Assembly (NCBI GenBank): GCA_016209735.1
Contig: JACQVN010000025.1
Coordinates: 1 to 39,410, forward strand
Source: Candidatus Methylomirabilota bacterium
Lineage (GTDB): Bacteria; Methylomirabilota; Methylomirabilia; Methylomirabilales; 2-02-FULL-66-22
Reading direction: 5' to 3'
DNA length: 39,410 nucleotides
This document shows positions 1 to 39,410 of this stretch, in pieces. Made by a program: the position numbers and the translations under genes. The notes under the pieces were generated by a model, which was given only the letters and a program-made list of their open reading frames with translations, was not told the origin of the DNA and did not search any database. Every line of letters starts with the position of its first letter. Positions within the stretch are counted from its first letter, which is position 1.

Positions 1-106
1 CACCATGACGTGGTGGAGGGTTCCAGGAGCGTCCAGTCGGGCTTGACGAGGCACGGAAATTCCTCCTTAGTCCGGGAGATGGTAGCACAAGTTAACGAAG
101 GCAACA

Positions 107-136
107 ACGTCCCCTATATTTACGTCCCTATATTTA
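107..136. repeat. two-copy tandem repeat, about 15 bp unit
   Basis: Two adjacent copies of an ACGTCCC-TATATTTA unit (107-122 and 122-136), differing by one C. It lies just past the stop of the MDR gene, in the only AT-rich part of the first 156 bases. No gene was recognised in 1-156. Confidence 0.7.
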
Positions 137-156
137 TTTCTATCGCCCTTGCCCTA

Positions 157-1188
157 TCACCCTCCCACCTCTACCACGATCTTCCCGGTGCTCCGCCGGG
201 ATTCCATGAGGGCGTGGGCGTCGGCCATCCGCTCGAAGGGGAAGGCGGAGCCCACCACGGGCCGGATGTGGTGCCGCTTCACGAACCACACCAGTTCGCC
301 CCAGATGCCTGCCAGCCGTTCCCGCTCCGGCAAGAGATATCCGAGATGCGTGGCCAGGACGCCCACCGAGCGCTCCGCCATCTCTCCCACCTTGGCGCGA
401 GGGATGGCGCGCCAGGTCCGCCACCAGGAGAGGGGGTTCCACTTCTGGAGGTTCAGGCTGGCAAATCCAGTGACGACCAGCCGCCCGGTGGGGGCGAGCA
501 GGCGCAGGCTCTTCCGGTACACCTCACCCCCCACCGTCTCCAGGACGACATCCACGCCCTGCCCGTTCGTCAGCCGCCGGACCTCCGTCTCGAAGTCCGT
601 CGTCCGGTAGTTGACGGCCGCGTCGGCTCCCAGGCGCTTCACCAAGCCCAGCTTTCCGTCGGCCCCCGCCGTGCCGTACACGGTGCAGCCGAGAGCCTTG
701 GCCAACTGGACCGCGGCCGTTCCGACTCCGCCGGCCGCCGCATGCACCAAGACGGTGTCCGTCGGGCGGAGGCGGGCCATCTCCATGAGGCTCACCCAGG
801 CGGTGAGGTAGTTGACCGCGAAGGCGGCGTTCTCGTCCAGCGTGAAATCGGGCATGGCCGGGAGGGCTTGATGGGCGGAGACACACACCTGCTGGGCGTA
901 GCAGCCGTGCTGGGCGCCGACGATGACCGCCTCCCCGATCCGGCGCCCCGTGACGCCTGGCCCCAGCCCTTCGATCTCCCCCGCACCTTCCATGCCGAGA
1001 ATGTAGGGCCGCTTCGGCGCCCAACCGTAGAGCCCCTTGCGCGAGAGCACCTCCGCGAAGTTCACGCCGATCGCCCGCAGGCGGACGCGGACTTCCCCGC
1101 TCCCCGGCTCTGGCACAGGGACGTCGGAGGCGCAGAGAACCGAGGGGGGCCCGTGCCTCGTGAGAACGTACGCTTTCATCCCGGACAT
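157..1188 (-). CDS. quinone oxidoreductase-like MDR protein
   Basis: Medium-chain dehydrogenase/reductase of the quinone oxidoreductase type, about 343 residues, expected to move hydride from NAD(P)H to a quinone- or enone-type substrate in the cytoplasm. The GroES-like N-terminal half holds GMEGAGEIEGLG (about 65-76). The Rossmann half has the nucleotide-binding segment AAAGGVGTAAVQ (about 150-161). No structural-zinc cysteine cluster is visible, as expected for the zinc-free branch. The end matches the family (STGKIVVEV). The start is uncertain: ATG at 1188 (MSGMKAYV) or ATG at 1179 (MKAYV); neither has a good Shine-Dalgarno. A longer open frame to 1275 runs through a repeat and is unlikely to be translated. 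It is the last gene of the minus-strand run, more than 300 bp from DUF512, so it probably has its own promoter. The substrate cannot be told. Confidence 0.88.
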   Translation of the reverse strand: MSGMKAYVLTRHGPPSVLCASDVPVPEPGSGEVRVRLRAIGVNFAEVLSRKGLYGWAPKRPYILGMEGAGEIEGLGPGVTGRRIGEAVIVGAQHGCYAQQVCVSAHQALPAMPDFTLDENAAFAVNYLTAWVSLMEMARLRPTDTVLVHAAAGGVGTAAVQLAKALGCTVYGTAGADGKLGLVKRLGADAAVNYRTTDFETEVRRLTNGQGVDVVLETVGGEVYRKSLRLLAPTGRLVVTGFASLNLQKWNPLSWWRTWRAIPRAKVGEMAERSVGVLATHLGYLLPERERLAGIWGELVWFVKRHHIRPVVGSAFPFERMADAHALMESRRSTGKIVVEVGG

Positions 1189-1212
1189 TACCGTTGAACC
1201 GTGCCCGCCCCC

Positions 1213-1281
1213 CTTCGTGAGCTTCGTGCGCTTTGTGGTAGCCCGGGCGAGACCTTGACTCACCACGAAGAGCACGAAGGA
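1213..1281. repeat. inverted CTTCGTG-type quasi-tandem repeat
   Basis: Several near-copies of a CTTCGTGnn / CTTTGTGG unit at 1213-1240 face a complementary block (CCACGAAGAGCACGAAGG) at 1262-1279. The two blocks can form a long imperfect hairpin just upstream of the MDR start. This is one of several intergenic repeat clusters of this style in the window. Confidence 0.6.
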
Positions 1282-1381
1282 GTGAAGGGCTCAAGGGGAT
1301 GAAGAAGTCAGGAACTGTCGTGTCCGATTCTGTCCCGTCGCTTCGCCTGGAATTCCGGCCAATGAAGCTCCTGCCCAGAGC

Positions 1382-1430
1382 ATCCCCCTCACCCCAGCCC
1401 TCTCCCCCGGCGACCGGGGACGAGGGGGAT
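1382..1430. repeat. REP-like palindromic element
   Basis: Perfect 9-bp arms ATCCCCCTC (1382-1390) and GAGGGGGAT (1422-1430) surround a CCCCAGCCCTCTCCC segment. This looks like the common dispersed 'CCCTCACCC...CTCTCCC' intergenic palindrome. It lies between the MDR and DUF512 genes; the rest of 1282-1505 shows nothing else. Confidence 0.6.
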
Positions 1431-1505
1431 TTTCATGCGGCGCAGGCGGGCAACTGCCCATGACAACTTGTGCCTCGTGTGCTTCGCGCTGTCGGATTTC
1501 GGTCC

Positions 1506-2813
1506 TCACTCACGGGGAATCGCCTGGATCAGGCCGGAGGCCGTCGCTTCGACCCGCAGCACCGGCCGCCGGAACCGCTCGCCGACCTGGGCCAGCCTCA
1601 TGTCGTCGAGGAAGACGTCCTCGTCGACCTTGAAGCTCACGCCGGGGATCAGGATGACTTCGCCCAGGCTCTCTCGGCGGCCTTCAAGCGCCCGGACGAT
1701 GTCTCCGCCTGTCAGGAGACCGGCGCAGGAGACCGACCCGCCAAAGAAGTCGTTCACGACCGGCACCAGGTCCACGCGAAGGCCCGCAATCCCGTTGAGG
1801 CGATCCACAGGCCCCCGGAGGACCGGAAGCGCCAGGGTCCCGGTGACCATCGTGACCCGGCAGTCAGGCGAGACCGAGGCGGGAAGCCGCCGCTCCAGCC
1901 TCCGGAACTCGTCCAGGAACTTTCGGCTCCCCCCCACGCCGTTGCCGAGCTGTGGGTACCCCTCGTAGCTCCGCCCCGAGGGGAAGGCGCGCTCCGCCAG
2001 GAGATAGAACTCGTCCGAGGGGAAGGCAAACCGTGTCCCCAGCGTCCGCAGGAATTGCCGCCGCCGAGGATCGCTCCAGTCGAGGAGAGCGCGAGCGTAC
2101 TCCGGGTCCGGCGACTTGAGGAGCGGAAGCTTCTCCCGGTACTGGGTGAGCCCCACGGGGACCAGGGCCACAGTCTCGACCCACGGGCGGAACCGGGCGA
2201 GGTCCTCCAGCGTCCGCGCCAGGGCCTCGCCGTCGTTGATCCCCGGACAGAGGACCACCTGGGTGTGCATCCGGACGCGACCTGCCGCGAAGAACGCGAT
2301 CTGCTCCAGGACGTTGGGCGCCGTGGGGTTGCCCAGCAGGCGATTGCGCAGCCCCCAGTCGGTGGCGTGGACCGAGATGTAGATCGGGGAAAGACGCTGC
2401 CGGACGATCCGGTCCTGGTCGTCCGGGGTCAGGTTGGTCAGGGTCGCGAAGTTCCCGTTGAGGAAGGAGAAGCGGTAGTCGTCGTCTTTGAAATAGAGGG
2501 CGCGCCGCATGCCCTTGGCATTCTGGAGGGCGAAGCAGAAGGCGCACTTGTTGTTGCACGCCTTCATCTTGAGGGGGTCGACCTCCAGCCCTAAGGGGAG
2601 ATCTTCCGACTTGCGAATCCTGGCACGATGTTCCCGGCCGCCCGGATCGCGCCAGACGAGATCGACCTGGCCTGCCGTCTCGGCGAAACGGAGGTCCAGG
2701 GCATCCCGGATGGCACGGCCGTTCAGGTGAAGGAGGCGCGAGCCGGCCACCACGCCGGCCTCTTCCGCCGGGCTGTCGGCTTCCACCTGGAAAATCATCA
2801 GTGCGAGATCCAT
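1506..2813 (-). CDS. DUF512 PDZ/radical SAM protein
   Basis: A 435-residue protein of the DUF512 family (putative Fe-S oxidoreductase). The N-terminal 60 residues form a PDZ-like domain (MIFQVEADSPAEEAGVVAGS). It is followed by a radical-SAM cluster motif C86-x3-C90-x2-C93 (KACNNKCAFCF). The C-terminal half is the DUF512 region, with VTGTLALP near residue 320 and LIPGVSFKVDEDVFLDD near 395. The ATG at 2813 is preceded by GAGGAG. The family is widespread in anaerobes and environmental bacteria; its reaction is not established and nothing here adds to it. It sits 62 bp downstream of a pgsA-like gene on the same strand. Confidence 0.9.
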   Translation of the reverse strand: MDLALMIFQVEADSPAEEAGVVAGSRLLHLNGRAIRDALDLRFAETAGQVDLVWRDPGGREHRARIRKSEDLPLGLEVDPLKMKACNNKCAFCFALQNAKGMRRALYFKDDDYRFSFLNGNFATLTNLTPDDQDRIVRQRLSPIYISVHATDWGLRNRLLGNPTAPNVLEQIAFFAAGRVRMHTQVVLCPGINDGEALARTLEDLARFRPWVETVALVPVGLTQYREKLPLLKSPDPEYARALLDWSDPRRRQFLRTLGTRFAFPSDEFYLLAERAFPSGRSYEGYPQLGNGVGGSRKFLDEFRRLERRLPASVSPDCRVTMVTGTLALPVLRGPVDRLNGIAGLRVDLVPVVNDFFGGSVSCAGLLTGGDIVRALEGRRESLGEVILIPGVSFKVDEDVFLDDMRLAQVGERFRRPVLRVEATASGLIQAIPRE

Positions 2814-2875
2814 GGCGTCCCACTCCTCGCCCCGTGCGGCAATCGCCCCCTTCCTTCCCGATGGGCATGGATGGG

Positions 2876-3409
2876 CTACTGATCGCTGAGGAGGCGGGCC
2901 CCCCGGTACACGTAATCCACGCCGGAGGCTGCCGTGAGGATCAGCGTGAGGCGCACCAGAGGGGGAACCAACACTCTGAGGGCCGGGAACAGATTATCCA
3001 GCATGGCCAGGAGCACGGTGACAATCTGGAACAGCGTCGTGGCTTTCCCCAGGTAGGAAGGGGGAATCGACATCTTGCCGATGAACATGTACATGATGAG
3101 CGCCCCGCCGATGAGGAAGACGTCCCGGCTCACCACGATGATGGCAAACCACTTGGGCAGCTCCTTCAGGGCGGTCAGGACGACCACCGCCGACGTGAGC
3201 AGCACCTTGTCGGCAATCGGGTCCAGGACCATGCCCAAAGCCGTCGGCCCCCCCCTCCGGCGCGCGAAAAACCCATCCAGCGCATCCGTGATCCCCGCCA
3301 GCACGAAGAGGGCGATGGCCGCGCCGGCCTGCTGGTATAGCAAGAGGACGGCGATCACCGGGGCCATCAGGATCCGGAGGATCGTCAGGCGATTGGCCAG
3401 CGTGGGCAC
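2876..3409 (-). CDS. pgsA: CDP-alcohol phosphatidyltransferase (PgsA-like) 1
   Basis: Integral membrane enzyme of the CDP-alcohol phosphatidyltransferase family, 177 residues, probably making phosphatidylglycerophosphate from CDP-diacylglycerol and glycerol-3-phosphate. The signature D42-x2-D45-G46-x2-A49-R50-x8-G59-x3-D63-x3-D67 is complete, and about five to six hydrophobic segments are present. The GTG start at 3409 is chosen because GAGGGGG precedes it and because it follows the hflX stop by only 10 bases; a longer upstream frame would run inside hflX. A second, equally complete family member lies at 13625-14158. One of the two may use another alcohol acceptor, but this cannot be decided here. 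Confidence 0.88.
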   Translation of the reverse strand: MPTLANRLTILRILMAPVIAVLLLYQQAGAAIALFVLAGITDALDGFFARRRGGPTALGMVLDPIADKVLLTSAVVVLTALKELPKWFAIIVVSRDVFLIGGALIMYMFIGKMSIPPSYLGKATTLFQIVTVLLAMLDNLFPALRVLVPPLVRLTLILTAASGVDYVYRGARLLSDQ

Positions 3410-3419
3410 GCCATCCCCC

Positions 3420-4541
3420 TCATACCCCCACCGCCTCCAGGGGCTGTACCGTCTCCGTGTCTCGCGCACCGCCCACGGCGGCCAGAATCTCCTGCCGCAG
3501 CGTGTCCAGGCCGGCACCCGTCCGGGCCGAGGTCGCCACCCGACCGCTTCCCGACCGCCAGGCAAAGGGCGGGCCGTTCAGGCGATCGATCTTATTGTAC
3601 ACCAGTAGAGTCGGTCGGTCGGCCAGCCCCAGGTCCCCCAGCACCGCCGCCACGGCCACCTGCTGCTGCTCCGCCTGCGGGTGGCTGATGTCGATCACGT
3701 GGAGGAGCAGGTCGGCCGCCTGGATCTCTTCCAGGGTCGCCTGGAAGGCGGCCACCAACTGGTGCGGGAGCTTCCGGATGAATCCCACCGTGTCCGACAG
3801 CAACACCACCCGACCCCCCGGCAGCACCAGGCGGCGCAGGGTGGGATCCAGCGTGGCGAAGAGCTGGTCGCGCACCGCCACGCCCGCGTGGGTCAGGGCA
3901 TTCATCAGGGACGACTTGCCCGCGTTGGTGTAGCCGACCAGGGCCACAATGGGGAAGGGGACCTTCTGTCGCGGCCGGCGCAGGACCGCCCGATGCCGGC
4001 GGACCCGCTCGAGGTCGCGGCGGATCTTGGCCATGCGGGTCTTGATGCGCCGCCGGTCCGACTCCAATTGTGTCTCGCCCGGGCCGCGGGTGCCAATGCC
4101 CCCGCCGAGTCGTTCCAGGTGCGTCCACGCCCCCGCCAGACGGGGCAGCAGGTAATCGAGCTGGGCCAGCTCGACCTGGAGCTTGCCCTCCCGGGTCTGG
4201 GCACGTTGGGCGAAGATATCCAGGATGAGGCCCGTCCGGTCCACTACCCGCCGGCCCAAGAGCTTCTCCAGGTTCCGCTGCTGTGAGCCGGACAGTTCTT
4301 CGTCCACGATCACCACATCGATCCCCGCGCAGCGGCCCCGGATCTCCTCGGCCTTGCCTTTCCCGATGAGGTAGCGCGGTTCGAGCCGCTCCCGCTCTTG
4401 CAGAACGGCCTCCACCACCCGCGCGCCCGCCGAGCGGGCCAGCTCCCCCAGCTCCGTCAGGGAGTCCTCCGCCTCCCAGCGGGGCTCGCGCTGGCGAGCC
4501 ACCCCCACCAGGAGTGCGGCTTCCCGGCCCGATCGCCTCAC
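3420..4541 (-). CDS. hflX: ribosome-associated GTPase HflX
   Basis: GTPase HflX, 373 residues, which binds ribosomes and splits stalled or stressed 70S particles. The HflX-specific N-terminal domain includes IGKGKAEEI (59-67), LIL-DIFAQRAQTREGKLQVE and GPGETQLESDRR (153-164). The G domain shows G1 GYTNAGKS (203-210), G3 DTVG (250-253), G4 NKID and G5 SART. The C-terminus runs straight into the RBS of the downstream pgsA-like gene. The start lies 4 bases after the tyrA stop, so the genes are probably co-transcribed. Length and motifs are normal. Confidence 0.95.
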   Translation of the reverse strand: MRRSGREAALLVGVARQREPRWEAEDSLTELGELARSAGARVVEAVLQERERLEPRYLIGKGKAEEIRGRCAGIDVVIVDEELSGSQQRNLEKLLGRRVVDRTGLILDIFAQRAQTREGKLQVELAQLDYLLPRLAGAWTHLERLGGGIGTRGPGETQLESDRRRIKTRMAKIRRDLERVRRHRAVLRRPRQKVPFPIVALVGYTNAGKSSLMNALTHAGVAVRDQLFATLDPTLRRLVLPGGRVVLLSDTVGFIRKLPHQLVAAFQATLEEIQAADLLLHVIDISHPQAEQQQVAVAAVLGDLGLADRPTLLVYNKIDRLNGPPFAWRSGSGRVATSARTGAGLDTLRQEILAAVGGARDTETVQPLEAVGV

Positions 4542-4545
4542 GATC

Positions 4546-5502
4546 TCATGAACGATGGCCGATCTCCTCGCGCCCCCTGCGCAGGCGCAAGAGCTGCCGC
4601 GTCAAGGCTTCGCCGTCCCCGGCCCGGATGGCCGCCTCCAGACGGTCCAGGGCCCGTCGATACTCCGCCATGACGTTGAGCAGCGCCTCGCGGTTCATCA
4701 GGAAGATATCCCGCCACATCTCCGGATCGCTGCCGGCGATGCGGGTGTAGTCCCGCAGTCCGCCGGCCGCGTACTTGACCCGCTCCCCGTCCCGTTCCAG
4801 GCAGAGAACGGCGTCCATGAGCGCGTAGGCGACAACGTGGGGCAGGTGGCTCACCGCAGCGAACACCTGGTCGTGCCAGGGCGCGGCCATGGAGACGACC
4901 CGCGCCCCCGCCGCCCGCCACAGGGCGGAGAGCCGCGCCACGGCCTCCGGACGCGTCCGCTCGCCGGGCGTGACGATCCAATTGTGCTCCACGAACAGGT
5001 CCGCCCGCGCCGCGGCGGGGCCCGAGTGCTCGCTGCCGGCAATGGGATGGCCGGCGACGAACCGGCCGTCGGGGAACGCGGCATCGCCCGCCGCCAGGAT
5101 CGGCCCCTTGACGCTGCCCACGTCGGTCACCAGGCAGGCCGGCGTGAGAAGCGGCGCTAGTTGGGGGAGTTGGGCGACGATCGTGTAGACGGGAGTCGCC
5201 AGCACCACCAGATCCGCGCCGGACACGGCCGCCGCCAAATCATCCGTGGCCTCGTCCACGATGCCGGCCCGGAGGGCCTCCGCCCGATTGGCCGCGCTTC
5301 GGCTGAGGCCGACGACCCGTCCGACCGCTCCCGCCCGCTTGGCCGCCAGGGCCAGGCTCCCACCGATCAGCCCCACACCCAGCACGGCCATCTGGCGAAA
5401 GAGAGGGGTCGGGGGTCGGCGGTCGGGGGTCGGGGAGCCGGCCCGAGAGCCGGTGGACTTCGACACGGCGAGTCGAGCCCCTGAGGCGTGATGATTCATC
5501 AT
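4546..5502 (-). CDS. tyrA: prephenate dehydrogenase
   Basis: NAD(P)-dependent prephenate dehydrogenase (prephenate to 4-hydroxyphenylpyruvate, tyrosine branch), about 318 residues. The Rossmann motif GVGLIGGS opens the domain, and [12 protein letters not shown] is the family substrate loop. The ATG at 5502 overlaps the aroF stop by one base (TGATG), implying translational coupling. Between this ATG and the conserved [11 protein letters not shown] lies an odd Pro/Arg/Ser stretch of about 30 residues, encoded by a GTCGGGGG quasi-tandem repeat (5407-5437). The ATG at 5391 would skip it but would also cut the usual beta-strand start. No C-terminal ACT domain is seen. Confidence 0.92.
5407..5437. 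repeat. GTCGGGGG/GTCGGCG quasi-tandem repeat inside tyrA 5' end
   Basis: About four imperfect 7-8-bp copies (GGGTCGGGGGTCGGCGGTCG and on). In tyrA they encode [10 protein letters not shown], a segment not expected in the family. Confidence 0.75.
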
Positions 5503-6515
5503 CAGATCGTGCGCCCCACGGCGGCGGCCACCCGGGCCAGGTCCGCCATCATCTGCCGGAAGCGAGCAGGCAGCAGGGCCTGGGGCCCATCCGACAGGGC
5601 CTCGGCGGGCCGCGGATGGACCTCCACCATGATGCCGTCCGCCCCGGCCGCCGCCGCGGCAAGCGCCATGGGGGCCACCAGCTCCCACCGTCCTGTCCCG
5701 TGGCTCGGATCCACGATCACCGGCAGATGGGTGAGCTGCTTGAGGACCGGAACGGCGGAGAGGTCCAGGGTATTTCGCGTCGAGTCCTCGAAGGTGCGGA
5801 TGCCTCGCTCGCAGAGGATCACGTTATAGTTCCCCTCGGACATGACATACTCCGCGGACATCAGGAGCTCCTTGATGGTGGAGCTCATCCCCCGCTTCAG
5901 GATGACGGGTCGCTGGTGCATCCCCATCTCCTTCAGCAGGCGGAAATTCTGCATGTTCCGCGCGCCGATCTGCACCACGTCGGCGTACTTCAGGACCAGG
6001 GAAGTCTCGCGTGGGTCCATCAGTTCGGTGACGACGGGCAGTCCCGTCTCCCGGCGGGCCTCGGCCAGGTAGCGCAGGGCCTCCTCTCCCAGGCCCTGGA
6101 AGGCGTACGGCGAGGTGCGCGGCTTGAAGGCGCCGCCGCGCAGCACATGGGCGCCCGTGCTCTTCAGCTCTCCGGCGATCTCGAAGAGCAGTTCCCTGGT
6201 CTCCACGGAGCACGGGCCGGCGATGACGGTGAGGCGACTCCCTCCCACCGCCACCCCGGCCACGTCCACCACGGTGTTCTCCGGATGGAAATCGCGGCTG
6301 GCCAGCTTGTAGGGCTTGAGGACCGGGAGGACCTTCTCCACCATGGGCAGGGCCTCGATGGCCTTGTCCAGAAGGATGCGCTCGTCTCCGATGGCCCCGA
6401 TGATGGTTCGCTCGGTGCCGCGAGAGAGATGGGCAGTCAGCCCCAGGGCCTCGATGCGCCGACAGACCTGGCCGATCTCCTCTTCGCTACTGTGCGGTCG
6501 CAAGACAATGATCAT
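5502..6515 (-). CDS. aroF: 3-deoxy-7-phosphoheptulonate (DAHP) synthase, type I-beta
   Basis: First enzyme of the shikimate pathway (phosphoenolpyruvate plus erythrose-4-phosphate), 337 residues. Residues 1-68 form the ferredoxin-like (ACT-like) regulatory domain seen in Thermotoga-type I-beta enzymes ([17 protein letters not shown]). The barrel follows with the metal-ligand segment AGPCSVE (C102), [12 protein letters not shown] (126-137), [22 protein letters not shown] and VDPSHGTG. The N-terminal domain suggests feedback control by aromatic amino acids. It sits between hisC and tyrA in an aromatic amino-acid operon, and its stop overlaps the tyrA start. Confidence 0.95.
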
Positions 6516-6530
6516 GGGCGGTTCCCGGTT

Positions 6531-6598
6531 AATGGGTTCATGGCTCTTGGCTCATGGCTCAGGGGGGACCCGGCTTGCCATCAGCGATGAGCCATCAG
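6531..6598. repeat. TCATGGCTC quasi-tandem / GCCATCAG repeat between hisC and aroF
   Basis: TCATGGCTC-TTGGCTCATGGCTC (about 6538-6560) is followed by two direct copies of GCCATCAG (6577-6584, 6591-6598). The second copy contains the hisC stop. The upstream end touches the aroF leader. Confidence 0.7.
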
Positions 6599-7710
6599 CC
6601 CGGGTTCTCTTTCCCCAGCAGCGCCGCCAGGGCGGCCAGGCAGCGCGTGTTCTCCTCGGGCGTTCCGATGGTAATCCGCAGGTGGTTGGGGAATCCGTAG
6701 CCGGCCACCGGCCGGACAATCACGCCGCGACGGAGCAAGGCATCCGAGGTCGCCGCCCCGGACCTGCCCACGTCCACCAGGACAAAATTGGCCACGTTGG
6801 GGACGACGCGGAGTCCGAGGCGCGCGAGCCCCTCGGTCAGGAGCCGCCGTCCCGCCTCGTTCACGGCCCGGCTTCGGGCCACGTGCTCCGTGTCGGTCAG
6901 GGCAGCGATGGCCCCCGCCTGGGCCAGTGCGTTGGTGTTGAACGGGGCCCGCAGCCGGTGCAGGATCGCCGTGAGAGGCGCCGGACCCATGCCGTACCCC
7001 AGCCGAAGCCCCGCCAGGCCGTAGATCTTGGAGAAGGTGCGAAGCACCAGGAGCCACCGTCCCTCGCGGACGAAGCGAAGGGCGTCGGGGCGCTCTCCCT
7101 CGGGCAGGTACTCGTAGTAGGCTTCGTCCAGGACCACCACCACCTCGGGCGGGACATCCGCCAGGAATGTCTCCAGGGCCTGCGGCGGCACCGCGGTGCC
7201 GGTCGGATTGTTGGGGTTGGCCAGGAAAACCAGCTTCGTCTTGGGGGTGATGGCCCGCCGCAACCCGTCCAGGTCGTGGGTGAAATCCTTCAGCGGGACC
7301 CGCACCCTGGTGGCCCCGCTCGTCTGCGCCACCATCTCGTAGACGACGAAGGCCTGCTCGGCATACACCACCTCGTCCCCGGGGACGAGGAAGGCGCGGC
7401 CCACCAACTCCAAGAGCTCGTTGGAGCCATTCCCCAGTACCAGCATGTCGGCGGCAACGCCCCAGTGGCGCGCCAGCGCCTGGCAGAGGCGAAACCCGGG
7501 GCCGTCCGGGTAGCGATGCAGCTCGGGCAGGGCCGCCTGCAGCGCCGCCAGGGCCTTGGGGGAGGGTCCCAGCGGATTCTCGTTGGAGGCCAGCTTGACG
7601 GAGCCGGAGATGCCGAGCTCGCGCTCGACCTCCTCGGTGGGCTTCCCGGGAACGTACGGAATGAGACCGGAGAGATAGGGCGAGGTGAGATCCTCCAGGC
7701 GTCGGGTCAA
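6595..7710 (-). CDS. hisC: histidinol-phosphate / aromatic aminotransferase
   Basis: PLP-dependent class I/II aminotransferase of the HisC family, 371 residues. It has ASNENPLGPS near residue 45, NPNNPTGT (165-172), the D195-EAYYEY segment and Schiff-base Lys228 in TFSKIYGLAGLRLGYG. The TTG start at 7710 is preferred because GGAGGGA lies 5 bases upstream and because the protein then has family length. An upstream ATG in the same frame lies inside pheA. Placement between pheA and aroF/tyrA suggests it transaminates phenylpyruvate or 4-hydroxyphenylpyruvate, or serves both pathways; no other his gene is in view. Confidence 0.93.
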   Translation of the reverse strand: MTRRLEDLTSPYLSGLIPYVPGKPTEEVERELGISGSVKLASNENPLGPSPKALAALQAALPELHRYPDGPGFRLCQALARHWGVAADMLVLGNGSNELLELVGRAFLVPGDEVVYAEQAFVVYEMVAQTSGATRVRVPLKDFTHDLDGLRRAITPKTKLVFLANPNNPTGTAVPPQALETFLADVPPEVVVVLDEAYYEYLPEGERPDALRFVREGRWLLVLRTFSKIYGLAGLRLGYGMGPAPLTAILHRLRAPFNTNALAQAGAIAALTDTEHVARSRAVNEAGRRLLTEGLARLGLRVVPNVANFVLVDVGRSGAATSDALLRRGVIVRPVAGYGFPNHLRITIGTPEENTRCLAALAALLGKENPG

Positions 7711-7748
7711 CGGCTTCCCTCCAGAGCGGCGCGGGGGCCAGGGCGGCC

Positions 7749-8828
7749 TCAGCCCTCCGCGGCGGGACGTGCCTGGGGATACGACCCCAGGACCTTGAGA
7801 AAAACGCACTCTTCGCGCAGTTCCGCCAGCGCCTCGCGCACCCTCGGCTCGGTGGCGTGGCCCTGCAAGTCCACGAAAAAGACATACTCCCACACCTTCT
7901 TCTTGACCGGGCGCGACTCGATCTTGGTCAGGTTGATCTGTCGCTCGGCGAACGGCTTGAGCATCCGGTAGAGGGCGCCCACCCGGTCCTTGATGGAGAA
8001 GAGCACGGAGGTCTTGTCGGCCAGCGTGGGGGATACGGCCTTCTTGCCGATCACCAGGAAGCGGGTGAAGTTGTTGGGATGGTCTTCGATCCGCCGTCGC
8101 AGGACGGTCAGCCCGTAGAGCGTGGCGGACAACTCCGAGGCGATGGCGGCGGCGCCCGGCTCCGAGGCCGCCATCTCGGCGGCGGCGCTCGTGCTGCTCG
8201 CCTCCACCGCCGGCACATTCGGGAGATGGGCCTCCAGCCAGTGCCGCGACTCTCCCAGCGCGTGCGGGTGCGAGTAGATCTGCCGCACCTCGGAGAGCTG
8301 GCCGACCTTGCTCAGGAGGTGCAGGGCCGCCTCCACCACCACCTCCCCGCAGATGAGCAGGTTCGACTCCACAAACGTGTCCAGGGTCGGGCTCACCGCC
8401 CCCTCGGTGGAGTTCTCCACCGGCACCACCCCGAAGTCGGCATTGCCCTTCTCCACCTCGGCGAAGGTATCGGTAATGGACCGCATGGCCAAGAACTCCG
8501 CCGACAGCCCGAAGCGCTGCATGGAGGCGAGGTGGCAGAAGGTGCCTCGCGGCCCCAGGTACGCCACCCGCAGGGGATGCTCCAGGGAGAGGCAGGCGGA
8601 CATGACCTCGCGGAAGACGGGCCAGATCGCCCCCGGCGGAAACGGCCCGGCATTCTCGCGCGTGAGGCGGGTGTAGATCTCCTCCTCCCGCTGCGGGACA
8701 TGGTAGTCCAGGTTTTGGGCGGCCTTCAGGCGTCCCACCTCCAGGACGACCGTGGCCCGCTCGTTCAGGAGGCGCAGGATGGCGGAGTCGATCTCGTCGA
8801 TGCGACGCCGCAGCTCGTCAATCTCCAT
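7749..8828 (-). CDS. pheA: bifunctional chorismate mutase / prephenate dehydratase (P-protein)
   Basis: Makes phenylpyruvate from chorismate via prephenate, 359 residues. Residues 1-85 form an AroQ chorismate mutase domain (LRRRIDEIDSAILRLLNERA). Residues about 87-265 are the dehydratase domain, with GPRGTFCHLA, VENSTEG and NFTRF (253-257). Residues about 273-350 form an ACT domain with the phenylalanine-binding signature ESRP (304-307). Regulation is therefore by phenylalanine feedback. It is the first gene of the pheA-hisC-aroF-tyrA cluster. Confidence 0.96.
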   Translation of the reverse strand: MEIDELRRRIDEIDSAILRLLNERATVVLEVGRLKAAQNLDYHVPQREEEIYTRLTRENAGPFPPGAIWPVFREVMSACLSLEHPLRVAYLGPRGTFCHLASMQRFGLSAEFLAMRSITDTFAEVEKGNADFGVVPVENSTEGAVSPTLDTFVESNLLICGEVVVEAALHLLSKVGQLSEVRQIYSHPHALGESRHWLEAHLPNVPAVEASSTSAAAEMAASEPGAAAIASELSATLYGLTVLRRRIEDHPNNFTRFLVIGKKAVSPTLADKTSVLFSIKDRVGALYRMLKPFAERQINLTKIESRPVKKKVWEYVFFVDLQGHATEPRVREALAELREECVFLKVLGSYPQARPAAEG

Positions 8829-8860
8829 GCCGCTCCTCGTCCGGAAGGGTATGGCCGATA

Positions 8861-9739
8861 TTATCCGGGGCGCCGATGGTGTTCAAGGCCTTTCTCCCCC
8901 GCCCGGGCCCGCAGCCAGGCCAGCGCCGCCTCTTCCTCGCGGGTGAGCAGCCGCCACCGGCCGCGGGCCAAGCTGCCCAGGCTGAGCGGCCCGAAGGCCA
9001 CGCGGATGAGCCGCAGGACGGGATGCCCGACGGCCTCGCACATCCGGCGGATATGGTGGTGCCGCCCTGCCTCGAGCGTGATGGTGACCCAGCAGTTGTG
9101 CTCCAGGGAGCGCAGCCGCTCGACCAGCACGGCCCGGAGCCGCTCCCCCTGGCAGACCACCCCGGCGACCAATTGCCGGAGGCTCTCGTCCGTCGGGCGG
9201 CCCTTCAGCTTCACCCGGTAGACCTTGCGGACGCCGTGCCGCGGGTGGGTCAGGAGGTTGGCGAGCTCGCCATCATTGCTGAGAAGCAGAAGCCCCTCGC
9301 TCTCCCAGTCCAGTCGCCCGACCGGATAGAGGTTCGGCAGACCCTTGGGTGGGAGGAGGCTGCCCACCACGGGCCGACCCTCCGGATCCGACCGGGAGGA
9401 GATGAACCCCGCCGGCTTGTGCACCATGAGCGTGACCACCCGCTCGCCGCGAATGCGTTCCCCGTCCACGGAGATCTCGTCCCGCCCCGGCACGACCCGT
9501 GCCCCCAGGACGCGCACGATCTGGCCATTGACCCGGACGCGCCCGGCCGCGATCAGCGTCTCCGCCTCCCGCCGCGAGGCGATCCCCGTCCGGGCCAGAA
9601 CTTTCTGCAATCGCTCGCCCCCCGCAGGCGCCGGGGGCGGCTGAACCCGGGCGGGAGCGCTGGCCTGTCCCGCCGGGCGGCGGACCGAACGCCCGCCGTC
9701 AGGCCGCAGGGGGGGTGTCGTGCGCGGAGTCCGTGACAT
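8861..9739 (-). CDS. rluB: 23S rRNA pseudouridine synthase RluB-type
   Basis: RsuA/RluB/E/F family pseudouridine synthase, about 292 residues. A Pro/Ala/Arg-rich N-terminus is followed by an S4 RNA-binding domain (ERLQKVLARTGIASRREAE). The catalytic domain has the active-site Asp in VGRLDWESEGLLLLSNDG, HPRHGVRKVYRVKL and GRHHHIRRMCEAVGHPV. The chosen ATG at 9739 overlaps the end of scpB by 41 bases. The order scpA-scpB-rluB is common in many phyla, which supports both calls. Confidence 0.92.
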   Translation of the reverse strand: MSRTPRTTPPLRPDGGRSVRRPAGQASAPARVQPPPAPAGGERLQKVLARTGIASRREAETLIAAGRVRVNGQIVRVLGARVVPGRDEISVDGERIRGERVVTLMVHKPAGFISSRSDPEGRPVVGSLLPPKGLPNLYPVGRLDWESEGLLLLSNDGELANLLTHPRHGVRKVYRVKLKGRPTDESLRQLVAGVVCQGERLRAVLVERLRSLEHNCWVTITLEAGRHHHIRRMCEAVGHPVLRLIRVAFGPLSLGSLARGRWRLLTREEEAALAWLRARAGEKGLEHHRRPG

Positions 9740-10457
9740 CGCGATCACCGGCCGGTTCCACCGCAGGCGGGCTGACGGCCTCCTCCTCGACGTGATAGAG
9801 CCCCCGGGATTGTCCCGGGAGGTCTGCGGTGGAGGGACGCGGACTCCCCTCCTCGGACGGCGGCGGCCCCACGAGCTCGTCGATTTCGCGGAGGCTCGGC
9901 AGATCTCCCAACGCCCTGAAGCCGAAGTGCTCCAGGAACTGCTGACTGGTCCCATAGAGGATGGGGCGTCCGGCGTCAGCCTTCCGCCCGAGGATCCGCA
10001 CCAGCTCCCGCTCCAAGAGCGTGCGCAGGACCCCGTCGATGGCCACGCCGCGAATCTGCTCCACCTCGGCCTTGGTGATGGGCTGGCGGTAGGCAATGAT
10101 GGCCAGCGTCTCCAGGGCCGCCCGGCTCAAACGCGTCGGCTTGACCTGTTGCAGCCGCTGGATCCACGGGTGGGCCTCCGGCCGTGTGGTCAGACGAAAG
10201 CCGCCGGCCACCTCCTGCACCATCAGGCCGAAGCCCATCTGCTCCAGCGCCAAGGCCAGCGCGCTCAGGCTGGCGGACGTTTGGCTCTCCTCGGCATCTC
10301 CCAGGACTTCCCGGAGCTTGGCCAGAGGGATCGGCTCGTCGACCACGAACAGGAGCGCCTCCAGGATCCCCCGGCGGTCGAGGCGTTCCGCCGGCGCCCC
10401 GGCGGCGGCCGTCTCCGTCCCCACCGGTTCACTCGGCTCGACCTGATTCCCGTCCAC
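9699..10457 (-). CDS. scpB: segregation and condensation protein B
   Basis: ScpB, 252 residues, winged-helix partner of the Smc-ScpA condensin complex for chromosome segregation. Conserved segments are RRGILEALLFVVDEPIPLAKL, LSRAALETLAIIAYRQPITKAEVEQIRGV and GRPILYGTSQQFLEHFGF. The C-terminal 60 residues are acidic, Pro-rich and poorly conserved. Its start overlaps the scpA 3' end by 29 bases and its end overlaps the rluB start. Confidence 0.95.
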   Translation of the reverse strand: MDGNQVEPSEPVGTETAAAGAPAERLDRRGILEALLFVVDEPIPLAKLREVLGDAEESQTSASLSALALALEQMGFGLMVQEVAGGFRLTTRPEAHPWIQRLQQVKPTRLSRAALETLAIIAYRQPITKAEVEQIRGVAIDGVLRTLLERELVRILGRKADAGRPILYGTSQQFLEHFGFRALGDLPSLREIDELVGPPPSEEGSPRPSTADLPGQSRGLYHVEEEAVSPPAVEPAGDRDVTDSAHDTPPAA

Positions 10458-11211
10458 TGCCCTCTCCTTGCGCCGCGACCTCCGCGCGGCTCTCCACGCG
10501 CTCCACCCCGCGGTACACCATGATGGGCCCCAACGGCTCCCCCTGCCGCGCCGAGGCCAGGCCGCGACGGAGCATCTCCAGCAGGGCCAGGAACGTAACG
10601 ATGACCTCCGAGCGGGTGGCGCCCTCGGGGAAGAGGCGGCGGAACTCTACGGGGCTCTCGCCCGCCAGCTGGTCCACCAAGGCGACGATGCGCTGCCCGA
10701 CATTCAGCTCCTCCCGGCTGATCTCCAGCGGGGACACGGGCTTGGCGCGCTGCAGCACGTCCCGGAAGGCCCGCAGCAGCTCGAACACGGAAACCTGCAG
10801 GGGCCCCTCCACCGTCAGCTCCATGGCCGGCCCCCCTCTGGCGTGCAGCCGGGCTTGCTCTGCCTCCAGGAGGCCGAGCGTCTGCGCCGCCTCTTTGTAC
10901 CGCTTGTACTCCAGCAACCGCTGGACCAGCTCCGCCCGCGGGTCCTCCTCCGCGGTGGCCTCCTCGCCCTCCGCCGCCTCCTCCGGCGGCAGGAGCATCT
11001 TGGACTTGATGTGGATCAGGGTGGCCGCCATCAGCAAGAACTCGCCCGCCACGTCGAGGTCCAGCTCCTGCATGAGGGCCAGGGTCCGCAGGTACTCCTC
11101 GGTGATGGTGGCGATGGGGATGTCCAGGATGTCGAGCTGGTGCTCCCGAATGAGGTGGAGGAGAAGATCGAGAGGCCCCTCGAACATCTCCAGCTTGACC
11201 TGGAAGCTCAT
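10429..11211 (-). CDS. scpA: segregation and condensation protein A
   Basis: ScpA kleisin, about 260 residues, which bridges Smc heads with ScpB. The start [21 protein letters not shown] is family-typical and fixes the ATG at 11211, which overlaps the upstream comEA-like stop (ATGA). LIHIKSKMLLPPEE and VIVTFLALLEMLRRG near the C-terminus are diagnostic. A longer open frame upstream is not coding. Confidence 0.95.
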   Translation of the reverse strand: MSFQVKLEMFEGPLDLLLHLIREHQLDILDIPIATITEEYLRTLALMQELDLDVAGEFLLMAATLIHIKSKMLLPPEEAAEGEEATAEEDPRAELVQRLLEYKRYKEAAQTLGLLEAEQARLHARGGPAMELTVEGPLQVSVFELLRAFRDVLQRAKPVSPLEISREELNVGQRIVALVDQLAGESPVEFRRLFPEGATRSEVIVTFLALLEMLRRGLASARQGEPLGPIMVYRGVERVESRAEVAAQGEGSGRESGRAE

Positions 11212-11633
11212 GGCCTTTCCTCGGTGCGAACCAGCGGCCGGATGCGCGCCAGACGCTTTTCCCCCACGCCCGGCACCCGCAAGAGATCCTCCGGGACCCG
11301 GAAGGCCCCGTGCGCCTCCCGGTCGGCCACGATACGCCGCGCGAGAACCGGCCCCAGCCCGGGAAGGCGCTCCAGGGCCGCCACCTCCGCCGCATTGAGG
11401 TCCAGCGCCGAAAGCGGGGGAACCGCCTGCCGGGCGGCGGCCGGCGGCGGCGGACTCTCTCGGGTGGGCGTGCTGGATGAGGCCGGGGAATTCTGGGGCA
11501 CGGGAGGTGCTTTGGCCATGAGGACCGGCCACCACGTCCCGGCGAGCAGGAGAAAGGCCAAACACCCTACGGCCAGGAGCCCCGCGGCGCCCAGCCTCCC
11601 CCGGGCGGCCCGCGGGGCGAACGGAACCGTCAC
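11208..11633 (-). CDS. ComEA-like helix-hairpin-helix protein
   Basis: Small protein of 141 residues with one N-terminal membrane segment (about 16-38, [17 protein letters not shown]) and a Pro/Ser linker. The C-terminal double HhH domain reads [17 protein letters not shown]...[15 protein letters not shown]. The architecture matches ComEA-family surface DNA-binding proteins, so a role in DNA binding outside the inner membrane is possible. No comEC or comF is in view. The GTG start at 11633 overlaps the lysC stop (GTGA), with GGAGGAG just upstream. It was chosen by spacing and coupling; an earlier start would run inside lysC. Confidence 0.85.
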
Positions 11634-12868
11634 GCCTGCTCCTCCGCCACCGCCTGGGCGCCCAGCCCGAAGGTGTCGTGCAGCACCCGCACCGCCAGCT
11701 CCATGTACTTGGCCTCGATCACGCAGGACACCTTGATCTCGGAGGTGCTGATCATCTGGATGTTGATCTGCTCCTTGCCCAGCGCGCTGAACATCCTGGC
11801 CGCGACCCCGGAATGCGTGCGCATCCCCACCCCCACGATGGAGACCTTGGCGATCCTGTCGTCGCCCATCACCTTGTCCGCCTGGATTTCCCTGGCCACC
11901 CTCTGCACGATCTCCAGCGTCTTCCCGTAATCGGCCCTGGCCACGGTGAAGGAGATATCCGTGAAGCCGTCCTGACTGACATTCTGCACGATCATATCCA
12001 GTACGATATTGGCCTCGGCGATCCGCCCGAACAGTGCCGCCGCGATCCCGGGCCGGTCCGCCACCCGGGTGACCGTGATCTTGGCCTCGTGCCTGTTGTA
12101 GGCGATGCCGGAGACCACCACCTTCTCCATGGACGCATCCTCCTTCACCACCAGGGTGCCCGGCCGGTCGTTGAAACTGGAGCGGACGTGGACAGGAACC
12201 CCGTAGTTCTTGGCGTACTCGACCGACCGCGTCTGCAGCACTTTCGCCCCCAGGCTGGCCAGCTCCAGCATCTCGTCGTAGGAGATGCGCGCCAACTTGC
12301 GCGCCTCGGAGACGATGTTCGGATCCGCGGTGTAGACCCCGTCCACGTCCGTGAAGATGTCGCAGACATCCGCCTGCAGGGCGGCGGCCATGGCGACCGC
12401 GGTGAGGTCCGACCCGCCCCGTCCAAGGGTGGTGATCTCGTCCTCTGTGCTCACCCCCTGGAAGCCGGCCACGATGGCCACCTCGCCCGCCTTGAGGGCC
12501 TGCTGGACCCGCTCGGCGTCGATGCTCACGATGCGGGCCTTGGTGTGGACATCGTCGGTCTGGATGCGCACCTGGCCTCCGGTGAAGCTCCGCGCCGCGC
12601 ATCCCTGCTCCTGCAGGGCCAGTGACAGGAGGCCGATACTCACCTGCTCGCCGGTCGCCAGGATGACGTCCAGTTCCCGCTCGTTGGGCCGGGGGGCCAG
12701 CTTCTGCGCCAGGCCGATGAGCCGGTCCGTCTCGCCGGCCATGGCCGAGACCACCACCACCACCTCGTGTCCCGCCGCGCGCGTCTCCGCCACCCGTTGC
12801 GCCACGTTTCGGATCCGATCCACATCCCCCACGGATGTCCCGCCGTACTTCTGTACGATCAGCGCCAT
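11630..12868 (-). CDS. lysC: aspartate kinase
   Basis: Aspartokinase, 412 residues, first step of the lysine/threonine/methionine pathway. It has KYGGTSVGD (7-15), [12 protein letters not shown], the regulatory-type [12 protein letters not shown] and [13 protein letters not shown]. Two C-terminal ACT domains follow ([36 protein letters not shown]), so feedback inhibition by lysine and/or threonine is expected. The ATG at 12868 is preceded by GGGGAG. Its 5' flank is occupied by repeat DNA (12883-12999) that separates it from plsY. Confidence 0.96.
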
Positions 12869-12882
12869 GCCACTCCCCGCGG

Positions 12883-12999
12883 TCGAATGGTCAACTCGTC
12901 GATTGGTCGATCGGCCAACTGGGCAGGAGCGACCGACCCCCAAACCGGTCCCAGTCACCAAGTGCCGAATTGCCCAACTGCCTAATTGCCCAATTGCCC
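12883..12999. repeat. two quasi-tandem repeat clusters between plsY and lysC
   Basis: Cluster A (12883-12922) repeats a GATTGGTCGAT/GGTCAACTG-like unit. Cluster B (12966-12999) repeats AATTGCCC with small changes. Cluster B contains the plsY stop codon and supplies its last residues (QLGN). Confidence 0.75.
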
Positions 13000-13593
13000 C
13001 CCAGCCTTCTCCCCGATCTTCCCCTCCGTCCCCTGCCAGAGCCGTCGGACATTGTTCTGATGGCGCCACACCACCACGCCGAAGAGCATTGCCCCCAGTG
13101 CCACGAACGGCGGCCGGCCGTCCAGCCCCCAGGCCAGGAGCGGCAGCGCGGCAGCGGCGATGAGGGCCGCCAGGGAGGAATAGCGCCACAGGAGGGCCGC
13201 CACCAGCCAGACTGCCAGCAGGAGGCCCCCCACCGGCGGCATGGCCCCCAAGACCACCCCCAAGGTGGTGGCGACCCCTTTGCCCCCGCGAAACCCGGCA
13301 AAGGGCGGGAAGAGATGGCCGAGGACCGCGGCCAGACCGATGACGGCCACCAGTTCCGGCGATCCTCCGGCCCAGCGCCCCAACCCCACGGCCAGGGTCC
13401 CCTTCCCGATGTCGCCCAGCAGGGTGAGGGCCGCCGCCCCCTTCCCGACGGCTCGCAGAACGTTGGTCGCACCGATGTTCCCGCTTCCCACGCGGCGCAG
13501 ATCGACCCCCCCCTGGAGCCGGGAAACCAGGATCCCGAAGGGGATCCCCCCCAAGAGATATGCGACCACCACCAGGAGCAGTTCGATTCCCAC
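12982..13593 (-). CDS. plsY: glycerol-3-phosphate acyltransferase PlsY
   Basis: Acyl-phosphate:glycerol-3-phosphate acyltransferase, about 203 residues, first acylation of phospholipid synthesis in the inner membrane. Motifs are [44 protein letters not shown] and the C-terminal [10 protein letters not shown]. The GTG at 13593 is preceded by GGAGGG (10 bases). The last residues are encoded by an AATTGCCC repeat, so the natural end has probably been rewritten by repeat growth. Adjacent pgsA fits a phospholipid pair. Confidence 0.93.
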
Positions 13594-13624
13594 GGCCCGT
13601 GCACCCTCCGGCGGCGAGGCGGCG

Positions 13625-14158
13625 TCACTTGTCCAAATCGATGTTGGACCAGAACTTCCGGAAGTAGATCGTCCCGGAGGCAACGGAGAGCATGGTCGCC
13701 ACGAGAAGGAACGTCTGGCCAAGCGGAAGCGCGATCGGGGGCCAATTGACGATGAGCAGGGCGATGGCGATGACCTCCATCGTCATGGTGATCTTGCCGA
13801 AGTCGCTCGCCTGAATCACGACCGCCTGACTGGCGGCGATGGCCCGCAATCCGGTGACCGCCAAGTCCCGACAGACGATGAGGACCACCATCCAGGCCGG
13901 GGCCCGCCCCACCTGGACCAGGGAGATGAGGCTGGCGCAGACCAGAAGCTTGTCGGCCACCGGGTCCAGGAGCTTCCCCAGGGTGGTCACCTGGCGCGTG
14001 CTCCGGGCGATGCGCCCGTCCAGCCAGTCCGTCAGGACCGCTGCCAGGAACACGACCACGGCCGTCAGGTTGTACGGCCGCGGAACGGCGACGAGGAACA
14101 CCACCAGGACCGGAACGAGAAAGATCCGGACCAGGCTCAGCGCGTTGGGGAGATTCAC
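13625..14158 (-). CDS. pgsA: CDP-diacylglycerol-glycerol-3-phosphate 3-phosphatidyltransferase (PgsA-like) 2
   Basis: Second CDP-alcohol phosphatidyltransferase, 177 residues. The signature is complete: D44-x2-D47-G48-x2-A51-R52-x8-G61-x3-D65-x3-D69. The N-terminus MNLPNALSLVRIFLVPVLV is typical of PgsA. It sits 31 bases upstream of plsY on the same strand. It is the better candidate for true PgsA by N-terminal likeness and lipid-gene context. Confidence 0.9.
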   Translation of the reverse strand: MNLPNALSLVRIFLVPVLVVFLVAVPRPYNLTAVVVFLAAVLTDWLDGRIARSTRQVTTLGKLLDPVADKLLVCASLISLVQVGRAPAWMVVLIVCRDLAVTGLRAIAASQAVVIQASDFGKITMTMEVIAIALLIVNWPPIALPLGQTFLLVATMLSVASGTIYFRKFWSNIDLDK

Positions 14159-14171
14159 CCTGGCCCTCCGC

Positions 14172-14987
14172 CTAGCTCACCAGACCCAGATCCCGCACCA
14201 CGTCCTGCACCAGCGCCGCATCCAGGCGCTCGCGCTTGCGGAGGTATCCTTCCAGCAGCAGATTATCGCAGATGGTGTTCACCAACCGGGGAATTCCGCG
14301 GGAATCCTGGGCGATCTGGCGGAGAACATCCTCCGAGAAGATCTCGCGCGCCGCGCCGGCCACCTTGAGACGATGGCGGATGTAGGCCTTGCAGGTCTCC
14401 GCACCCAGGGCAGTCAGGCGGCACTTCACCGCCACCCGCTGGACCAGCGGCGCATCCAGGGCCAGGTTCTCCTCCAAGTTGGGGAGGCCGAAGAGGATGA
14501 AGGTGATCAGCTTGCTGCCGGGGACCTCCAGGTTCAGGAAGCCCCGCAGCTCCTCCATCAACTCCCGCTGCTGGAGCATGTTGGCCTCATCGATCAGGAC
14601 GACGGCCTTCCGCCCCGTCTCGTGCAGCTCCATCAGCCGCTGGTAGATCTGGGTGAGAATCGCCACCTTCTCCTCGGCCACCTGTTCCACGCCGATCTGC
14701 GAAGCGATCCTCCGCAGCAGCCAATGCGCCGTGATGGAGGAGTGGATGATCACCAGGAGCGCCGACTCGTACTGTTCTTCCTCCAGTTGGTCCAGCATCC
14801 GCCGCGCCAAGGTCGTTTTCCCCGTCCCCACGTCCCCCACCACGACCGCCAGCCCCTTCATGGTGTTGACGGCATACATCAGTCGGGCCAGAACCTCAGT
14901 GTGGTGGTCCACTTCGAAGAAGAACCGGGCGTCGGGGGTGTTGGAGAATGGCTGCTCCCGGAGCTGGTAGAACTGCTCGTAGCTCAT
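14172..14987 (-). CDS. ExeA/GspA-like AAA+ ATPase
   Basis: AAA+ ATPase of 271 residues resembling ExeA/GspA and the secretion ATPases that accompany exopolysaccharide or type II secretion loci. The N-terminus FYQLREQPFSNTPDARFFF is the family hallmark. Walker A is GDVGTGKT (51-58) and Walker B is VVLIDEANML. There is no C-terminal peptidoglycan-binding domain. It follows the huge TPR gene by 27 bases, suggesting the two proteins work together, possibly in envelope or secretion assembly. No secretin or pseudopilin genes are in the window. Confidence 0.85.
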   Translation of the reverse strand: MSYEQFYQLREQPFSNTPDARFFFEVDHHTEVLARLMYAVNTMKGLAVVVGDVGTGKTTLARRMLDQLEEEQYESALLVIIHSSITAHWLLRRIASQIGVEQVAEEKVAILTQIYQRLMELHETGRKAVVLIDEANMLQQRELMEELRGFLNLEVPGSKLITFILFGLPNLEENLALDAPLVQRVAVKCRLTALGAETCKAYIRHRLKVAGAAREIFSEDVLRQIAQDSRGIPRLVNTICDNLLLEGYLRKRERLDAALVQDVVRDLGLVS

Positions 14988-15014
14988 GTGAGGCGGTCCC
15001 CTCGCTCCCTATCC

Positions 15015-18000
15015 TCAGATGAATGAGATCTTCTTCTTGGACTTGGCCCCAGGCGCCCGCGTGGCCTGCGGCGTGGCCTGCGGTCGCTTGACCAGCCGGG
15101 CCCGCAGGAGCTGCGCCCGTGCGGCCACGTCGCGAAAGCGCGGGTCCTCTCCCTGGACGACCTCCAATTGCTCCAGCGCCTGCTCCACCTCCCCGTGGGT
15201 GTCATAGGCGAGCGACAGGGTGTAGCGGAGGCCATGGTAAGCTTCCCGCGGGCGCCCCACGACCTCCAACCCGGCGCGCAGGTGCCGAATGGCTTCCTCC
15301 GGCTGGCCCTTGGCGAGGAAGCACTGGCCCAGCAGTTCGGCGCATTCCACTGCGCGCTCCACCCCGCGGCTGGCCAGGCGGAACTCCTCGATGGCCTCGT
15401 CGAACAGCTCCATGTCCTTGTAGGCTACCCCCAGATTGTAATGCGTCTCGAAATCCGCATCCCCGATCTGCTCCCGCACGCCCCGTTGAAATTCCCGCAG
15501 CACCCCATCCACCAGGCCAGCTTCCCGCTTGGCCTTGGTCGTCTGTTCCTCCGCCGCCAACTCCTCGGTCAGCTCCGCCCCCAGATCCACGAAGGCCCCA
15601 CCGGGAAGACCCGATCCGGCGGACGTCCGGCTATCCGTCACCGTGAACTTGGGGATCACGTCCTGCAGCGAGACGGCCGGCGCGGGCCGCGGCGGCGCCG
15701 CGGGCGCCGGTGTGAGCGGGGCGGGAGGTCGGCCTCCCTCTGGCCCGGCGGCCTGGCGCGAGGGAGAAGCGCTCGGCGTGAGCTTGCCCCCCAGGTCCGA
15801 GACCGCCGGATGTGCCGGGTACTGTGCCTGGAGGCGGCGGTGGACGGCGCACGCTTCGTCCAACATGCCCTGGGCCAGGTAGAACTCCGCCTCCGCCAAA
15901 TCGTCGGCCAGGAGCTGCTCCTGCTCGGAGCGATTGTCCTCCACCACGAGAATCGGACCCGCTTCCGGACCTTCCAGGAGGGCCTGGAGCTGCACCGGAA
16001 TCGCTTCCTCCGCCGGAGCTTCCGGCACGGCCAGCACCACCGTCTCGGGAGCACCATCCAGGGCGGGGATAGGCGGCGGCAGCGTTTCGCATTCCTCCTG
16101 GGCAAGGGGCATTGCCCGGTCCGCCGCCTCCGCTTCCGCCTCCGCTTCCGCCTCCAGGGACGGAGGCGCCACTGGCGGCACACTGATCGCCACCGTTTGG
16201 GTCAGATCGGGCGTGGCCCCCGCCGGCTCCCGTGAGCTCTCGGCAGGTTCGGTCTCCGCCGCCTCGGCCACCACCACCGTCTCCGCCAGATCGACCGTCT
16301 CTGTGGGCGAAACCAGCTCCAGGGTTTCCGTGGCCGGCGGCACTTCCTCGACGTCCTCCACGGGCCCGGCCACCTGCAGGAATTCGAGGTCGGGCGATCC
16401 CAGGGACGCCTCCAGTTCCAGGACTTCCCTTTCGGCCGCGGGTGCCTGCTCCCCGGTCCCAACCGGGGCCTCCCCGGCCGCCCCGATGGATTCTGCGGGA
16501 GCGGCTTGACCCGGCGGGACCAGAACCGAGGCCCCCCCCAGCGACTCCAGGTACCTCCGGAACTCGGGGTGATCGGGCATCAGGGTCAATCCCTGCCGGA
16601 GCTCCTCCACGGCTTCCGCCTGCCGGCTGGCGGACAGCAAGAGCTCCACCATCCCAACAATCTGCTGACAGGTTTCGGCAATCTGTCCCCGCTCCTGACA
16701 GAGCTCCTTGAGCTTGGCCCGCGGGGACAGCGCCGCAGGAGCCAGACGGATGGCCTCGACGAGCCGCTCCCGCGCCTTGTCCTCTAGCCCGTACTTCAGA
16801 TACACCTCGGCCTCGGCCATCTGCTCGGCCACCTGCCGGGAGCCATCGTCCTCGGACGTGACGATCTCGATGACGGCGGGGCCTGTCGCCGCGGCCGACT
16901 CCGGGGGCTCTTCCGTCTCCGGTTCCTCCAGCAGCCCGGTCCACGGGCTGGCCGGCGACGGCGCCTCGTCCCGGGGGGTCTCCGCCTCGGCCTCGAGGAG
17001 CCCCGCCCCGGGAATCTCCGCGGCCAGGTCGACCAGCGCAGTCGGCGCGTCCTCGGGCTGCTCGGGTTGGAATACGATCGGCTCCTCTTCGGATGGAAGC
17101 TCGATCACCGGCGGCCCCTCGGATGGCTCCTCCTCCTGCGCCTGGGCTTCCGCGGCGGGCTCGGGTCCCAGCAGGGCCAGGAGGTCCGCCGATGCATCGG
17201 CCGTGTCGAGGTTCAACACGCCGTCCTCGCTCGGCTCCTGCAGCAGGGCCGAGAACTCTCCCAACTCCATCGCCGGCCCTGCCTGATCCTCCGGCGCCGA
17301 CGATTCGAGGACGAGTGCCGGCTCTTCCGTCGGTGGCGCCGCGGGTTCCGCGTCCACGGCGGGCGCCAGGGACTCCAGCGTGAGCGGGCTCTCCTCCTCG
17401 GACGGCGCCAATTCGATGGATGGACCGGCTGGTTCTCCGCCGCTCGGGTCCGGCGCGGCCTCGATCTCCAGGGCCCCGAACGATCCACCCGGTTGATGCT
17501 CCAACTCCAAGGAGGAAACCAGCTCCCAGGTGGGGGCCGGCGCCTCGTGCTGCTCCCCCAAGAGGGCCGCCAGATCGTCGATGCCCTCGAGCGTGATCTC
17601 CGGCTCGGCCGCCACCGGGGCCTGGACCTCCGACGGCCCGGTCGTCGGCGCGGCGTCGTCCCCCACGGACAGGGTCAATCCCTCCGGCTCCGGCGCAGTC
17701 CCGCCCCCGGGCCGCACGGCCTCGAGGCGGTCGCGGGCCTCGACGTCCCCGGGATTCCGCTCCACGAGCTGCTGGTAGAGTCGGGCCGCATCCTCCGTGT
17801 CCCCGGCCGCCTCGTGCGCCGCCGCCAACTCCAGGGCCTCCGCCCGCGCCTCCTCATCCCGCCCAAGGTTGAGCAAGAGGGTCGTGAGATAGCTCCGCAG
17901 CGGAATCACCGCTGCTCCCGGGACAAGGAGGCCGCGGCAGAAATTCACGGCGTCATCGGGCTCGCCGCGGTTCAGCGCATCCTCGGTCACGCGCTCGCAG

Positions 18001-18872
18001 ATCCCCACCGCCTCGCTGCCCTGATCCGCCAGCACCATGGCCGCGGCCAATGGCGTAAGCAGCGCCTCCTCGCCGATCCCCATGGCAATCGCCTGCCGCA
18101 ACGCCGCCAGTCCATCGGCCCCCTGCCCCGCCCCCACATGGGCTTCGCCCAAGAGCCGCCAGGCGTTGGCGTTGGTGGGCTCGCTGACCGTGAGCCGGTC
18201 GAGGCTACCGATCGCCTCCGCGAACTTTCCTGACTGGAGGAGAGCCTCGGCCTCCTCCAGACTCGGCCCGGCCAGGTGGGGCGCCAGCTCGCGGGCCTTG
18301 TGCAGAAGCCTCTTGGCCTCGCCAGCCTGCCCGGCGGCCTGCGCCGCCTGCCCGGCCCGTTCGTACTCGACCGCCGCCTCTTCGGTGCGGCCCAGCTTGA
18401 GCAAGAGATCGGCCAGCCGGGTACTCAGGGGGACGTTGGCGGGGTCCAACTGGGTCAGCCGCTGGTAGGTCTTGACAAGCTCGGCCGTATCTCCCGCCTT
18501 GCCGAACAAATCCGCGGCGGTCCCCAACTGGATCTTGGCCTCGCCCACCAGACCCTGCTCCAGGTACAGATCGGCGCAGGCCAGATAGGCCGCCACGCGC
18601 GCGGGGTCCAGCTTGACGATCTTCTTGTAGACGGCGATGGCCTTCACCGCCAGGCCGTCCACCCGGTAAAGCTCGCCCAGTCTCAAGTACTGATCGATGG
18701 CGTCCGCGAGCTTCCCCGCGCGGGCAAACAGGTCCCCCAGGTTGTTGCAGACCGTCAGGTCCTTCGGATCGGCCCGCAGGATGGCCTGGTACTCGGCGAT
18801 GGCCTTGTCCCACTTCCCTTGTTGCGTGAAGGCCAGGGCGTTTTGCAGGGATTTTCGCTTGTCGAAGGCCAT
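15015..18872 (-). CDS. giant TPR protein with acidic low-complexity centre
   Basis: A 1285-residue protein with no signal peptide or membrane segment. Residues about 1-390 are TPR repeats (e.g. KWDKAIAEYQAILRADPKD; GLAVKAIAVYKKIVKLDPAR). Residues about 390-680 and 775-980 are very acidic Ala/Glu/Pro-rich linker. Short TPR-like islands sit in the linker (about 684-774 and 990-1035). A final TPR block occupies about 1120-1255, and the tail is lysine-rich (SKKKISFI). It is probably a cytoplasmic scaffold. The coupled ExeA-like ATPase downstream is the only functional hint. The linker contains a DNA tandem repeat encoding alternating Glu-Ala (16127-16155). The ATG at 18872 has a weak Shine-Dalgarno (AGGA). 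Confidence 0.85.
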   Translation of the reverse strand: MAFDKRKSLQNALAFTQQGKWDKAIAEYQAILRADPKDLTVCNNLGDLFARAGKLADAIDQYLRLGELYRVDGLAVKAIAVYKKIVKLDPARVAAYLACADLYLEQGLVGEAKIQLGTAADLFGKAGDTAELVKTYQRLTQLDPANVPLSTRLADLLLKLGRTEEAAVEYERAGQAAQAAGQAGEAKRLLHKARELAPHLAGPSLEEAEALLQSGKFAEAIGSLDRLTVSEPTNANAWRLLGEAHVGAGQGADGLAALRQAIAMGIGEEALLTPLAAAMVLADQGSEAVGICERVTEDALNRGEPDDAVNFCRGLLVPGAAVIPLRSYLTTLLLNLGRDEEARAEALELAAAHEAAGDTEDAARLYQQLVERNPGDVEARDRLEAVRPGGGTAPEPEGLTLSVGDDAAPTTGPSEVQAPVAAEPEITLEGIDDLAALLGEQHEAPAPTWELVSSLELEHQPGGSFGALEIEAAPDPSGGEPAGPSIELAPSEEESPLTLESLAPAVDAEPAAPPTEEPALVLESSAPEDQAGPAMELGEFSALLQEPSEDGVLNLDTADASADLLALLGPEPAAEAQAQEEEPSEGPPVIELPSEEEPIVFQPEQPEDAPTALVDLAAEIPGAGLLEAEAETPRDEAPSPASPWTGLLEEPETEEPPESAAATGPAVIEIVTSEDDGSRQVAEQMAEAEVYLKYGLEDKARERLVEAIRLAPAALSPRAKLKELCQERGQIAETCQQIVGMVELLLSASRQAEAVEELRQGLTLMPDHPEFRRYLESLGGASVLVPPGQAAPAESIGAAGEAPVGTGEQAPAAEREVLELEASLGSPDLEFLQVAGPVEDVEEVPPATETLELVSPTETVDLAETVVVAEAAETEPAESSREPAGATPDLTQTVAISVPPVAPPSLEAEAEAEAEAADRAMPLAQEECETLPPPIPALDGAPETVVLAVPEAPAEEAIPVQLQALLEGPEAGPILVVEDNRSEQEQLLADDLAEAEFYLAQGMLDEACAVHRRLQAQYPAHPAVSDLGGKLTPSASPSRQAAGPEGGRPPAPLTPAPAAPPRPAPAVSLQDVIPKFTVTDSRTSAGSGLPGGAFVDLGAELTEELAAEEQTTKAKREAGLVDGVLREFQRGVREQIGDADFETHYNLGVAYKDMELFDEAIEEFRLASRGVERAVECAELLGQCFLAKGQPEEAIRHLRAGLEVVGRPREAYHGLRYTLSLAYDTHGEVEQALEQLEVVQGEDPRFRDVAARAQLLRARLVKRPQATPQATRAPGAKSKKKISFI
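16127..16155. repeat. CCTCCGCTTCCG tandem repeat (Glu-Ala codons)
   Basis: About 2.5 copies of a 12-bp unit inside the TPR gene, read as EAEAEAEAEA on the minus strand; a likely site of length variation. Confidence 0.8.
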
Positions 18873-18919
18873 AGGATAATAGTCCTGCTGTTCTCGGGAA
18901 AAAAACTCACACGTACGCT

Positions 18920-18943
18920 AGCAGAGCGGTCCAGGGGTGTCAA
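18920..18943 (-). promoter_or_regulatory. possible sigma-70 promoter for the TPR gene
   Basis: On the minus strand TTGACA (18938-18943) is followed after 17 bases by TAGCGT, a weak -10, about 50 bases upstream of the TPR start. The rest of 18873-19092 shows no gene. Confidence 0.35.
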
Positions 18944-19092
18944 GAAAGTTTGGCTGGTCTCTTCGGCCTAAGACCGCGCCAACACAGGGGGCGCCACACC
19001 TCCCGCGCCTCTTGTCCGGACAATACCACGAACGGACTCTCGGAACCGAATGCGGGCCCAGGCGCTCCCCCGATCCGGATGGCTCGGCCGGC

Positions 19093-20019
19093 TCACCGCT
19101 GCCAGGTCCAGGACGCGGTTGCATACCGGCACTCCATCAGGCGCAGGGCCTCCTGCCGTTCCCCCGGGGTCAGGCGGCCCGGGTGCAACGGGCCCCCCAC
19201 CTCAGCTTCCCAGGCCCCGCCCATGGCGGCAATCAGCTCCTCGCCTCCGGGGCGCCGTCCGAGGATCTCCCGCAAGCAGGTGACTTCCGCCGCCCCCCCT
19301 CTCGGCCAGCCGGGAAAGAGATCCCTGTGCAGGGTCTCATCCAGCTCCACCAGGACCGAGCCATGCTGGAGCAGCCAGGAAGCGGCGCGACGCTGGGCCG
19401 AACCGATCAGTTTTCGCCCTGCCACCAGGATGGCGGGCATGCGCCGCGCCAGAAAACAGAGCCCGCTCTGGCCGCCCGCAGCTTCGGCGCTCCCGCAAGA
19501 CCCGAGCGTCGCGGCCACGCCCAGGCGTCGCAGCATGCCCAAGAGGCCGCCGTTGAGCGCGCGAAAGGACTCCGCCACGGAGAGCTCACCCCAGGGACCG
19601 TGAAGCGGCAGCGCGACGCTGTAGGTGAGCTCCTCCCCGTGCAAGACGGCCCGCCCCCCCGTGATCCGCCGGACCACCGGGATGCCGCGCCGCCGACAGG
19701 CGCCGCGATCCACGCCGACCGAGCCCCGCTGCAAGAATCCGAGCGAGACCGTGGGGCGCAACCAGCCGTACAGACGGAGCGTGGGGCCGACGGCACCCTC
19801 GCCAACGGCGGAGGCGATGGCCTCGTCCACGGCCATGTTCCAGGCCCCCTCCCCCGGCGGATCTCGCAGGAGGCGCCAGCATAGGGCGCCGGCCCCCGCC
19901 GCCGTGGGTTCTCCCTCGCCTGGCGCGCCGGGGCGAAGGCGCATCACGGGACACTCACGCGTGGGCCTCGCCGGTTGGGCCGCAAAGGAGCCAGGAGGGG
20001 CGTCGGCATGGCGGCGCAT
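19093..20019 (-). CDS. lipoate-protein ligase A / octanoyltransferase (LipM-like)
   Basis: BPL/LplA-fold acyltransferase, about 308 residues (or about 283 from the ATG at 19944). Likely role: moving octanoyl from acyl carrier protein to GcvH or E2 domains, or ligating lipoate. Motifs: GAWNMAVDEAI; RRITGGRAVLHGEELTYS (117-134); CF at 188-189, which matches the position of the catalytic Cys of LipM-type transferases; GRKLIGSAQRR (201-211) with acyl-site Lys203. The ATG at 20019 directly abuts the ptsH stop (TAGATG). The first 40 residues are not conserved. It occupies the place where ptsI often follows ptsH. A LipM-type versus LplA-type activity cannot be settled by reading. Confidence 0.85.
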   Translation of the reverse strand: MRRHADAPPGSFAAQPARPTRECPVMRLRPGAPGEGEPTAAGAGALCWRLLRDPPGEGAWNMAVDEAIASAVGEGAVGPTLRLYGWLRPTVSLGFLQRGSVGVDRGACRRRGIPVVRRITGGRAVLHGEELTYSVALPLHGPWGELSVAESFRALNGGLLGMLRRLGVAATLGSCGSAEAAGGQSGLCFLARRMPAILVAGRKLIGSAQRRAASWLLQHGSVLVELDETLHRDLFPGWPRGGAAEVTCLREILGRRPGGEELIAAMGGAWEAEVGGPLHPGRLTPGERQEALRLMECRYATASWTWQR

Positions 20020-20334
20020 CTACTCCGGCTCGCCGAAGCGGCGGGCAACCAGATCCGCCAGGGCCTCCACGGCCGCCTGGCTGTCTTGGCCCGTCGCGCG
20101 GAGCCGGAGCGTCGTCCCCTGGCAGGCCGCCAGCATGAGCAGCCCCATGATGCTCTTGGCGTTCACCCATTGCCCGGCCAGCTCGACCGTCACTTCCGCC
20201 GGAAACTGTTCCGCGGTGCGCACGAATTGGGCCGAGGCCCGGGCGTGGAGCCCCAGCCGGTTCACGATGCATACCTCCCGCACAACCGGTTCGCCGGAGC
20301 GGGAATTCCCCTCGTCGCGCTCGCCACCCGCCAT
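20020..20334 (-). CDS. ptsH: phosphocarrier protein HPr
   Basis: HPr of the phosphotransferase system. From the ATG at 20334 (GGAG upstream) it has 104 residues; from the GTG at 20283 it has 87, the usual HPr length. The EI phosphorylation site is His30 in NRLGLHARAS. The regulatory serine is Ser61 in NAKSIMGLLML, the substrate of HPr kinase, which is encoded three genes upstream. No EI gene or sugar permease is in view, so a regulatory PTS is likely. Confidence 0.92.
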   Translation of the reverse strand: MAGGERDEGNSRSGEPVVREVCIVNRLGLHARASAQFVRTAEQFPAEVTVELAGQWVNAKSIMGLLMLAACQGTTLRLRATGQDSQAAVEALADLVARRFGEPE

Positions 20335-20380
20335 GCGCGCTCCATCCCGGCGCCGAGTTCCGTCGGGTCCGGCCTCCCGC

Positions 20381-20806
20381 TCAGGCCCCGGCGTCGTTCC
20401 GCCGTCCCTGCTTGGCCAGGAATTCGCTGGCCACCAGGATGTTCCGCTGTCCATACTTGGCCAGCTTCTCCGCCAGGGCTCGGAGGTCGGGCTCCTCGCG
20501 CAGCGACGGCAGCTTCATCAACATGGGAAGGTTCACGCCGGTGACCACCTCCAGCCGGCTGGCCTCCAGGTAGGAGAGCACCAGATTCGACGGGGTTCCC
20601 CCGAAGAGGTCCGTCAGCACCAGAACGCCACTGCCGTCGTTGACTCGCGCCAGCACGGCCTCGATCTTCTTGCGCGCCTGGTCGATCTCTTCCGAGGCCT
20701 GAATGGACACGGCCTCCACCCGGAGAAGCGGGCCGACGATCTCCTGGGCCGTCCGCAGGAGCTGCATGCCGAGATCTGCGTGAGTAATGATGACGATGCC
20801 GATCAT
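20381..20806 (-). CDS. PTS EIIA component, mannose family
   Basis: EIIA-Man (ManX-type) domain as a stand-alone protein of 141 residues. His9 in MIGIVIITHADLG is the phosphorylation site. VLTDLFGGTPSN and VVTGVNLPMLMKL are the family segments. No EIIB, EIIC or EIID is present, so it probably signals phosphorylation state rather than sugar uptake. The order rapZ-EIIA(Man)-ptsH is typical of rpoN-linked clusters in several Gram-negative phyla. Confidence 0.93.
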   Translation of the reverse strand: MIGIVIITHADLGMQLLRTAQEIVGPLLRVEAVSIQASEEIDQARKKIEAVLARVNDGSGVLVLTDLFGGTPSNLVLSYLEASRLEVVTGVNLPMLMKLPSLREEPDLRALAEKLAKYGQRNILVASEFLAKQGRRNDAGA

Positions 20807-20810
20807 GGGC

Positions 20811-21668
20811 TCACTCTCGCTCCACGTCCCGGTGGCGCACCGAGACCTGCTGTCCCAGTTCGACGAGCTGCTCGGCCAGCGCCTCGGCGAGGACGACCGA
20901 CCGGTGTCGCCCGCCCGTGCAGCCGATGGCGATGGTCAGATAGGCCCGACCCTCCTGCGCGTAGAGGGGCAGGGCAAACTGGAGGAAGGCGTGGACCTGC
21001 TCCAGGTAACGCCGCCCCTGCGGGAAGCCCAGGACGTAGGACTTCACCGCCGCGTCCCTCCCCGTCAGGGGCCGCAGGGTCGGCACGAAATGGGGGTTCG
21101 GCAGGCAGCGGAGGTCGAATACCAGATCCGCGTCCACGGGCAGCCCGTACCGGTACCCGAAGGAGACGAGCGTCAGGACGGTCCGCGACGAGCGGGGCAG
21201 CTCCAGGAACGAGGTCGCCAGGAGCTTGCGGAACTCGTGCACGGTGAAGCTGGACGTGTCCACCACCAGGTCCGCCTTGGCGCGCAGCCGTGCCAGGAGC
21301 TGCCGCTCTGCCCGGATGCCCTCGGAGGCAGAACCGCCGGGGGCCAAGGGGTGCGGCCGCCGGCTCTCGCTGAAGCGACGCACCAGGGCATCGTCGCCGG
21401 CATCCAGAAACACCACGCGGACCTGATGCCCCTCGCGCTGCAAGTCTGCGAGGACGTCCTCCAGAACATCCAGGAAACTCCCCTCGCGCGCATCGATGAC
21501 CAGGGCGACCCGGTCGATGCGCTTCCCGCTCTGCGCGCACAGCTCGGCCACCTTGGGGATCAGGGCAGCCGGCAGGTTGTCGATGCAGAAATAGCCCTGG
21601 TCTTCCAGACAGCGGCTCGCCGCCGTCTTGCCGGCGCCCGACATGCCGGTGAGGATGATGAACTCCAT
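20811..21668 (-). CDS. rapZ: RNase adapter / nucleotide-binding protein RapZ (YvcJ)
   Basis: P-loop protein of 285 residues in the RapZ/YvcJ family, linked to PTS and cell-envelope amino-sugar control. Walker A is GMSGAGKT (8-15), followed by DQGYFCIDNLP, FLDAGDDALVRRFSESRRPHPL, SFGYRYGLPVDADLVFDLRCLPNPH and IGCTGGRHRSV near the C-terminus. The ATG at 21668 is chosen because the family starts right at this strand (MEFIILTGMSG); a longer open frame covers hprK. Confidence 0.95.
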   Translation of the reverse strand: MEFIILTGMSGAGKTAASRCLEDQGYFCIDNLPAALIPKVAELCAQSGKRIDRVALVIDAREGSFLDVLEDVLADLQREGHQVRVVFLDAGDDALVRRFSESRRPHPLAPGGSASEGIRAERQLLARLRAKADLVVDTSSFTVHEFRKLLATSFLELPRSSRTVLTLVSFGYRYGLPVDADLVFDLRCLPNPHFVPTLRPLTGRDAAVKSYVLGFPQGRRYLEQVHAFLQFALPLYAQEGRAYLTIAIGCTGGRHRSVVLAEALAEQLVELGQQVSVRHRDVERE

Positions 21669-21721
21669 CCCGCCTGTCCGGTCCGCCTGGGCCGGCGGTG
21701 CGCCGGGCGATTCCGTGCGCC

Positions 21722-22312
21722 TCACTCGATATCCTCCCGGCTGAAGCTGGGGGGCTCCCCCTTCCCCCCGCCGCCCACCTTCCCGAGATCCGCCAGAAAA
21801 CTCCGGGCTGCGTGGACCCCCATCAGCTTGAGGAGATGGTTGCGAGCCGCCACCTCGACCAAGATGGCGATGCTCCGGCCCGCGGACACCGGAACGCAGA
21901 GCCGCGGGATGGCCACACCCAGGATGACCTGGGTCTGCTCTTCGATCCCCAGCCGATCGTACTCCGCGTCGGGGCGCCACGGCTCGAGCTGAATGACCAG
22001 CTCGATCCGCTTTCGGTAGCGGATGGCGGTGACGCCAAACAGCTCGCGGACGTTGATGATGCCCAGGCCGCGGACCTCCATGTGGTGGCGCGCCTGGGCG
22101 GACCCCCGCCCGATGATGATCGCCTCTCCCTGGCGGACCACCTCCACCACGTCGTCGGCGACCAGCCGGTGTCCGCGGCTCACCAGGTCCAGGGCGCACT
22201 CGCTCTTGCCGGTCCCACTCTCTCCCAGGAGCAGCACCCCCACCCCGAACACATCCACCAGGACACCGTGCAGCATCGCGCTGGACGCGTTGTCAGGATC
22301 CGGCACGCTCAC
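21722..22312 (-). CDS. hprK: HPr kinase/phosphorylase, short form lacking the N-terminal domain
   Basis: Catalytic domain of HprK, 196 residues against about 310 in Firmicutes. It begins just before HGVLVDVFGVGVLLLGES (catalytic His15). Walker A is GESGTGKS (30-37), the catalytic segment RGHRLVADD (46-54) and the HprK signature MEVRGLGIINVREL (78-91). The HPrK_N domain is absent and no open frame for it precedes. The GTG start overlaps the hpf stop (GTGA). Short HprKs are known in Alphaproteobacteria, so it is probably active on Ser61 of the local HPr. Confidence 0.92.
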   Translation of the reverse strand: MSVPDPDNASSAMLHGVLVDVFGVGVLLLGESGTGKSECALDLVSRGHRLVADDVVEVVRQGEAIIIGRGSAQARHHMEVRGLGIINVRELFGVTAIRYRKRIELVIQLEPWRPDAEYDRLGIEEQTQVILGVAIPRLCVPVSAGRSIAILVEVAARNHLLKLMGVHAARSFLADLGKVGGGGKGEPPSFSREDIE

Positions 22313-22836
22313 GCTCCAGGCTCGATGAGACCGTAGTTGCCGTCCCGCCGGCGGTAGAGGACGTTCACCTCCTCCGTGCGGGCGTTGCGGAAGACGTAGA
22401 AGCTGTGGCCCAGCAAGTCCATCTGCAGGATGGCTTCTTCGATTTCGGTGGGCTTGACGGCGAAGCGCTTGGTCTTCACGACCCGGGCCCCTTCCTCCAG
22501 CCGTGGCTCCCCGGCCGCCCCCCGGCTCTCGCGGGCCGCTCCCCGAACCCCATGTCCCACGATGCGCTCCTTGTAGCGCAGAATCTGCCGCTCCAGCTTC
22601 TCCGCCACCAGGTCGATGGAGGAGTAGAGATCGCCGGTACTCTCCTCCGCCCGAATCGTCAGCTCCCGCACGCGGAGGGTCACCTCGGCGATCTGGCGGT
22701 GCTTTTCCACCGAGAGCACGACGCTCGCGCTGACAATCTGCTCCAGGTACTTGGTCAGGCGCCCGAGCTTCTCCTCCGCATATTGGCGGAGAGCATCCGT
22801 GATCTCCAGGTTGCGCCCCTTCACGGAGAGCAGCAT
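22309..22836 (-). CDS. hpf: ribosome hibernation promoting factor, long form
   Basis: Long HPF, 175 residues. The N-terminal sigma-54-modulation/S30AE domain runs to about residue 100 (MLLSVKGRNLEITDALRQYAEEKL). A variable linker rich in Arg/Gly/Ala follows. The C-terminal dimerisation domain has VVKTKRFAVKPTEIEEAILQMDLLGHSFYVFRN. It dimerises 70S ribosomes in stationary phase or starvation. It is in the usual place downstream of rpoN. Confidence 0.95.
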   Translation of the reverse strand: MLLSVKGRNLEITDALRQYAEEKLGRLTKYLEQIVSASVVLSVEKHRQIAEVTLRVRELTIRAEESTGDLYSSIDLVAEKLERQILRYKERIVGHGVRGAARESRGAAGEPRLEEGARVVKTKRFAVKPTEIEEAILQMDLLGHSFYVFRNARTEEVNVLYRRRDGNYGLIEPGA

Positions 22837-22886
22837 GGCGAACCTCCTTGCCCGAAGAGCCGGGACGGCACCTGTCCCCGCAGGGA

Positions 22887-24329
22887 TCAGTATCGCTTCC
22901 GCCGGCTCGACGAAGGGATTTTCAGTTGGCTGCGGTACTTGGCCACGGTGCGGCGGGCGATCTCGATGGCATGCTCTTTCCGCAGCCGCTCCACGATCTT
23001 CTGATCCGACAGCGGCCGGCCATCATCCTCGCCCGTCAAAAGCTTGTGGATCAGGTCCTTCACCTTGAGCGAGGAGACGGCCTCGCCCCCCGCCCCCGGG
23101 ACCCCTCGATGGAAGAAATACTTCAATTCCAGGAGCCCCTGGGGGGTGTGGACGTACTTGTTGGTGGTGACGCGGCTCACCGTCGACTCGTGCATGCCGA
23201 TGTCGTCGGCCACTTCCTTCAAGGTGAGGGGGCGCAACGCCGTGATCCCTCGCTCCAGGAAGCCGCGCTGGAACTTCACCAGGCTCATGGCGACCTTGTA
23301 CATCGTGCGCTGCCGTTGCTCGATGCTCCGGATGAGCCAGAGCGCCGATCGCATCCGTCCTTCGACGTACTCCCGCACCTCCCGCGCCCCTCCTGTCTTG
23401 TCGGCCAGGATGGCCCGGTAGTAGGGGCTGACGCGCAGTCGCGGCAGCCCCTCGTCGTTCAGGAGCACCACAAACTCCTGATCCACCTTCATGATGTAGA
23501 CGTCGGGGGTGATGTAGCGCGGCTCCTCGGTGCTGAAGGTGAGGCCGGGCTTCGGCTCCAATCGGCTGATATATTCCCTGGCCTCTTGGATCTCCTTCGG
23601 GGAGGTCCCCAAACGGTCGGCCAGCTTCTCCCAGTGCCGACCGTCCAGCTCCGGGAGATGGTCGGCGATCAGCTTCTGGACCAGGGGGGGCGCATCCCGG
23701 CGGCTCTCCAACTGCAGGGTCAGGCACTCCCGCAGATCGCGAGCGGCCACTCCGGCGGGCTCGAACCCTTGGACATGCCGGAGCGCCTCTTCCAGGCGGG
23801 GGAGCGACACGCCGGAGGCAGCAGCCAGCTCTCCGAGCCCCCCCTGCAGGTAGCCCGCCTCATCCAGATCGCCGATGATCAGCGTGCCCAGACGGAGGAG
23901 TTCCGGATCGGAGCTGCTCAGGTGGAGCTGAAAGAGCAGGTGGTCCACGAGGGAGCGGGGCTTCGTGAGGTGTAACTCGGGGTCGATCCGCTCGAATTCC
24001 TCTCGGGGGATCGGGGGGCGGTAATCGGAGGCATCCTGCAGATAGTTATCCCAGTCGAAGTCCTGGATCCGGTCCGCTTCCGCCGTCCCCGATTCGGCGT
24101 CCCCCACTTCGCTGGGCGGGCCCTCTTCCTGGGTCAGGCGGGCCTCTTCCCCATCCTCCTGGACCTCCTCCAGCACCTCCTCCAGCACGGGATTCTGCTC
24201 CATCTGCTGGTGGAGCTCCTGGAGGAGTTCGAGACGGGAGAGCTGCAGGAGGCTGATCGCCTGCTGCAGCATCGGCGTCATGATCATCCGCTGCGTCTGC
24301 AGCATGCGGAGCTTCGCGTCGTATGCCAT
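22887..24329 (-). CDS. rpoN: RNA polymerase sigma-54 factor
   Basis: Sigma-54, 480 residues. Region I is Gln/Leu-rich (QTQRMIMTPMLQQAISLLQL). An acidic region II follows (about 58-85). The core-binding domain and HTH include ADDIGMHESTVSRVTTNKYV. The RpoN box ARRTVAKYR sits near the C-terminus. All expected parts are present. Targets would be -24/-12 promoters with an AAA+ activator; no convincing -24/-12 site was found in this window. Confidence 0.97.
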   Translation of the reverse strand: MAYDAKLRMLQTQRMIMTPMLQQAISLLQLSRLELLQELHQQMEQNPVLEEVLEEVQEDGEEARLTQEEGPPSEVGDAESGTAEADRIQDFDWDNYLQDASDYRPPIPREEFERIDPELHLTKPRSLVDHLLFQLHLSSSDPELLRLGTLIIGDLDEAGYLQGGLGELAAASGVSLPRLEEALRHVQGFEPAGVAARDLRECLTLQLESRRDAPPLVQKLIADHLPELDGRHWEKLADRLGTSPKEIQEAREYISRLEPKPGLTFSTEEPRYITPDVYIMKVDQEFVVLLNDEGLPRLRVSPYYRAILADKTGGAREVREYVEGRMRSALWLIRSIEQRQRTMYKVAMSLVKFQRGFLERGITALRPLTLKEVADDIGMHESTVSRVTTNKYVHTPQGLLELKYFFHRGVPGAGGEAVSSLKVKDLIHKLLTGEDDGRPLSDQKIVERLRKEHAIEIARRTVAKYRSQLKIPSSSRRKRY

Positions 24330-24346
24330 GGGTGCTCGTCGCGGGG

Positions 24347-25099
24347 TTACCCGAGCGAGAACCGCTGCCCGAGGTAGACCTCGCGCGCCCGCTCGTCGGC
24401 CGCCAGTTCCCCGGCCGTTCCCGCCAAAAGGATCTTCCCCTCGTGAATGATGTAGGCCCGGTCCACGATCTGCAGGGTCTCCCGCACGTTGTGGTCGGTG
24501 ATCAGCACGCCGATTCCGCGCTGCTTCAACTGCGCGATGATCTCCTGGATCTCGGCGATGGCGATCGGGTCAATGCCGGCAAAGGGCTCGTCCAGCAGGA
24601 TGAAGGTCGGCTCCGTCGCCAGGGCCCGACTGATCTCCGCCCGCCGTCGCTCCCCGCCGGAGAGCGTGTAGGCGCGGTGCGTTGCCAGGTGGCCGATGTC
24701 CAGCTCCTCCAAGAGTCGCACGGTCCGGCGCCGCCGCTCCGGCGCCGGGACGCCGCGCGCCTCCAGGATCGCCAGAACGTTCTCCTCCACGGTCAGGCGA
24801 CGAAAGATGGAGGGTTCCTGCGGCAGGAACCCCAGTCCGCGGCGGGCCCGTTCGTGGACCGGCAAGCGGGTGATCTCTGTGCCATTCAGCAGCACGCGCC
24901 CGCCGTCGGGGCGGATGAATCCCAGGATCATGTAGAAGGCCGTGGTCTTGCCGGCCCCATTGGGACCCAGGAGCCCCACCACCTCGCTGGCATCCAGGTT
25001 CAACGAGAGATCCGACACCACCACGCGGCGGCGGAACGCCTTCACCAACCGGTCGGCAACGAGCCGCTGGGGCTTTCCGCCGCCGTGTGCCGTCGTCAC
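24347..25099 (-). CDS. lptB: LPS export ABC transporter ATP-binding protein LptB
   Basis: ATPase of the LptBFG lipopolysaccharide extractor, 250 residues. Walker A is GPNGAGKT (45-52), Q-loop Gln94 (FLPQEP), signature LSGGERRR (146-153) and Walker B FILLDEP (167-173). FAGIDPIAI and [10 protein letters not shown] are LptB-typical. It is followed closely by rpoN and preceded by lptA, as in most Gram-negatives. Confidence 0.97.
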
Positions 25100-25109
25100 C
25101 GGGCGAGCC

Positions 25110-25622
25110 TCAGCGTCGGGGGGCCTGCGGGGCTCCCGCCTCGCTTCGCTTGGGATAGAGAACCACGTTCACCCGCTCCCCTTGGCAGCCTTCCACTGCG
25201 CTTCGCTCCTCGCGCAGGAGCAGACTGATCTTGCAGCCCGTCACCACGTCGCTGTCCTGCCAGATCTTGGGATGTCCCAGCAGTACGACCCGTGCGTCCC
25301 GCGGCGTATACTCGGCCCGGTCGGAGGCCCCCCGGCGCTCGCCGTAGGTGATGCGGACGTTGCCGGTCGCAACGGCCCGCTCCAGATCCTCCATGCGCTC
25401 GTCGAACAGAAAATCGATCTGATCTGCCAGGATGCTGAGCCCACGCCCCCGATCGACGGCCGATACATTGCCCCGATACACGGCCAATCGGCTTTTGCGG
25501 TTCACTTCCAGGTTGTCCGCGGAAATCGTGATGGGGCTCTTCTCCTCGGCCGCCCAGGAGAGGCCCGCCGTCGCCGCCCCACAACAGAGTATTGCCGCCA
25601 GCATGTACTCACACGCTCTCAT
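25110..25622 (-). CDS. lptA: LPS transport periplasmic protein LptA
   Basis: LptA/OstA-fold protein, 170 residues, forming the periplasmic beta-jellyroll bridge for LPS. The N-terminal signal peptide is [24 protein letters not shown], likely cleaved after about residue 24. [23 protein letters not shown] and [21 protein letters not shown] are the conserved strands. The ATG at 25622 overlaps the lptC stop (ATGA), with GGGGAG upstream. Confidence 0.92.
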
Positions 25623-26203
25623 GGGGACGCTCCCCTTCGCCCCGTCCCCGGCGCCGCGCCGCTCGGCTGGAGGTACGAGGTGATATTCTGGAAGATACGC
25701 ACGCGCTCGAGGCTGGTCTCGGCGTCCATGCCGCGGCCTTGCGTCACGAGGTTCCCCCGGCTGATCGTCACCGGGCGGTCGGTCACCAGGCGGCGGGACG
25801 CGGCAAGCCAACGGACCGACTCCGTCTCCAGTTGCGAGCCCTGGTCGGAGCGCGCCACCACCGCACCGTCCAGGCGAACATCCTTCGTCTTCAGGTCCAC
25901 AGTGGCCCGATCCGCCGTGCACCGGAGTTGCCCCTGGTTGAAGTACAGCACCACCACCACCGGATTGGTGACCCGGGAGAGGATACCGGTGCCCTCCGCC
26001 TCCCGCATTTCGACCTGATCCGCCCAGACCTCCCACAGCACGGACTCTCCCCGCATCTCTACGAGATGGATCTGGCGGAGCACCAAGTCCGGCGGGCCTG
26101 ACCCCATGGCGCCCGCTGTGGCGCCCGCCTGCGCCTCGGGGGCCGCCACAGCAAACCGAAGGAGAAGTCCGAGGAGGATGATTGTCTGGAGGCATCGACG
26201 CAT
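25619..26203 (-). CDS. lptC: LPS export protein LptC
   Basis: LptC-family protein, about 194 residues, with an N-terminal signal/anchor (IILLGLLLRFAVAAPEA). The jellyroll region includes IHLVEMRGESVLWEVWADQV, LDGAVVARSDQGSQLETESVRW and GNLVTQGRGMDAETSLERVRI. It is expected to hand LPS from LptBFG to LptA. The ATG at 26203 has AGGATGAG upstream; the ATG at 26212 is an alternative. It is first in the lptC-A-B-rpoN cluster. The usual upstream kdsC/kdsD are replaced by the aldehyde dehydrogenase-like gene. Confidence 0.88.
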   Translation of the reverse strand: MRRCLQTIILLGLLLRFAVAAPEAQAGATAGAMGSGPPDLVLRQIHLVEMRGESVLWEVWADQVEMREAEGTGILSRVTNPVVVVLYFNQGQLRCTADRATVDLKTKDVRLDGAVVARSDQGSQLETESVRWLAASRRLVTDRPVTISRGNLVTQGRGMDAETSLERVRIFQNITSYLQPSGAAPGTGRRGASP

Positions 26204-26215
26204 TATGCTCATCCT

Positions 26216-26242
26216 ATAACACATTGGCACGCAAAATGTAAA
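26216..26242 (-). promoter_or_regulatory. possible promoter upstream of lptC
   Basis: The minus strand shows TTTACA, then 15-17 bases, then TGTTAT/TTATAG, immediately upstream of the lptC start. The spacing is imperfect and any transcript would have almost no leader. 26243-26334 holds nothing else. Confidence 0.3.
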
Positions 26243-26334
26243 GGCTTGCGTCGTGGAGGGAGCCCCGCCAACTCTGCCCTGCGCAAGACGCCTGGCGAAT
26301 CCGATCGGCACCGTTTCCTCCGGGCTCTCCCCAT

Positions 26335-27876
26335 TCAGGACCGCGGTCGCTCCTGCCCGCCGGGGGCGGACCCCACGGGCAGTTCTGTGCTCGCACCGCC
26401 CGCCGAAGGACTGGGAATCCGTCGCCAGCCGCGACCGGGTCGCAGCGAGACGGATCGCCACTCCGCATATGCTCCCAGCCCCGCCCCACCGCTCTCGCCC
26501 TCTCGGTACCAGGGCACGGCCGGGCCGAATCCGCCGGTACCGATCGGCGCATTGACCGTGACCGCCCGCACCGCGGCCCGGTCGATGGCCCGGCACGCCC
26601 GATCCAGGCGCTGGGTATACACGGCCAGGCTGACCCCTATCCTGATCCGCTCCGCGATCTCCAGGCCTTCTTCCATCCCGCGCATCGTCAAGAGGACCAG
26701 GGTCGGGCCGCAAGCCGGCTCGCGGGCTGCCCGCATGGTCGCACTCCCCTCCGCCAATACGGTTGGAGCATAGAAGAAGCCCTTGCGGTATTCCCCCTCG
26801 CGGAGCACCTCGCCCCCGCACAATAGTTTCGCCCCCTCCTTGAGTGCCAGGCGGGTAAAGGCGTGCGTCCCCTTGAGGCGGCCGTCGTTGATGAGGGGGC
26901 CGAGATCTACACCGGGCGAGCGGCCGTCCCCTATCTGGAGGGATTGGACGCGCGCGGCGATCCGTTCCGTGAACTCCAGCACGATCTTCTGGTGAACCAG
27001 GATTCGCGTGGCGGGCGCGCGTCGCTGGCCGGAGGTAGCCATTCCCCCGCTCACCGCCCCCTCCAGGGCCAAGTCCATGTCGGCGTCATCCAGGACGATG
27101 GTGGCGCTTCGGCCTCCGAGGTCCAGCCGGACCGGCTTGTGCTCCGCCGCACAGGCAATGGCCACCTCCCGGCCGACGGCGCTGGAGCCCGAGAACGACA
27201 CCAGGGCAACATCCGGGTGCCGGACCAACGGCGCTCCCGCTTCTTCCCCTGTGCCGTGCACGACCCCCAAGACCGCCGAGGGAATACCGGCCTCGAGCAC
27301 GAGATCCGCCAGTCGGGTGGCGACCAGCGGGGAGTCTTCTGCTGGCTTCAAGACCACGGGGCACCCGGCCGCCAAGGCGGGAAGGACCTGATGTACGACG
27401 CCACCCAGTGGGTGGCACCACGAGGCGATGACGGCAACGACCCCTACGGGCACCCGCATGCCGAAGGCAAGGCGCTCTCGGGCGTCCCGAGGCGGTCCGC
27501 CAGGATCGGGTCGCATGCCCTCCCCGGCGTAGTCGGCAACGGCCTCCAGCGCATCCCGGACCTCGGCCCGGGCCTCCACCTGGACTTTCCCCGTTTCCCT
27601 GACGATCAAGTCGACGAAAGCCTCTTGCCGCGTCCGCAACAGGTCTGCTGCCCGCAGCAGGAGGGAGGCGCGCTCCGAGGAAGGCACGTCGCGCCACACC
27701 AATTGGGCCGCCCGGGCGACCTCCACCGACCGATCGACGTCCCGATAATCCGAGCGGGGAAAGGCCCCGATAAGCTCTGTCCGGTTGGCGGGATTGATGT
27801 CGTGGAATACCCCGCTGCCGACAGCATCCACCTGTTTCCCGTCAATCAGGTTCTTGAAGCGATCCGTCACGGCCAC
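26335..27876 (-). CDS. aldehyde dehydrogenase-fold protein lacking catalytic residues
   Basis: Full-length ALDH-superfamily protein, 513 residues. The scaffold is intact: GAFPRSDYRDVDRSVEVARAA near 37; VVLKPAEDSPL (174-184) with cofactor Lys177; FSGSSAVGRE (228-237) for the Rossmann site. Each core catalytic residue is changed. The Asn of PWNFP is Cys154 (SWCHPL). The general base Glu of ELGG is Asp252 (LDLGGRS). The nucleophile Cys of GQxCxxxxR is Arg286 (GQRRAPATR). The second Glu of EExFGP is Pro387 (REPACGP). A C-terminal extension of about 40 residues is Pro/Gly/Ser-rich. The frame is open throughout, so this looks like a pseudoenzyme rather than a decayed gene. Start GTG at 27876; GTG at 27870 is possible. 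Confidence 0.85.
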   Translation of the reverse strand: MAVTDRFKNLIDGKQVDAVGSGVFHDINPANRTELIGAFPRSDYRDVDRSVEVARAAQLVWRDVPSSERASLLLRAADLLRTRQEAFVDLIVRETGKVQVEARAEVRDALEAVADYAGEGMRPDPGGPPRDARERLAFGMRVPVGVVAVIASWCHPLGGVVHQVLPALAAGCPVVLKPAEDSPLVATRLADLVLEAGIPSAVLGVVHGTGEEAGAPLVRHPDVALVSFSGSSAVGREVAIACAAEHKPVRLDLGGRSATIVLDDADMDLALEGAVSGGMATSGQRRAPATRILVHQKIVLEFTERIAARVQSLQIGDGRSPGVDLGPLINDGRLKGTHAFTRLALKEGAKLLCGGEVLREGEYRKGFFYAPTVLAEGSATMRAAREPACGPTLVLLTMRGMEEGLEIAERIRIGVSLAVYTQRLDRACRAIDRAAVRAVTVNAPIGTGGFGPAVPWYREGESGGAGLGAYAEWRSVSLRPGRGWRRIPSPSAGGASTELPVGSAPGGQERPRS

Positions 27877-28127
27877 CCTCGACCCACACCAGAGGTTTCA
27901 ACCCTCGGCGTTTCAACGACTGCGGCGCACCCCTCACGATTGCTTGGCTGTCAGGCAGGATGCCCAGGGTGAACTCTCTATCGACACCAGGCGAAGAGAG
28001 GAAAATGCCCACGGCGTGTCCAGGGGCATGATGGGGAAAGATCACGAGGAACGCGGCGAAGCCGGGGAGGAGAATACCACCGACACCAAGCCGTCAGCAA
28101 GCCTGAAGTCGAGAACCTGATCCACCG
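27877..28127. other. non-coding stretch upstream of the ALDH-like gene
   Basis: No convincing coding frame on either strand and no clear promoter; G+C drops toward the AT-rich patch that follows. Confidence 0.5.
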
Positions 28128-28260
28128 TAATTGAAGCGTAGATATTTTACATTGGCAGTGAATTTATCTATGTAACTATCGAAAAACATTGAGAAAAAAA
28201 ACTTACAAATACACTCTTGACGAACCCCAGGGAGTATGAATTAATACTCTCTATGAGTGC
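28128..28260. other. AT-rich patch with small inverted repeat
   Basis: The composition changes sharply to A/T-rich, with runs of A (28191-28200) and a perfect 6-bp inverted repeat GAGTAT-GAATTA-ATACTC (28232-28249). It is non-coding. It may hold the regulatory DNA of neighbouring transcripts or mark the edge of imported DNA. TTGACG at 28217 lacks a convincing -10. Confidence 0.55.
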
Positions 28261-28261
28261 A

Positions 28262-28285
28262 CGCTGGGGGGTGCCTCCCCCAGCG
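28262..28285. terminator. strong GC hairpin downstream of the micro-ORF array
   Basis: Perfect 9-bp stem CGCTGGGGG / CCCCCAGCG with a 6-base loop, 20 bases past the stop of the last micro-ORF. No U-run follows, so it may stabilise the 3' end or pause transcription rather than act as a classical intrinsic terminator. Confidence 0.5.
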
Positions 28286-28305
28286 GTACTGCCGGATATC
28301 GCAGC

Positions 28306-28362
28306 CTACTTCTTCTTCGCCGCCTTCTTGGCGGGCTTCTTCGCGGCTTTCTTCGTCGCCAT
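28306..28362 (-). CDS. lysine-rich micro-ORF, copy 1 (18 aa)
   Basis: Encodes MATKKAAKKPAKKAAKKK and then TAG. Nine of 18 residues are Lys, the rest Ala, Pro, Thr. A strong Shine-Dalgarno GGAGGTGA lies upstream of the ATG. The peptide looks like one repeat of a histone-H1-like C-terminal tail (AlgP/HctB style) made as a stand-alone product. Compared with copies 2 and 3 the DNA has diverged and gained an AKK segment while the protein pattern is kept, which suggests selection on the peptide. It lies about 65 bases downstream of copy 2. Possible roles are binding DNA, RNA, polyphosphate or acidic surfaces; none is shown. Confidence 0.65.
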   Translation of the reverse strand: MATKKAAKKPAKKAAKKK

Positions 28363-28427
28363 TCGTCATTCACCTCCTCGCGCAGGGAACAGGGATTCGC
28401 TAGGGTCGTCCACCGAATCATCCCCGC

Positions 28428-28478
28428 TTACTTCTTCTTCTTCGCCGGCTTCTTGGCAGCAGCCTTCTTCGTCGCCAT
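28428..28478 (-). CDS. lysine-rich micro-ORF, copy 2 (16 aa)
   Basis: Encodes MATKKAAAKKPAKKKK and then TAA, preceded by AAAGGAGGTGAG, a near-perfect Shine-Dalgarno. The ORF and its leader (28429-28498) are identical over 70 bases to the copy-3 unit at 28538-28607, so this is a recent tandem duplication. The stop differs (TAA against TAG). Confidence 0.68.
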   Translation of the reverse strand: MATKKAAAKKPAKKKK

Positions 28479-28536
28479 GGATTCACTCACCTCCTTTCCT
28501 TCAAGATGCGACAAACTCCTCACCTCCCTGTAGCCC

Positions 28537-28587
28537 CTACTTCTTCTTCTTCGCCGGCTTCTTGGCAGCAGCCTTCTTCGTCGCCAT
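28537..28587 (-). CDS. lysine-rich micro-ORF, copy 3 (16 aa)
   Basis: Same peptide as copy 2, with the same AAAGGAGGTGAG leader, ending in TAG. It is the promoter-proximal copy, starting 43 bases after the stop of the HEPN gene on the same strand. The three ORFs could therefore be the tail of the MNT-HEPN transcript. An upstream in-frame extension into the HEPN region is open but lacks a ribosome site, whereas the ATG here has an ideal one. Confidence 0.68.
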   Translation of the reverse strand: MATKKAAAKKPAKKKK

Positions 28588-28630
28588 GGATTCACTCACC
28601 TCCTTTCTTAGCCCAGGCTCGCCCGACGTG

Positions 28631-29080
28631 TCAGAGAAGCACCAACTGGGGGTTTCGAGTCCGGGCGATCTCGAGAATTCGCTCCGTGAAGAGCTGTGCG
28701 TCCTTGATAGCCCCCTCGACCTCATAGCGCGAGGTCGGTTGTCCCGGCTCCTCCAAGATCAACTGCCATCGGCGCCGCATGCGGTCAAAGGCGTTCACGA
28801 GCGGCCGACCCTCCTCGCCGAGAATCTCCCCGATCAGGCGAACCACCGTTCGCTGCTGATCGCGACCCCTGGGACGCAATCCCTCCGCCACGATGGCCGC
28901 CCGAGCCGCACGTAACATGGCCTGGTAGGCAATGGCGTAGGCCCATTCACGGTCGAGGCTGGCCGTGGCCCGCGCCGTTGCCAGATCCTTCTGCGCCCTC
29001 CCGAGCAACGCGCCCACCTGGGGGAAATTGGGCTTAATCTCCTCCACCAATCCCTTCTCACGCAACTCCTCATACGCCAT
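28631..29080 (-). CDS. HEPN domain protein
   Basis: All-helical protein of 149 residues of the HEPN superfamily (LGRAQKDLATARATASLDREWAYAIAYQAMLRAARAAIVAEG...). It is the usual partner of MNT nucleotidyltransferases in toxin-antitoxin modules. The toxic RNase motif R-x4-6-H is not seen: the corresponding helix reads NAFDRMRRRWQLILEE without His. The position often occupied by HHRT is QQRT. It may therefore be a non-toxic or regulatory form. Its start overlaps the 3' end of the MNT gene by 11 bases, and the micro-ORF array follows at once. Confidence 0.8.
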   Translation of the reverse strand: MAYEELREKGLVEEIKPNFPQVGALLGRAQKDLATARATASLDREWAYAIAYQAMLRAARAAIVAEGLRPRGRDQQRTVVRLIGEILGEEGRPLVNAFDRMRRRWQLILEEPGQPTSRYEVEGAIKDAQLFTERILEIARTRNPQLVLL

Positions 29081-29639
29081 CGCCTTGACCGATCAGCAAG
29101 GTGGAACGCCCGCCGAGCACTTCGGTAACGAAGGGATCTGCATCTGTCTTCCTGCGCTCAAATTCCCCTTCGTCGAACACGGTGTAATTGATCTCCCGAC
29201 TCAATTCCCCTTCCAGGCGGGTGATGGTCTCGTTCAGAGCGGCAAGATCTACGCGTCCCACGATGAGGACCGGGATCGCTCCCGTGCCCTCCCTCGGCGC
29301 ATGGGCGTTCATGCTATACATCCAAGCCTGTCGCAAGCCGGTGAGATTCTTCAACGCCGCGGCCAAGGCCCCTTGCATCCCAACGGTCTTGGTGATGAGG
29401 CCCTTCACTTCCGGGTAGATGGCCGAGTCCTTGCTGACGGAGTAATACCGGAGATTTCCGACTTTTTCGCTGACCAAAAGTCCCAGTCGCTCTAGATTGT
29501 CGAGCTCACGCTTGATTCCGGAGATATCCCGACCAAGATCCCTGGCAATCTGTCGAACATAGAAGTTGGCGTTCTCTCGGGTAAAAAAGAGTCGCAGGAT
29601 ATCTACCCTCGTCTTGGATGAGAAGAGTCTTTCCAGCAT
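29070..29639 (-). CDS. winged-helix / MNT nucleotidyltransferase-fold protein, active site degenerate
   Basis: 189 residues. The N-terminal winged helix (about 1-75; LERLFSSKTRVDILRLFFTRENANFYVRQIARDLG) should bind DNA. It is followed by an MNT fold with REINYTVFDEGEFERRKTDADPFVTEVL. Against the usual GS-x(9-11)-DxD pattern, the GS is Ser109-Met110 and the two Asp are Ala121 and Pro123 (GAIPVLIVG), while alignment length is unchanged. Nucleotide transfer is therefore unlikely; the protein may act as repressor and HEPN-binding partner. ATG 29639 has AGGAGAGG upstream and a clear promoter. Confidence 0.82.
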   Translation of the reverse strand: MLERLFSSKTRVDILRLFFTRENANFYVRQIARDLGRDISGIKRELDNLERLGLLVSEKVGNLRYYSVSKDSAIYPEVKGLITKTVGMQGALAAALKNLTGLRQAWMYSMNAHAPREGTGAIPVLIVGRVDLAALNETITRLEGELSREINYTVFDEGEFERRKTDADPFVTEVLGGRSTLLIGQGDGV

Positions 29640-29661
29640 TCGTCCTCTCCTATCGTTGATA

Positions 29662-29691
29662 TATATAGATCGACCGTTCTGCCCTTGTCAA
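29662..29691 (-). promoter_or_regulatory. sigma-70 promoter of the MNT-HEPN operon
   Basis: TTGACA (29686-29691) and TATATA (29662-29667) are separated by 18 bases, with an AT-alternating stretch around the -10. The -10 lies about 25 bases upstream of the ATG. The winged-helix protein may autoregulate here. The upstream flank (29690-29770) is AT-rich and appears non-coding. Confidence 0.75.
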
Positions 29692-29870
29692 CACTTTTTT
29701 TAATCCAAATTTCACAATCCATGACGTCTGGCATGTACGGAATGAGTGCCTTGCCTATAGACCCCTGAATTAGTCTGCTATCCTACACCGCATGCACCAT
29801 CGCCCATGGCCTCGAAGATCGACCTCGCGAGCCTGGTCCGAGCGATGCCGACGATGGCGCCTGGGCGGAA

Positions 29871-30098
29871 ATGGCCTTTCGGGCCGGGATGGAGGCGTGG
29901 GTCTTTGAGCAGTCCTGGCGCTGGCGGGAGATCGGCACGGAGGCGAGCCGACTGGCCGTGTCCCGAGATCAGTTCATCGACGGGATGCGACGGGGAAGCG
30001 GACGATCGGCCATGGGCGATCGGGGGTTCGCCGGGGCGCACCGTGCCGACGATTCGCGGTGCCTACACTCCTCTGGAGATCGGCGCGCGGAGCATTAA
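29871..30098 (+). CDS. doubtful small ORF, convergent to the MFS gene
   Basis: The plus frame reads MAFRAGMEAWVFEQSWRWRE... for 75 codons, Trp-rich with GC-rich third positions, extending open upstream to about 29800. There is no clear Shine-Dalgarno and it overlaps the MFS end by 36 bases. It is either a gene remnant or chance; nothing was recognised. It is the only coding-like signal in 29692-30062. Confidence 0.22.
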   Translation: MAFRAGMEAWVFEQSWRWREIGTEASRLAVSRDQFIDGMRRGSGRSAMGDRGFAGAHRADDSRCLHSSGDRRAEH

Positions 30099-31208
30099 CG
30101 CCAGCAGGCCCGCGACACCCGGCAAGCCGTTGAGGAACCAGACGCTGGCGGGGAGCCCGGCGAGGTCCGCCAGCATGCCCGACAACCCGACCCCGACCCC
30201 GCCCGCCCCGAAGGCCAAGCCCAGCGACAGGCCGGACGCCAATCCGAGGCGCTCCGGGATCAGCTCCTGCGCAAAGACGGTGGTCACGGAGAAGGACGCC
30301 AAGAGCGCGGTCCCGGCAAGCGCCCACAGGATCCAACGAAGCGCCCCTGGAACCACCATGGCCGCCGCCATGAGGGGCGGGAAGGCCAGCAGCGAGATGG
30401 CCATGACCTGCTGTAATCCAACGCGGTCCGACAGGTGGCCGCCGATGAGCCCCCCCACGGCACCGGAGAAGAGGAACACGAACAGGGCGTAACCGGTCGT
30501 TTCCAGGCTTACCCCCTGCTCGCGCAGCAGCAGGGGAATGAAGATCAGAAGGCCGGAATATGCCCAGGAGCGGAGAATAATCGCCGCGCACAGGATGCCG
30601 AGCTGGCGCCAGGGGATGGGTGCCGTCTTCTGTCGGGGAGCGGCGGCGGGGCGGGGCGTGGCAACTTCGAATTCCTCCCTGCACGCTTGTAGCGCCAGCG
30701 CCATGAGGAGGCTGGGGGCTGCGATCGCCACCGTGCCCGGGAGGCCGAACCGGGTCATCAGCCAGGCGGCGATCACCGGCCCAATGGCGAAGCCCAGATT
30801 CCCTCCCGCCGAAAAAAGGGACATGCCGAATCCGCGTTGGCTGCCCGACGCCCGGGCTACGGCGATGGAGGCCACCGGGTGAAAGGCGGCGCTCCCGAAG
30901 CCTGTGCAGACAATCACGGCCAGCAACGCCAGAAAGCTGGGCACGAAGCCCAGGGTCCCCAGGAGGGCTCCTGTCCAGGCGATCCCTGCCGGAATGAACC
31001 AGCGGGTATGCCAACGGTCCGCGAGATAGCCGAACCCGGGCTGGATCACGGACGAGAAGAGATTCAGGAGGGCGGCTGCGAGTCCAATCTGCGCGTAGTT
31101 GAGATGGAACCGGTCCGCCAGGACGGGAAGAATCACGGGCAGGGTGTTTACGGAGCCATCGATTACGGCGTGGGCAAGCACGGCCAGACCGATGGGGCGC
31201 CTGCGCAT
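30063..31208 (-). CDS. MFS transporter, fosmidomycin-resistance (Fsr)-like
   Basis: Twelve-helix major facilitator of about 381 residues. HAVIDGSVNTLPVILPVLADRF near the N-terminus and PGFGYLADRW (MFS motif A region) resemble the Fsr/YfnC drug-efflux subfamily. SLGLAFGAGGVGVGLSGMLAD is near the C-terminus. The ATG at 31208 follows the DUF554 stop by two bases; a GTG at 31214 would overlap it. The substrate is unknown. It forms a pair with the DUF554 gene. Confidence 0.88.
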   Translation of the reverse strand: MRRRPIGLAVLAHAVIDGSVNTLPVILPVLADRFHLNYAQIGLAAALLNLFSSVIQPGFGYLADRWHTRWFIPAGIAWTGALLGTLGFVPSFLALLAVIVCTGFGSAAFHPVASIAVARASGSQRGFGMSLFSAGGNLGFAIGPVIAAWLMTRFGLPGTVAIAAPSLLMALALQACREEFEVATPRPAAAPRQKTAPIPWRQLGILCAAIILRSWAYSGLLIFIPLLLREQGVSLETTGYALFVFLFSGAVGGLIGGHLSDRVGLQQVMAISLLAFPPLMAAAMVVPGALRWILWALAGTALLASFSVTTVFAQELIPERLGLASGLSLGLAFGAGGVGVGLSGMLADLAGLPASVWFLNGLPGVAGLLALMLRAPISRGV

Positions 31209-31210
31209 CG

Positions 31211-31900
31211 TCACCACCCCAGGGCGCGCCGGCCGACAGCGAGCAGGACCACGACGAGCAGGGCCGGCAACAGGTTTGCAACCCGCAGCCGCTTGAGGTC
31301 CAGGAGGAGGAGGCCGATCCCCACGATCAACAACCCGCCGGTCGCGGTGAGCTCGTGCAGGATCTCGGGCTCCAACAGGAATCCGAGCCGGTTGCCCAAC
31401 AGAGTGAGCCCGCCCTGCAGGACCAGCACCGTCACGACGGAGAAGGCCACGCCGATGCCCAAGCTGGCGGAGAAGGCCACCGAGGCCGCGCCGTCCAGCA
31501 TCGCCTTGGCGTAAAGGAGCTCCGCCTCGCCCCCGATCCCTTCCTGGATGGACCCCAGGATGGTCATGGGGCCGACGCAAAAGACAAGACTGGCCGTCAC
31601 GTAGCCGGTGACGAAGCTCCCCGAGTCGGTGCGCGCCCAGGCCTTGAGCCGCTCGCCCGCCTTCTCCAGCATCCCCTCCAGGTCGAGCCATTCGCCCAGC
31701 ACCCCGCCCAGCACCATGCTGGCGATGACGACGAGGACGCTTCGTGCCTTGAGGGCCATCTGGATGCCGATAAGTAACGTCGACAGGCCCAGCCCGGTGA
31801 CGATGATCCGCTGCAGGCGCTCGGGCAGGCGCGCCCCGGCGGCCAGGCCGATGGCGCTCCCCAGGAGGATCGCCGCCACATTCACCAACGTCCCGCGCAC
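31211..31900 (-). CDS. DUF554 family membrane protein
   Basis: About 229 residues, six to seven membrane helices, matching the DUF554 (YqgA/YdfK) family. Motifs: GTLVNVAAILLGSAIGL at the N-terminus, MVLGGVLGEWLD, VFCVGPMTILGSIQEG, and LDGAASVAFSASLGIGVAFS. The GTG at 31900 is preferred because GAGGGG precedes it and the family starts here; the longer frame to 31939 runs into the ferredoxin terminator region. Transport function is only suspected for this family. Confidence 0.88.
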   Translation of the reverse strand: MRGTLVNVAAILLGSAIGLAAGARLPERLQRIIVTGLGLSTLLIGIQMALKARSVLVVIASMVLGGVLGEWLDLEGMLEKAGERLKAWARTDSGSFVTGYVTASLVFCVGPMTILGSIQEGIGGEAELLYAKAMLDGAASVAFSASLGIGVAFSVVTVLVLQGGLTLLGNRLGFLLEPEILHELTATGGLLIVGIGLLLLDLKRLRVANLLPALLVVVLLAVGRRALGW

Positions 31901-31939
31901 AGGCCCCTCGCTCGGCCCACCGTGTCCCGACGCGACCAC

Positions 31940-31983
31940 GAAAAAAGAACGGGGCCAAGGATGCCTGAGCCTCCTGGCCCCGT
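31940..31983 (-). terminator. intrinsic terminator of the ferredoxin gene
   Basis: On the minus strand a 9-bp stem ACGGGGCCA / TGGCCCCGT (31975-31983 with 31949-31957/8) is followed by TCTTTTTT. It lies 24 bases past the ferredoxin stop. Confidence 0.85.
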
Positions 31984-32006
31984 CAAGGTCAAAGGCGAAA
32001 TCGGTC

Positions 32007-32273
32007 TTAGCTCAACACCGGCTCCTTGTCAGGATGCAGCGTCCTGAACTTGACCAGCAGGGCGTCCTTGTCTTCCTGGCGACCGGGATCCTTCTCGATG
32101 CTATCGGTAGGACAAGCGGACATGCACTGCGGCTCGGCGAAATGGCCGACGCACTCGGTGCACAGGTCCGAATTAATCAGATAGTGGTCCTCGCCCTCGC
32201 TGATGGCCCCGTTCGGGCACTCGGGCTCACAGGCCCCGCAACTGCTGCACTCGTCGGTGATATGAAGCGCCAT
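32007..32273 (-). CDS. 2[4Fe-4S] ferredoxin, YfhL-like
   Basis: Small electron carrier of 88 residues with two cluster motifs: CSSCGACEPECP (9-20) and, with the insertion typical of the Alvin/YfhL group, CTECVGHFAEPQCMSACP (38-55). GGAGGAG precedes the ATG. It is monocistronic: a terminator follows and the MscS gene upstream has its own terminator. The redox partner is not evident. Confidence 0.93.
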   Translation of the reverse strand: MALHITDECSSCGACEPECPNGAISEGEDHYLINSDLCTECVGHFAEPQCMSACPTDSIEKDPGRQEDKDALLVKFRTLHPDKEPVLS

Positions 32274-32368
32274 GAGTCTCCTCCCCGTGTGACGCGGAAT
32301 GGCCGCGCGCGTTTTTGGGTAATTTCAACAATGCCTCAATATAGGGAACTTCGCTCCCGGCGGAAAGG

Positions 32369-32399
32369 AAAAAGCCGCCGCATCCTGCCGATGCGCGGC
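32369..32399 (-). terminator. intrinsic terminator of the mscS gene
   Basis: The minus-strand stem GCCGCGCATC / GATGCGGCGGC (32390-32399 with 32374-32384, one bulge) has a 5-base loop and is followed by TTTTTCC. It is about 50 bases past the mscS stop. Confidence 0.75.
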
Positions 32400-32450
32400 A
32401 AAGGAACGCATGACCGGACAATTCCCCCGCCGCGGCCCCCCGTCTCCGCC

Positions 32451-33266
32451 TCAGGGTTCCGGCGACACCATCCGAATCTCCCGGATCGGGTAGGGGATGC
32501 CGATGGCGCGCTCGCGGAAGCGGTCCAAGATGGCCCGGTACACCTCGTACTGAACGCGCCAAAAGTCTTCGGCGCGGCACCAGGGGCGCAGCGCGAAGCG
32601 AACCCCCGAATCCCCCAAGGCCGCGATGCCAATCTCCGGGGACGGGACCTTCAGGACGCGGGGATTGGCGGCCAGGACTTCCTGCATCGTCTGCAGCGCC
32701 CGATCCATGTCCTCCTGATAGCCCACCTCCACGGTCATGGGCACGCGGCGCTCGCCGCTGTAATTGTAGACGATCTCTCCCACGATCCTGCGGTTGGGCA
32801 CGATCACCCTGGCGTCTTCCAGCGTGCGCAAGAGAATACTGGTGAGGTTGATAGCCTCGACCTGTCCGCGCACGCTCCCAATCTCGATGTAATCGCCGAT
32901 GCGGAAGAGGTGGGAGAACATGATGCTCAGCCCGGCGGCAACGTTCCCCAGCACCCCCTGCAGCGCGAAGCCCCCCGCCACCCCGGCGACGCTGATCCCA
33001 GCGACCAGCGCGGTGACCTGGACGCCGAACTTGTCCAGCGCCAGGATGGTGGTGAACAGGAGGATCACGATCTTGGCGGCGCGAACCAGAAGGGTCTGGA
33101 GGTGCCGCTCCAGGGTCGTCTTGGTGAGCGACCGCTCCACGAACCCGCCGGCGATGCGAGCCACGATGACCCCGCCCACCAGGATGGCCATGGCGGCGAT
33201 CACCTGGAAGCTGTAACGCACCAGCAGATCGATCACGATGTCGAAGACGGCGCTAGGATCCATCAT
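32451..33266 (-). CDS. mscS: small-conductance mechanosensitive channel, MscS family
   Basis: About 271 residues. Three membrane helices are present; the pore helix is Gly/Ala-rich (VAGISVAGVAGGFALQGVLGNVAAGLSIMFSHLF) and is followed by RIGDYIEIGSVRGQVEAINLTSILLRT. Beta-domain VIVPNRRIV and a C-terminal alpha-beta domain complete the fold. The ATG at 33266 has GGAGGAGGAAGAG upstream. It probably protects against hypo-osmotic shock. It is transcribed away from the repeat-rich gap to the NifU-like gene. Confidence 0.93.
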   Translation of the reverse strand: MMDPSAVFDIVIDLLVRYSFQVIAAMAILVGGVIVARIAGGFVERSLTKTTLERHLQTLLVRAAKIVILLFTTILALDKFGVQVTALVAGISVAGVAGGFALQGVLGNVAAGLSIMFSHLFRIGDYIEIGSVRGQVEAINLTSILLRTLEDARVIVPNRRIVGEIVYNYSGERRVPMTVEVGYQEDMDRALQTMQEVLAANPRVLKVPSPEIGIAALGDSGVRFALRPWCRAEDFWRVQYEVYRAILDRFRERAIGIPYPIREIRMVSPEP

Positions 33267-33396
33267 GCGCTCTTCCTCCTCCGCCCGGAGCCTGGCACGA
33301 TACCCTTCTTGCCTATGCTCCACTCCCACCGACACTGGTCATTGGGAATAGCGTCATTCGATCCGGATAACTCACGCGTCCCTCGGTTAATCTGGG

Positions 33397-33438
33397 TGGC
33401 GGCCTTGGCGGGCCCCGGTGGCGCCTTGGCGGTTTCCT
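33397..33438. repeat. CCTTGGCGG quasi-tandem repeat
   Basis: Near-copies of CCTTGGCGG (TGGCGGCCTTGGCGGG, TGGCGCCTTGGCGG) directly after the NifU-like gene. Same style as the other intergenic repeat clusters. Confidence 0.6.
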
Positions 33439-33448
33439 CGGGTCAAGG

Positions 33449-33757
33449 TTAGTACCGGCCCATGCCGGGGAACGGCCAGTTCGACCCCGGCGGCAACTCC
33501 TCCGCGATCACGCGACCGAACCCGGGGACCGTCTGCTGCAAGAACCGCTGCACTCCCTCACGGAGAGTGACCACGGCACTGGGTCACCCGTGGCAGGCGC
33601 CCACCAGCCGCACGCGGGCGTCGATCCCCTTGACCTCCATCAACTCGATGTCCCCCCCATCCGCCTGCAGCGCCGGCCGAATCTGCGCCAGCGCCGCCGC
33701 AACCTGCTGCGTGAACTCCGCGGGATTGATGCTGGACTCTTCCGGCACCTCCGCCAT
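33449..33757 (-). CDS. NifU C-terminal domain protein, predicted selenoprotein (in-frame UGA)
   Basis: NFU-type Fe-S scaffold domain, 102 residues if the UGA at 33584-33586 is read as selenocysteine. The N-terminal 57 residues are a clean NifU C-domain (VAAALAQIRPALQADGGDIE; VRLVGACHG). The UGA occupies the second Cys of the family motif GACxxCPS. The same frame continues with the conserved remainder PSAVVTLREGVQRFLQQTVP and ends at TAA 33449-33451. A SECIS-like hairpin begins 14 bases after the UGA. The ATG at 33757 has AAGGAGGTG; the upstream SEC-C gene ends 12 bases before it. The alternative is a point-mutated pseudogene, but the hairpin and intact downstream codons argue against that. 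Likely role: Fe-S assembly or a selenolate-based redox site. Confidence 0.8.
33551..33569 (-). promoter_or_regulatory. candidate bacterial SECIS element
   Basis: The transcript reads CACUCUCCGUGAGGGAGUG. Five pairs (CACUC/GAGUG), a bulged U, two C-G pairs and a GUGA tetraloop. The loop begins with G-U and the bulged U lies just below, as in the E. coli fdhF SECIS. The spacing from UGA (14 bases) is inside the usual bacterial range. Codons remain sense through the hairpin. Confidence 0.72.
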
Positions 33758-33769
33758 CAAGACACCTCC

Positions 33770-35170
33770 TTACCGATGATGATTCCGTTTGGCTTGGCGA
33801 ACAGTGCCAGCCGTCCGCCGCATCCCTCCCCGCCGCTCCGTGCGCGGGACCTTCCCCCGCCCCTCTCGCGCCCCGGCCTGGGCAGGGGCGAGTTCCACGA
33901 TTCCCAGCGATCCCCAGAGATCGGACACGTCCACCCATGCCCGTCCCAGTCGCTTCTGGCGGGCCAGGTCCCGCTCCAGGCCGCCGAGGAGCGACGCCAC
34001 GCTCCGCCGCAACGCGGGCAGGGGCGCGGCCTGGCGTGGACTCCGCTCTCCCAGGGCAGGCAGTGGTACGTCGGGCCATGCGGCGAGGGCCCGGCGCAGG
34101 AACGATCGCCCGCCACGCTCCGCCCCCGGTGCGCCTGGCCAGGTCGGTGGCGGCGCCACGGTCCCAGGTTCACAGGCCACAGCGCGTACCAGGCCCTGCA
34201 GGATTCTCCCCACGAATTCCGCCGCCGCCGCGAGATCTTCCCGGGTCTCGGTCCACACGGTCATCTCGGAGGCGGCGAGCACGAGGCGGGCACGGACGAT
34301 CCCCCATTGGGGATCGGTCCAGCGGTATCCCTCCCCGCGCTCCCGGGGTGCCTCCGGCAGGATGGCGGACTGGCGCCTCAAGGCGGCGCGGAGTCGCGCC
34401 GCATCCTCCACCCGGTAGACCAGGCGTCCCGGAGCATAGCGCAGACCACGTACGGTCTGCCAGGCTTCGGCGCCGGTCCCCCCTCCCTGCGCCAGGAAGA
34501 AATGGTGGTACAGGTGGGGGTTCCCGTCGAGGAAATCCTCCAATGAGACATGCCGCGGCGACCGGCTCACCCGGTAGGCCATCCTGACGTACGCCGACAA
34601 CTCCTCGCGGCTCCCGGCGGGGAGCCGGAGGATCCCCATTCCGGCCCGAGCGACCCGGCTGAAGGGAACCGCCCGGCACACGAGCAGGTCCGATCGAATG
34701 GACTGCCGGCCGATGCCGAACGGGCCCAGGACGCGCTCTTCCCCCGTCAAGAGGTCCTTGAGGGGCAAGCCGCGCTCGCTAGGAGACTCCGCCACCTCGT
34801 AGACGCGCATGGGAGCGAGCAGCAGGCCCAACAGCAGTTGAGCCTCGAGCCAGGGCAGCTCGCCAACCCGGTCCGCGAAGGCCGCCAGATACGTGCCGCT
34901 CCGCCCCTCCGGAGTGTAATCCTGGAGGAACCATTCCAGGAAGCACAACTCGGCGCCGGTCCGTCGGCGGATCGCACCGGGCTCCTCCGTCCCCCAGAAC
35001 AGACCGGCGGCGGCTTCCGCGGCCCGGCGGATCTCCGGCGCTTCGGCGAACGCCAGCAGCCGGGCCAGCAGCCGTTGGTAGGCTTCCTCCCACGGCAGGC
35101 AGCAGGCGGCACGCCCCGCTCCGCTCCCGCAGGGACAATCGCCTTGGCGCAGCACCTTGAGCAGGCTCAT
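33770..35170 (-). CDS. SEC-C motif protein of unknown function
   Basis: 466 residues. The N-terminus has a zinc-binding SEC-C motif, CPCGSGAGRAACC (about residues 12-24). Here it is at the N-terminus rather than at the C-terminus as in SecA. The rest is a mixed helical/strand protein without recognised motifs (LEWFLQDYTPEGRSGTYL; SLEDFLDGNPHLYHHFFLAQ). The C-terminal 60 residues are Arg-rich and basic. The ATG at 35170 (GGAGGGGGG upstream) overlaps the stop of the membrane-protein gene (ATGA). It is coupled tightly to the NifU-like gene downstream, so the three genes form an operon. Confidence 0.75.
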   Translation of the reverse strand: MSLLKVLRQGDCPCGSGAGRAACCLPWEEAYQRLLARLLAFAEAPEIRRAAEAAAGLFWGTEEPGAIRRRTGAELCFLEWFLQDYTPEGRSGTYLAAFADRVGELPWLEAQLLLGLLLAPMRVYEVAESPSERGLPLKDLLTGEERVLGPFGIGRQSIRSDLLVCRAVPFSRVARAGMGILRLPAGSREELSAYVRMAYRVSRSPRHVSLEDFLDGNPHLYHHFFLAQGGGTGAEAWQTVRGLRYAPGRLVYRVEDAARLRAALRRQSAILPEAPRERGEGYRWTDPQWGIVRARLVLAASEMTVWTETREDLAAAAEFVGRILQGLVRAVACEPGTVAPPPTWPGAPGAERGGRSFLRRALAAWPDVPLPALGERSPRQAAPLPALRRSVASLLGGLERDLARQKRLGRAWVDVSDLWGSLGIVELAPAQAGAREGRGKVPRTERRGGMRRTAGTVRQAKRNHHR

Positions 35171-35688
35171 CCCCCCTCCGGCGGCGTGGGAGCCGAGACC
35201 TCCCGGGCCGAGGCAGCGATGGCTTCCGCCACGCCGAATCCCGCGAGCACCCCTACCACCGCTCCGATGCCCAGGTACAAGGGCACCCCCCAGAGCATCT
35301 CCACCGCCAACGCGGAAAGGGCGCGGAGGAACGCCGGCAGGAACTCGCCCCCGGTCGGCCCGGCGGACTGGTCCATGCCCCAGCGGAGCGCCAGGAGGCA
35401 AATCGTCACCCCAATCGTGCAGCCGCCGGCCACGCTCCCCGACTTCACCCCCCGCCAGCGGAGGCTGCGCCGAGTCATCGGCCTGCCCGCGAAGCGGACC
35501 TGGAAACGGGTCAGGGCGAGGATGAGACAGAGCCCTGCCCCCACCAAGGATCCGAAGGCCATGGCCGTGCGGTCGGCCCCTCGGTACCGCTGGAGGAACA
35601 CTACCAGGCCAATGGCAACCAGAGTGCAGAGCACCCCCACCAGGGCCCAGAGACTGGGGATCCGGATGGTGGCATCGCCGCGACGCAT
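35167..35688 (-). CDS. four-helix membrane protein of unknown function
   Basis: 173 residues with four probable membrane helices: about 12-32, 43-61, 84-102 and 133-158 (LWGVPLYLGIGAVVGVLAGFGVA). Charged loops include RRSLRWRGVKSGS. No family was recognised. It is the first gene of the operon with the SEC-C and NifU-like genes and overlaps the former by four bases. Confidence 0.7.
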   Translation of the reverse strand: MRRGDATIRIPSLWALVGVLCTLVAIGLVVFLQRYRGADRTAMAFGSLVGAGLCLILALTRFQVRFAGRPMTRRSLRWRGVKSGSVAGGCTIGVTICLLALRWGMDQSAGPTGGEFLPAFLRALSALAVEMLWGVPLYLGIGAVVGVLAGFGVAEAIAASAREVSAPTPPEGG

Positions 35689-35828
35689 GCCTCTCCCACG
35701 AGCGGTCGGAAGCGAGACGCCATACCCTAGTCGCGCGCTCTTGGCCTGTCAACTGGTTTCCCAGTGTCTGGCCTCCCTGGTTCGATCCTCCGGTCTCCCG
35801 ACTCATCGCTCGCAGATCGAGGTCGGAG

Positions 35829-35886
35829 TCCCGCCGCCAGGCGGGATTCGACGGTTCCAGGTTCCAGGTTTCAGGTTCTCGGTCTC
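35829..35886. repeat. hairpin plus GGTTCCAGG quasi-tandem repeat
   Basis: A perfect hairpin TCCCGCC-GCCA-GGCGGGA (35829-35846) is followed by four near-copies of GGTTCCAGG/GGTTTCAGG (35853-35886). Non-coding. Confidence 0.7.
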
Positions 35887-35888
35887 AA

Positions 35889-35981
35889 CCGCAGCACCTC
35901 GAACCGAAGCCCCGCGACCTGTGAGACCGCAGGACTTTGAACCGGAACCCCGCACCGCAGCACCTCGAACCGAAGCCCCGC
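35889..35981. repeat. 27-bp direct repeat, 66 bp apart
   Basis: Identical 27-base copies at 35889-35915 and 35955-35981 (beginning CCGCAGCACCTCGAACCG). The segment between them also contains degraded copies (CCGGAACCCCGCACC). Confidence 0.8.
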
Positions 35982-36030
35982 AGCTCTGCAGCCCTTGTAC
36001 ACCTCAGCACCTCTGCTCCCCGCGCTATCC

Positions 36031-36060
36031 CATCGTCCATGGTCCGCGATCCATCGTCCG
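36031..36060. repeat. CATCGTCCATGGTCC quasi-tandem repeat
   Basis: Near-copies of CATCGTCC / ATGGTCCGCG in a stretch of 30 bases. The whole of 35689-36150 appears to be repeat-derived non-coding DNA. Confidence 0.6.
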
Positions 36061-36150
36061 CCCCCCAGCCCCCCCGCTCCTCAGCCCCCCTGCGCATCCC
36101 GCTCACCCTGACCCTGTCGAAGGGCTGCCTTCTGCCCTGCCGCCCACCCT

Positions 36151-36260
36151 GAGAGTTTGTGAAAAAATCCGACTTTTGCGAAAAGGCTACATGTAACCTA
36201 TTTATTCTACAGGGTCGAATGATGCGATGGGAGCGCAAAAACCGATTTTTTCACAGGCTC
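36151..36260. mobile_element. MITE-like element with about 28-bp inverted repeats
   Basis: The left arm 36151-36180 (GAGAGTTTGTGAAAAAATCC...) and right arm 36233-36260 are imperfect inverted copies. They share TGTGAAAAAATC and TTTTGCG exactly. The interior is AT-rich and has no ORF; total length is 110 bases. It is flanked by copies of the CCTGTCGAAGGG motif (about 36113-36124 and 36262-36273). No target-site duplication is obvious. Confidence 0.6.
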
Positions 36261-36599
36261 TGAGCCCTGAGCCTGTCGAAGGGTCGAAGGGCTGGCCTCT
36301 GTCTTGTTCTTTGCCTTGACTTTGCCTCCCGATGAGAGGAACTCTCGCCGCGTTTCCTGCTCTCCTCTTCAACGCGGCACCACAGAGGGGACACCATGCC
36401 AGCGAGTTCGGGGGCGGCGACAACCATGGCCCTGTGGAGGCATCCCACCTCCAGCGGGCCGTTGTGTTTCGTGCCGGATGCATGCCTGCGCATCCGAATT
36501 CGCCAAGGTGGTCCAGGTCCCGATTGGCTGCGAGTACGCCTAGAGCGGATCGTCTCCCCGTGGTGTGGGGAGGTCTGTCTGGCGGAATTAAAGCAGGAC
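36261..36599. other. non-coding gap upstream of the integron integrase
   Basis: It begins with a GAGCCCTGAGCCTGTCGAAGGG motif of the widespread intergenic palindrome type. Open frames exist on both strands but none has a start site or a recognisable product; it may be decayed mobile-element DNA. Confidence 0.4.
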
Positions 36600-36628
36600 T
36601 TGACATCTATACACATGTTTGGTATATA
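36600..36628 (+). promoter_or_regulatory. sigma-70 promoter of the integrase
   Basis: TTGACA (36600-36605), 17-base spacer, TATATA (36623-36628). It lies 64 bases upstream of the integrase ATG. No obvious LexA-type palindrome was seen overlapping it. Confidence 0.8.
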
Positions 36629-36692
36629 GTGCAGGTCGTTTGGTCCAGGAAAGACCTTGACTCGGGACGCGTGTTTCGCAAAGGACTTCCCC

Positions 36693-37913
36693 ATGGACCG
36701 TGCAGCCACCTCCCCGAGTGCAAGCCACTCTTCCGGGCAGCCCAAACCCCAGCCCTCGGCACCCCTCCGCGATTCGCCACGCCCCCCGGCCAATATTGGA
36801 ACTCGCCACATCTCGGCTGTCCCCCAGCCGGCAGCGACCAAGGATGCGAGCCTCCCGGCAACCCCTCTCCCCAGTACTGCGATCCGCCCCCAGGCCCCGC
36901 CTTGCCCACCCGCACGCCCCCCGAAACTCCTCGACCAGCTTCGTGAGGCCCTGCGCTCCCGCCACTACAGTCGGCGGACCGAGGAAAGCTACTGCCATTG
37001 GGCCTGCCTGCCGCGACGCGAGGCCGCGCGGCGCAGGCAGGTCAAGCGCTTCATATTCTTTCACCACGTGCGCCATCCCGCGGAGATGGCCGAGCCGGAG
37101 ATCAATCCCTTCCTGACCCACCTGGCCATCAAGGAGAATGTCAGCGGCTCCACACAGAATCAAGCGTTGAGCGCACTGCGCTTCCTTTATCGCCATGTTC
37201 TTGGCCGTGAGGTGGGCGATTTGGGGCACGTGATGCGCGCCCGGAGACCCCACCACCTCCCTGTGGTCATGACCCGGGAAGAGGTCAAGGCTGTGCTCGG
37301 GGGCCTTCGCGCTGACAAGTGGTTGATGGCCTCGTTGATGTACGGGGCGGGCCTCCGCCTGATGGAGTGCCTCCGACTGCCTATCCACGATATCGACCTC
37401 GCCCGGAACGACATCCTTGTGCGAGACGGCAAGGGCGCGAAGGATCGGATCACCATGCTGCCGGAATCGCTCAAGACGGCGCTCCAGGACCATCTGCGGG
37501 GTGTCAAGGCCATCCATGACCACGACCTGGCCGACGGCGGGGGGCGAGTCCAGTTGCCCCACGCCCTTGACCGGACATACCCGGGCGCCCCCGCCGAGTG
37601 GCGCTGGCAATGGGTTTTCCCGCAAGAGAGCCGCTGGAGGAACCCCAGGACCAGGGAGGAGGGCCGGCCTCATATCGACGCGTCCCGCGTGCAACGGGCA
37701 GTGAAGGACGCCGTCCGGCGGGCCGGCATCATGAAGCGGGCGACCTGCCATACGTTCCGGCATTCGTTTGCCACCCATGTCTTGGAAGCCGGGTATGACA
37801 TTCGCACGGTGCAGGACCTCCGCGGACATCAGGACGTCCGAACCCCCATGATCTCCACCCATGTCCTGAATCGCGGCGGGAGAGGCCTCCGCAGCCCCGC
37901 GGACACGCCCTGA
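36693..37913 (+). CDS. intI: integron integrase (IntI-type), catalytic Tyr replaced by Ser
   Basis: Tyrosine recombinase with the IntI-specific I2 region (HDLADGGGRVQLPHALDRTYPGAPAEWRWQWVFPQ, about 277-311), 406 residues from the ATG at 36693 (AAGGA upstream). A TTG at 36657 is an alternative. Catalytic Arg222 (GLRLMEC), His353/Arg356 (HTFRHSF) and His379 (GHQD) are kept. The nucleophile position, Tyr in MIYTHVLNRG, is Ser388 (codon TCC, one change from TAC). A 39-bp palindrome is inserted in frame at residues 104-116. The N-terminal 75 residues are an unusual Pro/Ser/Ala extension. It is very probably inactive. It is transcribed toward the cassettes, opposite to class 1 integrons but as in Treponema-type integrons. 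Confidence 0.9.
   Translation: MDRAATSPSASHSSGQPKPQPSAPLRDSPRPPANIGTRHISAVPQPAATKDASLPATPLPSTAIRPQAPPCPPARPPKLLDQLREALRSRHYSRRTEESYCHWACLPRREAARRRQVKRFIFFHHVRHPAEMAEPEINPFLTHLAIKENVSGSTQNQALSALRFLYRHVLGREVGDLGHVMRARRPHHLPVVMTREEVKAVLGGLRADKWLMASLMYGAGLRLMECLRLPIHDIDLARNDILVRDGKGAKDRITMLPESLKTALQDHLRGVKAIHDHDLADGGGRVQLPHALDRTYPGAPAEWRWQWVFPQESRWRNPRTREEGRPHIDASRVQRAVKDAVRRAGIMKRATCHTFRHSFATHVLEAGYDIRTVQDLRGHQDVRTPMISTHVLNRGGRGLRSPADTP
37002..37040 (+). repeat. 39-bp palindromic insertion within intI
   Basis: Starting after the Trp103 codon, GCCTGCCTGCCGCG... pairs with ...CGCGGCGCAGGCAG, making a strong hairpin. It adds exactly 13 codons (ACLPRREAARRRQ) between HW and VKRF, which are adjacent in other IntI proteins. 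Confidence 0.75.
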
Positions 37914-38097
37914 TTGCCGCCTGGGGTCATGTGGGTCTTATCCTGGTCCGCATACGAAGCGGTGATACAGGAATACCACCCACGAGGCAGGCAAGAGAAT
38001 TCGTGAGTTCCACGGACTTTGCTCCATGTTGGAAAGTGGGTGATAGGCTGACAGGCACTGCAGTGTTGTGTTCTTATCTGGACCCAGATACACAATA
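37914..38097 (+). other. attI leader region
   Basis: 184 bases between the integrase stop and the first core site. It is non-coding and contains a perfect inverted repeat TATCTGG-AC-CCAGATA (38075-38090) close to the recombination point. No convincing cassette promoter was identified. Confidence 0.5.
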
Positions 38098-38104
38098 GTT
38101 CGGC
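38098..38104 (+). other. attI core recombination site
   Basis: GTTCGGC fits the GTTRRRY-type core. It is complementary to R'' (GCCGAAC, 38589-38595) of the first attC, as expected if cassette 1 entered here. The crossover is between G38098 and T38099. Confidence 0.72.
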
Positions 38105-38122
38105 GACAAGAAAGCAGAAGAC

Positions 38123-38557
38123 ATGATAAACCGCAGCATGGCAGTGATGACATCCATTATCGGCGGACTAGTTATCGTTTTCCCAGTAGGTTGCGGAGAT
38201 GAACATAAGGGAGATGTACAACGGAAAGCCCCCCCAAGTCTTTCTGGCACTTGGGATGCCAGTTACGACATGACAATGGATGGCATTCTCTCCAAGGAAG
38301 CTGTCTTGCCGATAGATCTCGTTCATCAGGCGGGCGGGCTGAATGGCAAAGCCAATGAGGGGGCCCCGGCAAACGAAAAGTCGAGTCTATTCGAAGGGGG
38401 TGTTACGGAAGGCACGCCAGAGAGCATCGTTTTAAGACAGATTAAAGGGGCGTACATTGCCACTATGGTCGGAAAAGTCGAATCGGAGAGAAAGATCGTT
38501 GGCACATGGACGGATAACGAGGGACATTCTGGCGATTTTGAAATGACGAAGCGATAG
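38123..38557 (+). CDS. cassette 1: putative lipoprotein
   Basis: 144 residues. The N-terminal hydrophobic segment ends in FPVGCGDEHKG, a probable lipobox (Cys24) though with Pro at -3. The mature part is a small mostly beta protein (LSGTWDASYDMTMDG; KIVGTWTDNEGHSGDFEMTKR) resembling generic lipocalin-like cassette proteins. No family was recognised. It fills the cassette 38099-38642. Base composition is less G+C-rich than the flanking chromosome, consistent with import. The Shine-Dalgarno is weak. Confidence 0.75.
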   Translation: MINRSMAVMTSIIGGLVIVFPVGCGDEHKGDVQRKAPPSLSGTWDASYDMTMDGILSKEAVLPIDLVHQAGGLNGKANEGAPANEKSSLFEGGVTEGTPESIVLRQIKGAYIATMVGKVESERKIVGTWTDNEGHSGDFEMTKR

Positions 38558-38588
38558 CTTCTCATTCTCTTCGGCCAAATTAATGAGT

Positions 38589-38648
38589 GCCGAACAACAG
38601 CATGCAACGGACGGTGCTGTGCGCCGCCGCTGATGCCGAGCGTTATGC
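38589..38648 (+). other. attC site 1
   Basis: A 60-base attC: R'' GCCGAAC (38589-38595), imperfect palindrome GCATGCAACGGACGG against CCGCCGCTGATGCC with extrahelical G and A, and R' GTTATGC (38642-38648). R' is exactly complementary to R'' of attC 2, as the integron model requires for cassette 2. Confidence 0.88.
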
Positions 38649-38688
38649 CGCCAGCGAGCGATGAGCAACGAGGATAAGAAGGCAAGCG

Positions 38689-38997
38689 ATGCATGACGCG
38701 ATCCTCCGGCGCATGCGCGAACTCGTGCGTCGGAGCCGGTATGTGATGACCGCGCACGGCCGCCAGGAGATGCAGGCCGACGATCTGGGCGTGTTCGACG
38801 TCGAGCACTGCATCCTCACGGGCCGCATCATCGAACGTCAACGCGATCGTCGCTGGCGCGAATGGAAGTACCTGGTGCGGGGCGAGACCCTGGCCGGCGG
38901 TTTCGCCATCACGGTTGCCAAGCTCGGCGCAAAGGACATGTTGGTCATCATCACGGTCTACGCAGATCGACCCAACGAGGTGCAGGATGAAGTGTGA
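38689..38997 (+). CDS. cassette 2: DUF4258 protein (probable toxin)
   Basis: 102 residues of the DUF4258 family (RSRYVMTAHGRQEMQADDLGVFDVEHCILTG; VVITVYAD-like C-terminus). It is related to RelE/MqsR-like small proteins that pair with YgiT-type antitoxins. ATG 38689 has AAGAAGG upstream. The next gene overlaps its end by 11 bases. The toxin role is inferred from pairing and family. Confidence 0.83.
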   Translation: MHDAILRRMRELVRRSRYVMTAHGRQEMQADDLGVFDVEHCILTGRIIERQRDRRWREWKYLVRGETLAGGFAITVAKLGAKDMLVIITVYADRPNEVQDEV

Positions 38998-39223
38998 TAT
39001 CTGTGGCAAGAACAGTGCGAGGGTCCGACGCCTTACTCAGACCGTTGGCAAAGGCAGCTCTAGCTTCCTCGTGCGTAACGTGCCCGTAGTCAGCTGCTTG
39101 AGCTGCGGCGAGAGCTATCTCACCGCTGAGACGCTCAAGGAGCTCGAGCGGATGCGGCTGCACTGGCGCGAGTTGACCAGGCAAGAGAAAGTGCTGGTCG
39201 CGACCTTCGTCGGAGCGGCATAA
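38987..39223 (+). CDS. cassette 2: YgiT-type zinc finger protein (probable antitoxin)
   Basis: 78 residues with two Cys pairs, CDICGK (3-8) and CLSCGESY (37-44), forming the MqsA/YgiT-type zinc finger. The C-terminal helix is ETLKELERMR. The DNA-binding HTH domain of full MqsA is absent, as is common for partners of DUF4258. Its TAA stop lies inside the R'' box of attC 2. Confidence 0.85.
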   Translation: MKCDICGKNSARVRRLTQTVGKGSSSFLVRNVPVVSCLSCGESYLTAETLKELERMRLHWRELTRQEKVLVATFVGAA

Positions 39224-39277
39224 CCCGCCCATGCAGCCACCCGGCCCTGCCGGCGGCTGATGGGCAAGACGTTCGCC
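39218..39277 (+). other. attC site 2
   Basis: 60 bases: R'' GCATAAC (39218-39224), imperfect palindrome CCCATGCAGCCACCCGG against CCGGCGGCTGATGGG with extrahelical G and A at the same places as attC 1, and R' GTTCGCC (39271-39277). R'' is the exact complement of R' of attC 1. Confidence 0.86.
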
Positions 39278-39327
39278 AGCTTGGGCAACGGGCGGTGCGC
39301 AGCATTTCGCTTCTGCTGGGAGAGGGC

Positions 39328-39410
39328 ATGAAAATCGACATCGATAAGCTGACCGAGGCGGAGCTGATCGATCTGAACAATCGGATCGTGGAGCGCCTGC
39401 GATTCCTGAA
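39328..39410 (+). CDS. cassette 3: truncated hypothetical protein
   Basis: Starts MKIDIDKLTEAELIDLNNRI after a GGGAGAGGGC leader and runs off the window after 27 complete codons. No function can be assigned. The cassette begins at 39272. Confidence 0.7.
   Translation, partial: MKIDIDKLTEAELIDLNNRIVERLRFL

Follow-up and report, generated by a model that had tools for sequence, protein, structure and literature searches.

In a contig of 39,410 nucleotides, the whole of which was analysed and is called the window here, we found an aldehyde dehydrogenase (ALDH) gene that is probably best explained as a pseudoenzyme made in place, i.e. an ALDH, single-copy and syntenic, whose fold is retained for some purpose other than catalysis and which most likely binds NAD(P) or an adenylate. 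The window comes from a Methylomirabilota/NC10 MAG (G000; 62 contigs, 68.7% complete), and two other genomes of the same genus (G005 and G006) carry orthologues that have also lost catalytic residues; these three genes and their products are referred to as dead. Comparison with relatives directly supports the loss of catalytic residues, orthology, synteny, the shared clade, purifying selection and the sparing of the cofactor site's adenosine half as features of the proposed pseudoenzyme; cofactor sensing or scaffolding, the roles offered by a preliminary description of this DNA, is what we infer. The features are listed in Table 1.

Table 1. Positions in the window of the pseudo-ALDH gene, its altered and retained sites, and neighbouring features
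Feature	Coordinates	Strand	Basis
Pseudo-ALDH gene	26335..27876	-	GTG start, 513 aa, PF00171 match, AF2 model, structural matches
Codon 154: oxyanion-hole Asn to Cys (Ala in G005, G006)	27415..27417	-	Alignment to relatives
Codon 252: general-base Glu to Asp (Asp also in G005, G006)	27121..27123	-	Alignment to relatives
Codon 286: nucleophile Cys to Arg (Trp in G005, G006)	27019..27021	-	Alignment to relatives
Codon 387: nicotinamide-ribose Glu to Pro (G005, G006 still Glu)	26716..26718	-	Alignment to relatives
Residues 172-185: retained Lys177-Pro-x-Glu180 segment, adenosine half of cofactor site	27322..27363	-	ω, invariant counts
Residues 204-244: retained F228-x-G-S...G235 Rossmann segment	27145..27267	-	ω, invariant counts
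Promoter-like TTTACA-N-TATAG directly before lptC	26214..26242	-	Sequence, 6/7 genus loci searched
lptC	25619..26212 (start inferred at 26212 or 26203)	-	PF06835, sequence
ABC ATPase, lptB by position	24347..25099	-	PF00005
rpoN (sigma-54)	22887..24329	-	Profile match
HEPN-domain protein, conserved upstream neighbour	28631..29080	-	PF05168, synteny
HTH protein, conserved upstream neighbour	29070..29639	-	Pfam matches just below curated cut-off, synteny

When the ORF was read and translated from 27876 to 26335, no internal stop was seen. PF00171 matched residues 23-444 with 391.9 bits (cut-off 23; E 4.5e-117), and by this match and the ALDH fold (5eyu aligned over 475 residues, Z 54.1) the window protein is a member of the ALDH superfamily. 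It is of the single-domain betaine aldehyde dehydrogenase (BADH)/alpha-ketoglutaric semialdehyde (alpha-KGSA) dehydrogenase type; on NF042993 (alpha-ketoglutaric semialdehyde dehydrogenase) it scored 337.7 bits, below the equivalog cut-off of 770, and the canonical G001 orthologue scored 562 bits. At the C terminus (26335-26440, minus strand), the protein has roughly 20-30 extra residues, absent from the G005 and G006 proteins and modelled with low confidence at 489-512. A C-terminal frameshift was considered there and rejected, as the alternative frames gave no match by eye.

At positions 154, 177, 252, 286, 387, and 389, the window protein has Cys, Lys, Asp, Arg, Pro, and Cys, where canonical ALDHs have Asn, Lys, Glu, Cys, Glu, and Phe; the G005 and G006 proteins have Ala, Lys, Asp, Trp, and Glu at the first five of these positions and Ala or Leu in place of Phe389. 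Thus, the residue list of the preliminary description (substitutions at 154, 252, 286, and 387, with Lys177 retained) was right, and of the FSGSSAVG loop that it reported as retained, Phe228, Gly230, Ser231, and Gly235 are kept but Thr229 is now Ser. Its suggestion of orthologues with the same four substitutions did not hold, in that only E252D is common to the three proteins and the other two have A154, W286, and an unchanged Glu387. All six canonical residues were present in 79 of the 83 aligned rows (duplicates L001, L004, and L020-L023 and matches below 150 bits were left out), the four exceptions being L039, which is truncated, and three dead rows, namely the window with L009 and L010. 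N154, E252, C286, and E387 are invariant across the 15 canonical orthologues. For the roles of the residues in the active site and at the cofactor, we assume those given in section 6 of PMC8160307 together with general structural knowledge of ALDHs. The Cys nucleophile, general-base Glu, and oxyanion-hole Asn, as needed for an active ALDH, are all absent (C286R, E252D, and N154C); no thiohemiacetal would form and the nicotinamide side would not be positioned, so that ALDH activity of the window protein, judged from the mechanism in PMC8160307, would be very unlikely. Loss of catalysis is, on these residues, well supported, and the protein fits by sequence the definition of a pseudoenzyme in PMC10211241 as a homologue without conserved catalytic motifs.

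The changes are not confined to the active site, as the preliminary description had claimed. Among the 203 positions invariant in the 15 full-length canonical orthologues (the partial row G067 was left out), 84 are changed in the window protein and 70 in each of the G005 and G006 proteins, with 42 changed and 90 kept in all three. Against this background, the loss at catalytic positions in the window protein (4/4; hypergeometric P 0.028) is a mild enrichment; G005 and G006 each have 3/4 changed (P 0.12 in either case).

An orthologue was matched in all seven family genomes searched, that of the window included; within the genus, the proteins of G001-G004 are canonical and those of the window, G005, and G006 are dead. 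Wider searches covered 35 genomes of the order and 95 genomes of the phylum, 22 of the latter with a match at 1e-90. The curated set (n = 19) holds the three dead proteins, 15 full-length orthologues outside the dead clade, all canonical at all six positions, and the partial row G067, which is canonical wherever residues are present. Identity between the dead proteins and their canonical same-genus orthologues is 47-56%. In the ALDH tree, built from 22 of 34 aligned rows, the dead proteins group together in a single clade (support 100/99) whose sister is the group of canonical same-genus proteins (98/94); the dead stem has a length of 0.30 and the dead tips of 0.90 (window), 0.33, and 0.62 changes/site, compared with 0.02-0.15 for canonical tips. 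Because long branches could attract, we built an independent rooted tree of five flanking genes, in which the dead genomes again form a clade (86/88) on a short stem (0.026), and an unrooted six-gene tree split the dead and canonical groups at 100/100. The simplest reading, short of proof for the window lineage, is one loss common to all three in their common ancestor; loss shared by G005 and G006 rests on A154, D252, and W286, which are identical in both. Just 9 residues occur in every dead protein but not in the canonical ones, and hence there is no strong new motif to point to another function. The dead gene is the sole orthologue in its genome. When the dead-clade genomes were searched for an active close paralogue, identity was 33-35% for the best other ALDHs in G006, and in G005 no other match reached 1e-60, other ALDH-family matches in both being distant; a dead subunit that regulates such a paralogue was rejected on this ground.

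We then consider whether the dead gene is still under selection. All three dead ORFs are open, without an indel in alignment columns 5-440, and the intact frame first described is thereby borne out. Neutral evolution at the synonymous rate of the flanking genes would be expected to leave 5.4, 6.2, and 8.0 stops on the three tips (P of none 0.0045, 0.0019, and 0.00032) or, with a conservative, GC-richer third-position composition, 3.1, 3.3, and 3.5 stops (P 0.046, 0.036, and 0.030). In a codon model of our own implementation, with no site classes within partitions and with branch lengths, and so dS, borrowed from six concatenated flanking genes, ω was 0.105 for the canonical branches and 0.210 for the dead ones (lnL -6190.58); fixing the dead ω at 1 (lnL -6856.76) was rejected by 666 lnL units. 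The fixed-dS fits left out G002, and the flank set left out the gene at 21722, which only four taxa had. Flanking genes show no such shift in ω (for example, 0.070/0.059 for rpoN and 0.041/0.044 for lptB). We fixed dS to the flanking genes because a free-branch fit, which gave an ω of 0.029 for the dead ALDH, returned a dS of 6.3, judged inflated against the 0.57-1.68 obtained from the flanks for the same tip. The fixed-dS ω may, in turn, be somewhat too high because fourfold sites differ somewhat more in the ALDH than in the flanks (0.66 vs 0.55 for G000-G005 and 0.65 vs 0.49 for G005-G006). On the G005 and G006 tips, i.e. after their shared loss, ω was 0.237.

The dN/dS comparison that the preliminary description had called for therefore speaks for selection on a catalytically dead ALDH, and it appears well supported from these alignments that purifying selection on the protein continued after catalytic loss. 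With the frame intact in 3/3 genes and an ω of 0.21, which is not near 1, the gene does not look like a pseudogene. The same description had allowed for a recent pseudogene of this strain if orthologues proved normal. Those outside the clade are indeed normal (15/15), but two same-genus orthologues are dead and their tips are under selection, and we reject a pseudogene of one strain. Constraint is clearly relaxed, since ω is twice the canonical value, branches are long, and so many invariant residues are lost (84, 70, and 70 in the three proteins). These observations, and the absence of two neighbouring catabolic genes described below, would agree with slow decay, in which a useless gene drifts to a pseudogene and what conservation remains stems from its active past and from slow turnover. 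We regard such decay as unlikely, given that ω is far below 1 on tips that postdate the loss, that neither stops nor indels occur in any of the three genes where several stops were expected, and that the adenosine-half segments remain at full constraint.

To locate this constraint, the codons were partitioned into active-site segments, adenosine-half cofactor segments, and the rest. With segment bounds set by position around presumed ALDH motifs rather than from coordinates, and set after the alignment had been inspected, ω on dead/canonical branches was 0.082/0.068 in the adenosine-half segments (55 codons), 0.285/0.075 in the active-site segments (66 codons), and 0.221/0.118 in the rest (315 codons). 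Equality of dead and canonical ω was not rejected for the adenosine-half segments (2ΔlnL 0.22) and was rejected for the active-site segments (21.8) and the rest (26.3). Invariant residues kept in all three dead proteins number 24/28 in the adenosine-half segments versus 66/175 elsewhere (Fisher P 2e-6), and 12/44 in the active-site segments versus 78/159 elsewhere (P 0.011); K177, P178, E180, F228, G230, S231, and G235 are kept throughout the dead clade, and P152, N154, E252, C286, and F389 are lost. Among sliding windows, the lowest dead-branch ω (0.052-0.064) fell in the segment of residues 204-244, and the sliding windows 25-54 and 345-374 also show strong conservation among the dead proteins (0.079 and 0.077). 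Random block placements gave a dead ω as low as that of the adenosine-half segments in 2/137 cases and a dead/canonical ratio as low in 28/137; the low dead ω is unusual by this comparison and the ratio is not. Overall, the adenosine half appears to be spared selectively and the nicotinamide half eroded, although the late choice of segments, the unremarkable ratio and the two other conserved stretches count against this reading.

The AF2 model of the window protein (36 sequences) has a pLDDT of 88.2 and a pTM of 0.87, with low confidence at about 450-460 (pLDDT about 41 at 451-460) and over the last residues. A canonical orthologue (G003) modelled in the same way (pLDDT 87.4, pTM 0.83) is confident throughout its C-terminal domain. 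The top structural matches are betaine aldehyde dehydrogenases (Z up to 54.1). In the model, the ALDH fold is probably intact and the C-terminal substrate loop is predicted to be degraded. One match, 3zqa (Z 53.7), carries a title that names P. aeruginosa BADH with the C286A mutation and NADPH; in this relative, loss of the nucleophile alone thus does not prevent cofactor binding. Retention of the adenosine-half segments speaks for a nucleotide-binding role of some kind, as far as sequence can indicate one.

We propose the following course of events. A single-copy, syntenic ALDH would have lost its nucleophile Cys, oxyanion-hole Asn, and general-base Glu at its old locus, the loss dating, on the simplest view, from an ancestor that three Methylomirabilota species share, with purifying selection acting on the protein since. 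The dead protein would still fold as an ALDH subunit and may bind NAD(P) or another adenylate via the retained adenosine-half site; its role would be that of a binding or scaffold protein, possibly redox- or nucleotide-sensing, within a putative oligomer and with a putative partner.

A changed enzyme, with the pocket rebuilt (e.g. as a hydrolase, lyase, or isomerase) around Asp252, residue 286, or the Glu387 of two members, seems to us distinctly improbable. Asp252 is present in 3/3 proteins, Trp286-Arg287 in two, Glu387 is kept in G005 and G006, and the fold is kept in the AF2 model, as such an enzyme would lead one to expect; however, the active-site segments have the highest dead-branch ω of the three classes, and residues 154, 286, 287, 288, and 389 vary from member to member, where a newly built active site would be expected to be conserved.

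The gene order HTH-HEPN-ALDH-lptC-lptA-lptB-rpoN-hpf was found in all three dead genomes, and canonical relatives have the same order with OCD/mu-crystallin-family and acyl-CoA dehydrogenase (ACAD) genes inserted. In G001, G003, and G004, both lie between ALDH and lptC; in G002, the contig stops after the OCD gene and the ACAD gene is on a different contig; in G019 and the f3 genomes G014, G016, and G017, OCD precedes and ACAD follows ALDH, and in G015 OCD precedes ALDH and the contig is then cut. In families f3 and f5 (L150, L153, L154, L160, and L161; 32-37% identical to the G001 copy), we observed OCD on the upstream side of ALDH, and in genus g1 (L102, L104, and L105) on the downstream side; ACAD (74-75%) lies downstream in f3, f5, and g1 wherever the contig reaches it. 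The shift in OCD position is a rearrangement or replacement inside a small catabolic cluster. OCD and ACAD orthologues were searched for in the window, G005, and G006 genomes and were absent from all three, distant OCD homologues (35-36% identical) occurring elsewhere in G005 and G006. In G022 and G027, ALDH stands directly before lptC without OCD or ACAD and its residues are canonical, for which reason pathway loss as the cause of catalytic loss was rejected and co-loss of the two genes can have been at most permissive.

With no OCD or ACAD gene in between, the ALDH lies immediately upstream of lptC in 3/3 dead genomes, and its frame might be kept only as a lead into the lptC-lptA-lptB-rpoN operon, through polarity or translational coupling and not for the protein. 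This we hold to be very improbable, because lptC has its own promoter-like site, found in dead and canonical loci alike and nearly invariant (window; L100 5905, L101 9258, L102 5206, L104 5130, and L105 5811), the seventh genus locus, L103, ending before it; moreover, the low ω means selection on amino acids and not on openness alone. No more than about 11 bases separate the end of the site from the presumed start of lptC, which suggests a very short or absent lptC leader. An assembly or sequencing artefact is barely credible, for although all members come from MAGs (contamination 7% in G005 and 10% in G006, and G000 incomplete as noted above), three separate assemblies agree in gene order, kind of loss, and a frameshift-free frame.

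The most persistent genomic neighbours of the ALDH are the HTH-HEPN pair. The HTH gene overlaps the HEPN gene by 11 bases, and the pair is linked to ALDH in families f1, f3, f5, and f6. Between HEPN and ALDH, we observed three tandem mini-ORFs (window 28306-28587, minus strand: 28587-28537, 28478-28428, and 28362-28306) encoding lysine/alanine-rich peptides of 16-18 aa, with MATKKAAAKKPAKKKK twice and MATKKAAKKPAKKAAKKK once, each preceded by a strong GGAGGTGA-type ribosome site. Such mini-ORFs were seen in 10/11 loci scanned (families f3, f5, and f6 included), two each at the same place in the 9 loci besides the window and none in L155. In the order, at least four families show the ALDH linked to the pair and the micro-ORFs. 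A more specific form of our proposal, in which a single-copy metabolic ALDH turned, without duplication and in place, into an NAD(P)- or adenylate-sensing protein acting with the HTH-HEPN pair and the lysine-rich micro-ORFs, is a speculative possibility.

NmrA/HSCARG-type proteins are non-catalytic NAD(P) sensors of the SDR fold, and one is reportedly an 'NADPH Sensor HSCARG', as a paper title names it. The likeness to the window protein is in idea only, i.e. a dehydrogenase fold kept for cofactor sensing; the fold family differs, and sensing by the window protein is hypothetical. The canonical orthologues of the genus and order (alpha-KGSA/betaine-aldehyde type, NF042993-like) share locus, fold, and adenosine-half motif with the dead proteins and differ in that 15/15 retain N, K, E, C, E, and F; the four canonical same-genus genes adjoin an OCD gene, and 3/4 also an ACAD gene (the fourth contig is cut), whereas the dead genes have neither. 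PMC8160307 describes human ALDH16 as lacking the catalytic Cys and as a proposed binding protein; according to the same paper, ALDH16 also carries at its C terminus a large additional domain for cofactor binding that is non-functional. The comparison with mammalian ALDH16A1 made in the preliminary description (bacterial LsALDH16 belongs to the same group) stands as an idea, since the dead clade resembles human ALDH16 in loss of the catalytic Cys, but the window protein is of BADH/alpha-KGSA-dehydrogenase type with one ALDH domain (residues 23-444 of 513) and no additional C-terminal ALDH-like domain; the dead clade is bacterial and lost Asn, Glu, and Cys in place. A dead ALDH that affects partners is a pseudoenzyme mode in the relevant passages of PMC10211241, where an inactive ALDH2 subunit regulates the heterotetramer; unlike that subunit, the dead proteins occur in genomes with no detected active close paralogue. 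In the open-access literature searched, we found no description of a catalytically dead clade of bacterial single-domain ALDHs.

The usual picture of a pseudoenzyme is that of a spare copy which gene duplication has set free. In the present case, a syntenic gene without duplication appears to have lost its chemistry while intact sister orthologues survive in the same genus, and the one locus therefore offers a before-and-after pair of a dead gene and orthologues with intact active sites. Automated annotation would label the pseudo-ALDH an aldehyde dehydrogenase. We conclude that it is, by strong evolutionary evidence from the sequences, a lineage-specific pseudoenzyme under measured selection and not just a strain-level pseudogene, with a function that we infer, and that the constraint map, in which the adenosine half is spared and the active site released, makes a specific prediction on what the fold may be kept for.
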